A stretch of 60,079 nucleotides of DNA from positions 1-60,079 of the forward strand of contig JAAYGY010000053.1 of assembly GCA_012735575.1 (NCBI GenBank), in the 5' to 3' direction. Below the pieces are notes generated by a model. The model was not told the DNA's origin, made no database searches, and saw nothing but the letters and a program-made list of their open reading frames with translations. Source of the stretch: Clostridiales bacterium (GTDB lineage Bacteria; Bacillota; Clostridia; Caldicoprobacterales; UBA3941). This document shows positions 1 to 60,079 of the stretch, in pieces; position 1 is the stretch's first letter; each line of letters starts with the position of its first letter. A program made the position numbers and the translations under genes.

Positions 1-1555
1 ATATTATTAGGGTAATCACCACTCCTAATACCACTGCACCTAGAACTGTCAGAGTAGATATCATAGACTTAAATGCCCCTGCTGAACCTGCTATAAAAAT
101 GGTAGCTAGTGCAATCAAAGTAGGAAACCTTCCATTACAGGGTACAAAGTTGTTGGTAAGGGTAGCAATAAGCCTTTCCCTGGGTGAATCTATGATTCTG
201 CAGGCAACTACTCCAGCTGCATTACATCCAAATCCCATACACATGGTAAGAGCCTGCTTCCCATGGGCACAGGCTTTTTTAAAGAAATTATCCAGGTTAA
301 AGGCCACCCTGGGTAAATAGCCTAAATCCTCCAGTAAGGTAAATAAGGGAAAGAAAATTGCCATGGGAGGTAGCATTACCGATACCACCCATGCAAGGGT
401 ACGGTACACTCCCAGGACTATTATACCCTGGAGCCACTGGGGGGCTTTAAGCCACATAAAAAGTTTTATTAGCTGATCTTCAATCCAAAAAAGACCTGTA
501 GCCAACATTTCTGAAGGATAATTAGCACCTTCTACTGTAATCCAGAAAATAACTCCCAGCAGTACTATCATTATGGGAATTCCCCAGTGCTTTGAAGTTA
601 GGATATTATCAATCCTCTGGTCTATCCTGTTATAATCCTTTTTTTCAAAATGTACTACACTGTTTCCTATAGCTTCAGCCTTTTTTATTATACTAGTTAC
701 TATTCTGTCCCTTAATCCATCCCCATCCAATCCTTGAAAATATAAAAATTCTCTTGCTTCTTCTATCTTTTCCTCTATAAACTTTAAGGCCCGCTCATCT
801 AACTGATGGAATTTTATATGTTTCTTTATAGCTTCCAGTAAAGTCTGGTCCCCTTCCATAAGACGGAGGGATGCCCATCTGGTATTTAGCTTAATGCTCA
901 CTCCATCCAAGTATGGTTTTATTATGTCTATAGCCTCTTCAATGGTTTTATCATATTGTATTTTGAAATCTTTGACTTCTGCCCAATTGCTACTTTCGGC
1001 CACCTTTGCTACCGCTTCCTTTAATTCCTTTAATCCAAGGCCGTTTCTGGCACTAGTAGCCACAACAGGCACTCCTAGTTCTTCTTCTAACTTATCTATA
1101 TAAACTCTTATCCTTTTCCTTTTGGCCTCATCCATTAGATTTACACAAACCACTACCTTGCTTGTAATCTCCAATATTTGCAGTACCAAATTCAAATTCC
1201 TTTGAAGGCTGGTTGCATCTGTAACTACCACAGTTACCTGGGGATTGCCAAAGCAAATAAAATCCCTGGCAACTTCCTCTTCTACAGAATTTGATAATAA
1301 TGAATAAGTCCCTGGCAAGTCTACCAATATATAGTTTTTATTATTGTGTCTATAGTTGCCCTGAGCATTGGTTACCGTTTTACCTGGCCAATTACCGGTA
1401 TGCTGTTTCAGGCCCGTCAGATTATTAAAAACCGTACTCTTTCCAGTATTGGGATTTCCAGCCAGTGCCACCACTATATCATCGGGACCTTCCTTTTTTA
1501 CCTCAAAGATTTCGTTTAATGCACCCAAACCCATTGATTGAAATGTAAGACCCAT
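1..1555 (-). CDS. feoB: Ferrous iron transporter FeoB, C-terminally truncated by window edge
   Basis: FeoB is the GTPase-coupled inner-membrane Fe(II) permease. About 518 codons are visible and the frame is still open at base 1. The N-terminal G domain shows the P-loop GNPNTGKS at residues 33-40, followed by HTGNWPGKTV (switch region) and DLPGTYSL. A helical spacer comes next, and from about residue 340 hydrophobic segments with the Gate-type motif FGCNAAGV. I chose the ATG at 1555 because AGGAGTG lies about 8 nt upstream; a second ATG at codon 8 has no SD. The gene is 156 bp downstream of feoA on the same strand and probably co-transcribed, with Fe-responsive control likely. Identity is very secure; only the C-terminal half is missing. 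Confidence 0.97.
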   Translation of the reverse strand, partial: MGLTFQSMGLGALNEIFEVKKEGPDDIVVALAGNPNTGKSTVFNNLTGLKQHTGNWPGKTVTNAQGNYRHNNKNYILVDLPGTYSLLSNSVEEEVARDFICFGNPQVTVVVTDATSLQRNLNLVLQILEITSKVVVCVNLMDEAKRKRIRVYIDKLEEELGVPVVATSARNGLGLKELKEAVAKVAESSNWAEVKDFKIQYDKTIEEAIDIIKPYLDGVSIKLNTRWASLRLMEGDQTLLEAIKKHIKFHQLDERALKFIEEKIEEAREFLYFQGLDGDGLRDRIVTSIIKKAEAIGNSVVHFEKKDYNRIDQRIDNILTSKHWGIPIMIVLLGVIFWITVEGANYPSEMLATGLFWIEDQLIKLFMWLKAPQWLQGIIVLGVYRTLAWVVSVMLPPMAIFFPLFTLLEDLGYLPRVAFNLDNFFKKACAHGKQALTMCMGFGCNAAGVVACRIIDSPRERLIATLTNNFVPCNGRFPTLIALATIFIAGSAGAFKSMISTLTVLGAVVLGVVITLII

Positions 1556-1711
1556 CCCTTTTCACTCCTATAATATTTAACTTAAATAGCTGTGACATTA
1601 CAAAATTTAAACTTCTTGAATATAATATGCTATTAACAAATGACTTCTTCACTAATTAAGTTTAGAAAATATGAGGTATGGAATGTACCTTATAGAGTAT
1701 ACTAAGATTGC

Positions 1712-1951
1712 TTATAATGGTTCCACTATAATCCTGGAAGCTTCTTCACTACGAAGGGCTATAACAGCGCCACGGAAAAAATAAGCAACAGGATCTCCAG
1801 AAGGGCTTCTATTTATGGCCTGCACCTTTGTACCCTTAATTAGGCCTAAATCCAGCATTCTTCGCCTGGTATTTCCTGCCGCAGTCAATTCTTTAACCTT
1901 TGCACAGCTTCCTAGGGGCAACAAATTTAACGGTATATATCTTTCAGACAT
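1712..1951 (-). CDS. feoA: FeoA, small SH3-like partner of FeoB
   Basis: This 79-residue cytoplasmic protein matches the usual FeoA length (75-85) and pattern: an N-terminal strand followed by the G-SCAKVKEL and RRRMLDLGL segments, and a C-terminal strand with IALRSEEASRI. FeoA proteins are beta-barrel accessory factors for FeoB. The start ATG at 1951 has AGGAGG 7 nt upstream. It is the first gene of a minus-strand feoAB operon and is divergent from the metalloregulator gene at 2073, with 121 bp between the two starts holding a DtxR/MntR-like box. Confidence 0.95.
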   Translation of the reverse strand: MSERYIPLNLLPLGSCAKVKELTAAGNTRRRMLDLGLIKGTKVQAINRSPSGDPVAYFFRGAVIALRSEEASRIIVEPL

Positions 1952-2017
1952 ATTAATCCTCCTAAAAAGTCATATTCCTGGTTCAATTTCTCATAGATTT
2001 AGTTATGACCAAAAGAG

Positions 2018-2031
2018 TTACCTAAGGCTAA
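2018..2031. promoter_or_regulatory. Candidate MntR/DtxR-type box between feoA and the regulator gene
   Basis: On the minus strand this reads TTAGCCTTAGGTAA, an imperfect palindrome. It resembles the core GCCTTAAGG of Bacillus MntR boxes with one base fewer at the centre. It lies in the divergent spacer and abuts TATATT, a plausible minus-strand -10 for feoA (TTGAAC 19 nt upstream). The position suits metal-dependent repression of both directions. This is inference from sequence similarity only. Confidence 0.4.
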
Positions 2032-2072
2032 TATATGAAAAGAGCAGTAATTGTGTTCAAGGCGGTGAAAAA

Positions 2073-2555
2073 ATGGGCAAGGCTGATAAAGAATTTCATA
2101 CCTTCAGGGGATATCAATTGCTAAAAAAAGACACAGCACATCTAACTCCCAGCATGGAAGACTATTTAGAAATGATATATAGATATTGCAAGGATGAAGG
2201 ATACATTCGTATCTATCAAATTTCCCAGCTATTAAATGTTCAGGCTCCCTCGGCTACCAGAAATGTACAGAAATTAGCAGATATGGGTTTGGTGGACTAT
2301 GAAAAATACGGGATTATAAAACTTACAGAAGAAGGTGAAAAAATAGGTCAGTTTCTTCTGGAGCGTCATATGCTGATAGAAAGTTTTCTTAGCAAAATAG
2401 GAATAAGTACTACCCTACTAAAGGATACAGAGATGATTGAACACAATATAAGCATGGAAGCACTTGAAAATATAGAGATGTTCAATGATTTTCTGGAAAA
2501 CAATCCGGATATAATAAAGAGGTTTCAAGAATATAAAAAAAACCGAGAGTGCTAA
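2073..2555 (+). CDS. MntR/DtxR-family metal-dependent transcriptional regulator
   Basis: A 160-residue repressor-type protein with an N-terminal winged helix (about 25-85; recognition segment QAPSATRNVQKL) and a helical metal-binding/dimerisation domain. The residues equivalent to the B. subtilis MntR metal site (D8, E11, H77, E99, E102, H103) are visible as D30, E33, H99, E120, E123 and H124. It therefore resembles MntR rather than the longer DtxR/IdeR, and it lacks the SH3 domain. The open frame extends upstream to 1815 but there runs antisense through feoA; the ATG at 2073, with GGCGGTG just upstream, is the credible start. A 22-residue N-terminal extension precedes the usual MntR start. 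Divergence from feoAB suggests it senses Fe(II) or Mn(II) and controls iron uptake. Confidence 0.9.
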   Translation: MGKADKEFHTFRGYQLLKKDTAHLTPSMEDYLEMIYRYCKDEGYIRIYQISQLLNVQAPSATRNVQKLADMGLVDYEKYGIIKLTEEGEKIGQFLLERHMLIESFLSKIGISTTLLKDTEMIEHNISMEALENIEMFNDFLENNPDIIKRFQEYKKNREC

Positions 2556-2575
2556 AACTCTCGGCTTATTTTATT
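2535..2575. terminator. Bidirectional terminator between regulator gene and cysK
   Basis: Inverted repeat CCGAGAGT (2543-2550) / ACTCTCGG (2557-2564) with a 6-nt loop. An A-tract lies before it and a T-rich tract after it, so it can end both convergent transcripts. It overlaps the last codons of the regulator gene. Confidence 0.85.
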
Positions 2576-3512
2576 CCTGATTTGGAAATAATAAGGGGTT
2601 TGATAGATATCGCTCGCCTGTATCTGGCAGCAATACTACTATCCTCTTACCCTTATACTCTGGCCTTTTTGCTACTTGAGCTGCAGCATGAGCGGCTGCA
2701 CCTGAAGATATACCTACCAGTAATCCTTCAGTGCTAGCTAGTTTTCTGGAAGCTGCAACTGCCTCTTCATTCTTTACCTGTACTATCTCATCTACAATAT
2801 CGAGATTTAACACATCAGGTACAAATCCGGCACCAATTCCCTGAATAGCATGAGGGCCAGCATTACCACCTGACAGAACAGGTGAGTCCGTAGGTTCTAC
2901 TGCTATAATCTTTATATTGGGATTTCTTTGCTTTAGTACTTCGCCCACTCCTGTAATGGTACCACCTGTACCTACTCCTCCTACAAATACATCTATATTT
3001 CCATCGGTATCTCTCCAAATCTCTTCAGCAGTTGTCGCTCTGTGTATTTGGGGATTTGCAGGATTTTGGAACTGTTGTGGTATAAAGGAATTAGGATTTT
3101 CCTTTGCCAATTCCTCTGCCTTTTTTATTGCTCCCTTCATGCCCTCTGAACCGGGAGTTAATACCAGCTCCGCACCATAGGCTTTGATAAGACTTCTCCG
3201 CTCTTTGCTCATGGTATCAGGCATAACTATAATCAGCCTGTAGCCTAAAGATGCTGCTACAAAAGACAGGGCGATACCAGTATTTCCACTTGTAGGCTCA
3301 ATAATAACAGTATCCTGGTTTATCAAGCCTTTTTCCTGAGCATCCTTTATCATGGCATAACCTATTCTGTCCTTTACACTGCCAGCAGGGTTAAAATATT
3401 CTAGTTTTGCTACTAAAGGGGTCTCTAATCCTTCACTATTACTAAAGTTTGAAATCTCCAACAAAGGTGTATTGCCTATTAAATCCGTTAACTTTTTTGC
3501 TATCCTTGCCAT
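2571..3512 (-). CDS. cysK: Cysteine synthase A (O-acetylserine thiol-lyase)
   Basis: This PLP enzyme converts O-acetylserine and sulfide to cysteine. The 313-residue length is normal for CysK. Visible motifs are GNTPLLEI near residue 13, GSVKDR with the PLP lysine K47, PTSGNTG (phosphate/substrate loop, about 73-79), GTGGTITG near 182-189 and SSGAAAHAA near 268. The ATG at 3512 has AGGAGTG upstream. The gene is 57 bp downstream of the Rrf2-family gene called cymR, so the two likely form an operon. In Bacillus and Staphylococcus, CysK is also the co-repressor partner of CymR, which makes the pairing functionally meaningful. Confidence 0.95.
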
Positions 3513-3569
3513 ACTCTACACTCCTTCTTCTTTAATCTTTTATTATAGGGCTTTATATTTTTTTCCCTA

Positions 3570-4013
3570 TTAAATATAATACATGTGTATCCAGCTATTA
3601 CTCAGCTTTTGGTATTCTATAACCAGATCTTTAAGGGTTATTGAATTTGCAACTTCATTCAAGCTTTGGTTCATCTTTTCCCAAACTCTTGTCTTTACAC
3701 AGTATTCTATGCTCTTTTTACTGACTTCTTGCTCATCCTCGTCTACCACATTTAGATCTCCTTCCAAGGCTCTAAGTACATCACCTACAGTAATGCTTGC
3801 AGCGTCCTCAGCAAGAATATATCCACCTTGAGCACCCTTTATACTTTTAACCAGTCCCGCCTTGCGTAAAACAGAAAATACCTGCTCCATATATCCTAAG
3901 GATAGATCCTGCCGCTCTGCGATACTACTAAGTGGTATAGGACTATCCGCAGAATGAACCGCCAAATCTACCATAGCTCTTAGGCCATATTTACCCTTGG
4001 TTGAAATTCTCAT
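3570..4013 (-). CDS. cymR: Rrf2-family repressor, probable CymR (cysteine metabolism)
   Basis: A 147-residue Rrf2 protein with an N-terminal winged helix: ISTKGKYGLRAMVDLA at residues 3-18, the helix-turn-helix around LGYMEQVFSVLRKAGLVKS, and the wing GAQGGYILA. IscR- and NsrR-type members carry three clustered Cys ligands. Here only C105 is present, which fits the cluster-free CymR branch. CymR represses sulfur-assimilation genes when cysteine is plentiful, in complex with CysK. The neighbouring cysK supports the call. The start ATG at 4013 has GGAGTG 8 nt upstream. The exact sub-family is an inference. Confidence 0.8.
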   Translation of the reverse strand: MRISTKGKYGLRAMVDLAVHSADSPIPLSSIAERQDLSLGYMEQVFSVLRKAGLVKSIKGAQGGYILAEDAASITVGDVLRALEGDLNVVDEDEQEVSKKSIEYCVKTRVWEKMNQSLNEVANSITLKDLVIEYQKLSNSWIHMYYI

Positions 4014-4056
4014 TTATTTCACTCCATATTACATACTATTCATATTGGTTTTCTAT

Positions 4057-4085
4057 ATATTAGCACAGCCTTAATCTATTGTCAA
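4057..4085 (-). promoter_or_regulatory. SigA-type promoter of cymR-cysK
   Basis: On the minus strand TTGACA (4080-4085) and TAATAT (4057-4062) are separated by 17 nt, about 45 nt upstream of the cymR start. The AT-rich sequence just downstream would suit autoregulation, but no CymR box is claimed. Confidence 0.65.
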
Positions 4086-4109
4086 GAAAAATCAGGAAAC
4101 TTTTTGTGG

Positions 4110-4155
4110 CAAAATTAAAAAAGAGACAGCCTAATTTAAGCAATTAGGCTGTCTC
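4110..4155 (-). terminator. Terminator after hydE
   Basis: A perfect 14-bp inverted repeat GAGACAGCCTAATT (4123-4136) / AATTAGGCTGTCTC (4142-4155) with a 5-nt loop. On the minus strand it is followed by a T-rich tract. It overlaps the last codons of hydE and ends the hyd operon. Confidence 0.85.
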
Positions 4156-5182
4156 CTCTTCCCATGTCTACTTTCATGCCGGTAGAGTTGATCCTCTTCT
4201 CTATACACATTCTACAATGGGCCGATTCATCTCCTGTGCAAATCTTGTTGTCATAGAGTTGGTACTTGCTTTTGGTAGCTATTGGGGACAGGTTGGGCAT
4301 TACTACATTAGCACCCGCCATTAATGCCTTCTCCCTGCCCCTGGGATCTAATGTTCCCATGGCCGTTGTGGCTGGCAATAGGCTTTCAGGGATCATTAGC
4401 CTGGTCAAGGCCAACATTACCAGTACATCTTCGACCCTGCCTGCCTTCTCCTTGGCTAAAGGGGTGCTATTAGCCGGTATGAAAGGACCAATTCCAATCA
4501 TATGGGGCTTTAGTTCTTTTAAAAAGTACAGATCTTCTACCAGGTCATAATGGCTTTGTCCAGGAAGGCCAACCATGAAGCCTGCTCCTACCTGATATCC
4601 AATTTCTCTTAGATTATATAAACATTGTCTCCGATTATCAAAATCACCATCAGGATGAAGCTTTTCATAGAGATTTCTGGAGGCTGTCTCATGGCGCAGC
4701 AGATAACGATCTGCCCCTGCTTCATACCAAAGCTTGTATTCCTCATAACTTCTTTCCCCCAGGGACAAGGTTACTGCAACATCGGGAAATAATTCCTTGA
4801 TGGAGGATACCAAATCTGCTACCTTTGATGCTGTATACCACCTATCCTCGCCACTTTGCAGTACAAAAGTCCTGTAACCCAGTTCATAACCTTCCTTGCA
4901 GCAAGATAATATTTCATCTTTACTTAACCTATACCTATCCACGTTTTCATTTGCAGCTCTAATTCCACAATAAATACAGTTCCTACTGCAAATATTGGAA
5001 AACTCTATTAATCCCCTCATGAAAACCTTGTTTTCATAATATTTAGATCTAATCTTACGGGCACAATCAAAAAGCTGTTCCCTGGATCCTTCATCCAGGT
5101 TTTCCAGAAGGTAAATCATGTCATATTTTGGTATATAGTTTTCATTGTATAATTGACTTAGAATACCCTGTATCCTACTCAT
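4136..5182 (-). CDS. hydE: [FeFe]-hydrogenase maturase HydE (radical SAM)
   Basis: HydE is a radical-SAM enzyme acting in assembly of the H-cluster 2Fe subsite; it works on the complex-B-type Fe precursor made by HydG. The 348-residue length is typical. The radical-SAM motif CSRNCIYC gives C65, C69 and C72, and a C-terminal Cys set at C315, C323 and C326 has the same spacing as the accessory cluster site of Thermotoga HydE. The ATG at 5182 has AAGGAG upstream. It is the last gene of hydF-hydG-hydE, separated from hydG by an unusual 192-bp gap. BioB is the main alternative, but the C-terminal Cys set and the neighbours exclude it. Confidence 0.95.
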   Translation of the reverse strand: MSRIQGILSQLYNENYIPKYDMIYLLENLDEGSREQLFDCARKIRSKYYENKVFMRGLIEFSNICSRNCIYCGIRAANENVDRYRLSKDEILSCCKEGYELGYRTFVLQSGEDRWYTASKVADLVSSIKELFPDVAVTLSLGERSYEEYKLWYEAGADRYLLRHETASRNLYEKLHPDGDFDNRRQCLYNLREIGYQVGAGFMVGLPGQSHYDLVEDLYFLKELKPHMIGIGPFIPANSTPLAKEKAGRVEDVLVMLALTRLMIPESLLPATTAMGTLDPRGREKALMAGANVVMPNLSPIATKSKYQLYDNKICTGDESAHCRMCIEKRINSTGMKVDMGRGDSLIA

Positions 5183-5374
5183 ACCATTTCTCCTTGTATA
5201 ATATTATTTACTAAACGAGTTAACTAGTTGTGTTTGTTCCTATTTTACTGCTGCTGTTTAATGAAGGGTCAACAACGTATTATAATTATAAGATTAACCA
5301 GCACAATGATTAAGTTGTAATTTAAAGTCTACACATTATTACAAAAGGTTATTTTATAGAACCTTTATAAGCTT
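5183..5374 (-). other. 192-bp hydG-hydE spacer with a hairpin and weak repeat-like ends
   Basis: The spacer holds an inverted repeat AAAGGTT (5344-5350) / AACCTTT (5360-5366), possibly an RNA-processing or weak termination site just after hydG. It also has an inverted pair, TTAACTAGTTGTG near 5219 and CACAATGATTAA near 5301, that resembles the ends of the element at 39.9 kb. A poor promoter (TTGACC, 19 nt, TAAAAT) could serve hydE. No ORF with an SD was seen. Confidence 0.35.
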
Positions 5375-6778
5375 TTATATAAATAAGTCACGCTCTCCCT
5401 TCTGGATTCTGGCAAGTCTATTTATGGTCTCTGCCCTCATCTTGTCATCTGGAATATTGGCCAGATTCTTTTCAATTACCTTGTTTCCTAGCTCTTTCAG
5501 CTCTTGGTCACCATAGTCCTCTATATATTCCTTGAAAGTCATCATGGCATTGGGGTAGCAAAGATCATGGATTCTTCCACTCTTGGCAAACTCCATAAAG
5601 CGGTCCCCCGTCCTTCCCGCCCTATAGCATGCGGTACAAAAACTAGGTAAATAACCTTGCTTACATAGGGATTTTATTACATCAAGAGGATGTCGGTCAT
5701 CAGCTATGGCAAATTGGGATGTATCCCTTTCTTCCTCCTCCTGCTTCTTGTAACCTCCAACTCCTGTAGAGGATCCCGCACTTATCTGGGATACTCCAAG
5801 TTTTATAACTTCCTCCCTAAAGCTGGGCTCTTCCCGAGTTGATAGAATAATGCCCGTATATGGAACTGCCAGCCTTAAAATTGCAACAATCCGCTTAAAA
5901 TCCTCATCGGATACCAGATGGGGATAATTATCTATGTTCACATCCTGAGCCGGTCTTAATCTTGGAACTGATATGGTGTGGGGTCCTACGCCAAATTTTT
6001 CCTCTAAATGTTGTGCATGAAGTAGTAGTCCCAGCACTTCAAATTTAAAATCATAGAGGCCAAACAATACGCCTATACCCACATCATCTATGCCGCCTTC
6101 CATTGCCCTGTCCATTGCGGTAGTATGATAATCATAATCGCTCTTAGGTCCGGCAGGATGCATTTTTTCATAGGTTTCCCTATGATAGGTCTCCTGAAAC
6201 AGTATATATGTCCCTATTCCTGCCTCTTTAAGCCTTTTGTAGTTTTCTACAGTGGTTGCTGCAATATTTACATTTATGCGTCTTATGCTATCCTTGCCCA
6301 GCTTAGTATTATAGATAACATCCATTGCATGAAGGATATACTCAATAGGACAGCTTTTATCATCTTCCCCCGCCTCCAGGGCGATCCTCTTATGCCCCAG
6401 GCTTAGTATTATTTCAGCTTCCCTACGTATTTCATCGTCGGCTAATTTTTTTCTTTCAATACCGCTGGTACATTTATAACCACAATATACACAGCTGTTT
6501 ACACAATAATTGGATACGTATAGGGGGGCAAACATAACAATCCTGCTTCCATAAATGGTTTCCTTTATCTCCCTGGCAGCCTTAAATAGCCTTTCATCTA
6601 TCTCTTTATTAGTATTGTTAAGCAAAGCAGCTGCTTCTTCCAGGCTTATACCCTTTGCCTGCCTTGCTTTTTCTATTATCTGATTAAGCTCCTCTACACT
6701 CCTGTTTTTGGCTGCCTCCAATGTATCATATATGAACTTTTCATCAATAAAATCGGCTCTTTCCATAGTTTTACTCAT
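5375..6778 (-). CDS. hydG: [FeFe]-hydrogenase maturase HydG (tyrosine lyase, CO/CN- synthase)
   Basis: HydG cleaves tyrosine by radical-SAM chemistry and yields the CO and cyanide ligands of the H-cluster on an auxiliary Fe-S cluster. The 467-residue length is normal. The radical-SAM motif CVNSCVYC gives C92, C96 and C99. The HydG-specific C-terminal pattern C-x2-C-x22-C (CTAC ... DLC) is present and distinguishes it from ThiH. The ATG at 6778 overlaps the 3' end of hydF by 8 nt, with AGGGGA 6 nt upstream, indicating translational coupling. Confidence 0.97.
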   Translation of the reverse strand: MSKTMERADFIDEKFIYDTLEAAKNRSVEELNQIIEKARQAKGISLEEAAALLNNTNKEIDERLFKAAREIKETIYGSRIVMFAPLYVSNYCVNSCVYCGYKCTSGIERKKLADDEIRREAEIILSLGHKRIALEAGEDDKSCPIEYILHAMDVIYNTKLGKDSIRRINVNIAATTVENYKRLKEAGIGTYILFQETYHRETYEKMHPAGPKSDYDYHTTAMDRAMEGGIDDVGIGVLFGLYDFKFEVLGLLLHAQHLEEKFGVGPHTISVPRLRPAQDVNIDNYPHLVSDEDFKRIVAILRLAVPYTGIILSTREEPSFREEVIKLGVSQISAGSSTGVGGYKKQEEEERDTSQFAIADDRHPLDVIKSLCKQGYLPSFCTACYRAGRTGDRFMEFAKSGRIHDLCYPNAMMTFKEYIEDYGDQELKELGNKVIEKNLANIPDDKMRAETINRLARIQKGERDLFI

Positions 6779-7994
6779 CTTTATTCCCCTCTCTAAAAAT
6801 CTCTGTAACCCTGTCTAGAATACCCTGCAGATATGCAATTAGCACGCCATAATTGACCATAGGAACCTTTGATTCCACCGCTCTTTCTATGCGGTGCTCC
6901 ATGGCCTTTGGGTTTAACATACAGGCTCCACAATGAATAACCAAAGCATATTTATCTAATTTCTCTGGAAAATCCCCTCCGCTTGTAAATTCAAAAATTA
7001 TATCTTTGCCGGTTTTCTCCCTTATCCAGCGAGGGATTTTCACCCGCCCAATATCCTCGTCCTGCCTATGATGGGTACAGGCCTCAGCAACCAGAACCAT
7101 ATCCCCGTCCTTTAGATTCTGAACAGAATATGCGCCCTTTATCATTTCATCCAAATCTCCCTTGTATCTGGCAAAGAGAATGGAAAAAGAGGTCAGGGGG
7201 ATATCCTGAGGAACAAGCTTTGATACCTGTTTAAAGACCTGGGAGTCTGTAATTACCAGTTGAGGTTTTTGACCTAGGTTTTTCAGGGTCTGTGAAAGCG
7301 TAAACTCCCTGGTAACCACTGCCGTTATTCCATGGTCTAAAAGTTCCCTTATAACCTGCTGCTGAGGTAGTATTAGCCGCCCCTTTGGGGCTGATTCATC
7401 TATGGGCACTACCAGTACCACCATATCCTCTGGCTTTAGCAAATCAGCTACAATCTTCTTTTCCTTCTTTATAGGTCTGGCGGTGGAGATCAAAGCCTTT
7501 TTTAACTCCTCAATACCTTGACAGTTTGACGCAGATACAGGAATACAGGAAATCTTTAATTGACTTTCAATTCCACTAACTTCTTTAAAAGGCACCTTGG
7601 CAAGATCAGTTTTGTTTATTGCCCCTACCACAGGTATCCCCTTTTTCTGGATCTGATCCACTATATCCCTTTCAAAATCCGTTAACCCTTCTGTTGCATC
7701 AATAACCACTATGGCCAGTTCTGTCCTGTTAAGTACATCCAGAGTCTTTTTCTTGCGAAGCTCTCCCAGCTCTCCACTATCATCCAAGCCTGCAGTATCT
7801 ATTAACACTACTGGACCTATGGGTAAAAGCTCCATTGATTTATAGACTGGATCAGTAGTAGTTCCCTTTATGGACGATACAGTAGCAATCTCCTGTCCGG
7901 TAATGGCGTTTATCAAACTGGATTTTCCTGCGTTTCGTCTACCAAATATAGCAATATGCAGTCTTTCAGATCTAGGTGTTTTAAGCAAGCTCAC
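6771..7994 (-). CDS. hydF: [FeFe]-hydrogenase maturation GTPase HydF
   Basis: HydF is the scaffold GTPase that carries the 2Fe precursor to HydA. The open frame begins with an ATG at 8027, but no SD precedes it. A GTG at 7994 sits behind AAAGGGAAG and gives the family-typical opening MSLLKTPRSERLHIAIFGRR, so I use it (407 aa). The P-loop GRRNAGKSS covers about residues 18-26. The C-terminal cluster ligands CTHH and HCGAC give C306, H308, C355 and C358, matching the CxH...HCxxC signature. It is the first gene of hydF-hydG-hydE. Expression appears controlled by a Rex-like operator and a leader terminator. Confidence 0.95.
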   Translation of the reverse strand: MSLLKTPRSERLHIAIFGRRNAGKSSLINAITGQEIATVSSIKGTTTDPVYKSMELLPIGPVVLIDTAGLDDSGELGELRKKKTLDVLNRTELAIVVIDATEGLTDFERDIVDQIQKKGIPVVGAINKTDLAKVPFKEVSGIESQLKISCIPVSASNCQGIEELKKALISTARPIKKEKKIVADLLKPEDMVVLVVPIDESAPKGRLILPQQQVIRELLDHGITAVVTREFTLSQTLKNLGQKPQLVITDSQVFKQVSKLVPQDIPLTSFSILFARYKGDLDEMIKGAYSVQNLKDGDMVLVAEACTHHRQDEDIGRVKIPRWIREKTGKDIIFEFTSGGDFPEKLDKYALVIHCGACMLNPKAMEHRIERAVESKVPMVNYGVLIAYLQGILDRVTEIFREGNKDE

Positions 7995-8052
7995 GTTTTT
8001 CCACTTCCCTTTCCATTCCTTTATCATGAATTGGATCCAGGTCTTCCAAAAT

Positions 8053-8084
8053 AAAAAAACCCCTTCCTGATAGAAAGGAAAGGG
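8053..8084 (-). terminator. Leader terminator (attenuator) upstream of hydF
   Basis: On the minus strand the stem CCCTTTCC (8077-8084) pairs with GGAAGGGG (8060-8067) and is followed by seven Ts (8053-8059). It lies between the hydF promoter and its GTG start, so it can only act on the hydF transcript itself. Part of its 5' arm and loop (8072-8081) can instead pair with leader bases 8145-8154. Confidence 0.75.
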
Positions 8085-8216
8085 TATATATTAACGTATA
8101 TGTATACTGTATGTATCAAGCTCATACATATATAAATACCACAGTTTCCTCTCTCTCAGGGTCTTAGCCCCTCAAGGTTAGAAACCTTATGAAATTAAAA
8201 CGTCGACCAAACGTTT
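8085..8216 (-). ncRNA. Structured 5' leader of hydFGE, candidate riboswitch or attenuator
   Basis: Downstream of the predicted start site near 8216 the minus-strand RNA can form several hairpins. These are AAACGT/ACGTTT (8198-8216), AAGGTT/AACCTT (8174-8188), GGG/CCC (8159-8170) and TGTATG/CATACA (8108-8128). The segment AGAGAGGAAA (8145-8154) is complementary, with one G-U pair, to UUUCCUUUCU (8072-8081) of the terminator, so antiterminated and terminated folds exclude each other. I do not recognise a known riboswitch class. The ligand, if any, is unknown, and a protein- or ribosome-dependent attenuator is also possible. Confidence 0.5.
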
Positions 8217-8251
8217 GTTAATATTATAACAAACTCTGATGCTAATTTCAA
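8215..8251 (-). promoter_or_regulatory. hydF promoter with overlapping Rex-like operator
   Basis: On the minus strand TTGAAA (8246-8251), a 17-nt spacer and TATAAT (8223-8228) form a near-consensus SigA promoter. The palindrome TTGTTAATATTATAACAA (8215-8232) spans the -10 and matches the clostridial Rex consensus TTGTTAANNNNTTAACAA at all but one defined position. Rex is the NADH/NAD+-sensing repressor of fermentation genes; redox control of hydrogenase maturation is the natural reading. Rex itself is not encoded in this window. Confidence 0.75.
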
Positions 8252-8292
8252 TAGGTATTTGTATATTTAATTGTATATTTTATTTAATTGCT

Positions 8293-8322
8293 TTGACAAG
8301 GATATACAAATAATAGTATAAT
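8293..8322 (+). promoter_or_regulatory. SigA promoter of the citrate synthase gene
   Basis: TTGACA (8293-8298) and TATAAT (8317-8322) are 18 nt apart. The resulting 5' leader to the start at 8580 is about 250 nt, pyrimidine-rich around 8385-8420, with only weak hairpins. No riboswitch was recognised and no ORF with an SD lies in it. Confidence 0.65.
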
Positions 8323-8579
8323 AAAATCCTATAGGGTAAAAACTTACAGTCATAAATATTTCCTAATATACATGTGCCAGCCTTCACTGCCCCTTGCGGT
8401 TCTTGCTTTTTCTTTTTTTTATTTATTCATTTTATCCTGAATAGAGACTTGTTCTTACTTTATATAATTAGAATCGCTGTCTATTATTTTAACCATACTG
8501 AAAACTCATGGTATGTTTTACTGTATGTTGTTAGATTTTATATAATTGTAAATAATTATAGTTATAGGAGGGAAGAAGA

Positions 8580-9953
8580 ATGTTCACAACTAATCCAAGT
8601 TATTCAGACATAACCCCTGAAATAATGGATTTGACGGAACTATGCTATAAAAACAGCAATATTGAGCCTTCATTGTATGAAAAGTACGATGTAAAACGAG
8701 GTTTGCGTGATCTTAGTGGAAAAGGTGTTGTTACAGGACTTACGGAAATCAGTGAAATTCAGTCCACCTCAGTAGATGAAACTGGAAAGAGTGTTCCCGG
8801 CAAAGGCAAATTATACTATCGTGGAATAGATGTTGAAGATATGATAAATGGCTCTATCGAAAAAGGTTATTTTTGCTATGAAGAAACAGCATATCTCCTC
8901 TTGTTTGGACAGTTACCAACCCGCAAGCAATTGGATGAGTTTACGGATATGCTGGCCTACTATCGTACCCTGCCTACAAATTTTGTCAGGGATATTATAC
9001 TAAAAGCACCTAGTGCCAATATGATGAATACCCTGGCTCGTAGCGTTTTGACCTTATATGCCTATGACGACAGAGCCGATGATATATCTGTTCCTAATGT
9101 GCTGCGGCAATGCATACAACTGATAGCCTTGTTCCCATGTCTCTCGGTATATGGCTATCAGGCTTACAGCCATTATCATGGAGGAAAGAGCTTGATCATT
9201 CATACACCAAAACCAGAGCTTTCCACAGCCGAGAATATACTTCGTATGCTGCGTCCTGATAAAAAGTATACACCCTTGGAAGCACGAATTTTGGACGTAG
9301 CCCTGGTGCTCCATGCTGAACATGGTGGTGGAAATAATTCTACCTTTACCACCCATGTAGTTTCATCCTCTGGTACGGATACATATTCTGCCATAGCCGC
9401 TTCCCTAGGCTCTCTTAAAGGTCCCAAGCATGGCGGCGCAAATATAAAGGTTATGCAAATGTTCGATGACATTAAAAGAAATGTATCCGACTGGTCCGAT
9501 GAAGATGCCTTGCGAAGTTATCTGACGGCTATCTTAGATAAAAAGGCTTTTGATAAATCCGGGTTAATATATGGAATGGGCCATGCTGTCTACTCCCTAT
9601 CTGATCCCAGGGCTGAGATCCTAAAAGGTATGGTAAAAAGATTAAGTGAGGAAAAGGGGTTAATTGATGAATATCAATTATATGCAAATGTGGAACGGAT
9701 AGCAGCTCAGTTAATTGCTGAAAAGCGAAGAATATATAAGGGTGTCAGTGCTAACGTGGATTTTTACAGCGGCTTTGTATACAGCATGTTGGGACTACCC
9801 ATAGAACTATACACTCCTATTTTTGCTGTGGCTCGTATTGCCGGCTGGAGTGCCCACCGCATTGAGGAATTAATCAACGGCGGTAAAATCATCCGACCAG
9901 CCTATATAAGCGTAAAGAAACGGGAAAAATATATATCCATAGATGAGCGATAA
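8580..9953 (+). CDS. Citrate synthase / 2-methylcitrate synthase family
   Basis: Condenses oxaloacetate with acetyl-CoA (or propionyl-CoA). At 457 residues it belongs to the longer clostridial form with an N-terminal extension of about 50 residues. The catalytic triad is intact: H248 in AEHGGGN, H335 in GMGHAVY and D394 in NVDFYSG, equivalent to pig H274, H320 and D375. AGGAGGG precedes the ATG at 8580. It is monocistronic, with its own promoter and terminator. In an anaerobe lacking a full TCA cycle it would feed glutamate synthesis, but no aconitase or isocitrate dehydrogenase lies nearby. Substrate preference cannot be read from the sequence. Confidence 0.93.
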   Translation: MFTTNPSYSDITPEIMDLTELCYKNSNIEPSLYEKYDVKRGLRDLSGKGVVTGLTEISEIQSTSVDETGKSVPGKGKLYYRGIDVEDMINGSIEKGYFCYEETAYLLLFGQLPTRKQLDEFTDMLAYYRTLPTNFVRDIILKAPSANMMNTLARSVLTLYAYDDRADDISVPNVLRQCIQLIALFPCLSVYGYQAYSHYHGGKSLIIHTPKPELSTAENILRMLRPDKKYTPLEARILDVALVLHAEHGGGNNSTFTTHVVSSSGTDTYSAIAASLGSLKGPKHGGANIKVMQMFDDIKRNVSDWSDEDALRSYLTAILDKKAFDKSGLIYGMGHAVYSLSDPRAEILKGMVKRLSEEKGLIDEYQLYANVERIAAQLIAEKRRIYKGVSANVDFYSGFVYSMLGLPIELYTPIFAVARIAGWSAHRIEELINGGKIIRPAYISVKKREKYISIDER

Positions 9954-9968
9954 AAAATTACCAATCCT

Positions 9969-10005
9969 AATTAAACGGTAACTATTGTTACCGTTTAATT
10001 TTTGC
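9969..10005. terminator. Strong bidirectional terminator after citrate synthase
   Basis: Perfect 14-bp inverted repeat AATTAAACGGTAAC (9969-9982) / GTTACCGTTTAATT (9987-10000) with a 4-nt loop and T-tract. It separates the plus-strand gene from the minus-strand liv operon end. Confidence 0.85.
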
Positions 10006-10068
10006 ATATGATATATAACTATGACACAAGGTAAAACTTAACAGAAGCTTTAGATGGTTTTTTTATTT

Positions 10069-10710
10069 TTATTTATTTTGCAGCTTATATATAACCTTAA
10101 AGCCCTCTTCCTCCAAAGCCTTTTCTATATCCGCCGTATTCAGGGCATCCATACCAATTACAACAGCACTTTTATCTGCAGTTCCACGATAAACAGCTAC
10201 ATTGGATATGTTAGCACCAAAATTGCTTATAATACTGGTTAATTTGGACATAATTCCAGGGGCATCCACCGCCTCGATTGTAAGCCTTGTTCCTCTTTCA
10301 CGGAAACCTAGAAGTTCGATAAAGGCATCAAAAATATCACTCTCAGTAATTATTCCCACCAATTTATCCCCATCCATAACGGGTAAAAAACTTACGCTGT
10401 TATCCCGCATCAGTGTGGCTGCCTCTTCAAGAAGTGCATTGGGTGAAATGGTAATAGGGTTTTTAGTCATTATCTTGCTTACCTTGGTTTTAGCCAAAAG
10501 ATAATTGACTTCACCTATGCTGAGAGTCGTGGCTTGTGATGGAGACGCACGCAGAATATCCTCTTTAGATACTACTCCCACTAGTTTCCCATTCTTTAGC
10601 ACAGGCAATCGCCTAATATTGTGTTGCTGCATAATTTCCTGTGCATCTGGTACTGTTTGGTCCGGGGAAATAGTATAGGGATTTGAAGTCATCTTTTTCC
10701 AAACAAACAT
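10069..10710 (-). CDS. CBS-pair plus ACT domain protein (AcuB-like), last gene of liv operon
   Basis: A 213-residue cytoplasmic protein with two CBS motifs (about 1-60 and 75-135, each with an M-T-x-N-P-x-T-I-S opening) and an ACT domain (about 140-213: LTIEAVDAPGIMSKLTSIIS). CBS pairs usually bind adenosyl nucleotides and ACT domains bind amino acids. The gene starts 6 nt after livF; its SD (GGAGG) lies in the last livF codons, so translation is coupled. The context suggests it senses branched-chain amino acids and/or nucleotide status for the transporter or metabolism. No enzymatic domain is visible, so the role is inferred. Confidence 0.85.
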   Translation of the reverse strand: MFVWKKMTSNPYTISPDQTVPDAQEIMQQHNIRRLPVLKNGKLVGVVSKEDILRASPSQATTLSIGEVNYLLAKTKVSKIMTKNPITISPNALLEEAATLMRDNSVSFLPVMDGDKLVGIITESDIFDAFIELLGFRERGTRLTIEAVDAPGIMSKLTSIISNFGANISNVAVYRGTADKSAVVIGMDALNTADIEKALEEEGFKVIYKLQNK

Positions 10711-10716
10711 ATACTC

Positions 10717-11421
10717 TCAACCTCCTAAATAAGCTTTTTTAATCTCATCGCTTTTCATAAGCTCAGCGCCTGTTCCGGTGAGAACTATGGATCCTGTCTC
10801 CATAACATATGCACGATCTGCAATCTGTAATGCCATATTTGCGTTTTGTTCTACCAATAGAACTGTAGTCCCTGCTTTATTTATATTATTTATTATATCA
10901 AATATTTCCTGTACTAGTATAGGGGCTAAACCCATGGAGGGCTCGTCTAGAAAGAGTATCTTGGGACGACTCATTAATGCTCGCCCTATAGCAAGCATTT
11001 GCTGTTCTCCACCTGACAGAGTACCGGCCATCTGCTTTCTTCTTTCCCTAAGGATAGGAAAGTGATGGTATACCATCTCTAAGTCCTTGGCGATTTCATA
11101 CTTATCCTTTCGAAGATAGGCTCCCAGATCCAGGTTTTCCATAACCGTTAAACCAGGAAAGACCCTACGGCCCTCTGGTACATGAGAAATACCCATCTTT
11201 ACCCTTTCCTGGGCAGATGTATTTGTTATATCTACTCCATTTAAGTAAACTGTACCCTGTGTTGGCATTTTTAAGCCGGAGATAGTACGCAGGGTTGTGG
11301 TTTTTCCTGCACCATTGGCACCAATCAAAACCACGATTTCCCCTTCATTTACCTCAAGGGAGACCCCTTTAAGAGCATGAATAACACCATAATGTACATC
11401 AATGTTTTTAACTTCAAGCAT
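10717..11421 (-). CDS. livF: Branched-chain amino-acid ABC transporter ATPase LivF
   Basis: One of the two ATPases of the high-affinity Liv/HAAT importer. In 234 residues it has Walker A GANGAGKTT (about 33-41), the signature LSGGEQQML, Walker B ILFLDEPSMGLAP and a switch His in LLVEQN (here a Q-N variant typical of LivF). The size and the EPSMGL signature fit LivF rather than LivG. Its ATG overlaps the end of livG by 8 nt, with GGGGAGG upstream. Confidence 0.95.
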   Translation of the reverse strand: MLEVKNIDVHYGVIHALKGVSLEVNEGEIVVLIGANGAGKTTTLRTISGLKMPTQGTVYLNGVDITNTSAQERVKMGISHVPEGRRVFPGLTVMENLDLGAYLRKDKYEIAKDLEMVYHHFPILRERRKQMAGTLSGGEQQMLAIGRALMSRPKILFLDEPSMGLAPILVQEIFDIINNINKAGTTVLLVEQNANMALQIADRAYVMETGSIVLTGTGAELMKSDEIKKAYLGG

Positions 11422-12199
11422 CGTTGACTTCCTCCCCTAAATAAGCTTCTATTACCCGCTTATTAGATCTGATCTCCTCAGGGGTTCCACTGGCGATTAC
11501 CATACCATAATCAAGCACATAAATACGTTCACATATATTCATAACCAATGACATATCATGCTCAATAAGCAAGATTGTTAAATCAAACTTTTCCCGGATC
11601 CCCTTTATTATTTGTGTAAGTTCAGCGGTTTCAGCAGGATTCATACCTGCTGCAGGCTCATCCAATAGTAGCAGGCTGGGATTGGTTGCTAAAGCCCTTG
11701 CAATTTCCAAATGACGTTGTTCTCCATAAGGTAGATTCTTTGCCAATTCATCCTTTTTATCCTCTAGATTAAAAATCTTCAACAGCTCTATGCATTCATC
11801 CACAAGTTCCTTCTCCTGTCTTCCATAAGATGGCAGGTGTAGGAAACTTTGCAAAAAACCGTATTCTACATTTTTATGCATGGCAATGAGCACATTTTCA
11901 AGTACCGTCAAATCCTTAAACAGCCGGATATTCTGAAAAGTTCTTGCCAACCCTGCCCTGCATATTTTATTGGGTCTTAAACCCTGAAGCGCTATTTCTT
12001 CACTATCTTTAAATAAACTAATAGTTCCACTATCCGGTGTATATATACCAGTCAATAAGTTAAATAAGGTGGTCTTGCCTGCACCGTTGGGCCCTATAAG
12101 ACCAACCAGTTCACCTTTTTCCAGTTTAAGGCTTGCCTTAGCTACAGCTGTCAAGCCGCCGAAGGATTTTGTTATTTTCTTTACATCAAGGATTGTCAT
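11414..12199 (-). CDS. livG: Branched-chain amino-acid ABC transporter ATPase LivG
   Basis: The second ATPase of the Liv importer, 261 residues. Walker A is GPNGAGKTT, the signature region is LPYGEQRHLEIARAL, and Walker B is LLLLDEPAAGMNP followed by the switch histidine in LLIEHDMSLV. The AGMNP and YGEQRRLEIA-type motifs are characteristic of LivG. It sits 3 nt after livM; the SD GGGAGGG lies over the livM stop. Confidence 0.95.
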   Translation of the reverse strand: MTILDVKKITKSFGGLTAVAKASLKLEKGELVGLIGPNGAGKTTLFNLLTGIYTPDSGTISLFKDSEEIALQGLRPNKICRAGLARTFQNIRLFKDLTVLENVLIAMHKNVEYGFLQSFLHLPSYGRQEKELVDECIELLKIFNLEDKKDELAKNLPYGEQRHLEIARALATNPSLLLLDEPAAGMNPAETAELTQIIKGIREKFDLTILLIEHDMSLVMNICERIYVLDYGMVIASGTPEEIRSNKRVIEAYLGEEVNDA

Positions 12200-12202
12200 A
12201 CC

Positions 12203-13144
12203 CTAAACCCTCCCTCTTTTAGATTTTAAGCTGTTCCCTAGTTTGCCTAAAACCTCCAGGGAAAGCTCTTTTGATCCCATCAGTCCTTGAGGGCGGAAGA
12301 TCATTATAGCAATCAAGGCTGCTGCATATAAAACCATACGAATTTCAGGGAAGGATTGCAAATAAGTGGAGATTAGAGCCAAAAGGATAGCTGCTAAAAT
12401 GGAACCTGATATACTGCCCAGTCCTCCTAAAACCACAATAACCAGAATGTCTACAGATTTTAGGAAACCAAAGAGGTCAGGTTTTATAAAATAAAAATAG
12501 GAAGCATAAAGAGCACCTGCTATACCTGCACAGAAAGCTCCTATAACAAAAGCAGTTACCTTATACTTTATGGTGTTGATGCCCATTGCATCAGCTGCAA
12601 TCTCGTCTTCCCGTATAGAGATGCAGGCACGCCCATGTGCTGATTTTATAAAATTAGATATACCTAGTACAGTAGCTACCACAAAGACAAACATCCAGGT
12701 CCAGTTAACAAACTGGGGGATACCATTTAGACCTGCTGCACCATTGGTGATCTCCAGATTAAGAAATATAATACGTATAATTTCAGACATTCCCAGGGTA
12801 GCAATAGCCAGATAATCCCCTCGTAGCCTTAAGGTAGGCAAACCAACGAGAAATCCTATAAGTGCAGCCGCAATGGCTCCTGAAAATACTCCTATCAAAA
12901 AGCCATATATGGTGGGTGTTCTCAAAGTTATAAAGGCACAGACATAGGCGCCTATGGACATAAATCCAGCATGGCCTAAAGAGAATTGCCCAGTAAAACC
13001 GGTGATCAGGTTAAGGCTAACGGCAAGAATTATGTTGATACAAACAGTGACCAAGGTTGCCTGAAGGTAATCGCTAATGATATTAGTCATAATTAATATT
13101 TGGATAATTGCATAGGTTAGCCCAAGTGTAACTAACTTCTTCAT
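12203..13144 (-). CDS. livM: Branched-chain amino-acid ABC transporter permease LivM
   Basis: Polytopic membrane permease of 313 residues with about 8-10 hydrophobic segments. The LivM hallmark GQFSLGHAGFMSIGAYV is near residues 52-68. The cytoplasmic coupling loop, around RACISIREDEIAADAMGI, would contact the LivF/LivG ATPases. An AAGG SD precedes the ATG at 13144, 3 nt after livH. Confidence 0.94.
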   Translation of the reverse strand: MKKLVTLGLTYAIIQILIMTNIISDYLQATLVTVCINIILAVSLNLITGFTGQFSLGHAGFMSIGAYVCAFITLRTPTIYGFLIGVFSGAIAAALIGFLVGLPTLRLRGDYLAIATLGMSEIIRIIFLNLEITNGAAGLNGIPQFVNWTWMFVFVVATVLGISNFIKSAHGRACISIREDEIAADAMGINTIKYKVTAFVIGAFCAGIAGALYASYFYFIKPDLFGFLKSVDILVIVVLGGLGSISGSILAAILLALISTYLQSFPEIRMVLYAAALIAIMIFRPQGLMGSKELSLEVLGKLGNSLKSKRGRV

Positions 13145-13147
13145 GGA

Positions 13148-14053
13148 TCACACCTTCTCTCTCGTATTCTTACCCAGTAGTCCCGAAGGCTTAACTATAA
13201 GGATCAAGATCAATATGGCAAAGACCACAGCATCTCTATACATAGAGCCTCCATAGCCAGCCACCATTACCTCTACAGCACCAATAAAATATCCGCCTAT
13301 CATAGCACCTGGAATGATCCCGATTCCACCAAAAACAGCAGCTATAAAGGCTTTTAGTCCAGGAACTACACCCATTAAGGGGTTAATGGTATTGTAATAG
13401 ACTCCAACCAAGACTCCTGCTGCACCAGCAAGGGCTGAACCCAGGCCAAAGGTGAAAGATATTGTGGAATCCACGTTTATTCCCATAAGCTCTGCTGCAT
13501 CCTTATCCATGGAAACAGCACGCATAGCTTTCCCTATCTTGGTTGTTTTTACAATAAACTGTAGCAATATCATCAGGGCTATGGTAATACTTACCAGTAT
13601 AATCTGCTGCATGGATATAACTAAACTGCCCATATTCATGGTTTTAGCCATTATGCCTGTCATTTCAGGATAGGTTCTTACATTTGCGGAAACAAAAAAC
13701 ATCATGCCGTATTCTAAAAACAAGGAAACTCCAATGGCAGTAATCAAAGCAGATATCCTTGTTGCGTTACGCAGAGGCCTATATGCAATCTTTTCTATCA
13801 AAATGCCTAAGAGGGTGCATACAAGCATGGCAATTATCAGGGATGAAAAAAAACCCAGCTTTAAAAAGGTCATACAAAAATATCCCACGTATGCGCCAAT
13901 CATATATATGTCAGCATGGGCAAAATTTATCAATCTTATAATTCCGTATACCATGGTATAACCCAAGGCCATAAGTGCATAGATACTGCCCAAGGTTATT
14001 CCATTTACTATCTGTTGTAACAATCCTTCCAAATCCTTTACCTTCCCTTCCAT
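13148..14053 (-). CDS. livH: Branched-chain amino-acid ABC transporter permease LivH
   Basis: Polytopic permease of up to 301 residues. It carries the LivH opening LLQQIVNGITLGSIYALMAL and the coupling-loop segment GKAMRAVSMDKDAAELMGI. The ATG at 14053 has no SD. A TTG at 14032 (codon 8) lies 8 nt after GGAAGGGAAGG and gives MEGLLQQIVNG, close to the usual family start, so the true start is probably 14032. It follows livK after a 115-bp gap containing a large hairpin. Confidence 0.93.
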   Translation of the reverse strand: MEGKVKDLEGLLQQIVNGITLGSIYALMALGYTMVYGIIRLINFAHADIYMIGAYVGYFCMTFLKLGFFSSLIIAMLVCTLLGILIEKIAYRPLRNATRISALITAIGVSLFLEYGMMFFVSANVRTYPEMTGIMAKTMNMGSLVISMQQIILVSITIALMILLQFIVKTTKIGKAMRAVSMDKDAAELMGINVDSTISFTFGLGSALAGAAGVLVGVYYNTINPLMGVVPGLKAFIAAVFGGIGIIPGAMIGGYFIGAVEVMVAGYGGSMYRDAVVFAILILILIVKPSGLLGKNTREKV

Positions 14054-14100
14054 TACATTTTTTGGATATGGAGATGTGTTAATAATTGTTTAGATAAAAT

Positions 14101-14142
14101 AGCAAATAAGTAGGGTAGAGTAATCATCCCTACTTATCTGCT
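14101..14142 (-). terminator. Partial terminator / stabilising hairpin between livK and livH
   Basis: AGCAAATAAGTAGGG (14101-14115) and CCCTACTTATCTGCT (14128-14142) form a 15-bp stem with one G-U position on the RNA. It is followed on the minus strand by an AT-rich tract rather than a clean T-run. It probably lets the binding protein be made in excess over the membrane components. Confidence 0.6.
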
Positions 14143-14168
14143 AAGTATCTAAAATGTTAACTAATTAA

Positions 14169-15323
14169 TTATTGACCAAACTTTTCAACACTTGCCTGTA
14201 CTCCATTTTCCAGGCCTATTACTATGATCTCTTTTACAGGGTTATGATTTTCGTCTATGCTGAAAGTACCTGTAACACCTTGGAAGTCTTTAGTTTCTTC
14301 TAAAGCTTTCTTCAGGGACTCACCATCGAGTTTTTCTGCGCGCTTAATGCCGTCTACAACGAACATTGCCGCATCGTAACCTAAAGCATTGAAAGCATCA
14401 GGATCTCTATTATATTCTTCTTTAAAGTCCTCAATAAACTGTGCCACTGCAGGGTCTGGGTCAAGAGCAGAGTAATGGTTTGAAAAATATACATCATTAA
14501 GAGCGTCAGCACCAGCAAGCTTTACAAGATCAGGTGAATCAAATCCGTCAGCACCAAGGATTGGTACATCTATACCCAAAGCTCGTGCTTGCTTGATTAT
14601 AAGTCCTGCTTCCTCATAGTATCCAGGTATATAGATAACATCAAAGTCCTTTTCCTTGATACTGGTGAGTATAGCGTTAAAATCAGTATCCTTTGCAACA
14701 TAGGATTCCTGAGCAACTATGGTACCGCCAGCTGCCTCAAAGGTTTTAGTGAAGTTCTCAGCCAGTCCCTTACCATAGTCACTGGAGCTATCCATAATAA
14801 CTACAGCCTTTGTCTTTCCAAGTTTTTCTATAGCATAATTAGCCATAGCTGTTCCCTGATAGGAGTCGTTAAAGCAGATACGGAAAGCATATTCCTTAAG
14901 TCCAGAATCATCCACAGTAACATCATCGGCTGTAGCTGAACCTGATACAACTGGAATTTTGTGCTTTTCTGCAACAGGAATCTCCGATTTAAAAGAACCG
15001 GAAGTAGCAGGTCCTAAAATAGCAACAACCTTATCCTGTGTAATTAGTTTGTTGGCCAGGGTAGTGGCTTCAGCAGGTTCAGATTTATTATCATACTTAA
15101 CTAGTTTAATCTTCTTTCCATTTACTCCGCCTGCTTCATTAACCTGTTTGATAGCCAGTTCAATACCATCCACCGAGCTCTGTCCATAACTGGCAACACC
15201 TCCGGACAGCTCGTAGTTGACACCGATTCTGATCTCATCATCGCTAGCAGCTGGTGAAGAACAACCTATAAAGATAGCCGCAACCAGCAAAAGCATAAGT
15301 CCGGTGTATATAGATTTTTTCAT
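14169..15323 (-). CDS. livK: Branched-chain amino-acid binding lipoprotein (LivK/LivJ type)
   Basis: Extracellular, lipid-anchored substrate-binding protein of 384 residues. The signal peptide ends in the lipobox IFIGC (C21). The mature part is a type I periplasmic-binding fold, with IRIGVNYELSGGVASYGQS at its start and motifs such as VDGIELAIKQVNEAGG and GPATSGSFKSEIP. It is the first gene of livKHMGF plus the CBS-ACT gene. AAAGGAGG precedes the ATG. The preferred ligand (Leu/Ile/Val or another amino acid) cannot be read from the sequence. Confidence 0.94.
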   Translation of the reverse strand: MKKSIYTGLMLLLVAAIFIGCSSPAASDDEIRIGVNYELSGGVASYGQSSVDGIELAIKQVNEAGGVNGKKIKLVKYDNKSEPAEATTLANKLITQDKVVAILGPATSGSFKSEIPVAEKHKIPVVSGSATADDVTVDDSGLKEYAFRICFNDSYQGTAMANYAIEKLGKTKAVVIMDSSSDYGKGLAENFTKTFEAAGGTIVAQESYVAKDTDFNAILTSIKEKDFDVIYIPGYYEEAGLIIKQARALGIDVPILGADGFDSPDLVKLAGADALNDVYFSNHYSALDPDPAVAQFIEDFKEEYNRDPDAFNALGYDAAMFVVDGIKRAEKLDGESLKKALEETKDFQGVTGTFSIDENHNPVKEIIVIGLENGVQASVEKFGQ

Positions 15324-15393
15324 TTCATTTCCTCCTTTTATATCTTTTAATAGATACTCTTCTCTTTTACCACGTTAAAGTGGCTTTTTGACT

Positions 15394-15423
15394 ATTATAT
15401 ATACCACACCTTCCAGTTGTCAA
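15394..15423 (-). promoter_or_regulatory. SigA promoter of the liv operon
   Basis: TTGACA (15418-15423) and TATAAT (15394-15399) on the minus strand are 18 nt apart. A short hairpin CCAC/GTGG lies near 15369-15383 just downstream in the leader. The rest of the 304-bp gap to csoR is AT-rich with no gene; a G-rich direct repeat (ATGGGG) lies at 15606-15622. Confidence 0.7.
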
Positions 15424-15627
15424 TCACCTTTTAATCCAATATACACCTTTTTATGTATATTTATTATTTTCTTTGATATTATGTGATAAGTAAGTGTTAA
15501 ATACCTAAATATTACTACTATTTAATAATCTTTCCACTTAATTATATTTCCAATGCTAAATTATTACTCGCACCTTTAGAAGAATCCCATAAATATAAAA
15601 TTAATATGGGGGCAGGTATGGGGCAAA

Positions 15628-15891
15628 TTATATATATTTCCTCATTATTTCCAATACTTCTTCCAGACTCTCGTCTCCTCCACCCTCTAAAATAGCCTTT
15701 TTAACACATCCCTTCATATGATCATGAAGGATTTCAGCGTTTACCTTTTTCAGTATTGATATGGTGGCCATAATCTGCCTTGAGACATCAATACAATATC
15801 TATCCTCTTCCAGCATCTTTATTATACCATCCACCTGACCTCTGGCTATTTTTAGATTTCTGAATACTGGACTGTTCTTATCTCTGTGCAC
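15628..15891 (-). CDS. csoR: Copper-sensing repressor CsoR
   Basis: All-helical DUF156-family repressor of 87 residues. The Cu(I) ligands are C33, H58 and C62, the same spacing as C36/H61/C65 in M. tuberculosis CsoR, which separates it from nickel (RcnR) or formaldehyde (FrmR) members. The start is a GTG at 15891 with GGAGGGG 4-6 nt upstream. It lies downstream of copZ and copA on the same strand. A matching operator is found at the copA promoter, and none was seen directly in front of csoR, suggesting feedback through the operon. Confidence 0.93.
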   Translation of the reverse strand: MHRDKNSPVFRNLKIARGQVDGIIKMLEEDRYCIDVSRQIMATISILKKVNAEILHDHMKGCVKKAILEGGGDESLEEVLEIMRKYI

Positions 15892-15968
15892 CTTATCCCC
15901 TCCCTACTCCCATTATTCATATTAACCAATTAAATATACATTTTATTTATATATCTTAAATAATTATG

Positions 15969-16022
15969 CTAATTCGATCTTTAGATCAATATGTGCATAA
16001 TGGCTGTTAATAAGTGAATTAA
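15969..16022. repeat. Dispersed intergenic repeat copy 1 (csoR-copZ spacer)
   Basis: Core ATAATGGCTGTTAATAAGTG (15997-16016), preceded by GATCTTTAGATCA (15976-15988), and bracketed by CTAATTC (15969-15975) and GAATTAA (16016-16022). The core and the GAT-TTTAGATCA part recur on the minus strand in the element at 39.9 kb, and the core recurs at 19.08 kb. Confidence 0.5.
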
Positions 16023-16023
16023 T

Positions 16024-16239
16024 TTATACATTCTCTGCTTTAATAAGGTCATATCCTGCATCATATATTACATCTTTTAATACAGCATCATCCACATCTT
16101 TTGACAGTTCTATTATAGCAAACTTACCTTCCAGGTTCACCTCTACGGATTTTATCCCTTCCAATTCCTTTAAAGCGTTAGTTACATGCATAACACAATG
16201 CTGACAACTCATGCCTTCAATAATTAGCTTTTTCCTCAT
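16024..16239 (-). CDS. copZ: Copper chaperone CopZ-like (HMA domain)
   Basis: A 71-residue single heavy-metal-associated domain with the Cu(I)-binding motif GMSCQHC (C12, C15) and the ferredoxin-like fold pattern. CopZ passes Cu(I) to CopA and can hand it to CsoR. AAGGAGG precedes the ATG. It is located between copA and csoR on the same strand, 206 bp after copA. The spacer is AT-rich and contains a partial match (ATAATGGCTATTAT) to the nearby repeat core. Confidence 0.92.
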   Translation of the reverse strand: MRKKLIIEGMSCQHCVMHVTNALKELEGIKSVEVNLEGKFAIIELSKDVDDAVLKDVIYDAGYDLIKAENV

Positions 16240-16445
16240 TCTTATTTCCTCCTTAATAATTCATATTTTTTCCTATTGCTTATAAACAGTAGTCATTATA
16301 TAAGCATAATATAAACATAATGGCTATTATATTCCTCTGATCCAGTTATAAATATGCAACAAATAACCATTATGATTATATACAAAATAATATAAGATAA
16401 TTTAATTAAGCAGCTTAACAAAATAGTTTAATTTTAAGCTTGTTT

Positions 16446-18905
16446 TTAATTGCCGGGCTTAAACCTTTTTAGCCTTAGGGCATTGCTTACTACAGATACG
16501 GAACTAAAGGCCATAGCTGCAGCTGCTATCATGGGATTTAGCAAAGGTCCTCCTAATATATGAAGTAGCCCTGCTGCTATGGGAATGCCTGCTGTATTGT
16601 ATGCGAAGGCCCAAAATAGGTTTTGTTTGATGTTGGTTATGGTCCTTTTGCTCAGTTCAATTGCCGTTGATACATCTATCAAATCACTTCGCATTAGTAC
16701 AATATCTGCCGATTCCATAGCCACATCGGTACCTGAACCTATGGCTATTCCTATATCAGCCTGGGCCAACGCGGGAGCATCATTGATTCCGTCTCCCACC
16801 ATGGCAACTTTTTTGCCCTGTTCCTGAAGCTTTTTTACCTCATTGGCTTTGTCCTGAGGAAGTACATCAGCCAGCACCTTGTCTATGCCTACCTGCTTTG
16901 CTATTGCCTGAGCAGTACGCTGGTTATCCCCGGTTATCATCACAACTTCAAGACCTAATTTGTGGAGTGCTTTGATAGCATCATAGCTGCTGTCCTTTAG
17001 TATATCAGCCACAGCGATTATGCCAGCAAGTTTACCATCTATTGCTATATACATAGGGGTTTTACCTTCCTGGGCTAAATTTTCCCAGTCATTTAAGGCT
17101 TTACCTAACTCTACATTTCTTTGGTCCATCAAGCGCTTATTGCCCAGCACCATGCTTTTACCTAAAATTTTAGCCTCAATACCATATCCAGGTATTGCCT
17201 CAAAGGCATCCAGATTTTCCAGCTCCATTCCCTGCTCCTGTGCTTTTTCAATTATTGCTTCTCCCAGAGGATGTTCTGATCCCTTCTCAGCAGATGCTGC
17301 CAATCGTAAGAGTTCATCTTTGTCAATATTTCCATATACCAGTACATCTGTAACTTTAGGCTGTCCTAAAGTAATGGTACCAGTTTTATCAAGTACTATG
17401 GTATCAACCTTGTGGGCAATCTCCAATGCCTCTCCGCTCTTTATCAGAACACCGTTTTCGGCACCTTTGCCTGTTCCCACCATTATAGCCGTTGGAGTGG
17501 CCAATCCCAAAGCACAGGGACAGGCAATAACCAGTACTGATATAAATATGGTAAGGGAAAATACAGCCGACTCCCCACTTAGCCACCATGCAAGCCCAGC
17601 TACAATTGCAATACCCAGTACTATAGGTACAAAGTATCCAGATATAATATCCGCCATTTTTGCAATAGGTGCTTTACTACCCTGCGCCTCTTCAACCAGC
17701 CTGATTATCTGAGCCAGGGTTGTGTCATTACCTACACGGGTGGCTTTAAATTGAATTGATCCGGTCTTATTAATGCTGCCTCCTACTACACTGTCCCCAA
17801 CCTTTTTCTCCACTGGAATGCTCTCACCGGTTAGCATGGATTCATCTACAGAGGTCAGTCCATCAACTACCTGGCCATCTACCGGTATGCTCTGTCCCGG
17901 CTTGACTACAATAATATCTCCTGCCTCTACCTCTTCTATTGGTATTGTTATCTCTTTACCGTCCTGAATCACTGTAGCCATCTTGGGTGCAAGATCCATC
18001 AGTTTTTTAATGGCTTCAGAGGTCCGGCCCTTGGCCACAGTCTCCAGGGTCTTGCCTAGCAATATAAGAGTAATAATAACTGCTACAGATTCAAAATATA
18101 AATGCCCTGCATACTGAGCATCTCCCATAGCAATACGCCAGATGGCATACAGACCATATATAAAGGCGGCTGAGGTGCCCAGAGCTACCAGGGAATCCAT
18201 GTTGGGACTTCTCTTAAACAAGGTTCTATATCCTACAGTATAAAATTTGTAGCCTGCTATCATGGTAGGGATAGTTAAGACTAGCTGTACCAAAGCAAAA
18301 TTAAGGGGATTTATCTCCGGATCCATAAATCTTGGTACCGGAAGCCCCACCATATGCCCCATGGCAATATAGAACAGGGGTACAGTAAATATAAGAGAAA
18401 CAATAAATTTAGTCCACATGGTGGATATTTCCCTTTCCCTTTGCTGTCTTCTTGCATCAGTCTGATCATCCCTCTGAATGTCCAGGGGTTTATAGCCAGC
18501 CTTTACTATAACTTCCCTTATCTGAGACAGTCTTACTTGATTAGGATCATAAACTACATTAGCTTTTTCTGTTGCCAGGTTTACCCTGGCCTCTTTTACC
18601 CCTTCAAGCCTACCCAGTGCTCTTTCCACAGCTCTGGAACAGGCTGCACAGGTCATGCCCCCAACAGGAATGGTCACTTGACGGTTGTTATCCTCTTCTC
18701 TTACCCTATAGCCTGCCTCTTCCACAGCTTTTTTTATTGTATTAAGATCCATTTTTTCATTATATTCAACGGTTAAAGCCTCGGTAGCAAAGTTTACACT
18801 GGCCTTATCCACTCCCTCCAGCCTGCTTACTTTTCTTTCCACAGCATTTGCGCAGGCTGTACAGGTCATTCCATCTATCTTTAAAACTTCCTTTTTTAGT
18901 CTCAT
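16446..18905 (-). CDS. copA: Cu(I)-exporting P1B-type ATPase CopA
   Basis: Copper efflux pump of 819 residues. It has two N-terminal HMA domains (GMTCTAC with C15/C18 and GMTCAAC about 75 residues later), eight membrane segments, the TM6 metal motif CPC in IACPCALG, the actuator TGES, the phosphorylation motif DKTGT, the HP motif in SEHPLG, and GDGINDAP. I use the ATG at 18905 with GGAG 11 nt upstream. A GTG at 18917 would start inside the SD and is less likely. It is first in the copA-copZ-csoR operon, with a CsoR-type operator at its promoter. Confidence 0.96.
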
Positions 18906-18966
18906 TAAAAAATTCACTCCTTTAGTAGAAGATGATTAGCAAGGATATGTTATTTGTTTGAGTACC

Positions 18967-19010
18967 ATACCCCCCTAGGGTATTATATACCCAATTAATA
19001 CTTTTTTCAA
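18967..19010 (-). promoter_or_regulatory. copA promoter with CsoR-type operator
   Basis: On the minus strand TTGAAA (19005-19010), 17 nt and TATAAT (18982-18987) form the promoter. The palindrome ATACCCCCCTAGGGTAT (18967-18983) touches the -10 and covers the start site. G/C-tract palindromes of this form are the known CsoR binding sites at copper operons. Binding would block transcription until Cu(I) loads CsoR. Confidence 0.85.
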
Positions 19011-19082
19011 TCATATATTTTATATTTAATCCATTGTGCTAATTCAATTGTGTTAATTCAAACATTTATCATTTTACGGAGC

Positions 19083-19127
19083 ATAACGGCTATTGATAAG
19101 TGACAAAGGGAACCTTCAATAGACAAT
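19083..19127. repeat. Dispersed intergenic repeat copy 2 (upstream of nifJ/copA)
   Basis: ATAACGGCTATTGATAAGTG (19083-19102), then ACCTTCAATAG (19112-19122). CTATTGA (19090-19096) and TCAATAG (19116-19122) can form a hairpin. Both parts match the minus-strand element at 39.9 kb. Just upstream (19037-19060) the motif TGTG-TAATTCAA occurs twice in tandem. The remaining sequence to nifJ is AT-rich with a TATAAT at 19304-19309 but no convincing -35. Confidence 0.5.
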
Positions 19128-19334
19128 TAGAGTGTCCCAAAAACTTCATTAATATTCCTGCAACTAACTATAAAAAAAAGAAATATTTACAGCACATAAA
19201 AAATATGGGAAAAAGTTTGATAAAAAATAGACAAATTTCATCCTTTTCGTAATATACCCTTTACAAATCCAACTTTCCGTAATAGAATTGTAATGTGCTT
19301 GTGTATAATAACTTTATTATATAGTTATTAGTAG

Positions 19335-22889
<3,555 letters not shown>

Positions 22890-22896
22890 GTAGAGA

Positions 22897-22945
22897 TAAA
22901 AAAACCCCCTATCGGATAAATCCCTTATCCGATAGGGGTTTTTAT
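22897..22945. terminator. Bidirectional terminator between nifJ and the activase gene
   Basis: CCCCCTATCGGATAA (22905-22919) / TTATCCGATAGGGG (22925-22938) with a 5-nt loop, A-tract before and T-tract after. It serves both convergent genes. Confidence 0.9.
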
Positions 22946-22960
22946 TTGTTTTTATAATCT

Positions 22961-25900
22961 TTATGCAAAGCTTCCTGCCTTACCCAAGTCCTTCCTGCCT
23001 TGCCCTCTCCTTTGAGATCTGCTTTCAGCCGTGTTGTCCCCCGCCAGGTTATCTAAAGCAGTAGAAATCATTAACTTTATCCTGTTTAGCTGGTTTACCT
23101 CACTGGCACCTGGATCATAATCAATAGCAACAATATTAGTCCCAGGAAAGACCCGCTTCAGCTCCTTAATCATACCCTTGCCGGTAACATGATTAGGCAG
23201 GCAGGCAATGGGTTGCATACAGATAATATTTTTGACTCCGTTTTCAATAAGTTCTACCATTTCCCCCGTTAAAAACCATCCTTCGCCGGTTTGATGGCCT
23301 AAGGACAATACCTTGGAGGCCCCTTGGGCAATCTCCTCTATAGGCTTTGGAATCATAAATTTCTCAGTTTTTTCAACTGCCTTTCGGTAAACACTTCTAT
23401 AAAGTTCCATACCCTTTATGGTAGCCTTGCCTAGAATCTGAGCAGCCTTGCTGCCCGACATATACCTATACTTATAATCCGTATTGTATGCACAGTACAA
23501 AAGAAAATCCATCAATCCCGGCATGACTGCCTCTGCCCCTTCAGCTTCAACAATATCTACTACATTATTATTAGCTGTAGGATGGAATTTCACCAGGATT
23601 TCTCCCACCAGCCCAACTCTGGGTTTCTTCTCATTTGTTATTTCCAGTTCATCAAATTCCCTAACGATAGAGTTTATGTTGTCTTTAAAGGTTTTCCAGT
23701 CTGCCCTTTCCAGGGACTCTATACATCTACCTACCCATTTTCTGTACAGGGCATTTGCCGAACCAGGTATTTTCTCATAAGGTCTTACCCTATAGAGCAC
23801 ATTCATAAAGACATCCCCATAGGTAATGGCCATCATGGCTCTATTAAGTGCTGCACCGGTTATTTTAAAACCAGAATTTTTCTCAATACCACTGGCATTA
23901 AGGGATATAACAGGTACATGTTCAAACCCGGCATCTCTTAGAGCTTTACGTATAAAACCAATATAGTTTGTAGCTCTGCATCCTCCCCCTGTCTGGGTGA
24001 TAATTACCGAGGTATTATAAACATCGTATTTCCCTGACTGCAAGGCTTCTATTAACTGGCCTGTCACCAGTATAGCAGGATAACAGGCATCGTTGTTGAC
24101 ATATTTTAAGCCTGTCTCTACTGCCTCCTTGTCCTGGGAAGGAAGGACTACTATGTTATATCCCGAATAGTTTAGTGCCTTTTCTATTAATTCAAAATGC
24201 ATGGGGGACATCTCGGGAGCCAGTATGGTATGTCTGTCACGCATTTTTTTGGTAAACTCAATTCTTGTGTATTTATTGTCAATCCTTTCAAGCTCTACCT
24301 TGTTCTTTTCCCTTTCCTCTATAGTAGCCTTTAATGAACGGAGCCTGATCCTTGCAGCCCCAAGATTGTTCCCTTCATCTATTTTGATACATGTATATAC
24401 TTTGGCATAAGCCTTTAATATCTCCTCTACCTGGTCTGTTGTAACGGCATCCAATCCGCAACCAAAAGAGTTTAACTGCACCAGCTCCAGGTCTTTCTGT
24501 CTTGCAACAAAGCTTGCAGCTCTGTAAAGCCGTGAATGATATGCCCATTGATCCACTACCCTCAAGGGTCTGTCTACCTTGCCCAGATGAGCCACAGAAT
24601 CCTCTGTTAAAACTGCTAAACCTAAGGAATTAATCATCTCCGGTATACCGTGATTGATTTCCGGGTCTATATGGTAGGGCCGTCCCGACAGCACAATTCC
24701 CTTTATTCCCTTCTCTCTTATATCTTTCAGGGCCTTATCCCCTGCCCTTTGCATATCCTTCTTAAAGGCATCCTGCGCCTTGTAGGCCTTTTCTACGCTC
24801 TTTTCTATTTCTCTTTTATCAATACCCAAAACCCTTAATTCTTCCCACAGCCTTTTTGCCATTCTTTCTCTATGATCATAGGGCAAAAAGGGGTTCATAT
24901 ACAGAATTCCCTTTTCCCTTAATTGGTCTATATTATTTTTTATAACCTCGGGATAGGATTGAACAATAGGGCAGTTAAAATGGTTATCTGCGCTTTTGTC
25001 TTCCTTTTGCTCATGGGAGATACAGGGATAGAATATAAACTCTACACCCTTTTCTATTAGATTCATAACATGACCATGAGCAATCTTTGCTGGATAGCAT
25101 ACTGATTCCGAGGGGATGGTTTCAATCCCCTTTTCATAGATTTTGGAAGATGATCTGTCAGAAAGTACTACTCTAAAGCCCAGCTCCGTAAAGAGAGTAT
25201 GCCAGAAGGGATAGTTTTCATATATATTCAGTACCCTTGGAATGCCTATCACTCCACGTTTTGCCTTTTCTATAGGCAAGGGCTCATAATCAAAAACCCT
25301 GTTATATTTATACTGGAACAAGTTTGGTAAGGTTTTTTCTGCTTTTTCCTTTCCAGCCCCCTTTTCACAACGGTTTCCGGAAATAAATCTCTTGCCCTCT
25401 CCAAAGTAACTAATGGTCAATAAACAATTATTGGAACATTGACCGCACCTGGCCACCCTTGTCCTAATATCAAAGTTCTCCAGTTGGCTGGGTCCTAAAA
25501 GGCTTGTCTCATGGCCCTGTACATATCTTTCCTTAGCAATGAGTGCAGCACCAAAAGCTCCCATAAGCCCCGCAATATCTGGCCTGATTACCTCTCTGCC
25601 CGTTAATTTTTCAAAGCATCTAAGTACCGCATCATTATAAAAGGTACCGCCCTGGACTACGATTTTTTGTCCCAATTCCCTGGGGTTTTTAATCTTAATT
25701 ACCTTGTACAGTGCATTTCTAATAACGGAATAGGAAAGACCGGCAGAAATATCCCCCACCGTTGCCCCTTCCTTTTGTGCCTGCTTTACCTTTGAATTCA
25801 TAAAAACTGTACAACGGGACCCAAGATCAACCGGCTCCTGGGCAAAGAGTGCCTTTGAAGCAAATTCTTCTATGCTTAAACCCAAGGATTCAGAAAATGT

Positions 25901-27262
25901 GTCCAGAAATGAGCCGCAGCCTGCTGAACATGCCTCATTTAGATGTATACTTTCTATGACTCCATCCCTGATTTTTAGACATTTCATATCCTGCCCACCA
26001 ATATCCAGTATAAAATCTACCCCAGGACAGAAATAGTCGGCCGCCTTGTAATGAGCTATTGTTTCAATCTCGCCAATATCCACATTTAGGGCAGCCTTTA
26101 ATAGACCCTCACCATAGCCCGTAACTGCAGTATTTGCAATTTGGGCTCCGGGAGGTAAAATACTGTAAAGCTCTTTTAAAATCTTAATTGTAGACTTTAA
26201 TGGGCTCCCCTCATTACTTCCATAATAGGTATAGAGTAAATTTCCTTCCTCATCGATCAATGCTACCTTGCTGGTAGTAGAACCTGCATCGATGCCTAGA
26301 AAACATTTACCCTCAAAGTCTTTTATGTTCCTTCTTTTTATGGTGTTTTTATCATGCCTGCTCTTAAAGGCTTCATATTCCTGCTTGCTAATAAAGAGGG
26401 GATCCATTCTGGTAGATTCAGCAATAATCTCCAGGCCCAGATTTTTAAACCTGTCTATTAAATCTTTATATGTGAACAATTCCCCATCCACAGAAGAGAG
26501 GGCAGCGCCAAGGGCAACAAAGAGCTGAGAGTTGTCAGGAAAAACAACCTGATCATGGGTTAATTCTAAAACCTCGATAAACCTATTCCTTAATTCAGAC
26601 AAAAAGTACAATGGTCCGCCTAAAAATGCCACATTCCCTTTAATAGGGCGACCACAGGCCAGAACACTTATGGTTTGGACAACTACTGCATGAAATATGG
26701 ATATGGCAATATCCTCCTTGGCAACCCCTTCATTGATAAGGGGCTGCACATCGGTTTTTGCAAAGACACCACAACGTGCAGCAATGGGATAGACAGTCTT
26801 ATAATTTTTTGCCAGCTCATTTAATTCATCAAGCTCAACATTGAGCAGGGTGGCCATCTGATCAATAAATGACCCGGTACCACCCGCACAGGTACCATTC
26901 ATCCTTTGTTCTACTCCATCTGTAAAATAGGTGATTTTAGCGTCTTCTCCACCTAATTCAATAGCTACATCAGTATGAGGGTAATAGGTTCCAATTGCTT
27001 TGGTGGAGGCTACTACTTCCTGGGTAAAAGGTATTCCTAAAGCCTTTGCTATCCCCATGCCTCCAGAACCTGTGATAGAAACAGTAAAGGATGCGCTTTT
27101 TATGACGCTATAGGCACTTGTTAATAGCTCCTTAAGCCTGTCCTTAATCGCCGCGTAATGTCTCTCATATCTGCTATAGACTACGTCTTTATTGCCATTC
27201 AATACTACTATCTTTATAGTGGTTGAACCAATATCGATACCAACATGAAATATTTCTCTCAT
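22961..27262 (-). CDS. Giant 2-hydroxyacyl-CoA dehydratase activase-related protein (tandem ASKHA)
   Basis: A cytoplasmic protein of 1433 residues. Two BadF/HgdC-type ASKHA ATPase domains lie at about 1-270 ([16 protein letters not shown]) and 320-590 ([20 protein letters not shown]). Each keeps the two Cys positions that in HgdC hold the dimer-bridging [4Fe-4S] cluster: CAGGTGSF with RCGVFA, and CSAGCGSF with RCTVFM. A C-x2-C-x3-C motif follows near 605. The rest is a DUF2229/HgdB-like region to about 1400. Activases of this family energise electrons by ATP hydrolysis. Large fused forms are known in Clostridia but their substrates are unclear. No dehydratase subunits lie nearby. The start has no normally spaced SD (see the 27269-27296 entry). 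Confidence 0.88.
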
Positions 27263-27268
27263 AAATAT

Positions 27269-27296
27269 TACAGCAACTGCTGTATTTCATCCCCCT
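27269..27296 (-). promoter_or_regulatory. SD separated from the activase start codon by a hairpin
   Basis: AGGGGG (27291-27296) is the only SD-like sequence before the ATG at 27262, but it is 28 nt away. In between lies the palindrome TACAGCAACTGCTGTA (27269-27284). If it folds, the effective spacing shrinks to about 12 nt. No alternative in-frame start exists between them. Initiation may therefore depend on this hairpin. Confidence 0.45.
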
Positions 27297-27378
27297 TTAC
27301 TTGATTTGTAATACTGACCTATTACCTGCCTGCTAAACTGATATATGTAAACAAAATTAAATTGTTGTACTGTTTATA

Positions 27379-27403
27379 TATACTATATATTCGATATAGT
27401 ATA
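27379..27403. promoter_or_regulatory. Perfect 9-bp inverted repeat upstream of the activase gene
   Basis: TATACTATA (27379-27387) and TATAGTATA (27395-27403) flank a 7-nt centre, about 117-141 nt upstream of the activase start and near AT-rich -10-like sequence. The form suits a dimeric repressor operator, but in such AT-rich DNA chance is possible. Confidence 0.35.
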
Positions 27404-27473
27404 ATATATATTATATTGATTTGGTTTTTAAAATGCAATTAAACTACATTTTACTCCATATCTGTCTCTTTTG

Positions 27474-27515
27474 ACAAAAAAATTCCCTTATGGCCAAAAG
27501 GCTCATAAGGGAATT
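27474..27515 (-). terminator. Terminator after the saccharopine-dehydrogenase-like gene
   Basis: AATTCCCTTATG (27481-27492) / CATAAGGGAATT (27504-27515), extended by GCC/GGC around an AAAA loop. On the minus strand it is followed by a T-tract. Confidence 0.85.
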
Positions 27516-27523
27516 AAAATTTA

Positions 27524-28726
27524 TTATTTCTTTTTGATTACTTCTCTGTCTACCAGTATAACTTCTTCAGCAGTAAACTCTTCTCCAGAATACTGGGTAT
27601 AATACTTAGCCAGCTCTTCAAAGAAGGATTTGGGATCTATACAAGCCTCCGGTGCCATAACACCCTTTTCCTTAATTAATCCCTTGCCTACCATGTATGT
27701 TCCAATTGCCTGTCCAGCGTTATTATAGGGTATAAGGTCAGTAGCACCTGCCAGCATAAATCTAACGGTATATCTTACATATTCGTCATTTTGCCATCCT
27801 TCTGCTATGGCTGCCTGCCCTACCCATACTCCCCGATCCTTCCATTTAGCAGGCGGTTCCCATAGGGGGGTATCGGGTTTTACTGGAGGATTTTCCGGAT
27901 CTTCATGACCTCGTGCTTCCTTTCGAAGCTCTTTGGTTATCTCCGGCATCAAGGAACCAAGACATGCACAGAAATCATTAATCTTGATGTACCTGGGCAG
28001 GGTTACTGGCTCGGCATGTCCCAAGTAATAGGATTCTGCTCTGCCTAAAGGTTCCGCGAAATCAACATACTCTCCTACTTCCAGTGCAGGCATGGTATCC
28101 CATTTACCATTTTTCCAGATTGGTATATCCCCTGTGCATACATGGACCATGTGTGCCCAGGCGGCTGGTGAAAGCAATTCTCTTCCTGTGGATGTAGCTG
28201 CCTGCTCCAGTAAGGTACCCTTTACCTTATCAAGGGGAGGCAGTCCTACCGCCCAGCATATTTTAAGTGTATCCACCGAATCTAACTTATCTGCTGCATA
28301 TCTGGCCTGAACATTACTGATTCCGGGAGTAGTTCCCATACATATAAGTGCTGTAATACCAGCTGCTTTTGCTCTTTCATCAAGCTCTAACAGATCCATT
28401 GCCGCATCGTGATCATCGCATACATCTACATAGTTAACCCCTGCTTCAATAATGGCTTCTAAAATAGGTACTCCGAACCTGGTAAAGGGACCAACGGCGT
28501 TTAGAACCACATCAAAGTTCTTTGCAGTTTCAATTAGCTTTTGTCTGTCGGTTACATCTAACTGCATAGTAGACACCTTTGGAGAATTTAGGGAAGCCGC
28601 AAACTGATCAACCGCCTCCTTGTTAAGATCTGCCAGCACTATGGACTCCACATCAGGATAGGTCAGCAGCAAGGAAGCACCTCCACCTCCCATACTACCT
28701 GCTCCACCTAATACCAACACCTTCAT
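27524..28726 (-). CDS. Saccharopine dehydrogenase family NAD(P)-binding protein
   Basis: A 400-residue protein with an N-terminal Rossmann fold (KVLVLGGAGSMGGGGASLLL at residues 2-21; acidic LADLNKEAV after the second strand), then AVGPFTRFGVPILEA and YVDVCDDHDA, typical of the saccharopine dehydrogenase-like superfamily. The C-terminal half holds the catalytic/dimer domain. The family covers saccharopine dehydrogenases, carboxyspermidine dehydrogenases and uncharacterised amino-acid reductases, and I cannot assign a substrate. AAGGGG lies 8 nt before the ATG. It is monocistronic between its terminator and a 195-bp AT-rich gap with no recognisable feature. Confidence 0.85.
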   Translation of the reverse strand: MKVLVLGGAGSMGGGGASLLLTYPDVESIVLADLNKEAVDQFAASLNSPKVSTMQLDVTDRQKLIETAKNFDVVLNAVGPFTRFGVPILEAIIEAGVNYVDVCDDHDAAMDLLELDERAKAAGITALICMGTTPGISNVQARYAADKLDSVDTLKICWAVGLPPLDKVKGTLLEQAATSTGRELLSPAAWAHMVHVCTGDIPIWKNGKWDTMPALEVGEYVDFAEPLGRAESYYLGHAEPVTLPRYIKINDFCACLGSLMPEITKELRKEARGHEDPENPPVKPDTPLWEPPAKWKDRGVWVGQAAIAEGWQNDEYVRYTVRFMLAGATDLIPYNNAGQAIGTYMVGKGLIKEKGVMAPEACIDPKSFFEELAKYYTQYSGEEFTAEEVILVDREVIKKK

Positions 28727-28921
28727 AACATCAACCCCTTATTTATTATTTTGTGTGCATTTATGCATCATAAAATAATAATGGTCATTCAGACATATTT
28801 CTGGGTCTTTCTACCTGGCTGATTGTATGGTGACTATACAATTAAGCATGGTAGACTTGATGTCATGTCTTAGGTGACTCATTATATCCTTAAATTAACT
28901 GGTTGTGAAAATTAAGCAGGC

Positions 28922-29674
28922 TTACCTGTCCCTTTCTATTAATATCTTAATAGCCTCTATGGCGGTAGTTATTGCTCTGGTATTATCCATATGATGGGGG
29001 TCATCCAAATTGGCTTTTGCCCGTTCCTGATTCCACAATACATTAAGGACGCAGCCTGCACGAGCCCTTAGATAAGAAGCAACACAAAACAGGGTGGCAC
29101 TCTCCATCTCCGATGCAAGAGCCCCTGCCTTAATCCAGGCATCCCACCTATTTAACAGCTGGTATCCAACAGGCATTCTTTCCGGGCTATGCTGGCCGTA
29201 AAAGGAATCCTTTGACTGCACAACCCCGGTATGGTATCTGTACCCCAGCCTTTCCGCCGCCTGAACCAGGGCTTGAGCAACCTGAAAATCAGCTATGGCA
29301 GGAAACTCTATGGGCATATATTCCCTGGTAGTCCCTTCACTGCGAACGGATCCGGTAGCTATGACCAGATCTCCTCCCATCACCTCTAGCTGCATTCCCC
29401 CACAGGTACCCACCCGTATAAAGGTTCTGACTCCTGTTTTGTATAATTCCTCAATGGCTATGGCTGCCGAAGGCCCTCCGATACCTGTAGAGGTGACAAT
29501 TACCTTTTCACCATTAAGCTGGCCAATCCAGCTGGTATATTCCCTTTTTGCAGTGAGAAACCTTGGGTTTTCCAGGTATTTGGCTATTTCCTCTACTCTT
29601 TCAGGATCGCCAGGCACTATGGCATATTTAGCGCCATGACTGTTATCCAGATTTATATGAAACTGTTTTTCCAA
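28922..29674 (-). CDS. udp: Uridine phosphorylase-like nucleoside phosphorylase
   Basis: Catalyses phosphorolysis of uridine (possibly other nucleosides) to base and ribose-1-phosphate. In 250 residues of the NP-I fold it has the phosphate-binding loop YAIVPGDPERV (about 17-27), VTSTGIGGPSAAIAIEEL near 60-77, IRVGTCGG near 89-96 and the ribose-binding ASEMESATLF near 190. The start codon is TTG at 29674, with AGGGGA 7 nt upstream and no better ATG. No other pyrimidine salvage gene is adjacent. Confidence 0.9.
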   Translation of the reverse strand: MEKQFHINLDNSHGAKYAIVPGDPERVEEIAKYLENPRFLTAKREYTSWIGQLNGEKVIVTSTGIGGPSAAIAIEELYKTGVRTFIRVGTCGGMQLEVMGGDLVIATGSVRSEGTTREYMPIEFPAIADFQVAQALVQAAERLGYRYHTGVVQSKDSFYGQHSPERMPVGYQLLNRWDAWIKAGALASEMESATLFCVASYLRARAGCVLNVLWNQERAKANLDDPHHMDNTRAITTAIEAIKILIERDR

Positions 29675-29988
29675 AGCGCAATCCCCTCTTTGTCATAAAA
29701 GTATCATATTTAAGTGTCATAAGATTCAATATTATTCTATATTTTTATCATACCAATTAAAAAGATAAATATCAATATACTAATATGTCTTATATCAGGA
29801 ATAGGCCTTGACATGAAGGCAAATCCCCCCTAGAATATAATTATATACAGAAGACATGGGTGTAATTTTGATATTATTTTCACAAGTCAAGAAGTTTTAC
29901 ATAACTATTTATGCCCTTTTGGTAGTTTAGGTAGTACAGTAGGTATTTTATTAATTGATTGTAGAATGGTAGAATGGAGGTTCTTTTT
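29675..29988. other. 314-bp divergent spacer, AT-rich, no gene
   Basis: Separates the uridine phosphorylase and acyl-CoA synthetase genes. It contains TTGACA near 29809 and TATAAT near 29837, but 22 nt apart, too far for a normal SigA promoter. No RNA gene, repeat or small ORF with an SD was found. Confidence 0.5.
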
Positions 29989-31554
29989 ATGCCTATCACA
30001 GAAATGCTATCCCTTAATGCTAAAATTTATCCCCACGAAGTCAGTTTAATTGAAAGAGATCCAGCTGCAAATATTCGCAGGGAAATAACCTGGTTGGAGT
30101 TTGACCATATGGCCAATCAGTTAGCACACGCCTTAATAGATCGTGGCATTAAGCCAGGGGATAAAGTAGCAATCCTTATGATGAACTGTCTGGAATGGTT
30201 GCCTGTCTATTTTGGAATCCTAAAAACTGGTGCTTTAGCAGTGCCCCTTAATTTCCGTTTCACTGCTTCTGATATTAAAAAGTGTTTAAATACAGCTGGT
30301 GCAAAGACATTAATATTCGGACCGGAATTTAAGGAACGGATTGAAAATATAATAGATAATGGCTGCTGTGTTGAAAACTATATATTCGTCGAAGATGGGT
30401 CTATGCCTGGTACCGAAAACTTCTTCCATGTTATAAAAGATGCGCCTACCCATTGTCCTGACATATCCATTACTGATGATCAGGATGCCGCCCTATATTT
30501 TACATCGGGCACTACAGGCGTACCTAAACCTATACTTCTTACCCATGCCAATCTGGTATCGGCATGTATAACGGAGAATCATCATCACCTGCAAACCAGG
30601 GAAGACAATTTCCTCTGCATACCTCCCCTTTATCACACCGGAGCCAAGATGCACTGGTTCGGAAGTCTGATAGTAGGGTCAAAGGCTGTAATTCTAAAAG
30701 GAGTAAAGCCTCAATACATCCTTGAGGCCGTTTCCCAGGAGCAGGCAACTATAGTCTGGCTGCTGGTTCCCTGGGCACAGGATATTTTAGATGCCATTGA
30801 ATCCGGCGAGGTAAAACTTGAAGATTATAAACTGGATCAGTGGCGGCTAATGCATATTGGAGCTCAACCAGTTCCCCCCAGCCTGATTAAAAGATGGAGA
30901 AAATATTTCCCCAATCAAGCTTATGACACCAACTACGGCCTTAGCGAATCTACCGGCCCTGGCTGTGTTCACCTGGGACTAGAAAACATACACAAGGTAG
31001 GTGCTATTGGAAAACCTGGCTACAACTGGCAGGCTAAAATCGTAGATAAAAATGGAAATGAGCTTCCTCCCGGTCAAACAGGGGAATTGATTGTAAAAGG
31101 TCCCGGAGTTATGAAGGGTTACTACAATAATGAAGAGGAAACTAATAGGGTTCTCAAAGATGGCTGGCTATACACAGGGGACATGGCCCGCCAGGATACA
31201 GAAGGGTTTATTTATCTAGTAGACAGAAAGAAGGATATTATAATTTCCGGTGGCGAAAATATATTCCCGGTAGAGGTTGAAGACTTTCTACAGGAGCATG
31301 AGGACATTAAAGATGTAGCAGTTATTGGAATGCCTGACGACCGTCTGGGGGAAATACCTGTGGCTGTTGTGGAACCAAAGCCAGGAAGGCAGCTAGAGGA
31401 ATCAGCAATCCTGGAATTTTGCAAAACCCTGCCCAGATACAAAAGGCCTCGCAAAATTATCTTTGACAGGGTACCTCGCAACCCCACCGGTAAAATTGAA
31501 AAACCTGTATTAAGGGAGAAATGGTGCGGAAAATCCATAAGTGTATTTATATAA
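29989..31554 (+). CDS. AMP-dependent acyl-CoA synthetase (fatty-acid--CoA ligase family)
   Basis: Activates a carboxylic acid as acyl-AMP and then acyl-CoA. In 521 residues of the ANL fold it has the P-loop-like YFTSGTTGVPKPILLTH (about 168-184), YGLSESTGP (A5), YTGDMARQD (A7), DRKKDIIISGGENIFPVEVE (A8) and the C-terminal catalytic Lys in NPTGKIEK (A10). An upstream ATG at 29974 overlaps the SD; GGAGG 8 nt before the ATG at 29989 decides the start. It is monocistronic with a terminator. It could serve medium- or long-chain or aromatic acids, and the chain-length pocket cannot be judged here. Confidence 0.93.
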   Translation: MPITEMLSLNAKIYPHEVSLIERDPAANIRREITWLEFDHMANQLAHALIDRGIKPGDKVAILMMNCLEWLPVYFGILKTGALAVPLNFRFTASDIKKCLNTAGAKTLIFGPEFKERIENIIDNGCCVENYIFVEDGSMPGTENFFHVIKDAPTHCPDISITDDQDAALYFTSGTTGVPKPILLTHANLVSACITENHHHLQTREDNFLCIPPLYHTGAKMHWFGSLIVGSKAVILKGVKPQYILEAVSQEQATIVWLLVPWAQDILDAIESGEVKLEDYKLDQWRLMHIGAQPVPPSLIKRWRKYFPNQAYDTNYGLSESTGPGCVHLGLENIHKVGAIGKPGYNWQAKIVDKNGNELPPGQTGELIVKGPGVMKGYYNNEEETNRVLKDGWLYTGDMARQDTEGFIYLVDRKKDIIISGGENIFPVEVEDFLQEHEDIKDVAVIGMPDDRLGEIPVAVVEPKPGRQLEESAILEFCKTLPRYKRPRKIIFDRVPRNPTGKIEKPVLREKWCGKSISVFI

Positions 31555-31555
31555 T

Positions 31556-31590
31556 CAACAAAAGGACTGTTAAAAACAGTCCTTTTTATT
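31556..31590. terminator. Bidirectional terminator between acyl-CoA synthetase and gdh
   Basis: AAAGGACTGT (31561-31570) / ACAGTCCTTT (31576-31585) with a 5-nt loop, and T-tracts on both strands. Confidence 0.85.
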
Positions 31591-31592
31591 TA

Positions 31593-32852
31593 TTAGCTTA
31601 TTCCCCTCATCTTGCTGGCAGTAACGATTCTGTCCACTGCAACCATATAGGCACCCATTCTTAGGCTGGTAGCAGCTTTTTCGGCAGTATTCCATACCTC
31701 ATTAAAGGCTTTTATCATAATATTTTCTAGCCTCTTATTGATCTCCTCCTCTTCCCATCTAAAGGACTGGAGGTTTTGCACCCACTCAAAATAGGAGACA
31801 GTAACCCCACCAGCATTGGCGAGAATATCAGGAACTACTACTATTCCATTGTCTTCCAGGATCTTGTCTCCAGCTACGGTGGTAGGCCCATTGGCACCCT
31901 CTACAACAATCTTTGCCTTAATACGGGGTGCGATCTCCTCTGTTATCTGATTGCCCAAAGCTGCAGGAATCAAAATATCTACATCTGCAGTTAGCAGTTC
32001 ATCATTGGAGATTCTAACAAGACCTGGTACATCATAGTCTTTTAACAATCTTCCCCGTTCAGCGGTGAGAAAATCCATAATCTCATCCATATTCAGGCCT
32101 TCTTCTAGGTAGATACCGCCGGAAACATCGCTTAGAGCCACAATTTTGCATCCCTCTCTATACAGCAGCCTTGCAGCAGTCCCGCCAACATTACCTGCAC
32201 CCTGGACTGCAACTCTTGCACCCTCCAAAGGTAAGTGAAGTTTTTTGGCGATTTCCCTGGTCATAAACATAACACCACGGCCCGTTGCCTCAGTCCTGCC
32301 TAGAGAACCTCCTATGGGTACTGGCTTTCCTGTTACCACTCCTGGGGACAGATGCCCTCTTAAAGTGCTGTATGTATCCATAAACCAACTCATTATTTCG
32401 GCATTGGTATTTACATCGGGAGCAGGTATATCAATTTCAGGGCCTACAAAGGGATAAAGCAGGGTAGCATATTTTCTTGTTAGTCTTTCCAGTTCCTTTT
32501 TAGATAATTTTGTAGCGTCTACTCTAACGCCACCTTTTCCTCCGCCATAGGGAATATCCACTACAGCGCATTTAAAGCTCATCCAGCCGGCTAAAGCCTT
32601 TACCTCATCCATATCTACATCCTGATGATAACGGATTCCGCCTTTATAAGGCCCTCTAACGCTTGAATGCTGTACTCTATACCCCTCGAAAACCTTAATC
32701 GAACCATCATCCATCTCTACAGGTATAGAAACCTTTATTTCCCTTTCAGGATATTTTAAATGAATATAATCCTGTTCTTCTAATCCTAACATATTGGCAG
32801 CTCTATCTAAAACTTCCAACATTGCATCATAAGGATTGTATTTACTGCTCAT
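31593..32852 (-). CDS. gdhA: Glutamate dehydrogenase
   Basis: Interconverts glutamate and 2-oxoglutarate plus ammonium. The 419-residue length is that of the hexameric clostridial/bacillary GDH. Visible are KGGIRYHQ (70-77), the substrate lysine K94 in GWMSFKCAVVDIPYGGGKGG and the catalytic K106 in the same segment, and the dinucleotide fold GARVAVQGAGNVGGTAARLL with an acidic downstream residue (SDVSGG) favouring NAD. The ATG has GGAGGG upstream. It lies behind a consensus promoter at 33 kb. In an amino-acid fermenter it would run in the catabolic direction, matching the Liv transporter upstream. Confidence 0.95.
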   Translation of the reverse strand: MSSKYNPYDAMLEVLDRAANMLGLEEQDYIHLKYPEREIKVSIPVEMDDGSIKVFEGYRVQHSSVRGPYKGGIRYHQDVDMDEVKALAGWMSFKCAVVDIPYGGGKGGVRVDATKLSKKELERLTRKYATLLYPFVGPEIDIPAPDVNTNAEIMSWFMDTYSTLRGHLSPGVVTGKPVPIGGSLGRTEATGRGVMFMTREIAKKLHLPLEGARVAVQGAGNVGGTAARLLYREGCKIVALSDVSGGIYLEEGLNMDEIMDFLTAERGRLLKDYDVPGLVRISNDELLTADVDILIPAALGNQITEEIAPRIKAKIVVEGANGPTTVAGDKILEDNGIVVVPDILANAGGVTVSYFEWVQNLQSFRWEEEEINKRLENIMIKAFNEVWNTAEKAATSLRMGAYMVAVDRIVTASKMRGIS

Positions 32853-32970
32853 ATCTTTCCCTCCATACCTTTAATCCATAATTCCCTTTCCCAAATAAAG
32901 CCTTCCCCAGGATGCACTTTAATAACAGTTGAGAATTATGAAATTTTAAATAGATAAAATTTTATTTCAC

Positions 32971-33005
32971 CATATAATTATATGATTCTTACGGTGTACT
33001 GTCAA
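32971..33005 (-). promoter_or_regulatory. Consensus SigA promoter of gdh with palindromic -10
   Basis: Minus-strand TTGACA (33000-33005), 17 nt and TATAAT (32977-32982). The -10 lies inside the perfect 14-bp palindrome CATATAATTATATG (32971-32984), a possible operator. The leader to the gdh ATG is about 120 nt. Confidence 0.75.
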
Positions 33006-33047
33006 TGTTTTTGCAAGTTTTAGATAATTAAATTGCATCTAATTATA

Positions 33048-33152
33048 TTATTTTTCAGAGATTTTATCTATAAACTTTAATAAAAAATACATTATTAGAG
33101 AGAAAGTTATAATGGCAAAAATATAAGGAATAATAATAGATGTTAGTCTCAT
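33048..33152 (-). CDS. Putative 34-residue single-span membrane peptide
   Basis: ATG at 33152 preceded by GGAGGGG with an 8-nt spacer. The 34 codons encode MRLTSIIIPYIFAIITFSL followed by IMYFLLKFIDKISEK: a short positively charged start, about 22 hydrophobic residues and a Lys-containing tail. The strong SD and transmembrane pattern argue that it is real. It lies just upstream of the gdh promoter on the same strand. I recognise no family; it could be a small regulator or subunit of a membrane enzyme, or fortuitous. Confidence 0.5.
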   Translation of the reverse strand: MRLTSIIIPYIFAIITFSLIMYFLLKFIDKISEK

Positions 33153-33279
33153 TTATCCGGCCCCTCCCATTTAACCTAGTGCTAATGTATTCATTTTTTT
33201 AAATTTCATGTTGCTTATTATCTTATTTCATATTCATATTAAACTCTATTAGGTTTTTGATAATAATTTATAACCTGCT

Positions 33280-33307
33280 ATTATATAAGACAAATTAAAG
33301 CATCCAA
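33280..33307 (-). promoter_or_regulatory. Possible promoter of the 34-residue ORF
   Basis: Minus-strand TTGGAT (33302-33307), 16 nt and TATAAT (33280-33285), leaving a leader of about 120 nt. The rest of the 255-bp spacer to the inositol-monophosphatase gene is AT-rich with nothing recognised. Confidence 0.4.
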
Positions 33308-33407
33308 TTGTTACACATATCCTGAAATTTTTGTATAAAAATTTGTATTATTCATAAAATGTGTTGTTATTATACCTAAATAGATTACACTAGAAATGGA
33401 GAGTAGG

Positions 33408-34181
33408 TTGGCTATAAAAATGCAAAAGGTAATTGAGCTTGTAAAATCAACAAAAGACATTATTTTTAACGAGACCCTTATAAATACCCGCAAAGAAAAA
33501 GGTGCTGCCGATTATGTTACCCTGGTTGATATCAGGGTACAGGAGTTTATATTTCAGGGGCTTAAATCTATGTATCCTGACTATCAATTCATGGGTGAAG
33601 AAGAAAAAATCCATTCATTAGATCTGACACAGCCCATATGGCTACTTGATCCATTAGATGGTACAACCAATCTTATACATAATTATAACCAAAGTGCCGT
33701 GTCCCTGGCCTTATGGAAAAACGGTCGCTTAGAGTTTGGGGGCATTTATAACCCCTATACCGATGAACTCTTTACTGGCTACCTTAACAAAGGGGCTTAC
33801 CTAAACGGAAAACCCATTCGTGTATCCAATTATACATCTATGTCCGACAGTCTAATAACCATGGGAACACATCCCTATAACAAAAAGGATTCAAAGGATA
33901 CCTTCTTAATAGCCCATAAAATATATATGGACTGCCAGGACATAAGGCGATCGGGCTCAGCAGCATTAGACATGGCCTATGTAGCAGCCGGCAGGATAGA
34001 GGCCTTTTTTGAAAAGTTTTTGAGCCCTTGGGATTATGCTGCAGGAGCTATTATCGTCCAGGAGGCTGGAGGTACTGTAACAACTTTTGATAATAAGCCT
34101 TTGCCCATATTTTCCCGATCCTCTGTTCTTGCCACAAATGGTGCTGTCCACTCTAAAATGTTGGAATATTTATCAGAGTAA
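33408..34181 (+). CDS. Inositol monophosphatase family phosphatase
   Basis: Mg-dependent phosphatase of the IMPase/CysQ/FBPase superfamily. Motifs are the metal ligands GEEEK (near residue 64), DPLDGTTN (about 84-91), and the C-terminal WDYAAGAIIVQEAGG. Several starts are possible. The ATG at 33396 has no SD, while GGAG inside it sits 6 nt before a TTG at 33408, which I use; an ATG at 33420 is the next option. The protein is about 257 residues, typical of the family. Substrate is uncertain: inositol phosphate, PAP (as in CysQ) or another sugar phosphate. It is followed directly by a strong terminator. Confidence 0.88.
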   Translation: MAIKMQKVIELVKSTKDIIFNETLINTRKEKGAADYVTLVDIRVQEFIFQGLKSMYPDYQFMGEEEKIHSLDLTQPIWLLDPLDGTTNLIHNYNQSAVSLALWKNGRLEFGGIYNPYTDELFTGYLNKGAYLNGKPIRVSNYTSMSDSLITMGTHPYNKKDSKDTFLIAHKIYMDCQDIRRSGSAALDMAYVAAGRIEAFFEKFLSPWDYAAGAIIVQEAGGTVTTFDNKPLPIFSRSSVLATNGAVHSKMLEYLSE

Positions 34182-34224
34182 ATATAAATATTTTAATAAT
34201 TTAGGAAAAACACAGGATTAAATA

Positions 34225-34265
34225 TTTACCCCTAGGGTTAATGTGCCCTAGGGGTAAAGTTTTAA
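34225..34265. terminator. Terminator between inositol-monophosphatase and PBP genes
   Basis: Perfect 13-bp stem TTTACCCCTAGGG (34225-34237) / CCCTAGGGGTAAA (34246-34258), loop 8 nt, followed by a T-rich tract on the plus strand. The other strand also has a T-poor but AT-rich exit. Confidence 0.8.
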
Positions 34266-36979
34266 TTTTCCTCATTGTTATGATTATTGCCGCCATCCGT
34301 TTGTTCTGTACTGTGCTCCTGATTTACATTGCTGCTGTTGTCATGGTTATTGCTATTATTACTATTGTTACCGTTATTGCTATTGTCACTGTTATTGCTG
34401 TTATTGCTCTTATTGCTATTGTTGTTATTACCATTGCCGGCATTTTTATTTTCATTGCTCCAGTTGCCTTGGTCTCCCCTCTGGTTGCCCCTGGGCTTAC
34501 TGTCTTTATCTTCTTTATTCTTATTCTTTCCTTTGCCTGGAAGCAGTCCTTCAAAGAAATCTTTCAGGTTTTCCAGTGTCTCATCTATTTGTTCATCAAT
34601 TTCTGGTGCCGGAGGTTCAGTATGGATATGACAGAAGTATTTTTGATGATCAGGATTATTGATATTCAAACTGCTGACTTCTGCCATACTATTAAAACCA
34701 AAGTATACCCTGGGTATCCATTTACGAACCTGGTCACGGGACAAATGCCTATAAGGAGAATCACTCTCCAGGAAATACACTGATTTAGTGGTCACTAAAT
34801 TCTCTGGGCAATAAGGCCCTGGAAACTTGCCTGATTCACTACATACCTGTATGGTACCATGCTGGGTACAGGTTCCTTTAGGAACTGAGTTGGGGTTAAA
34901 CCAGTCAACTATGGTATCCTCAGAGGGACAATTAGGACCTGCCAGTTTTCCCGAGATCTTGCATACCCTCTTTTGTACCAATCCCAGCTCTTCAGGCCCT
35001 TTGCCCAGGATGTCCCTGTCCTCCAGACCTTCGTGGATCCTTGACATAAAGGCCTGCCATAAGGGTGCTGCATGTTTACCTCCTTGAGCTCCTGCTGCCA
35101 ATGGCTTACCTTCATCGTGACCAATCCATACAACACCTGTATAATAGGGGGTAAAGCCGGCAAAAGCTACACCCTTATAGTCGCTGTTGGTTCCGGTTTT
35201 ACCTGCCACTGTCATTCCGGGTATCTGCGCATTTTGACCTGTTCCGCTTTTCACCGCATCCTTCATCATATCTACGAGCATCCAGGAGGTAGCCTCACTA
35301 AAGACCTTGCGATGAACTCTGTTATTAGTCCGGTCAATAATTACATTACCGTCCCTGTCCACTACCTTGAGCACCGATATAGGCTCATTGAATACCCCGC
35401 CATTGGCTATAGCGCTGTAGGCACCTGCCAGTTCAACAGGAGTAATAGACGAGGTACCAAGGGCTAATCCTGACCCGTTTACCTGAATATGAGAAGGATC
35501 AATTCCTAGACCTTGCAGATAGGTCTTAGACCTTTCAAAACCAACATCGTAGGTAAGGGTCTGAGCTGCCACTATATTGAGAGAACGTCTAAGCCCCTCT
35601 CTCATGCTGGTGGGTCCTGAATAACTGCCTCCACCGTAGTTTTTAGGAAAATCCTGCTGTAAGTCCCATCCTTCAATCTTTACCGGAATATTGTGGTATA
35701 TGGTGGCAGGAGATTTGCCTTCTTCCAGGGCCGGTCCATAAACTGCAACAGGCTTTATGGTAGATCCCATCATAACAGGGGATATAGCCCTGTTTAACTC
35801 CCTTTTATTTGTAGGTGGAGTACGCCCTCCAACAATACCCTTTATATGACCCTGATTGTCCATAACCACTGCTGCTGCCTGAGGCTGGATCAGAGGATTG
35901 TCATCCCCCTCCTGCAGCTCAGGGTAGTTCTCCCAGTTATATATTGTATCCTCCAATATTTTTTGAATGTTTTTATCCAAGGTAGTATATATTTTTAACC
36001 CATTGGAATATATAAACTCATCAGCCTTCTGGCGTCCATCTTTATGGTCCTGCCAGCCTTTAAGCTTGATAATAGCGTCCCTTACCTCATAGATGGCATA
36101 CTCAATAAAGGGGGCCATATCATATAGCTTTAACCTGGTAGCCTCCTTTACAACGTGGAGCCCCTCGGCTACTGCTTCCTCATACTGCTGTTGGGTTATA
36201 AATTCATTTTCCAGCATAGCCTTAAGAACTAATTGAGCGCGGTCCTCTGTTATATGCCTTCTGTCCTCTTCACCATGATAATTTCTGCGAGGATTATAGC
36301 CTGAAGGATTTCTTACCAATCCCGCCAGAACAGCCATTTCCTTAAGAGTTAGCTCATTCAGCTCCTTGCCAAAGTAATCCTTGGCAGCAGCCTTAACACC
36401 ATAGTTACCCTCTTCAAAGTTTATGGTATTTAAATAGGCCTCTAAAATTTGTTCCTTGGTGAATTCCCTCTCCAGTTTGATTGCCAGATAGGCCTCCTGG
36501 ATCTTACGGTTATAGCTTCTTTCAGGTGTTAGGTACAGGGTTTTTACCAGCTGCTGGGTTATTGTGCTTGCACCCTGTATATATCCTCCCTTTAAGTTAT
36601 TAATAAAGGCGCCACCTATTCTAAGGATGTCTATACCCTGATGCTCCATAAATCTTTTATCCTCTATGGCAATAAAAGCCTTTTGCAGCATATCGGGGAT
36701 TTCATCCAGGCTGGCCCATACCCTGTTTTCAAATCCAAAATACTCGGTAACAGGATTACCATCCTGATCATAGAAAAAGCTAGTCTGACTTTGCTCCTCA
36801 ATCTTGGTCAGATCCAAAGGAGGAGCACTATCTATAATGGATTTTACTACGCCAGCTGCAAAGAAACCCGCTATCAACAGTATGACCAAGGTTATTAATG
36901 CTACTGACTTAAATATATTTTTATTCTTATTTTTTGCTGCCTTACTTTTCTTTTTTTCTACTCTTGTTGCATGCGACAT
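34262..36979 (-). CDS. Class A penicillin-binding protein (PBP1a family) with Asn-rich tail
   Basis: Bifunctional peptidoglycan glycosyltransferase/transpeptidase of 905 residues. It has a Lys-rich cytoplasmic start, one TM helix (about 24-46), a GT51 domain with catalytic E106 in EDKRFMEHQG and GASTITQQLVK (137-147), and a transpeptidase with S406-x-x-K409, S466-L-N468 and K594-TGT. A Cys-containing extension (about 690-760) follows. The last 60 or so residues are almost pure Asn/Ser repeats, probably a flexible wall-spanning tail. GAGGTG lies 8 nt before the ATG. It lies downstream of floA and the fused permease on the same strand, without an obvious terminator between. Confidence 0.95.
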   Translation of the reverse strand: MSHATRVEKKKSKAAKNKNKNIFKSVALITLVILLIAGFFAAGVVKSIIDSAPPLDLTKIEEQSQTSFFYDQDGNPVTEYFGFENRVWASLDEIPDMLQKAFIAIEDKRFMEHQGIDILRIGGAFINNLKGGYIQGASTITQQLVKTLYLTPERSYNRKIQEAYLAIKLEREFTKEQILEAYLNTINFEEGNYGVKAAAKDYFGKELNELTLKEMAVLAGLVRNPSGYNPRRNYHGEEDRRHITEDRAQLVLKAMLENEFITQQQYEEAVAEGLHVVKEATRLKLYDMAPFIEYAIYEVRDAIIKLKGWQDHKDGRQKADEFIYSNGLKIYTTLDKNIQKILEDTIYNWENYPELQEGDDNPLIQPQAAAVVMDNQGHIKGIVGGRTPPTNKRELNRAISPVMMGSTIKPVAVYGPALEEGKSPATIYHNIPVKIEGWDLQQDFPKNYGGGSYSGPTSMREGLRRSLNIVAAQTLTYDVGFERSKTYLQGLGIDPSHIQVNGSGLALGTSSITPVELAGAYSAIANGGVFNEPISVLKVVDRDGNVIIDRTNNRVHRKVFSEATSWMLVDMMKDAVKSGTGQNAQIPGMTVAGKTGTNSDYKGVAFAGFTPYYTGVVWIGHDEGKPLAAGAQGGKHAAPLWQAFMSRIHEGLEDRDILGKGPEELGLVQKRVCKISGKLAGPNCPSEDTIVDWFNPNSVPKGTCTQHGTIQVCSESGKFPGPYCPENLVTTKSVYFLESDSPYRHLSRDQVRKWIPRVYFGFNSMAEVSSLNINNPDHQKYFCHIHTEPPAPEIDEQIDETLENLKDFFEGLLPGKGKNKNKEDKDSKPRGNQRGDQGNWSNENKNAGNGNNNNSNKSNNSNNSDNSNNGNNSNNSNNHDNSSNVNQEHSTEQTDGGNNHNNEEN

Positions 36980-37092
36980 ATCTGCATCACCTCATACCCT
37001 CCATTTTAGCACGAATTTATGTCCAATTTATAAACAATATATTAATATTATCTGGCAGTATGAGGCAAATTAGTAAAAAGACTGTTAAATTT

Positions 37093-38772
37093 TTAATTTT
37101 TCCATATCTGGGCGGTAAATATTTCATGCCCTCCCAGTATCATAATAAACAATAGCATTATGATACCAGGAATGGATACCGCAGCCCCAAGTTTAATAAC
37201 ATCAAATGCAAGCTGACCGTATACATCTGCCTGTGCACCCATTATTATATTACGGAATATCATTACCGGTGAAAATTTATTGGGATCAGCTAAATAAACC
37301 AGCTGGCCTGGATAACAGGAGTTCCACATAAATGCAAACTGTAGGGCACCTAGCCCCAGAATGGGTTTTACCACCCTGGGCAAATATCTCTTAACAAATG
37401 ATTCGGGATCTCCCTCTACTCCCTTAACCGTTCTTTCCTCTACAGATACATATCTGGTATTGTAGATGGCTTTAATAACAAAAACATTGGCCAGGGTAAA
37501 AAAGCCGGTAATCAGATAGGGTAATATGGTGTTGTGCATACCCTTGCCCCTAAAGAAGAGATATTCATGAACTCCGCCCATTCCCATATTTAGCACTATG
37601 ATTAAAAATATGGTATATAAAAGCCTGCCAGGCAAATCTTTAACCGTAAGGGGATAGGCCAGAAGGATTGTAATAACCATATTAACCAGCACCGCAAAAG
37701 TTATACCGATTGCATATGTAGTAAAGGAGCTGTGTAGGGGCAGGCCTGATAACAAATCGCTGGAAGCCTGTGAAATCTGGCTGCCATCCCCAAAAACTTC
37801 TACTACTGATACGGCCAGAGGGGCTGTTGTCAGCAACAGATATAGCTGCACCACAAAAAAGGATAGTACCACTCCTACAAATGATCCTCGCTTTCTAATT
37901 CCTTCAGCCCTTTTAGTCTGACTGGGGAAAACACCCTTTATAAAAAACCTCTTTATTAGGAAAAAGATTAGAATTGACAGAACTAGTTGAACTGCATACT
38001 TAATAAGCCAGATAGCACTCGCTAAACCAAACTCATTATTCATTAGGGCGGTTCTATAAACAAAGGTATCAAGAGTAGCAGCTGTTTCATATATGGTGGG
38101 ATTTTGCAAATAGCTTAAGAACTCATAGTCCATGGTCAAAAGTGTTGACAGCTGTATAAGAGCAAACAAGCCTATCGACTTTAGGGTAGGTATTAGCTGT
38201 GTATGTAAAAATCCTCTGTTATCTACAGCTCTTCTGCCATTTATAGCGGCCAAAGCAATAATAACGGGTATACCAATATTTCTTATAGCCTCTAAAATGG
38301 GGTAAATCAATCTAAAGGTTTCCGGATCCATTAAGGATTCTGTAGAATACATAAAAAACATCCCGGCATTGCTCATAGCGTATAAAACCAGATAGATAAA
38401 AACTGCTGCAGGCATAAAGTAAGGTAGGAGAAAAATAGTAGAGAAGACCCTTTGCCAGAATTTGGACCCAATGAATCCCAGTATTAAAGCGATTAGAAAA
38501 GCAGATATGCTGCACAGGAATATGTATTCCAACTTAAGTGTAACAGTATTGGACAAAACCTTGGTGAAAAAAGGGGAATTAAAAAGATCACTAAAATTTC
38601 TCATCCCCACCCAGGCACTACCGGAAACACCCTTAGTAAGCTCATATTCTTTAAAGGGCAAAATCAAAGCAGTGATAAAAGGAACTACTTTATAAACTAA
38701 CAGTATAATAACAGGGGGAAGGGCAAATAGATATGCAACTATTGAGGGCCCTCCCCTTTCATGGGTATTCAT
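37093..38772 (-). CDS. Fused two-domain sugar-type ABC transporter permease (LplB-LplC-like)
   Basis: A 559-residue membrane protein that looks like two MalF/MalG-class permeases in one chain. Residues about 10-290 resemble LplB (WVGMRNFSDLFNSPFFTKVL, then LPYFMPAAVF). Residues about 300-559 resemble LplC/YtcP (LAYPLTVKDLPGRLLYTIFL, VKPILGLGALQFAFMWNS). Both EAA coupling loops are degenerate (INGRRAVDN... and VEERTVKGVEGD...). No ATPase or solute-binding gene lies nearby. The first ATG at 38814 lacks an SD; AAGGA 7 nt before the ATG at 38772 decides the start. It lies 58 bp after floA. The substrate is unknown, and a non-transport role is possible. Confidence 0.75.
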   Translation of the reverse strand: MNTHERGGPSIVAYLFALPPVIILLVYKVVPFITALILPFKEYELTKGVSGSAWVGMRNFSDLFNSPFFTKVLSNTVTLKLEYIFLCSISAFLIALILGFIGSKFWQRVFSTIFLLPYFMPAAVFIYLVLYAMSNAGMFFMYSTESLMDPETFRLIYPILEAIRNIGIPVIIALAAINGRRAVDNRGFLHTQLIPTLKSIGLFALIQLSTLLTMDYEFLSYLQNPTIYETAATLDTFVYRTALMNNEFGLASAIWLIKYAVQLVLSILIFFLIKRFFIKGVFPSQTKRAEGIRKRGSFVGVVLSFFVVQLYLLLTTAPLAVSVVEVFGDGSQISQASSDLLSGLPLHSSFTTYAIGITFAVLVNMVITILLAYPLTVKDLPGRLLYTIFLIIVLNMGMGGVHEYLFFRGKGMHNTILPYLITGFFTLANVFVIKAIYNTRYVSVEERTVKGVEGDPESFVKRYLPRVVKPILGLGALQFAFMWNSCYPGQLVYLADPNKFSPVMIFRNIIMGAQADVYGQLAFDVIKLGAAVSIPGIIMLLFIMILGGHEIFTAQIWKN

Positions 38773-38830
38773 AGTTAAATCCTTATCCTTTGTAGGCACT
38801 ATACAAACCCCCATAAGCTATTGTACTAGA

Positions 38831-39835
38831 CTATTTATTTCCTGGTTTTCCATCCTCTTGAGGTGTGCTAGCATCTCCTATATTGGAAATAGCCTCCCTC
38901 ATCTTGGTATCAGAAATTACATTTTGCATATTGTAATAATCCATAACACCTAGTTTGCCTTCTCTAAAGGCAGCAGCTATAGCCTTTGGTATTTCTGCCT
39001 CGGCCTCTACAACCTTGGCTCTCATTTCCTGTACCCTGGCTGCCATTTCCTGTTCCCTGGCTACTGCCATAGCACGCCTTTCCTCGGCTTTTGCCTGGGC
39101 TATACGCTTATCGGCCTCTGCCTGATCTGTCTGAAGCTGGGCACCTATATTTCTTCCTACATCCACATCTGCTATATCTATGGATAGGATTTCAAAGGCA
39201 GTTCCTGAATGCAAGCTCTTGGTTAAAACTGTTTCGGATATGCTATCGGGATTTTCCAGTACCTCTTTGTGGGACTCAGCAGAACCTATGGTAGTAACAA
39301 TACCCTCACCAACTCTTGCTATAATGGTCTCTTCGCCGGCTCCACCAACCAGCCTGTCGATGTTGGCTCTCACCGTAACACGGGCCTTGGCGATAAGCTC
39401 GATTCCATCCTTGGCAACAGCAGAAATACTTGGAGTCTCAATAACTTTAGGATTGACACTCATTTGAACGGCTTCTAACACATTTCTACCAGCCAGGTCA
39501 ATAGCTGCCGCCCGTTCAAACTCCAGGGGAATATCAGCCCGCTGGGCCGCTATCAATGAGTCTACCACACGGTCCACATTACCTCCGGCTAAATAGTGGG
39601 CCTCCAGCTTGTTTATGGAGATATCAAGTCCGGCTTTTGTGGCCTTGATCATGGGATTGACTATTCTGGATGGAACCACCCTCCTAAGCCTCATACCCAC
39701 CAGATTCATAATACCGATCTTTACATCAGCGGCCAAAGCGGAAATCCATAGTCCCACGGGAACAAAGGTAAAGAATATGGACAAAAATACAATAATGGCC
39801 ACTATAACAAACATTACATATACAACTTCTGGCAT
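38831..39835 (-). CDS. floA: Flotillin-like SPFH membrane protein FloA
   Basis: A 334-residue membrane-scaffold protein. A hydrophobic N-terminal hairpin (about 5-45) is followed by an SPFH/PHB domain and an Ala/Glu-rich coiled coil (about 235-300: [20 protein letters not shown]). FloA organises functional membrane microdomains. It is usually next to nfeD, which is absent here. AAGGAG precedes the ATG at 39835. It is followed by the fused permease and the PBP, and preceded by a MITE-like element. Confidence 0.93.
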
Positions 39836-39866
39836 CTGGCAAAACTCCTTTCATTTTATATGTAGT

Positions 39867-39977
39867 TTAACCCCTTGTACTAGTTAATCTCATATTAATC
39901 GCTATTAAAGGTTCACTTTTTAATAGCCGTTATTTACTACACAATGATCTAAAAATCTAACTAGTACAGGTAGTTAA
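39867..39977. mobile_element. MITE-like 111-bp element with 20-bp terminal inverted repeats, upstream of floA
   Basis: The ends read TTAACNNNYTGTACTAGTTA: left 39867-39886, right (inverted) 39958-39977. The inner 11 bp, TGTACTAGTTA, is identical at both ends. Inside, GCTATTAAA (39901-39909) / TTTAATAGC (39919-39927) forms a hairpin. Its core, read on the minus strand, recurs at 15.97 kb and 19.08 kb. It codes for nothing. No clear target-site duplication was seen. It lies between floA and the trpB terminator. Confidence 0.6.
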
Positions 39978-40061
39978 TTTAAATATCTCTACATTTATTA
40001 TATAGTAATATTATCCATTATACTAGCTTTTTACTAGCTTTTAAGAAAAATTCTGTCAATA

Positions 40062-40096
40062 TTTAAAAAGGCAGACTTACTGAAATAAGTCTGCCT
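40062..40096 (-). terminator. Terminator after trpB
   Basis: AGGCAGACTTA (40069-40079) / TAAGTCTGCCT (40086-40096), loop 6 nt, followed by T5 on the minus strand. Confidence 0.85.
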
Positions 40097-40114
40097 CTAA
40101 AATGTGCTAAAATC

Positions 40115-41317
40115 TTATTTAAAAGCTATTTGTTTATTTTTTACCATCTCTGATACCTGAGCAACGTCTTTGTCGCCCCGTCCGGAAAGATTCACCACAA
40201 TCTTTTTATCCGGAGAAAGGTCTTTAGCCAGTTTCATAGCATATGCTACGGCATGAGCACTTTCTAATGCGGGAATTATGCCTTCGGTCTTTGAGAGTTC
40301 AAAGAAGGCTTCCAGGGCTTCCTCATCTGTAATGGTCACATATTCTGCCCGTCCAATATCCTTGTAATAGCTGTGCTCCGGGCCCACTCCCGGATAATCC
40401 AGTCCTGCTGAGATGGAATGAACCGGTAGGATTTCTCCATCCTCATCCTGCAGAACATAACACTTAAATCCGTGTATAACCCCCGGCTTACCCAAGGTTA
40501 ATGATGCTGCATGCATACCGGGATCAAGTCCTTTACCTGCAGGCTCTACCCCTATCATCTTTACTTCCTTATCATTAAAAAAGGGGGCAAACAAGCCAAT
40601 TGCATTACTTCCTCCGCCTACGCAGGCCACCAGATAGTCGGGTAAAGATCCTTCTGCCTCCAGCATCTGCTCTTTTACTTCCTGACCAATAACGGACTGG
40701 AATACATTTACCATGGCAGGGTATGGATCAGGACCAACGGCAGAACCTAACATATAGTAGGTATTCTCGTAGTTTTGTATCAGATCATCCAGTGCAGCAT
40801 CCACTGCCTCTTTTAATGTTTTTAATCCTTCGGTAACGGCAACAACCTTGGCACCTAAAAGCTCCATCCTAAATACATTCAGCTGCTGCCTTCGGGTATC
40901 TTCTTCACCCATGTATATTATGCATTCCATATCAAATAAGGCACAGGCCGTGGCTGTGGCCACTCCATGCTGGCCGGCACCTGTTTCAGCTATAACCCGC
41001 TTTTTGCCCAGGCGCTTGGCTAACAGCACCTGACCGATGGTATTATTAATCTTATGAGCACCAGTGTGGTTTAGATCCTCTCTCTTAAAATAAATCCTGG
41101 CGCCTCCTATTTTCTTGCTTAGTTTTTCAGCCAAATATAGAGGGTTTGGTCTGCCCACATACTGCCTATAATAGTATTTAAGTTCTTCTAAAAACTGGGG
41201 GTCATTTCTATACTTTTCGAAAGCTTCCTTGACTTCATCTAAGACCTTGTCCAGCTCTGGTGGAACAAACCTGCCTCCAAATTCTCCAAAATATCCTTTT
41301 TCGTTACACAATAGCAT
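40115..41317 (-). CDS. trpB: Tryptophan synthase beta chain, orphan
   Basis: PLP enzyme joining indole and serine to tryptophan. At 400 residues it is a TrpB1-type protein: the opening [15 protein letters not shown], the PLP lysine K89 in [19 protein letters not shown], the phosphate loop GGGSNA, and a terminal SGRGDKD. GAGGAG lies 7 nt before the ATG. No trpA or other trp gene is adjacent, so it may salvage indole or work with a distant trpA. No T-box or TRAP-like leader was seen in the 123-bp upstream gap. Confidence 0.95.
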
Positions 41318-41440
41318 AGTTATACTCCTCTCTTCTATTCTAAGCTATTCTAAGCTCTTCTAATAAATGTCTATTTATGTATATTTGTGTATTAATAGAC
41401 TTTGATTAAATATACATTAATCCATAAAAAAAGTCAATAC

Positions 41441-42070
41441 CTACCAAATGTTTTCTAGCACCTTCAGCCAGGCTTTTGCCATTAGGACATGACCTGCCTG
41501 GGTGGGATGAACGCCGTCCTCGGCCCAGAATGCCGGTTCCCTTCTGGTGCAGGCACTGGCAAATATACCATCAAAGGGTACATAAAAAGTATTAAATTCT
41601 AAAGAAAGGTTTCTAACTACCTGAATCTTTGGATCTAGATCTTCCCGCCACTGCTTTCTGTCTTCAGGTACCGGTAAAACAAAGGGTTCACACAAAACAA
41701 TTTGAGCATCTAAGTTTTCCTTTATTTGAGTTAGGATCTTTCTATAGTTCTTTTCAAAATCCTCTACTGATGTTGGATCGTTGCTGTCATAGCGGCGCCA
41801 GCAATCATTAATTCCAATTAAAATGGATACTAGATCCGGCTTTAGATCTATGCAATCATCATCCCATCTATTTAACAGATCTACCACACGATTGCCACTA
41901 ATACCCCTATTGATAAAGTTAAGCCTTTTTTCCGGATAGGTAGCATTAAGATATGCTGAAATAAAATTTGCATACCCTGTTCCCAGGTCCTTATCATTCT
42001 CCCTGCTTCTGCCACAATCAGTTATACTGTCCCCTTGAAATAAGATAACAGCGTTTTCACGGATTTTCAT
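41441..42070 (-). CDS. SGNH/GDSL-family hydrolase
   Basis: A 209-residue esterase-type protein with all four blocks: block I FQGDSITD (nucleophile Ser), block II GISGNR, block III GINDCWRR and block V DGVHPTQAGH (catalytic Asp and His). No signal peptide, so cytoplasmic. AAGGAGG lies 9 nt before the ATG at 42070; the ATG two codons earlier (42076) is too close to the SD. Substrate is unknown: lysophospholipid, acetylated sugar or cell-wall acetyl esters are common in the family. It lies upstream of trpB on the same strand with no evident functional link. Confidence 0.9.
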   Translation of the reverse strand: MKIRENAVILFQGDSITDCGRSRENDKDLGTGYANFISAYLNATYPEKRLNFINRGISGNRVVDLLNRWDDDCIDLKPDLVSILIGINDCWRRYDSNDPTSVEDFEKNYRKILTQIKENLDAQIVLCEPFVLPVPEDRKQWREDLDPKIQVVRNLSLEFNTFYVPFDGIFASACTRREPAFWAEDGVHPTQAGHVLMAKAWLKVLENIW

Positions 42071-42344
42071 TTTCATTTACCTCCTTAAATTTATATTAAA
42101 GGTTTATACTAGTACAAAGAAAATCCAATGTTTATATTTTATCACAATAAATATAAATAATAGTATATAATAATACCAGCTATTATTATTTTTTATCTGA
42201 GTTTGAAATTATTAATTCATAAAATTTAATTTATTATGTAACCGTTTTGTAACTTATTCCTTTAAAGGATTGTGTACAATTGTAATATAAACAGTCAAAA
42301 TGTGTGTCAAAATGATATTATTTCTAACAATGGGGGTTTTGGTC

Positions 42345-43562
42345 GTGGTAACTAATGGCAAAAAATACTTACTTAAAAACTTCACTATCTTCTTACTTCT
42401 TATATCTTTTGGTTTACTCGTGGGATGCAGCTTTCCATTCACCAGTATCTTTACTGTAAAGCCTTCCCTTCCAATAGATCAAGATAGTCCTGATTCCAAT
42501 ACAGATAATCAAAATAATCTTGATTCCAATGCTGATAACCAGACAAGTAATCAGAACAATTCTAATAATGATACTAATAGTGATTCTAATAACCAACCTA
42601 TAATAAATGAGGACTTAGTATCAAATTTAGATAAAGAAAAAACTAAAGGTAATGTTAAGTACATAGGCTTTGAGGATCTTGATAATGAACATCTTGATAA
42701 TATTGATGACAAGAATTCCGACAGCTTAGATGACAATGATAACAATAACAGGGATCAAAATGAGGGAACAAACAGTGATAAGGACATGAATCCTCATAAC
42801 GATAATGATTCCGAAAGCAATAATGATATTGATAATACTGATAATGAAACTAATGAAACAGAACAGGATGAAAATTCATCAAAACACTATAAAACCGAGG
42901 CTGTACCTGCAGCTAAAATAATTAAGAATTCACCAAACAAGGAGTTAAAAAGGGTGGCTCTAACCTTCGATGACGGACCCGATGCTTATTTCACTCCTCA
43001 AGTTCTGGATATATTGAAAGAATACGATGTGAAGGCTACCTTCTTTATTCTGGGTATTGAGGGAAACAAAAACCGGGATGTCTTAAAAAGAATAGACGAG
43101 GAAGGCCATGTGGTAGCCAATCATAGCTGGAACCACAGCAATTTTACAAAAATATCAAAAAAGAAAGCCATTGATGAACTTCAAAGAACCAATCAGTTAA
43201 TAGAGGAAGTTACAGGCAAACCCAACTCCCTATTCAGGCTACCTTATGGAGCCTACAATCGCAAGGTTCTTGAAATAATAGCAGAGCAAGGCTTTCATAA
43301 TATACACTGGTCCATAGATCCAAGAGACTGGTCCGGTATATCCTCCAAGAAAATCCTGAACCATATAAAGGAGAACCTGGAACCCGGTGCTATAAATTTA
43401 CTCCATTCTAGTGGATCAAGTGATTCTATCCCTAATACAATAAAAGCCCTGCCCCAAATAATAGAATATTTGCATGGACAAGGCTATGAACTGGTTACTG
43501 TCCCAGAACTATTGGAAGATGTTCTAGAAGTCAATACTGTAGAAGTAAATACTAAGGATTAA
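42345..43562 (+). CDS. Lipoprotein polysaccharide deacetylase (NodB domain) with Asp/Asn-rich linker
   Basis: Extracellular lipid-anchored CE4 deacetylase, probably acting on peptidoglycan or another wall glycan. I use the GTG at 42345, 8 nt after GGGGG. It gives a Lys-containing n-region, an h-region and the lipobox LLVGC (C28); the ATG at 42300 has no SD and would spoil the signal peptide. A very acidic Asn/Asp linker of about 150 residues follows, then the NodB domain: TFDDGPD (catalytic and metal Asp), NHSWNHSNF (metal His pair), RLPYGAYN and DPRDWSG. All key residues appear intact. Its 3' end overlaps the convergent lipoprotein gene by 11 bp. Confidence 0.9.
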   Translation: MVTNGKKYLLKNFTIFLLLISFGLLVGCSFPFTSIFTVKPSLPIDQDSPDSNTDNQNNLDSNADNQTSNQNNSNNDTNSDSNNQPIINEDLVSNLDKEKTKGNVKYIGFEDLDNEHLDNIDDKNSDSLDDNDNNNRDQNEGTNSDKDMNPHNDNDSESNNDIDNTDNETNETEQDENSSKHYKTEAVPAAKIIKNSPNKELKRVALTFDDGPDAYFTPQVLDILKEYDVKATFFILGIEGNKNRDVLKRIDEEGHVVANHSWNHSNFTKISKKKAIDELQRTNQLIEEVTGKPNSLFRLPYGAYNRKVLEIIAEQGFHNIHWSIDPRDWSGISSKKILNHIKENLEPGAINLLHSSGSSDSIPNTIKALPQIIEYLHGQGYELVTVPELLEDVLEVNTVEVNTKD

Positions 43563-45081
43563 CTATATAAGGATTGAGTTGGTTAAAGCTTTTTTCCCAT
43601 CTGGCTACATAGTCACCTGTAGCCCATTCCACCATAATAACCGACTCTCCTTTTTTTATGTCTATTTTCTTTATAGGTTTTTCAGAAATCTCCCCATTTT
43701 TTATGGTATACACCATAATGAAATTACCAGTTATCACTATCAGCAGTTCCTTGTTGGGAGATGTATAGGCATCCAGTGCCATAGGTACCTTCTCCTTAAT
43801 AGTATCCCAAGGTACATGAAGATCATCATAATTTACCAGTTTGCCTACAGGAGAAAGGCCGATAGTAAACTCCTCATAACTGTTTCCAAGGTCTACCCTG
43901 CCCTTTAAAGTCCAGTTGCCGTTCCTTCTTTCCAGAGCAAAGTTATCCTCAGTGACTGTAATCATGTCTTTTAATTCTGTATTTGTCTTGATACCATTGG
44001 ACACAAGATGAGCCTGTGCAGAAGTATAGAATATGTCTTTCATATTCTCTCCTGCAATATCAGATACCAGAATGCCGTTTTGGCTGTTTGCATCATCCAG
44101 GGGTAATACCCTATAGCCCCTCTCTGTAACAGTGCCCATACGCCATGTATATTCTACGGCAATATAATCATCGCTGACAAAGAGCAAATCCTTCTTAATA
44201 TTTCCCTTTAAGACTGTCATATTCTGTTGATCCGCCTCTTTTATAATTGTTCCCCTTGGCACCAGAGGCTCCAGTACTATATTGTCCTGCAAAAACTCAT
44301 TATATTTTCTCACTTTTACCTTCAAGGTCCAAAAACCACTTCTTCTGGGAATAAATAAATTAGGCACCTCTAAAGTGGACTTTATATCCCTATTATAAGA
44401 AGAAATCCAGATGGTCCTGTAGCTGGATCTTTCGCTAAATATATCTTCCTCGTTAGTACTGGGAACTGTTGAACGCAAACCTATAAGAACCCCTGATCTC
44501 AACAGATTATCCTGGGCTTCGGTTCTCTCAACATGATTCTGTTGGTTTTTTTGCTCATCAGCATAGTAATTGTCCGTTTCATTGGAAACCTTTTTTAGCC
44601 AGTAAAAGCAGTTGTCCATATATATCAAAGCAGTGTCTTTATCTATCATAGCTATCTCAAAAAAGAGGGATCCCTTTGATATGATAGATATAATATCAAT
44701 CATTTCACTGCCGATATCTAACTCTTCCATATCCACATTATGGTGAAACACCATATAATCCCTTGTTTTTACCCTTCTAATCTGATACCTGGCATCTGTG
44801 CAACTTTCGTCCGCTACCCTGGCCCAGTTATGGGCAAAAACAGCTATATTATCCAAAAGCTTTTCAAAGTCTTTAATGCTGTCCTGATCCTCCTGGATAT
44901 CAGATATTCTGGTAAAATCATAAATCTTCCAGGTGCCCTGGATGGGAATTGCTTTGTTTTCAGGAGATACAATTATCTGCCCGGAATTAAGCTGAGGAAT
45001 TCCCTGACAGCCTGTTAACAAAAGCAGGATAGCCAGTATTATACACCAGTTTTTTGTATATGCCTTTTTGATGTATTTCAA
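43552..45081 (-). CDS. Uncharacterised lipoprotein, last gene of the prsA-like/two-component operon
   Basis: A 509-residue exported lipoprotein: signal ILAILLLLTGC with C25. The start is TTG at 45081 with GGAGGGG about 12 nt upstream; no ATG fits the signal peptide. The rest is beta-rich with repeated segments ending in W-x-L-K/W-T-L-K-G-R (FWTLKVKV, NWTLKGRV), and no catalytic motif that I recognise. It starts 39 bp after the histidine kinase stop and probably belongs to that operon. It may be an extracellular sensor or effector of the kinase, which is inference. It is convergent with and overlapping the deacetylase gene. Confidence 0.85.
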   Translation of the reverse strand: MKYIKKAYTKNWCIILAILLLLTGCQGIPQLNSGQIIVSPENKAIPIQGTWKIYDFTRISDIQEDQDSIKDFEKLLDNIAVFAHNWARVADESCTDARYQIRRVKTRDYMVFHHNVDMEELDIGSEMIDIISIISKGSLFFEIAMIDKDTALIYMDNCFYWLKKVSNETDNYYADEQKNQQNHVERTEAQDNLLRSGVLIGLRSTVPSTNEEDIFSERSSYRTIWISSYNRDIKSTLEVPNLFIPRRSGFWTLKVKVRKYNEFLQDNIVLEPLVPRGTIIKEADQQNMTVLKGNIKKDLLFVSDDYIAVEYTWRMGTVTERGYRVLPLDDANSQNGILVSDIAGENMKDIFYTSAQAHLVSNGIKTNTELKDMITVTEDNFALERRNGNWTLKGRVDLGNSYEEFTIGLSPVGKLVNYDDLHVPWDTIKEKVPMALDAYTSPNKELLIVITGNFIMVYTIKNGEISEKPIKKIDIKKGESVIMVEWATGDYVARWEKSFNQLNPYIVNP

Positions 45082-45120
45082 GATAGAATCTTCCCCTCCA
45101 AGTAAAAACCTAAGTAATAC

Positions 45121-46548
45121 CTAAGTAATTGGTAGTCTGATAATGACCCTTGTACCCTTGCCTTCCTGGCTTTCTATATCCAGCTGCCCCTTGTGTTTGC
45201 TTATTATCTCATGGGATACAGAAAGACCAATTCCACTGGCGGCTTTGCTGTTCTTGCCTTTAAAAAACTTGTCCTTGATATAAGGCAGCTCATTAGCAGG
45301 TATACCGCATCCACTGTCTTCTACTACCATAACAATAAAGTCCTCTTCCACATGGGTTCTAAAACTGACTAAACCGTCCTGATCCGTAAATTTAAAGGCG
45401 TTGTCCAAAACATTTATGAGTACCTGCTTAATTCTATTTTCATCTATACTTATCTCTGGCAGCTCATCTGGATATTCTACCTCAAAATTAATCCTGTTTC
45501 TCTGAGCCACCGGAGTCATATGCCGTTTAATATATTCTATAAGATTAGCTATATTGGTCTCTTTAAGCCTTATATGAATCTTTCCCGAAAGGAGTTTAGA
45601 AAAATCCAGTAGTTCCTCTACCATGCCCGATAGACGTTCTGTTTCTTTTTCTATTATCTTAAGCCCGTCCTTAAAAATTTCAGCCTCCTCTGGGCTGGTA
45701 TTGTTGAGTATAACAGCCCATCCCTTTATTGAAGTTAAGGGGGTTCTTAACTCATGAGAGACAGATGCTATAAATTCATTTTTTAGCTTATCTTTTTCCA
45801 TTATTTCATTGGCCATGTAATTTAAGGTATCAGATAAGCGCCCTATTTCATCATTAGATTCTTTTACACTCCTTACCTGAAAATCTCCTTTGGCCATTTG
45901 CTCAGCTACTTTAGTTACCTCCTTTATGGGCTTGGCCACTCCATTGGCCAGAATAAAGCTGATTATGCTGGATATGGCTATGGTTAACAATCCCATAAGG
46001 ATAAAAATCCAGATTACATACCTTAACTGCTCATTAATAGGAACTAGAGATGTTGTAAACCTCAAAACTCCCACAATCTCATTATTACTTTCCAGGGGAT
46101 GGGATACTGACATTACCAGATCATCAGAATAGGAAACTCTGCCAATCCATTTTCCAATCCCACCCTCCAGGGCGTTTTTGACATCAATGGTATCCAGCCT
46201 GTCAACAATATTTACGCCAATAGAATCCATTAGTACCATGCCTGATTTGTCAATGATCTGTACCTGGGCAGATGTAAACTTCCAAAATACATCTACGTTA
46301 TCCATTACATTATCCTGAAGGGTGCTGTCAGAAAAATATCGGGAATAAAAACTGGCGGACATGCGAATTTGGTCGGTTAATATATCCTCAACGCTTTTAT
46401 AATAATACTCTTTGAGAAATATGCTGAGCATTAGTATAAATATGAATATACTAATGATAATAATGCCCATAAAACTGTAACCAATCCTGGTTCTTATGCT
46501 CTTTTGACCTTCTATTCCTTTTCTCGCCATCGATAACCAATTCCCCAT
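45121..46548 (-). CDS. Sensor histidine kinase
   Basis: A 475-residue membrane kinase with TM1 (about 25-47), an extracytoplasmic sensor (about 48-175, dCache-like or unclassified), TM2 (about 178-202), HAMP (about 203-255), HisKA with the phosphorylated H265 in SVSHELRTPL, and HATPase (N box NVLDNAFKF, G1 DSGCGIP, G2 GIGLSVSHEI). The start overlaps the response regulator gene by 37 bp. An internal ATG at 46530 is equally possible. Partner of the adjacent PhoB-like regulator. The signal is unknown, but the operon suggests envelope or secretion stress. Confidence 0.93.
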   Translation of the reverse strand: MGNWLSMARKGIEGQKSIRTRIGYSFMGIIIISIFIFILMLSIFLKEYYYKSVEDILTDQIRMSASFYSRYFSDSTLQDNVMDNVDVFWKFTSAQVQIIDKSGMVLMDSIGVNIVDRLDTIDVKNALEGGIGKWIGRVSYSDDLVMSVSHPLESNNEIVGVLRFTTSLVPINEQLRYVIWIFILMGLLTIAISSIISFILANGVAKPIKEVTKVAEQMAKGDFQVRSVKESNDEIGRLSDTLNYMANEIMEKDKLKNEFIASVSHELRTPLTSIKGWAVILNNTSPEEAEIFKDGLKIIEKETERLSGMVEELLDFSKLLSGKIHIRLKETNIANLIEYIKRHMTPVAQRNRINFEVEYPDELPEISIDENRIKQVLINVLDNAFKFTDQDGLVSFRTHVEEDFIVMVVEDSGCGIPANELPYIKDKFFKGKNSKAASGIGLSVSHEIISKHKGQLDIESQEGKGTRVIIRLPIT

Positions 46549-47207
46549 ACAGTCTCTATATATTTGGGATGAGAGGGTCTGTCCTCAATCCTTTTCCTCA
46601 ACCTTCTAATATTCACGTCAACAACCTTTAAATCTCCCACATAGTCCTGTCCCCACACCTGATCTATTAATTCATTGCGGCTAAACAGCTTGCCTGGGTT
46701 TTTGATAAAGAGGGTCATTAACTGATATTCTTTAGGGGTTAAGTCTATTTCTTCACCATTTTTATAAACCTTTTGGGAGTAGGTGTCTATCTCAAAGGGA
46801 GGATAATATATGCTACGGTCATTCTTCTTTTGATTATTACCTCTTATGCGTCTTAATAACCCCTCGGCTCTTAATACCAACTCCAAAGGGTTAAAGGGTT
46901 TAACCACATAATCATCTGCACCCTGCTCCAAGCCCATAATTCTGTCCATGTCCAAGTCCCGAGCAGTGAGCATTATTATGCCCATTCTCGGGAACTCTGA
47001 ACGTAGGGCCACACATACTTCAAATCCATCTATTCCAGGCAACATTATATCCAATATAACTATATCAGGACTATGCTTCCTGGCCAGTCTAATTCCTTCC
47101 TCCCCAGTTTCGGCCTCTATTATGTGAAAATTGCTTCTTTCGAATCCTATCCTTATAAAACTGCGAATAGAACTTTCATCATCCACAATCAACACTTTGC
47201 CTTTCAT
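46512..47207 (-). CDS. OmpR/PhoB-family response regulator
   Basis: A 231-residue regulator: receiver domain with D9/D10, the phospho-acceptor D53 in ILDIMLPG, T81 and K103 (VVKPFNP), then a winged-helix DNA-binding domain (LTPKEYQLMTLFIKNPG, ending GIGYRWRE). AGGTGA precedes the ATG at 47207. It starts 10 bp after the foldase gene stop and overlaps the kinase gene. Confidence 0.95.
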   Translation of the reverse strand: MKGKVLIVDDESSIRSFIRIGFERSNFHIIEAETGEEGIRLARKHSPDIVILDIMLPGIDGFEVCVALRSEFPRMGIIMLTARDLDMDRIMGLEQGADDYVVKPFNPLELVLRAEGLLRRIRGNNQKKNDRSIYYPPFEIDTYSQKVYKNGEEIDLTPKEYQLMTLFIKNPGKLFSRNELIDQVWGQDYVGDLKVVDVNIRRLRKRIEDRPSHPKYIETVWGIGYRWREKE

Positions 47208-47217
47208 GCTGTCTCAC

Positions 47218-48396
47218 CTACAACCTCTTTTCATATCTTTTGATTTTTGCGCTTTCCATCCACTCTTCTAATATTAAGGTCCAGGCATCTGTCTTTTTTT
47301 GCTGGCTTAATATCTCTTCCAGCTCATCATATTTTTCTTCCAAGGTATATACCTTTTCCGGAGTCTTTTCATAAAGCTTTATGATATGGTACCCAAAACC
47401 GCTGGCTACCAGATCGGATATTTCTCCTTCTTCCAGCTTGAAAGCCGTTTCTTCAAACTCATGCACAAAGCTGCCGTCCTGTCTAACCAGATAACCTGTA
47501 TCATTACCCTCCATGCCAGGATCCTCACCATATTCTTCTATAAGCTTTTCAAATTCCTCTCCACCTTTTGCCTTTTCCAGAACCTCCAAGGCTTTTGGCT
47601 CAATATCCTTTAGTTTTTCCTCCAGATATTGTTGAGCTTCTTCTGTCTTTTCCTGAGAAAGCAAACTATTGTACTCATCTATATGCTCCTGAGCCAGCAT
47701 TATTAGTATATGCTTTACCCTGGCTTCTTCAGGGGCGTACAATTCCACCTCTTCGTAGACTATGTTGGATATATTGTTCTTCTGGAACTCTAGTCTTTCT
47801 TCGTAATACTGCTGGACCTCCTGCTGATCGGCCTTTACATCCTTTACCAAATCCTCTATATAGTTGTCCAGAACCATCTGCTCCGCTATAAATTCAATAT
47901 ACTCTTCCTCAGTTTGTCCTATAGATTCCAGCTGTTCCTGAATATAAGCTTTTGCTTCGCTCATGTAATCCTTGCCCTGACTTTCCTCATTATCCTGGTT
48001 CTCCTGCGCACTGCTGTCCATTATCTCTATTTGAAATGCCACTTCGGCAATAATGTTTTCAAACTCCCTTCTGGCCTCATTCAGTATATCCTCGTTTACT
48101 TCAAATCCAGCTTCTTTTGCCTTCTGAACCACCAGTTTTTCCGTTATTATCTGCTCCAGTATATCGGCCTTTAACTCAGCTATTGCTTCCTGTTGCTCCG
48201 GATCATTTTCAATTTCCTCAGTAATATTATAGCTTTGCTTTATCTGATCATATAAACTATCAAACTCATCCTTGGTAATCTTTTCACCATTAACTTCTGC
48301 TACCACTGTATCCTCACTGCCAGATGTACCACAGGCAACCATTGATACCCCTAAAACTAGCACAATAATAAAGGCGGTTATTTTTCTGATATTCAT
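47218..48396 (-). CDS. PrsA/SurA-like peptidyl-prolyl isomerase lipoprotein
   Basis: Extracytoplasmic foldase of 392 residues. The signal has lipobox SMVAC, then a SurA-N-like helical domain (about 30-220, EVNGEKITKDEFDSLYDQIK) and a parvulin rotamase domain (about 225-340: ARVKHILIMLAQ, GGEEFEKLIEEYGEDPG, GYLVRQDGSFV, FGYHIIKLYEK). AAGGA 9 nt before the ATG at 48396 decides the start over the ATG at 48414. It heads a four-gene unit with the response regulator, kinase and lipoprotein. Such foldases assist secreted proteins, including penicillin-binding proteins. Confidence 0.92.
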   Translation of the reverse strand: MNIRKITAFIIVLVLGVSMVACGTSGSEDTVVAEVNGEKITKDEFDSLYDQIKQSYNITEEIENDPEQQEAIAELKADILEQIITEKLVVQKAKEAGFEVNEDILNEARREFENIIAEVAFQIEIMDSSAQENQDNEESQGKDYMSEAKAYIQEQLESIGQTEEEYIEFIAEQMVLDNYIEDLVKDVKADQQEVQQYYEERLEFQKNNISNIVYEEVELYAPEEARVKHILIMLAQEHIDEYNSLLSQEKTEEAQQYLEEKLKDIEPKALEVLEKAKGGEEFEKLIEEYGEDPGMEGNDTGYLVRQDGSFVHEFEETAFKLEEGEISDLVASGFGYHIIKLYEKTPEKVYTLEEKYDELEEILSQQKKTDAWTLILEEWMESAKIKRYEKRL

Positions 48397-48494
48397 TACA
48401 TCAATTCCTTCCATTTTTACTTTGCAATTATATGCAACTCATAAAGTTACATTAATTATATAGTATTATGATTAGAAAAGTAAGGGCTTTATAA

Positions 48495-48539
48495 AAAAAC
48501 ATAATGGCAGCAGGTCCTAAATTTGTAAGCCTACTGCCA
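48495..48539 (-). terminator. Terminator after glmM
   Basis: TGGCAG-AGG (48505-48514) pairs with CCT-CTGCCA (48530-48539), with one mismatch and a long loop. It is followed by T7 on the minus strand (48494-48500). Confidence 0.65.
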
Positions 48540-48558
48540 CATCTTTTTCCATATGTAT

Positions 48559-49905
48559 TTAACTTAGGCGTTCCTCTATGAGTTTAGCTAAGCCTACTGC
48601 ATATTCTTCAATCTCACACTGGTCCTTCCCCTCTATCATAACCCTGACCAAGGGCTCGGTTCCAGAAGGTCGGATTAGCACCCTGCCCTCTCCTGCAAAG
48701 CGCTCTTCCAATCGCTTTATTTCTTCTTGTATATCGGGATGCTGGCTATAGCTTAGCTTGTTTTCCTCGCTTACCTTTGCATTTACCAGTACCTGAGGGA
48801 ATTTTTCCATGACTTTTGCCAGTTCCGATAGCTTCTTGTTCTCCCTCTTGAGAACTGATAACAGCTGAAGGGCGGTCAGGATTCCATCCCCTGTCGTGTT
48901 ATAATCCAGAAAGATAATATGTCCTGATTGTTCGCCGCCTATATTATAGCCTTCTTCCAGCATCTTCTCAAGCACATATCTGTCTCCCACACTTGTTTTA
49001 ACTACATTGCAGCCCGCCTCCTGCAGAGCCTTGTCAAACCCCAGATTGCTCATTACAGTACCAACCACCGTATCCTTTTTCAGAAGGCCTCTTTTTTTCA
49101 TGTCCAGACCAAAAATAACCAGCATCTGGTCTCCGTCTACTATCTTTCCCCGCTCGTCTACAGCGATCAGTCTATCGGCATCTCCATCAAAGGCAAGCCC
49201 TACATCTGCACCCATTTCTACCACGTATTCCTGCAGTTTTTCAGGATAGGTTGAACCGCACAGACGATTAATGTTAATACCGTCAGGTTCATCATATATT
49301 GCATAAACCTCAGCCCCCAGCTGAGAGAAAAGATCAGGAGCGATCCTTGATGCTGAACCGTTGGCACAATCCACCACTAGCTTTATGCCGTCAAATCTTA
49401 CATCTCTAGTACTCTTTAAGAATTCTACATAATGCCTGACAGCATTCTTAACTCTTACCACCCGGCCAACATCTACACCTGTTGGATATATCATCTCTTC
49501 TGAGTTATCCAGGATGATGCTTTCGATTCTCTCCTCCAGCTCATCAGACAGCTTATAACCCTGACTATTGAATATTTTGATGCCATTATATTCCATGGAG
49601 TTATGAGATGCGGAGATTACTATTCCTGCATCAGTCTTATAATGCCTGGCCAGATATGCTACAGCAGGAGTAGGAATAACCCCGGCTATCATGGCCTCTC
49701 CTCCTACAGAGCAAACACCGGCTATCAATGCCGCTTCCAGCATACCTCCAGAAAGTCTGGTATCCCTTCCAATAAGGATTCTGGGCTTGTGTTTAGCCAT
49801 TTTTAGTACCTTGACAGTGGCCTGGCCTATTTTGTAGGCCAGGTCACAAGTTAGCATGTGGTTTGCCAGTCCTCGTACTCCATCAGTTCCAAATAAACGT
49901 CCCAT
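48559..49905 (-). CDS. glmM: Phosphoglucosamine mutase
   Basis: Converts glucosamine-6-phosphate to glucosamine-1-phosphate for UDP-GlcNAc and cell-wall synthesis. The 448-residue length is normal. Visible are the start GRLFGTDGVRG, the phosphoserine S100 in VISASHNS, the Mg loop DGDADR (about 240-245), the sugar-binding GGEQSGH and the phosphate loop RPSGTEPLVRVM. The usual HNP after the active Ser is HNS here. It starts 21 bp after trxB and is probably co-transcribed. The SD is a somewhat distant AGGGGA. Confidence 0.96.
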   Translation of the reverse strand: MGRLFGTDGVRGLANHMLTCDLAYKIGQATVKVLKMAKHKPRILIGRDTRLSGGMLEAALIAGVCSVGGEAMIAGVIPTPAVAYLARHYKTDAGIVISASHNSMEYNGIKIFNSQGYKLSDELEERIESIILDNSEEMIYPTGVDVGRVVRVKNAVRHYVEFLKSTRDVRFDGIKLVVDCANGSASRIAPDLFSQLGAEVYAIYDEPDGININRLCGSTYPEKLQEYVVEMGADVGLAFDGDADRLIAVDERGKIVDGDQMLVIFGLDMKKRGLLKKDTVVGTVMSNLGFDKALQEAGCNVVKTSVGDRYVLEKMLEEGYNIGGEQSGHIIFLDYNTTGDGILTALQLLSVLKRENKKLSELAKVMEKFPQVLVNAKVSEENKLSYSQHPDIQEEIKRLEERFAGEGRVLIRPSGTEPLVRVMIEGKDQCEIEEYAVGLAKLIEERLS

Positions 49906-49926
49906 AACTTATCGCCAATCCCCTTT

Positions 49927-50844
49927 TTATTCAAAATTCTCCATAATATATCTCTGCGCTGATAAGGTCCCAATGGCACCATCTGATGCGGCAGTTACCA
50001 GTTGCCATACGGGCTTGTAGCGTAGGTCACCTACTGCAAAAACTCCGGGTACATTGGTTGCCATGTTCTCGTCTGTCAATACAAATCCATCATCAGTCAT
50101 ATCTACCTTGCCTGCTATCAGGCCGCTGTTAGGCTGGATTCCAATTGCTATAAAGAATCCGTCCAATTCCAGCTGAGATAGGGAATCGGTTTTAAGATTC
50201 CTAACCTTGATGCCTTCTACCTGCTCCTCACCCATTATGGACTCCACTACAGTGTCCCATAATATTTCAATTCTGGGATGAGCCATAACCCTATCCTGCA
50301 GGATTTTAGATGCTCTTAGCTGGTCTCTTCTATGAATCAGGTACACCTTGGATGCATATTGGGCAAGGAACATGGCGTCCTCGGTAGCAGTATCACCACC
50401 ACCAACAACAGCGGTTACCTTATCCTTATAAAATGCTCCATCACAGGTGGCGCAATAGGATACGCCCCTGCCTCGGAATTGTTCTTCCTTTTCAAGCCCC
50501 AGCATCTTTGGGCTTGCACCCATTGCTAATATGATGGTTTTGGTTTGGTATTCCTTATTATCGGTAATTACTTTTTTAATCTTACCATCTACTTGTATAT
50601 CCTTTACTTCATCATAAAGAATCTCCAGCCCAAATTTACGTGCATGACTTTCCAGTTTCATAGCAAAGTCAGGTCCGCTTATAGGATCTACAAATCCTGG
50701 ATAGTTTTCAATACTATAAGTAGTAGCAGCCTGGCCACCTACAAACATCTTCTCAAACAGCAAAGTATCCATTCCACCTCTTTGGGCATACATACCTGCT
50801 GTAAGTCCTGCTATACCTCCACCAATAATAATAATGTCCTTCAC
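49927..50844 (-). CDS. trxB: Thioredoxin reductase-like FAD/NAD(P)-disulfide reductase
   Basis: A 305-residue flavoenzyme with an FAD loop (IIIGGGIAGLTAG), redox motif CATC in SYCATCDGAF (about 130-133), NAD(P) loop VVGGGDTATEDAMFL and C-terminal FAVGDLRYKPV. GTG at 50844, 10 nt after AAGGAG, gives the family-typical MKDIIIIGGG; the ATG at 50874 has no SD. The IHRRDQLRAS segment after the second Rossmann loop carries the HRR basic residues typical of NADPH-dependent TrxB. It is likely the electron donor for thioredoxin. Ferredoxin-dependent reductases lack this NADPH motif. Confidence 0.92.
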   Translation of the reverse strand: MKDIIIIGGGIAGLTAGMYAQRGGMDTLLFEKMFVGGQAATTYSIENYPGFVDPISGPDFAMKLESHARKFGLEILYDEVKDIQVDGKIKKVITDNKEYQTKTIILAMGASPKMLGLEKEEQFRGRGVSYCATCDGAFYKDKVTAVVGGGDTATEDAMFLAQYASKVYLIHRRDQLRASKILQDRVMAHPRIEILWDTVVESIMGEEQVEGIKVRNLKTDSLSQLELDGFFIAIGIQPNSGLIAGKVDMTDDGFVLTDENMATNVPGVFAVGDLRYKPVWQLVTAASDGAIGTLSAQRYIMENFE

Positions 50845-51140
50845 TGGTACTTCACTCCTTCCTGTTTCACCCATCTTATCTTACATATAACCCCCAAATC
50901 TATATCTAACCCTTAACTTATATATCTAATCCTTAGCTTTTAAGTTATTATACCCCAAATAGTAGATTTTGTGAATAATTGACATTAGTAAATCCATATC
51001 TTGTATTGTATGTTTAGAAAAATAATGATAAAATAGTACAATATAGTATATTATTACATAATATATCCAAATCTGTCGACACCGTTTTACAGACCTCAGC
51101 CATTTCTTTTTACAGTAATCAGGAGTGAAGGAGTGCTATT

Positions 51141-53075
51141 ATGAAAATTCGGGGATTAACAAAAGATAATGATGCAGTTTTAGAAAAAATTATCAACTGG
51201 GACTTTACAGATGAGGCCGAAATGCAAATTAAGAGAGCAGATCGTACTCATAGACAATTATATGAAAACCTGAAAAGTTTTATTAAAGATTTTTCTTCCG
51301 ATTTTAATGATATCAAGCTAATTTCCGATCAACTGTCAGGCTTTGTTGAAGTAATGATGGATTCTTCAAAGAATCTTCAGGTAGCAACAGAATTCATTTC
51401 AGAAGGTGCACATAATCAGGCTAATGACCTTAATACCTGTCAATATATTGCTGATATGCTATCTGATAAAATCTCCATGATGAGTGAAAAATTTAATAAC
51501 CTGATTGAACTGGCCCATGAAATGAGCGATGTAAGTTCCCACGGCAGGTCTGCTGTACTAAACCTTTCTGAACAGCAGAATAAGATCTACGAAACTAACA
51601 ATATAATTGTAAAAGAAATAGATCAATTGCTGGATAAGACAAAAACCATTGACGAAATTACAGCAGTATTATTTAATATCGCCAAAAGGACAAACCTGCT
51701 GGCACTGAACGCTGCCATTGAGGCATCAAGGGCTGGAGAAGCAGGTAAAGGCTTTGCTGTAGTAGCAGAGGAAATAAGAAGATTATCAGAAAACAGCAGT
51801 GAAGCCAGTAAATCTATAAATGACAATATTAACGAAATAATAACCCAGCTTAATAGCCTGGAACAGGCCATGAATAGCTCAAAAGAAAGCTTTGACAATC
51901 AATCCCAGGCCGTCAATGAAGTAATAAACGCCTTTGAACGCATCAACTCTTTTATCGACAACTATATTTCAAATCAGCAGGATCTAAACTTTGATGTAGT
52001 AGAGCTTTTGAAAGAAAAAGAGGAGTTGATTACCGCCTTTGATAACATAGCCAATATTGTAGAAGAATCCTCGGCTACCATTCAGGAAGTGGCTTCCTTG
52101 ACAATTGATCAGAATAATGCTGTAAATATAACCTATAAAATGACACAGGACTTGAGTGAAAAGGTTAATAATATATTGGATAATACCAGAGATATAAAGA
52201 TTGAAAGGATAGAAACCAAACAGAAGGATATTGCAATGATCTTTGATATTGAGTCTCCTTTCTGGGGACCCACTATCAAGCAGGCAACAAAAACCGCTAA
52301 TGCTTTTAACTTCAACCTGGAATTCTTTGCACCTAAGACCAGGGAAAGAGGTGCAGAGGATATGCTTACAGCCATTAATGGTTTTATTGCCAGGAATTTT
52401 GATGCCATTATTATCAGTCCCATCGATACCCCTCAAATACGTCAGGTACTGAAAGAGGCAGCTTCCAAGGGCATTAAAATTATATTTATTAATTCGGCTC
52501 TCGATGATGTACCCTACGAAACCCTTATAGAAACCAACGGTTATGAGTTTGGCAGAAATGCTGCAAAAACGGCAAAGCAGATTCTAAATAACCACGGTAG
52601 CGTACTGGTGGGTGTTTGGTCAGACCTTAGAATCCACTCTATCGATCAGCGTGTACAAGGTTTTATAGATGAGCTTGAAAATAATTCAAATATAACTGTA
52701 TTTAAGCGGGATATTCTCAGCACTCCCACACAGGAGCAGCTAAATGATATAGCTGAATTTATACGTACAGAACAACCGGATATTAAACTGGTATTCTCCA
52801 CTGATGGAGAATGGAGTGTTGCCTATGGGGAGTATATTAAGAGATATAATCCTGGTTTTGAGGTGTTGACAGTGGACTTTTTCCAGGACATTGCCAGTCT
52901 CATAAAATCCGGTCATATTAGAGCCTCTATTGCTCAAAGGGCTTTCTCCTGGGGAACCATGGCTTTGGAATTCCTTATGGATATCTTCCAGGGTAAAACT
53001 GTTACCCAATATACTGATACCGGAACCTACGAGGTCAACTTCAACAATATTTCCATATACGAGAGAAGATTATAA
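51141..53075 (+). CDS. Soluble chemoreceptor-like protein with C-terminal sugar-binding-protein domain
   Basis: A 644-residue protein with no signal peptide or transmembrane segment. Residues about 60-350 are a long coiled-coil MCP signalling domain with the conserved hairpin tip [20 protein letters not shown] (183-202) and [13 protein letters not shown]. Residues about 364-644 are a type I periplasmic-binding (ribose-binding-like) domain: [28 protein letters not shown] and VLVGVWSD. Binding domains of this type are normally outside the cell; here it must be cytoplasmic and C-terminal. It may sense an intracellular sugar or cyclitol and signal to CheA. No che genes are nearby. AAGGAG precedes the ATG. 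Monocistronic. Confidence 0.88.
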
Positions 53076-53188
53076 ATAGGATTATAATATTTAAACCTAA
53101 AATCACATAAAAATATGTATCTGTAACTATCAGGGGCAAATATGAATACATATAGTGTAGATATTCAGTATGGAAGGTAGGTTAATTT

Positions 53189-55243
53189 ATGAAAAAAGCC
53201 CTCAAAGCCGGATCACTACTGCTTTATTTTGATTTTTCCCTTATCTTCTATGAGATTGTACTAAAACTGTCTTTATCACAAGCCTCCTCTTGGGATAGTT
53301 TTTTCTATATTCTACTGTTTAATATGTCCTTTTCCATCTTGTTTTTTCTTGTAGCTTCCTTATTTAACGGGAAGGATAGGTTTGTACTAGCCTTTATTCT
53401 GCTGTTTTTATCCGGTGCTGTCTTTGCCAGCCAAATGATATATTACAGGTTCTTTAAAACCTTCTATACAGTATTCTCGGCTTTTAAAGGTGGAAAGGCC
53501 TTTGAATTCTGGAAGGATATCTTGTATATCCTTAGCAAAAACTGGGTCTGGTTGGTTTTGTTTTTCCTGCCTTCCATACTAGCCCTCATACTAAAAAACA
53601 GGCTTTTATTCTGCCAGCGCCCAAAGATTGGATCCTTTGTGCTGTTGCTACTTTTATTAGTAGTATTTCAGGGCATAGCTACAGCAGGTATTTATTTAGG
53701 TGACCGGGGTCCCAACTCCCCATATAACCTGTACTTTAATCCGGGGAACCCCCTAATATCCGCTGAAAAGCTGGGGCTGTTAACCGCTATGCGCCTTGAT
53801 GCACAAAGGTTTATTTTTGGCGATACCTTTTCTATTGTACCTGTCCATTCACATGATGAAGCTTCCCAACCTATAGCAGAGGAATCTATAGTAAAACCAG
53901 TTAATCCTGACAAGCCCCTTCAGCCTAAAGATGAAGAAGAGAAAGATAATGAAAAAGAAAATGAAGGAGACAATGAACAGGTTGATCAAGTAGAAGAGGA
54001 GATAGTACCAGAGCCAAATATCCTGGACATAGACTTTGCAAAACTTATTGAGGATGAAGAAAATGAAAAAATCAAAGACATGCACGGTTACTTTAGCAGT
54101 CTGACTCCAACATATAAAAATGAGTACACGGGAAAATATCAGGGATATAATCTTATCCTGATTACAGCAGAGAGTTTTTCACCCTATGCGGTCCACAAAG
54201 ATGTTACCCCAACCCTATACAAACTGGTCAATGAAGGTTATAGATTTACAAATTTCTATAATCCCGTTTGGGAAGTTAGTACCTTAGACGGTGAATATGT
54301 AGCCTGTACCAGCCTTTTGCCAAAAAGAGGGGTATGGAGCCTATACCTGTCAGGAAAAAACTTTATGCCCTTTACCATGGGCAATCAGTTAAGAAAGATT
54401 GGCTATAAGACAATGGCCTACCATAACCACACCTATGATTACTATAACAGGGATATCTCCCATCCAAATATGGGATATGAATATAAAGGTATTGGCAACG
54501 GACTAAATATATCAAAGGCATGGCCCCGTTCTGACCTGGAAATGATGGAAAAAACAGTTCAGGAATATATAAATGATCAGCCTTTTCATGCCTATTATAT
54601 GACGGTAAGCGGCCATATGCAGTATAATTTTTTCGGCAACCATATGGCAATGAAAAACAAAGAGTATGTAAAGAATCTGCCCTACACCGAAGCAGCAAAG
54701 GCTTACATTGCCACCCAGATAGAGTTTGACAGGGCTATGGAGTATCTGCTGGACCAGCTGGACAAAGCCGGAATTGCCGATAAAACCCTGATAGCCATAA
54801 GCGCAGACCATTATCCTTATGGGTTGGAGGATAATGAAATAGATGACCTGGCAGGCCATGTTGTGGAAAAGAATTTTGAACTTTATAAAAGTCCCTTTAT
54901 CCTGTACACTAAAGGTATGGAGCCTGTTACAATAGATAAACCCTGCTCCAGTCTTGATATTATCCCCACCCTGTCCAACCTGCTAGGGCTTGAATATGAT
55001 TCTAGACTGTTAATGGGCAAAGATATCTTTTCAGACTCCCAGCCTTTGGTTATATTCCAAAACAAGAGTTTTATCACAGAAAAAGGACGCTATAATGCTG
55101 TAACCCAGGAGTTTTTTCCGGTGGATGGCCAGCAGGTGGATGATAATTATATTGATGAGATTTTAGATATTATCGATAAAAAGTTTAATTATTCAGCTAT
55201 GATATTGGATACAGATTACTATAGATATATTTTGGAGGTCTAG
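53189..55243 (+). CDS. LtaS-type membrane sulfatase (lipoteichoic acid synthase family)
   Basis: A 684-residue membrane enzyme with five N-terminal TM helices (to about 170), an acidic Glu/Lys-rich linker (about 228-275), then an extracellular sulfatase-fold domain. The LtaS catalytic set is visible: E328 (ITAESFS), the nucleophile T365 (VSTLDGEY), H476 (SGHMQY), D540 and H541 (SADHYPYG). LtaS transfers glycerol-phosphate from phosphatidylglycerol onto glycolipid. Related sulfatases act as primases or on other polymers, so the exact product is open. The linker is unusually long. GGAAGG precedes the ATG. It is followed after 2 nt by the C69 peptidase gene. Confidence 0.88.
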   Translation: MKKALKAGSLLLYFDFSLIFYEIVLKLSLSQASSWDSFFYILLFNMSFSILFFLVASLFNGKDRFVLAFILLFLSGAVFASQMIYYRFFKTFYTVFSAFKGGKAFEFWKDILYILSKNWVWLVLFFLPSILALILKNRLLFCQRPKIGSFVLLLLLLVVFQGIATAGIYLGDRGPNSPYNLYFNPGNPLISAEKLGLLTAMRLDAQRFIFGDTFSIVPVHSHDEASQPIAEESIVKPVNPDKPLQPKDEEEKDNEKENEGDNEQVDQVEEEIVPEPNILDIDFAKLIEDEENEKIKDMHGYFSSLTPTYKNEYTGKYQGYNLILITAESFSPYAVHKDVTPTLYKLVNEGYRFTNFYNPVWEVSTLDGEYVACTSLLPKRGVWSLYLSGKNFMPFTMGNQLRKIGYKTMAYHNHTYDYYNRDISHPNMGYEYKGIGNGLNISKAWPRSDLEMMEKTVQEYINDQPFHAYYMTVSGHMQYNFFGNHMAMKNKEYVKNLPYTEAAKAYIATQIEFDRAMEYLLDQLDKAGIADKTLIAISADHYPYGLEDNEIDDLAGHVVEKNFELYKSPFILYTKGMEPVTIDKPCSSLDIIPTLSNLLGLEYDSRLLMGKDIFSDSQPLVIFQNKSFITEKGRYNAVTQEFFPVDGQQVDDNYIDEILDIIDKKFNYSAMILDTDYYRYILEV

Positions 55244-55245
55244 CT

Positions 55246-56601
55246 ATGTGTGATACCATGGTAGCCCTGGGCAATGCCACAAGGGATGGAGTAACCCTTT
55301 TCGCAAAAAACAGTGATCGGCAGCCTAATGAACCCCATATACTGGTTAGGATTCCTAGAAAGGAGCATGGACCCAATGCAAAGGTAAAGTGCACCTATAT
55401 TGAAATGGACCAGGTGCCCTATACTTATGAAGTACTGCTACTGAAACCTTCATGGATTTGGGGCTGTGAAATGGGCTGTAATGAGTTTGGACTTAATATT
55501 GGGAATGAGGCTGTCTTTACCAAGGAGCCCTATGGCAAAGATGCCCTGATTGGTATGGACATGGTCCGTTTGGCCTTGGAAAGATGCAAGACCAGCAAAG
55601 AAGCCCTTATGCTGATTATTGACCTTCTTGAAAAGTACGGCCAGGGGGGAAACTGTGGATACGAAAAGCCCTTTACCTATCATAACTCCTTTTTAATAGC
55701 TGACAGCAATTCTGCATGGGTACTGGAAATTGCAGGCCAGTACTGGGTGGCTGAAAAAGTAAAGGATGTGCGCTGTATTTCCAACTGCCTGTCCATAGGA
55801 AGTGAATTTGATCTGTGCCATCCGGATCTAATAAAGCATGCCGTAGATAAGGGCTGGTGCAAGAGTGAAGAGGATTTTCACTTTGCCCGCTGCTATAGCG
55901 AACCCATTTTTACCCACTTTAGCGGATCCAAAAATAGGCTGGCAGCATGTTCATCTATTCTGGAGCAACATAAGGGAAATATTACACTTGATACCATGAA
56001 AAATGCCCTACGTTACCATGAAGATGGGATAAAGGAAAACCCTTTTAGGCATAGTTCCCTTAAAAGCGTATGCATGCATGCCGGTTTTTTATTCGGTGAT
56101 CATACTACCGGCAGTTATATAGCGGCAATACATGACAAACTTCCTACATACTGGATTACTGGCAGCTCCACTCCCTGTATTTCTGTCTTCAAGCCCTACT
56201 GGATGCTGGATGGGGAGGAATTTATATTTGAAGAGAGGGAAGAAGATCTTGCCTTGGAATATTGGTATATAAGGGAAGAGTTTCATAGAATGGTATTGGA
56301 AAACAGAGTGCAAAATTTGGATTATTATATACAAAAACGGGATGAGCTTGAAAAGGAATTAAGCAAAGAAGTCAGTAACTTGGATTTTGATAATCCTGAT
56401 GAAAATAAATTAAGGGATATAATGAAAAAAGCCATAGAAGAGGAAGAAAAACTCATCCTTGATACCATGGCTAAAAATCAGAATAATACTGCAAAAATTA
56501 AGGGCAACCCTTATTTCAGGTACTACTGGAAAAGGCAGAATAAGAATCTACGTTCTAAAATCCAATCTAAAATCCAGCAGCCTAATACCTTGCAAAAGTA
56601 G
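55246..56601 (+). CDS. Peptidase C69 / secernin-like N-terminal nucleophile hydrolase
   Basis: A 451-residue protein beginning MCDTMVALGNATRDGVTLFA and then KNSDR. C2 becomes the N-terminal nucleophile after Met removal, as in secernins and C69 dipeptidases (CDTFVA...KNSDR). Later blocks WGCEMGCNEFGLNIGNE and ISNCLSIGSEFD fit the Ntn fold. There is no signal peptide, so cytoplasmic. The C-terminal 100 residues are a Lys/Glu-rich helical extension. GGAGGT of its SD overlaps the ltaS-like 3' end and the spacing is 2 bp, so translation is coupled. Substrate unknown; a link to wall-polymer or peptide turnover is only suggested by the context. Confidence 0.87.
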   Translation: MCDTMVALGNATRDGVTLFAKNSDRQPNEPHILVRIPRKEHGPNAKVKCTYIEMDQVPYTYEVLLLKPSWIWGCEMGCNEFGLNIGNEAVFTKEPYGKDALIGMDMVRLALERCKTSKEALMLIIDLLEKYGQGGNCGYEKPFTYHNSFLIADSNSAWVLEIAGQYWVAEKVKDVRCISNCLSIGSEFDLCHPDLIKHAVDKGWCKSEEDFHFARCYSEPIFTHFSGSKNRLAACSSILEQHKGNITLDTMKNALRYHEDGIKENPFRHSSLKSVCMHAGFLFGDHTTGSYIAAIHDKLPTYWITGSSTPCISVFKPYWMLDGEEFIFEEREEDLALEYWYIREEFHRMVLENRVQNLDYYIQKRDELEKELSKEVSNLDFDNPDENKLRDIMKKAIEEEEKLILDTMAKNQNNTAKIKGNPYFRYYWKRQNKNLRSKIQSKIQQPNTLQK

Positions 56602-56635
56602 ATTAATAACTGTGTCTATGGACCTTTAGGATAAA

Positions 56636-56866
56636 TTAAAGACCTGTTAGTTCATAACCCTTTTCAGCGAACTTGTCTTTAATTTTATCCATGGGTATAT
56701 TCTTCATTGCTGCGCCTTTAGAAATAGTCATAACCCTGCCCACCGTGTTTAGCATGCCGGGGTTTGTAATGCTTTCAAACCCCAAATCCTTCATAATATC
56801 TATAATATCAGGATTTTCTGTACATATTTCATATACACTTTTGGATATATCTATCTGCTTTTTCAT
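56636..56866 (-). CDS. DUF1858 domain protein
   Basis: A 76-residue soluble protein matching the DUF1858 pattern: IDISKSVYEICTENPDIIDI, LGFESITNPGMLNTVGRVMT and ISKGAAMKNI. In anaerobes this domain is often attached to or next to redox or hybrid-cluster proteins, and some members carry a conserved Cys; here the only Cys is C15. It stands alone, convergent with the C69 gene. GGGAGATG lies upstream of the ATG at 56866. Function unknown. Confidence 0.85.
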   Translation of the reverse strand: MKKQIDISKSVYEICTENPDIIDIMKDLGFESITNPGMLNTVGRVMTISKGAAMKNIPMDKIKDKFAEKGYELTGL

Positions 56867-57422
56867 CTTTTCATCTCCCTATTGACCCATATTATTTTAT
56901 CTGAAAATAATAGTATTTATAACTCTGCAAAAGGGATTTGAAACCTGAAAAATCACTCATGTATAAAAATCCAGAAAGGTTACAATGCATTTTTAAGTAC
57001 GCTTATGAAATCTTGATGCCAGATAGCTAAAGTGTTCAAGATGATAATCTATGTTAAACTCATGGCTTGTTATAATAGGGTCATATCTCCAAATGACAGG
57101 ACTTGATCCTATCGCTAAAAAATGCAGGTATGTCTGCCCTTCTACCGGCGCTAATTATCAAATACATCAACTTTTTCCTTACATATATATATCCTACTTA
57201 CTGATTTACCTAGCTTCATTTACCTTTATTACATATATCTTTCCTGCAAGTATTGCTTTACATTAATAAAAAGAAAAATTCCCAGCCATAGAATACGGCG
57301 CATTTTGAATACACCTCAATTGAAATGTATTGAATATACTGATAAAATATCAAGAAAAGCAAGGTTTTTTGTCCTTCCAAAGATCTATTGAACACTTCAC
57401 CTTTGATATGGAGATGATGATT
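56867..57422. other. 556-bp spacer without a convincing gene; promoter at its right end
   Basis: AT-rich. An open frame of 71 codons (57051-57266, plus) has a hydrophobic end but no SD and no recognised family. TTGAAA (57320-57325), 17 nt and TAAAAT (57343-57348) form a good promoter for the alpha/beta hydrolase. No RNA gene or repeat was recognised. Confidence 0.5.
57320..57348 (+). promoter_or_regulatory. SigA promoter of the alpha/beta hydrolase gene
   Basis: TTGAAA and TAAAAT with a 17-nt spacer, about 70 nt upstream of the chosen start at 57423. Because it overlaps the upstream ATG at 57330, that ATG cannot be the start of this transcript's gene. Confidence 0.6.
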
Positions 57423-58298
57423 ATGATTGAAAAGAAAAATTGCATTTCTAAGTCAGGCCATGCCCAAGCCAATGGAATTTCCATTGCATATGAATGTTTT
57501 GGTCCTGCTGATGGAGAAGCCATAATCCTCATAGCTGGAACAGACATGCAGCTTATTGATTGGCCTATGGAACTGGTAGAAGGCCTGGCAAAGGCAGGAT
57601 TTCTCACTATTCGATACGATAACCGTGACTGTGGCCTTTCCACAAAATTTGCTAATGCAGATGACCCAACTCCATATAACCTTGGAGACATGGCCAAGGA
57701 TTCGGTTTGTCTACTGGACGCCCTTGAGATATCTAAAGCCCATTTCCTAGGGGTATCCATGGGTGGTGCCATAGCCCAACTTGCAGCAATTGATTGTCCT
57801 GAACGCCTGTTATCCCTGATTTTACTGGCATCGGATTCAGGAAATCCCAATTTACCCTTTGTTGCAAAACCTGAAGCATTTGCTCATATTGCCCCACCCA
57901 AGCCAAACAATATGGATGACTTTCTCCGAAATCAAATAGAGATCGATTATGTTTTAGATAGCCCAGGCTATCCACTAGATAAGTCAGAAATCATTGCCCG
58001 AAGAACCCGTAGCGTGCAGCGGGATTACGATCCAGCTGCGCTACAGCGGCAGCAGGCGGTGGTGTTTTCCGATCGATTTGTCAGTACATATCGCTACGAT
58101 AATCTTACTAAAATCACAGCTCCCACAATTATAATCCATGGTTTAGATGATGTACTGGTTCCCGTGGAAGCAGCCAAAGACCTTGCTAAGCGAATTCCTG
58201 AGTCAAAACTATTCCTCATCCCAGGCATGAATCATAACCTTCCTCCAGCTCTAGCATCAGAATTTATTAAACTAATATCAGAAAATGCCGGGCGCTAA
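57423..58298 (+). CDS. Alpha/beta hydrolase
   Basis: A 291-residue cytoplasmic hydrolase: oxyanion-side IILIAGTDMQ, RYDNRDCGLSTKF (typical of the RdmC/AclC esterase-like group), nucleophile elbow GVSMGGA with the catalytic Ser, acid in HGLDDVLVP and the catalytic His in GMNHNLP. I use the ATG at 57423, 9 nt after GGAG; the frame is open from 57330 but the promoter lies there. Members include methyl esterases and haloperoxidase-like hydrolases; the substrate is unknown. Its stop codon abuts the stop of the convergent GNAT gene with no terminator between them. Confidence 0.9.
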   Translation: MIEKKNCISKSGHAQANGISIAYECFGPADGEAIILIAGTDMQLIDWPMELVEGLAKAGFLTIRYDNRDCGLSTKFANADDPTPYNLGDMAKDSVCLLDALEISKAHFLGVSMGGAIAQLAAIDCPERLLSLILLASDSGNPNLPFVAKPEAFAHIAPPKPNNMDDFLRNQIEIDYVLDSPGYPLDKSEIIARRTRSVQRDYDPAALQRQQAVVFSDRFVSTYRYDNLTKITAPTIIIHGLDDVLVPVEAAKDLAKRIPESKLFLIPGMNHNLPPALASEFIKLISENAGR

Positions 58299-59480
58299 TC
58301 AGCTAAATTGCCCAGGAAATTTCATTTTTCGCAGTTTAGGGAATCTTTTATTGTATTCCTCTACTTCCTCTTTATCAATATTATTGAAAATCTCCGATTC
58401 ATAAAACTTTCCTTTAACCCCTTTTAAGCTGTCTATTGTTAATTCTGCAGCCATGAATGCATCAAAGTTTTTTCCATCAGATGTTGTAATACCAAAGTTC
58501 TTGCAAGGCTTGAATCCAAACCTGGAATAATAGTTGGGATCTCCGAAAATTATAATACCTTTATAGCCCTTTGCGGCAGCTAGTTTCATTGTTTCATTAA
58601 TCAACAACCCGCCAACTCCACAACCCTGCCATTCTGGTTCTACAGAGATGGGACCGAAAGATATTATCTCATGTACATCTTCACCGTCAACAACCTTCGA
58701 CCTGGAATACATTATGCATCCAATTATCTTCCCATCCTTTACCGCTACCCTGCTAAGCTCTGGAAGATAATCTTTGTGTTGACGCAATTTATGGACAAGG
58801 TAGTGTTCATCGCATCCGGGTGCATACTTGTTCCAGAATGCTCGTTGTGTCATTAGTTCTACTTCATACCAGTCAGATTCCGTTTCCATCCTAATCTCCA
58901 CATCTTCTCTGGTTAGCTTGTTTCTTCTTTCAGGAAACCATCCAAATTCCAGCCTTACTTCTTTTCTTTGTAAGTCATTATTTGAATAACAACAGGTATC
59001 TAAGCCAATCAAAGTAAATCCTTCATGTAAATAAAAATCTATTGCATTGACATTACAGGATTGTGTTTCCAATATTACGGCACGTCTACCCTCTAACCTT
59101 GCCTGTTCCTTAGGGATCTCTATCAAAGCATGACCTATTCCCTGCTTTTGATATTTTTCCGCTACCCACAGCTCAGTTATTCGAAGGCGATTGGACCATA
59201 GCTCTGGATTAGTTTCAATGGCAGCAATTAATTCACCATCAATTACCACTCCCCAGGCAAAGGCATTCTCCCAATGATCCTCATAGAGCCTATCTGGAAA
59301 ATCATATTCTTCGGACCCGCGGGTTATTGGTTGTTCTAGATCCTTTTTTTGAATATCAATAGCAAAGCCCTTGTTTGTTCTATTGATCACAACATCATAA
59401 TACTGATCTGTTGTATATTTAATTGGTAATACAGTCCCCTTCCATTTATCTTTTGGCAGATCAATGATCCTATATTCCAT
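58299..59480 (-). CDS. Tandem GNAT acetyltransferase (SatA-like plus YhbS-like domains)
   Basis: A 393-residue protein with two acetyl-CoA-dependent N-acetyltransferase domains. Domain 1 (about 60-185) has VAEKYQKQGIGHALIEI and LETQSCNVNAIDFYLHEGF, resembling streptothricin acetyltransferase. Domain 2 (about 195-335) has VEPEWQGCGVGGLLINETM and FGDPNYYSRFGFKP, resembling YhbS-type acetyltransferases. The two are usually separate proteins. AGGGG lies before the ATG at 59480. It might act on an antibiotic, polyamine or amino-acid derivative; neither resistance nor substrate can be read from the sequence. Confidence 0.88.
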   Translation of the reverse strand: MEYRIIDLPKDKWKGTVLPIKYTTDQYYDVVINRTNKGFAIDIQKKDLEQPITRGSEEYDFPDRLYEDHWENAFAWGVVIDGELIAAIETNPELWSNRLRITELWVAEKYQKQGIGHALIEIPKEQARLEGRRAVILETQSCNVNAIDFYLHEGFTLIGLDTCCYSNNDLQRKEVRLEFGWFPERRNKLTREDVEIRMETESDWYEVELMTQRAFWNKYAPGCDEHYLVHKLRQHKDYLPELSRVAVKDGKIIGCIMYSRSKVVDGEDVHEIISFGPISVEPEWQGCGVGGLLINETMKLAAAKGYKGIIIFGDPNYYSRFGFKPCKNFGITTSDGKNFDAFMAAELTIDSLKGVKGKFYESEIFNNIDKEEVEEYNKRFPKLRKMKFPGQFS

Positions 59481-59583
59481 TTTTCTACACCCCTATATAT
59501 TTATCTCTTTCTCATACCACAAGGATCTGTGACTTCCTTGAACAAATTTTAAGGAACCTTTAAATTATCAGATCAAACTAGTT

Positions 59584-59829
59584 TTACATCTGTTTATAAA
59601 TTTCACTATACTTATTAAAAGGAGAAGAGAAAAAATCAAAAGCAATATCCGACTCTTCTCTTTTTATTGCTAAGTCCTTGATTCCCTTGAACAAATAATA
59701 CACGACCCATAAATTTAATATAAATGACAATATTGCTAAAGGAATGCTAAAAAAGCCCAGTGTACCAAGATTAATGCCTGGTTCCTGTGCCGGACTTTGA
59801 TATATTGAAAATAGAGAAAGTATTATCAT
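59584..59829 (-). CDS. Small membrane protein, start uncertain
   Basis: An 81-residue protein from the ATG at 59829, with two hydrophobic spans (about 1-12 and 22-48) and a charged C-terminal tail. No family recognised. The ATG overlaps the stop of a 19-codon leader ORF as ATGA. In its own frame the sequence continues upstream, in a protein-like way (NPYDRKRISDYFFKASKYN), for about 23 codons to a stop with no ATG, GTG or TTG. Either an ATT start or a lost start codon is possible, or the upstream similarity to coding sequence is chance. Confidence 0.6.
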   Translation of the reverse strand: MIILSLFSIYQSPAQEPGINLGTLGFFSIPLAILSFILNLWVVYYLFKGIKDLAIKREESDIAFDFFSSPFNKYSEIYKQM

Positions 59830-59885
59830 GAAAAGATTGTACTTTGAAGCTTTGAAAAAATAATCGCTAATCCTTTTTCTATCAT
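59826..59885 (-). CDS. Candidate 19-residue leader peptide coupled to the small membrane protein
   Basis: ATG at 59885 preceded by AGGGGG with an 8-nt spacer. The 19 codons encode MIEKGLAIIFSKLQSTIFS and end in a TGA that overlaps the ATG of the next gene. It looks like a translational coupling device. Alternatively it is the frameshifted or displaced start of the downstream gene. Confidence 0.4.
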   Translation of the reverse strand: MIEKGLAIIFSKLQSTIFS

Positions 59886-59944
59886 AAGGATTTCCCCCTT
59901 AAAACTATATACTTTATAATATCATGTGGCCTGATGTCCTTTCA

Positions 59945-59988
59945 AATAAAAAAACCATGAAACTGAAGATTTTTCTTCTGTTTCATGG
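59945..59988 (-). terminator. Terminator of the gene entering from the right edge
   Basis: CCATGAAAC (59955-59963) / GTTTCATGG (59980-59988), with inner pairing AAGA/TCTT. It is followed by T7 on the minus strand. Confidence 0.8.
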
Positions 59989-60002
59989 ATTATAATCTAT
60001 AA

Positions 60003-60079
60003 TCAAAAACCTAGCCACTCAATCTTTTCTGCCAAATCCTTTCTTTCAGGTGGAGCTGGATCTTCATCAGGATATCCTA
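60003..60079 (-). CDS. C-terminal end of a probable nitroreductase-family protein
   Basis: The open frame enters from the right edge and ends with the TGA at 60003-60005, giving the C-terminus GYPDEDPAPPERKDLAEKIE followed by WLGF. The GYPDE-x-P-x-P-P-x-R-K pattern is typical of the C-terminal end of FMN nitroreductases. Only 25 codons are visible, so the assignment is tentative. The terminator at 59945-59988 lies directly downstream. Confidence 0.5.
   Translation of the reverse strand, partial: GYPDEDPAPPERKDLAEKIEWLGF

Follow-up and report, generated by a model that had tools for sequence, protein, structure and literature searches.

A Putative Transcription Attenuator Upstream of the H-Cluster Maturation Operon hydF-hydG-hydE in a Clostridiales Bacterium and Its Relatives

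Introduction

In the PyrR attenuators of pyr operons (RF00515), a 5' hairpin competes with an antiterminator, and the antiterminator competes with a terminator. Transcription-terminating riboswitches are likewise organized as a sensor domain upstream of the genes linked to it, with a terminator and an antiterminator. Simpler elements are also known: the pan motif consists of simple hairpins in a repeated arrangement, which are suggested to bind a dimeric protein (PMC2864571). The published control of [FeFe]-hydrogenase genes that we encountered acts at initiation, via Rex; in a study of Rex, hydrogenase genes are targets of the clostridial Rex regulon, for which the consensus TTGTTAANNNNTTAACAA is given (PMC8457756).

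Here, we describe the leader of the H-cluster maturation operon hydF-hydG-hydE in a 60,079-nucleotide stretch of DNA from a Clostridiales bacterium (referred to below as the window). Like the PyrR attenuators, this leader would operate through competition between a hairpin, an antiterminator, and a terminator, and in related leaders the gene of the candidate regulator, TM1266 (database name, "iron-only hydrogenase system regulator"), heads the operon; its genes, loops, and candidate regulator differ from those of the PyrR system. It resembles transcription-terminating riboswitches in having a putative sensor domain upstream of linked genes together with a terminator and an antiterminator, but it is a simple hairpin with no junction or pseudoknot and matches no Rfam family. 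Compared with the pan motif, simple hairpins in a repeated arrangement are shared, whereas the genes differ, purine internal loops take the place of bulged A residues, and there is no sign of a common origin. An operator-like sequence over the hydF -10 box recalls the Rex regulon; Rex acts on DNA at initiation, whereas the hairpin and terminator would constitute a second, post-initiation layer. We propose, with a probability of roughly 0.83, that the leader is a transcription attenuator of the operon and a member of a regulatory-RNA family not listed in Rfam 15, with a sensor hairpin and two mutually exclusive folds below a Rex-like operator.

Results

The hydF leader contains a terminator and a competing antiterminator

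Coordinates are those of the window, and features lie on the minus strand unless stated otherwise. The open reading frames downstream of the leader each score above the cut-off of their own NCBIfam equivalog profile and encode HydF (6771..8027; TIGR03918, E = 5.1e-176), HydG (5375..6778; TIGR03955, E = 7.8e-200), and HydE (4136..5182; TIGR03956, E = 2.6e-152). Because the HydF proteins of relatives start with M-S-L, translation of hydF probably begins at GTG 7994 and not at ATG 8027. Beside the operon, positions 1712-4013 hold feoA-, DtxR-like-regulator-, and cysteine-synthase-like genes, named by eye, and an Rrf2/CymR-type regulator, with iron and cysteine supply as the theme.

The clear promoter that the original prediction had placed upstream of hydF is a sigma-70-type element (8223..8251) in which TTGAAA at 8251 is separated by a 17-nt spacer from a TATAAT ending at 8223, with 11 of the 12 consensus bases matched; transcription would start near 8216. 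On the plus strand, a divergent promoter (TTGACA-18-TATAAT, 8293-8322; 12/12 consensus bases) is followed by a leader of approximately 250 nt, within which a weak terminator-like site lies at 8386-8400, and then by a citrate-synthase-like open reading frame (8580-9953). The 164-nt hydF leader was more stably folded than 199 of 200 dinucleotide shuffles (z = -3.37). The antiterminator form is its structure of lowest predicted energy.

An intrinsic terminator with a U tract, which had been predicted at 8053-8084, occupies 8050..8085 and consists of a 10-pair stem (8085-8059) with a 7-nt loop, followed by TTTTTTATTT. Between positions 7900 and 8700, three terminator-like sites were detected, compared with 0.1 expected from shuffles, and two of the three are the leader terminator hairpin. 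The complementarity of 8145-8154 to the terminator 5' arm and loop was likewise confirmed: 8154-8145 (AGAGAGGAAA) and 8081-8072 (UUUCCUUUCU) can form 10 pairs, one of them G-U, with a duplex energy of -12.7 kcal/mol. A conserved hairpin of 42 nt (8185-8144) contributes, from its 3' side, the 5' strand of this antiterminator (8145..8154), which overlaps the 3' side of both P1 and the middle helix; the 3' strand of the antiterminator (8072..8081) lies within the terminator 5' arm and loop. Judged by sequence, the hairpin with the terminator and the antiterminator are mutually exclusive folds. Between the putative sensor and the terminator is an AT-rich spacer hairpin (TATGTAT-GAGCTTG-ATACATA, 8110..8130), the sequence of which is not kept in other families when compared by eye.

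As a control for this pairing, 43 terminators from the window and seven related loci were each paired with the GA strand of the window. All eight leader terminators paired at -9.4 kcal/mol or better. Among the 35 nonleader terminators, the best values were -12.8 and -8.9 kcal/mol, both from sites whose positions place them opposite leader terminators on the other strand, and the best of the remainder was -7.5 kcal/mol; only one of the 35, itself such an opposite strand, paired as well as the leader terminators.

A conserved hairpin is found next to hydrogen- and formate-metabolism genes

The conserved hairpin, designated type 1 (8144..8185), comprises P1 (8185-8180/8149-8144), a 3x3 internal loop (8179-8177/8152-8150), a middle helix of 3 bp (8176-8174/8155-8153), a 1x2 internal loop (8173/8157-8156), and P2 (8172-8169/8161-8158). 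The common core reads GUUUCUAACCUYRAGGGG-n-CCCUGAGAGAGAGGAAAC, and its 3' side is nearly constant across leaders; HydF identity to the window protein was 56-65% for the nine leaders measured outside the window's family, f1.

When 61 genomes, including the window's own, were searched at the DNA level, the leader was matched in nine, always preceding hydF. Among 30 genomes of the order, a covariance model detected type 1 in nine, with E values below 1e-11. Matches in two further genomes of the 30-genome scan (E = 0.27 and 0.76), as well as an additional weak match in the window's own genome (E = 0.11), were judged to be due to chance, being located in or at coding DNA. Within f1 and family f2 of the same order, the hairpin was present in all nine genomes with HydF above the cut-off and in none of the four genomes without HydF. 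Eight matches, including Caldicoprobacter oshimai and C. algeriensis, came from a pattern scan of GTDB contigs. Across the class, scans matched 10 of 391 genomes (11 of 391 with a broader model). Additional scans matched 3 of 6 genomes in family f24 (two real), 4 of 398 in the phylum (one judged chance), and 3 of 63 in another class (two real); within the order to which G279 belongs, 3 of 58 genomes matched, and within that of G141, 1 of 67. Altogether, type 1 occurs in 17 genomes from eight families (f1, f2, f24, f47, f75, f93, f96, and f112), one of which is in another class, with divergent copies in the six families beyond f1 and f2. Conservation of the leader in relatives was thereby borne out, with the hairpin core kept across families. 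The hairpin was not found in whole-genome scans or in the hydF regions of G082, G108, G201, and G434 despite the presence of HydF. Weak matches at L018, L019, L020, L032, L033, L045, L096/L112, and L044:1444-1467 were judged chance and dropped on account of their location, either in or at coding DNA or away from any hydrogen gene.

All 17 type 1 hairpins adjoin genes of hydrogen or formate metabolism. The first gene is hydF in 11 genomes; five have aspA-hydF (G135, G279, G439, G435, and G141; AspA was profile-checked in two), and one, G157, whose genome is 61% complete, has a NuoE-NuoF-formate dehydrogenase operon. In vitro, the nitrogen of the H-cluster bridging ligand can come from aspartate ammonia-lyase, and aspA is often close to hyd genes (PMC11736057). 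For the G157 hairpin (L021), a trimeric [FeFe]-hydrogenase was considered as the downstream product and rejected, since profile searches gave NuoE, NuoF, and a formate-dehydrogenase-like protein. On the corresponding contig (C162, 1-7000; L040), type 1 and an imperfect terminator precede NuoE, NuoF, and a third, large protein, which is truncated by the contig end and in which a glutamate-synthase-small-subunit-like domain and a molybdopterin oxidoreductase domain were recognized.

Covariation was analyzed in two alignments fitted to the hairpin structure, from which G009 was omitted, as it was from the 16 distinct leaders, because it shares an identical core with G022. In the 15-row alignment (A5), 96.8% of cells were paired and the covariation score was 0.163, compared with 0.105 in shuffles, with two-sided changes confined to P1. 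The 20-row alignment (A6) adds L097 and three hairpins found upstream of TM1266 genes, and includes one spurious row (L044:1444-1467); here, six pairs changed on both sides, compared with 2.4 in shuffles (0 of 500 as high), and much of this covariation comes from the TM1266-upstream hairpins, which are weak scorers (24.9, 14.7, and 14.2 bits). Inside type 1, the sole variation of the middle helix is C-G to U-G, and two other core pairings, namely, P1 and P2 only or CCUY with GAGG, fit type 1 about equally. We favor the form with P1, middle helix, and P2, since in the TM1266-upstream elements and in other leader types both strands of the middle helix are exchanged in a compensatory way; across the different leaders, this helix takes the variants CUY/GAG, CGY/GCG, UAY/GUA, AAA/UUU, AGA/UCU, and GCY/GGC, each complementary. 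A conserved putative sensor domain with compensatory changes, as expected of a riboswitch, was found, as was the covariation of the hairpin helices raised in the original prediction, in structure-fitted alignments of which A6 contains the one spurious row.

Two alternative folds are kept in the type 1 leaders

An intrinsic terminator was found in all 16 distinct type 1 leaders (15 by script, with that of L097 placed by eye), 24-90 nt downstream of the hairpin in the 15 script-scored leaders; the L021 terminator is imperfect. The 3' strand of the hairpin can pair with the terminator 5' arm and loop in 16 of 16 leaders, over 10 to 15 pairs and at energies of -11.3 to -17.7 kcal/mol. At the level of sequence, both hallmarks of an attenuator, a leader terminator and a mutually exclusive antiterminator, are thus present throughout. 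Covariation between terminator and antiterminator had also been raised, and here the outcome was divided: the pairing is conserved, but overall covariation was not seen, with 2,865 of 10,000 permutations of swapped terminators as good as the leaders' own (3,153 of 10,000 for nine representatives). Own terminators are not preferred because both strands are conserved; both are visibly changed only in L097 (CAAGG with CCUUG), whose own terminator is the second best of nine for its hairpin.

The simplest reading of these folds is that a closed hairpin would lead to termination. The polarity is uncertain, because for 12 of the 16 leaders RNAfold assigns the lower energy to the hairpin-plus-terminator state, with a margin of 1 to 15 kcal/mol. 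A factor-free leader might therefore terminate, and the switch could run the opposite way, being turned on upon binding.

We also considered whether a translated leader peptide could drive attenuation, with the GAGAGAGAGG stretch as the ribosome-binding site of a short open reading frame. AGAGAGAGG does lie 5-6 nt ahead of GTG in the window or ATG in the Caldicoprobacter family, but the start codon is missing there in L016, L034, and L043, and the frames have no common codons by eye. No conserved short open reading frame with regulatory codons was seen in this reading by eye, and we regard the leader-peptide explanation as very improbable.

A Rex-like operator overlaps the hydF promoter

Absent from the original prediction is a Rex-like operator, TTGTTATAATATTAACAA (8215..8232), that overlaps the -10 box and matches TTGTTAANNNNTTAACAA at 13 of 14 positions, as would be expected of a Rex regulon promoter; an equal score was reached in 0 of 200 shuffles. 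Taking the best upstream site per leader, sites with at least 12 of 14 matches were found upstream of 12 of the 16 type 1 cores, including L023, where the site is 134 nt away from the core. No such operator was found in the two leaders from the other class (9/14, the same as shuffles). Rex, responding to NADH/NAD+, probably controls initiation separately, at this putative operator over the -10 box.

The recurrence of the operator could be taken to mean that Rex is the sole control, the conserved elements being a terminator or DNA operator alone that does no switching. We consider this improbable: the conserved hairpin sits downstream of the promoter, in each of the 16 leaders its 3' strand can pair with the terminator arm, and the compensatory helix changes indicate RNA. 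Attenuation of the transcript in addition to probable Rex control is the reading that we retain.

Related leaders precede TM1266

The broader model gave a second match in G015 (E = 0.016), approximately 80 nt upstream of a TM1266 gene; because such scores are expected by chance in 391 genomes, the evidence from G015 lies in its place beside TM1266. Similar hairpins occupy the equivalent position in G006 and G009 (14.7 and 14.2 bits). Type 1-like hairpins (L104:377-417, L105:336-374, and L106:330-368) lie between TM1266 and a phosphatase-like gene, which was named by eye from its C-terminus. No terminator accompanies the hairpins before these lone TM1266 genes, and two near relatives, G018 and G022, lack the hairpins.

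In genomes without type 1, the leaders of operons that begin with TM1266 also hold a terminator and conserved blocks. Type 2 was found in five genomes of family f4 (G025, G014, G026, G028, and G029; L114, L115, L116, L117, and L121); its terminator comes after a block conserved around UCGUGCUGAAGGC-AGGGUU-GUCCCGAGCAA-AAGGCG. Type 3 was found in G010, G013, and G016 (L118, L119, and L120), type 4 in G021, G438, and G023 (L113, L078, and L087), and type 6 in G008 and G017 (L079 and L081). Type 5 is a singleton (G049, L077 1200-1490) with a CCUGAGUUAAGAG hairpin and, by eye, a later terminator, and it precedes TM1266 and hydE-, hydG-, and hydF-like genes. In types 2, 3, 4, and 6, a terminator and a possible antiterminator that uses the 3' strand of the hairpin were present in 13 of 13 leaders (-8.3 to -18.5, without a matched control). 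A weak likeness upstream of TM1266 in G012 and G020 was seen by eye and not counted. TM1266 was absent from G019 and G027, which carry no weight because in these genomes the contig with hydF breaks off within the operon or where it begins.

Several of the TM1266-operon leaders share an order of elements consisting of P1, a purine loop, a short compensatorily changing helix, a second purine loop, and P2, which was written as a descriptor (CY, NAY, middle helix, RA, P2, NA, middle helix, RRA, AGG/GGA/GGG). The descriptors were written after inspection of these leaders, which is a real circularity, and the noncircular part is the predicted complementarity of six different middle helices. Of 50 loci scanned, the strict descriptor matched 21, namely, 15 of the 16 type 1 leaders, type 3, and the three hairpins upstream of TM1266, against two matches in six random windows and one chance match in the real window, and it missed L097 and types 2, 4, 5, and 6. 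A relaxed version matched types 4 and 6 (5 of 28 loci), with no match in ten random windows, and missed types 2, 3, and 5. Combined, the two gave one match in ten random windows and two chance matches elsewhere in the real window. When the middle-helix demand was removed, all 16 type 1 leaders and 11 of 11 other leaders matched, and the two strands of the middle helix proved complementary for 67 of 76 and for 26 of 28 alternative frames, compared with 3 of 10 elsewhere in the window. Types 2 and 5 matched no descriptor; type 2 resembles the architecture by eye.

TM1266 is a candidate sensor protein

The TM1266 protein of the window's genome has 80 residues with a beta-alpha-beta-beta-alpha-beta arrangement (AlphaFold2 pLDDT, 94) and matches both Thermotoga maritima TM1266 (2nzc) and the NikR sensor domain. 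The TM1266 family (TIGR03959/PF21699) has the NikR_C fold without the DNA-binding domain.

One explanation of the hairpin is that TM1266, with its own ligand or metal, binds it, promotes termination, and controls its own gene, in a PyrR-like logic. The missing DNA-binding domain is in keeping with this. So is the gene order: in 14 genomes, TM1266 directly follows a leader that holds a terminator (types 2-6, the type 5 terminator being placed by eye), and 13 of these genomes have hydF, or a hydF fragment below the cut-off in G029, within 4 kb on the same contig. The type 1-like hairpins ahead of lone TM1266 genes in G015, G006, and G009 point the same way, although the G015 match is a chance-level score for one genome in the 391-genome scan, and the lack of a terminator and the absence in near relatives count against them. 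A plain hairpin with two similar purine loops would also be the type of site that a symmetric protein dimer can read. On the other hand, TM1266 is present in 36 of 44 genomes scanned, some without a detected hairpin (for example, G007, G082, G108, G201, and G434), and so is not specific to these RNAs, and literature searches on TM1266 turned up no test of RNA binding, or of another mechanism for this protein, at the level of search listings.

In the other main explanation, the hairpin would directly bind a small molecule or metal, for instance, an H-cluster precursor or iron, with TM1266 merely a member of the same regulon. The very strong conservation of the type 1 3' strand and loops is in line with such a riboswitch, as are a feedback logic in which the closed hairpin leads to termination and the iron- and cysteine-like genes, named by eye, that adjoin the operon in the window. 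However, the loop sequences vary between types while the architecture is constant, the junctions and pseudoknots usual in aptamers are missing, and the antiterminator role alone could account for part of the 3' strand conservation. The location of TM1266 directly after the leader in types 2-6 is to be expected of a self-controlling RNA-binding attenuation protein and equally of a riboswitch-regulon member. We tentatively place TM1266 first as the sensor, with small-molecule binding close behind.

The leader matches no Rfam family

The remark in the original prediction that the leader does not resemble known riboswitch consensus sequences was upheld, in that no Rfam family reached its gathering score. 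Rfam 15 gave no such match in the whole window or in 12 loci comprising 10 further type 1 leaders and two TM1266-upstream hairpins; the sole match in 11 TM1266 loci was RNase P, elsewhere in the loci, and nine further leaders, type 2 among them, gave none at E values up to 1. Eleven of the 17 type 1 leaders, that of the window included, were covered by this comparison. Known riboswitches, T-box, PyrR, the L10 leader, and others remained below the gathering score in the window and loci tested, and the T-box was also absent from the list at E ≤ 10 for positions 7900-8500. The highest subthreshold match was the PyrR binding site, RF00515 (27.3 bits, E = 0.12; gathering score, 54).

Literature searches on hydrogenase maturation combined with riboswitch, attenuation, or RNA motif, and on TM1266, returned no report of such an RNA at the level of search listings. 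A large 2017 survey, which reportedly described 224 bacterial RNA motifs, was covered through Rfam only. In the main text of four structured-RNA and terminator surveys, there was no passage on hydF or hydrogenase (PMC11109978, PMC8632094, PMC2864571, and PMC2965389).

Discussion

The leader of hydF-hydG-hydE combines conservation, gene association, two mutually exclusive predicted pairings, and compensatory helix changes. The original prediction of a possible riboswitch or attenuator leader holds at the level of an attenuator, given the conserved core, the association with these genes, and the terminator and antiterminator that are kept; its riboswitch part is a candidate reading. We therefore describe the hydF leaders as a probable new family of a known class of device, the transcription attenuator, and do not claim riboswitch status.

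In the mechanism that we propose, the hairpin at 8185-8144, with its two purine-rich internal loops, would act as the sensor, and its 3' side (8154-8145) could pair alternatively with the terminator 5' arm and loop (8081-8072). With the hairpin held closed, the terminator would form and transcription would stop before hydF; with the hairpin open, the antiterminator would form and the operon would be transcribed. Initiation would be separately under Rex, according to NADH/NAD+, at the operator over the -10 box. We infer that something binds the hairpin and that binding switches the operon off. A tentative extension is that TM1266 acts as an attenuation protein by binding RNA. It would be a NikR sensor domain whose DNA-binding part was lost or was never there, and it would read hairpins with two purine loops at fixed spacing in the leaders of types 1, 3, 4, and 6 (perhaps 2) and so gate the H-cluster assembly operon and its own gene by metal or cofactor state.

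A number of these leaders are conserved yet have no counterpart in Rfam 15. If it is shared, the RNA architecture before hydF, aspA-hydF, and TM1266-first operons would represent a second, post-initiation layer of control. The hairpin offers a concrete candidate binding site with which to ask what signal governs H-cluster assembly and what role TM1266 plays, and it may provide a handle on hydrogen production in thermophiles such as Caldicoprobacter.

Follow-up and report, generated by a model that had tools for sequence, protein, structure and literature searches.

In LacI-family regulators a type I PBP works in the cytosol; the order is output module and then PBP, and the PBP drives an N-terminal dimeric output. 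The same fold is found in RbsB and MglB, which with Trg act as separate proteins outside the inner membrane, and in XylFII-LytS of Clostridium, where an extracytoplasmic PBP is the sensor on a separate histidine kinase. Some chemoreceptors have their ligand-binding domain (LBD) at the C-terminal end; in these, for example MCP-CZB receptors such as H. pylori TlpD, the MCP hairpin is followed by the sensing domain, and they are often soluble. They are described as a little-studied subfamily in which ligand domains of at least 17 Pfam types follow the MCP module, the zinc-binding CZB domain being the commonest (PMC7390727). The ligand domains of cytoplasmic arrays are thought to lie mid-sandwich, between two layers (PMC3964821).

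A gene joining an MCP hairpin to a sugar-binding PBP was found in the window, which is the whole stretch of 60,079 nucleotides that was analysed. The gene and its parts are as follows.

51141..53075, + strand: MCP-PBP receptor gene, 644 aa (ORF reading and Pfam)
51130..51133, + strand: GGAG ribosome-binding site, 7 nt 5' of the ATG (sequence reading)
51141..51242, + strand: residues 1-34, low-confidence N-terminus (AlphaFold2 and alignment)
51243..52187, + strand: residues 35-349, MCP helical hairpin (Pfam and AlphaFold2)
51690..51770, + strand: residues 184-210, hairpin tip, the CheA/CheW and trimer contact region (invariant columns; alignment with the MCPs of the genome)
52050..52100, + strand: residues 304-320, motifs resembling methylation sites (5/6 consensus positions each)
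52188..52217, + strand: residues 350-359, linker between hairpin and PBP, of invariant length (alignment of relatives)
52218..53072, + strand: residues 360-644, type I PBP (Peripla_BP_4), sugar-binding domain (Pfam, AlphaFold2 and Foldseek), with F374, W375, R504, D555, D579 and Q599 as pocket candidates

The reading frame opens with ATG and runs for 644 codons with no internal stop, and a stop codon lies in the same frame four codons ahead of the ATG. Pfam matched MCPsignal to residues 156-306 (E = 2.9e-30; 105.8 bits against a cut-off of 34.6) and Peripla_BP_4 to residues 370-619 (E = 5.7e-33; 115 bits against 35.1). Both scores are so far over the cut-offs that chance matches are excluded. 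No HTH model of Pfam matched the N-terminal part, where the MCP hairpin is found instead. An AlphaFold2 model, built from 13 relatives, gave low confidence for residues 1-34, a helical hairpin at 35-349 with its tip near residue 200 (pLDDT mostly 55-76, moderate confidence) and a PBP fold at 360-644 (pLDDT mostly 84-93). The order that the sequence-only reading had given, MCP hairpin first and ribose-binding-protein-like domain last, was thus confirmed by both methods. The best Foldseek matches of the PBP part were Thermotoga glucose-binding, Thermoanaerobacter ribose-binding and related sugar-binding proteins, with target-normalised TM-scores mostly of 0.7-0.9 and E = 4.9e-18 to 2h3h; sequence searches likewise put this part among the binding proteins for ribose, glucose and arabinose.

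A 24-residue stretch of the hairpin tip is conserved and aligns with the other MCPs of the genome; two residues ahead of it, before TNLLALNA, most MCPs read x-Q and this protein reads K-R. The two methylation-like sites agree with the consensus at 5/6 positions and no site reaches 6/6. The C-terminus is unlike a CheR/CheB pentapeptide. Arms of about 150-165 residues would put the hairpin near the receptor class of 44 heptads.

With its ligand domain after the MCP module (Pfam, AlphaFold2), the protein resembles the C-terminal-LBD receptors and can be read as a variant within this known kind; where CZB is their commonest domain, it carries a type I sugar PBP of 285 residues. A search of mainly open-access articles gave no paper on a chemoreceptor with Peripla_BP_4 or with a sugar PBP at its C-terminus. 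In common with LacI-family regulators, the protein has a cytosolic type I PBP as effector domain, placed after the output module and a short linker; their output is an HTH with a hinge helix, whereas here it is an MCP hairpin and the best Pfam match is Peripla_BP_4, not a LacI-type model. RbsB and MglB share the fold and several pocket residues, and the output would be sugar chemotaxis as with Trg, but in the present protein the PBP is fused and inside the cell. In the same way, XylFII, whose structure was among the search matches, is comparable as a type I PBP sensor and differs in standing outside, on a separate kinase. An H-NOX-MCP encoded in the same genome (L172:3916-5730, - strand, contig C31) also has its sensing domain on the cytosolic side, although it is an N-terminal haem domain for gas sensing and the protein has TM helices.

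No membrane helix was detected in the receptor; the highest 19-residue Kyte-Doolittle mean was 1.17 and fell within the PBP domain. Neither a signal peptide nor a lipobox, as in transport SBPs, was found, so the PBP part, judged by sequence, has the fold of a transport SBP without being one. A TM or signal segment overlooked 5' of the ATG was ruled out by reading all three upstream frames in the window genome and in the close genome G002. Since the MCP hairpin can only lie in the cytosol and no membrane crossing follows it, the PBP is cytosolic too, and the receptor as a whole is predicted to be fully cytosolic, as had been proposed from the sequence. The accompanying premise, that this fold normally works outside the cell, does not always hold, LacI-family regulators using it in the cytosol. 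The reversed domain order to which the sequence-only reading had drawn attention is real here and has a precedent in the LacI order. Another is the C-terminal-ligand-domain receptor class described in PMC7390727.

The fusion is not a one-off, as the taxonomic survey raised with the sequence-only reading showed: the family is Clostridia-wide and mostly of two-TM members. Relatives with the fusion were found in two close genomes at 81% and 73% identity (the latter in G002) and across Clostridia at about 25% identity. At order level the MCP-PBP fusion was found in 4/30 genomes. At class level there were strong matches in at least 13 of 391 genomes (12 full-length, one truncated), a lower bound with three candidates scored per genome. 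Among 398 sampled from the phylum, it was present in two genomes: that of the window and G573, which belongs to another class and has two copies. For named isolates, a plasmid collection gave MCP-only matches, without the MCP-PBP fusion. Seventeen MCP-PBP proteins formed one group in the tree of the PBP domain (support 93/95), apart from the transport SBPs taken in, and one group in the tree of the MCP domain (97/91, starred), apart from the ordinary MCPs taken in. By these searches and trees the family is sparse but real in Clostridia.

Most members carry two N-terminal membrane helices joined by a very short loop and followed by a HAMP-like stretch. The window protein begins about where this stretch begins, and its residues 1-34 align with the HAMP-like stretch directly after TM2. 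In these membrane-bound relatives too, the PBP is placed in the cytosol by the predicted topology. The membrane-free members are the window protein and those of G001, whose gene begins at a contig edge, G002, G025 and G573 (copy b). In the MCP tree they make up a single clade (99/94), where the program warns of long branches meeting, and in the PBP tree two adjacent groups; membrane anchoring may have changed once or twice in the family.

A second group of MCP-PBP proteins was found in about 6/391 genomes (G370, G099, G344, G242, G112 and probably G295). Its members have the same Pfam pair, as checked for two of them, with hairpins and PBPs distant from those of the main family, and are most simply read as an independent fusion. 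Two-TM MCPs with Peripla_BP_4 of this second group were seen in other Clostridia at L150:6652-8814 (- strand), L152:6214-8400 (- strand), L106, L111, L151 and L153.

Measured from residue 200 at the hairpin tip, the distance to the first PBP strand, at 363, was 164 residues in 17/17 measured members of the main family, identical in soluble and membrane-bound members. In the second group it was 169 in 5/5. The N-terminal arm of the hairpin is also gap-free in the family alignment, and hairpins as such tolerate few indels. A free linker should vary in length; its constancy at 25% identity points to direct coupling of hairpin and PBP, and the spacing suggests a mechanical gearing of the one to the other.

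The ligand pocket of the domain was compared with that of RbsB, whose twelve ribose contacts were found at their expected positions in the RbsB sequence used. The window protein keeps F15, R141, D215 and Q235, has W in place of F16, and differs at N13, N64, D89, R90, F164, N190 and F214. Phe15, Arg141 (R504) and Gln235 (Q599) are invariant in 13/13 aligned relatives, and Asp215 (D579) is kept in 12 of the 13. Asn190 corresponds to Asp555, a position with Asp or Asn in all aligned sequences. Asp89-Arg90 is replaced by Asn451-Ser452 (Asn-Ser throughout the window clade), which makes ribose itself unlikely as the ligand. Our best guess from these residues is a monosaccharide-like ligand other than ribose.

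The surroundings of the gene and the chemosensory loci of the genome are listed below. CheA, CheW and CheR were called by Pfam searches; CheB, CheC, CheD and the other cluster names come from ORF reading.

49927-50874, - strand: trxB, flanking the receptor gene
53189-55243, + strand: sulfatase-domain, LTA-synthase-like gene, 3' flank of the receptor gene
55246-56601, + strand: C69 peptidase, after the LTA-synthase-like gene
contig C30 of the window genome: flagellar/che cluster with CheA, CheW, CheC and CheD
contig C82 of the window genome: CheA-MCP-CheW
contig C57 of the window genome: MCP-CheW-CheA
contig C67 of the window genome: CheR-CheB-MCP
L137 (G002, contig C115), 5774-13845: CUT2-type sugar ABC operon with a YesM/YesN-like pair (assigned by eye, not by model)

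The LTA-synthase-like gene and the C69 peptidase also lie 3' of the receptor gene in G001 and G002, and not in L042, the locus of a 58% relative; the receptor and the genes at 53189-56601 (+ strand) are possibly one transcription unit. No sigma-28 promoter (TAAA-N13..16-CCGATA) was found in the window. Matches to sigma-70-like promoters were about twice the shuffled mean, in an AT-rich stretch, and were left out of the argument.

In G002, about 8 kb with the CUT2 sugar transporter and the YesMN-like two-component pair stand between trxB and the receptor gene. The SBP of this operon is 81% identical to one on a different contig than the receptor in G049, a genome of a distant family, and had no match in the window genome or G001 at 1e-5; by these comparisons the operon looks like a mobile insertion. 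It was ruled out as a guide to the ligand, being absent from the window genome and G001. The neighbouring genes of distant relatives had nothing consistently in common.

None of the neighbours of the receptor gene is a che gene. The view that it stands alone therefore holds at the locus but not for the genome, which has CheR/CheB and, besides the flagellar/che cluster, more CheA loci; CheR was found by Pfam at C67 and C101. The best-scoring other hairpin of the genome belongs to a two-TM MCP on C41 that has no ligand domain.

The reading we favour, at somewhat better than even confidence, is that of a soluble cytosolic receptor for a monosaccharide-like ligand that feeds CheA; ligand class, array membership, dimer mechanics and the sign of the response are the parts that we infer. 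The ribose/glucose-type PBP would bind a small ligand in the cytosol, most likely a monosaccharide or similar polyol, and would hang by the fixed-length linker from the base of the hairpin, where its C-terminal helix ends. In ordinary receptors HAMP sits at the hairpin base and drives via the N-terminal helix. Attached at the base of the C-terminal helix, the PBP can act on closure only there: closure of the Venus flytrap would alter the packing of the two C-terminal helices in a receptor dimer, and this change would run about 150 residues to the tip and alter the activity of CheA in a CheA/CheW array. A mid-sandwich place for ligand domains, as thought for cytoplasmic arrays (PMC3964821), would fit the position of the PBP. 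Adaptation may proceed via the CheR/CheB of the genome. The receptor would then be a LacI-type cytosolic sugar sensor with an MCP hairpin in place of the DNA-binding head, and its signal would report the internal pool of a sugar taken up or released. The sequence-only reading had offered either an internal-ligand receptor for the chemotaxis array or a role outside chemotaxis. An internal ligand is still the best reading, and chemotaxis is the default expectation for the output, as che genes are present elsewhere in the genome.

An output other than swimming, through a non-flagellar chemosensory system (with its CheA on C82, or with the 1012-aa one on C57), is rather unlikely; sensing and hairpin mechanics would be those of the favoured reading. 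Three CheA loci are present, the receptor is an orphan gene with no assigned CheA partner, and soluble receptors are often linked to secondary systems; against this stand the complete flagellar/che cluster at C30 and the hairpin itself, which is nearest to two-TM MCPs of the genome and order (that on C41, for example) and not to the MCPs of the C82 or C67 clusters. We regard it as unlikely that the PBP, instead of sensing a free metabolite, serves for docking or as a scaffold, or binds a protein such as an enzyme or a transporter part, with the receptor reporting that state. A PBP fold can do without a small ligand, no conserved transporter lies next to the receptor, and the pocket pair Asp89-Arg90 is changed, yet the other sugar-contact positions are kept at about 25% identity and the PBP domain is under strong purifying selection.

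Between the window gene and its nearest relative, dN/dS was about 0.09 for the MCP part and about 0.07 for the PBP part, with synonymous sites close to saturation; on these estimates purifying selection is acting on both domains. Such low values also speak against wrongly joined genes, gene decay or an artefact of sequencing, an explanation we find hardly credible. It could appeal to L042, where the 58% relative is read in two frames, but the break falls near residue 236, within the hairpin and not at the domain junction, and intact fusions exist in G001, G002, G025, G049 and many others. The frameshift artefact (two genes in relatives) that had been considered from the sequence was accordingly not borne out, and nor was a missed signal or TM segment, the upstream frames being clean. 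The shift in L042 lies at 10690-10705 (JAAYRE010000020.1), in a metagenome assembly where assembly error and real decay look alike.

More tentatively, and at rather less than even confidence, the favoured reading of a cytosolic sugar receptor may extend to a receptor class that arose at least twice, when a PBP was joined to the C-terminal helix of an MCP, and that binds free intracellular sugar via a LacI-like PBP and steers swimming by the internal pool, the signal entering via the C-terminal helix and not via HAMP and the N-terminal helix. Such a receptor may let cells steer by what was already taken up. If true, internal sugar sensing would be an extra link between metabolism and movement, beside external binding proteins and PTS/energy taxis. 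With its 164-residue register and its attachment to the C-terminal helix, the family could show cleanly whether that helix is able to drive an MCP hairpin, and the membrane-bound and membrane-free sister groups would allow the same sensor to be compared in membrane and cytosolic arrays.

Some other genes were observed. The CheA-like protein on C57 (L168:1760-4798, - strand) is unusually long, 1012 aa with two CheW-like stretches; next to its gene are a further, separately encoded CheW and the N-terminal part of an MCP-like protein, and this chemosensory system is distinct from the flagellar one. In the window, a 509-aa protein with no Pfam match at 1e-5 is encoded at 43552-45081 (- strand) beside a histidine kinase and a response regulator, and transporter genes of the branched-chain amino acid ABC type, with a Peripla_BP_6 binding protein, lie at 11414-15323 (- strand).
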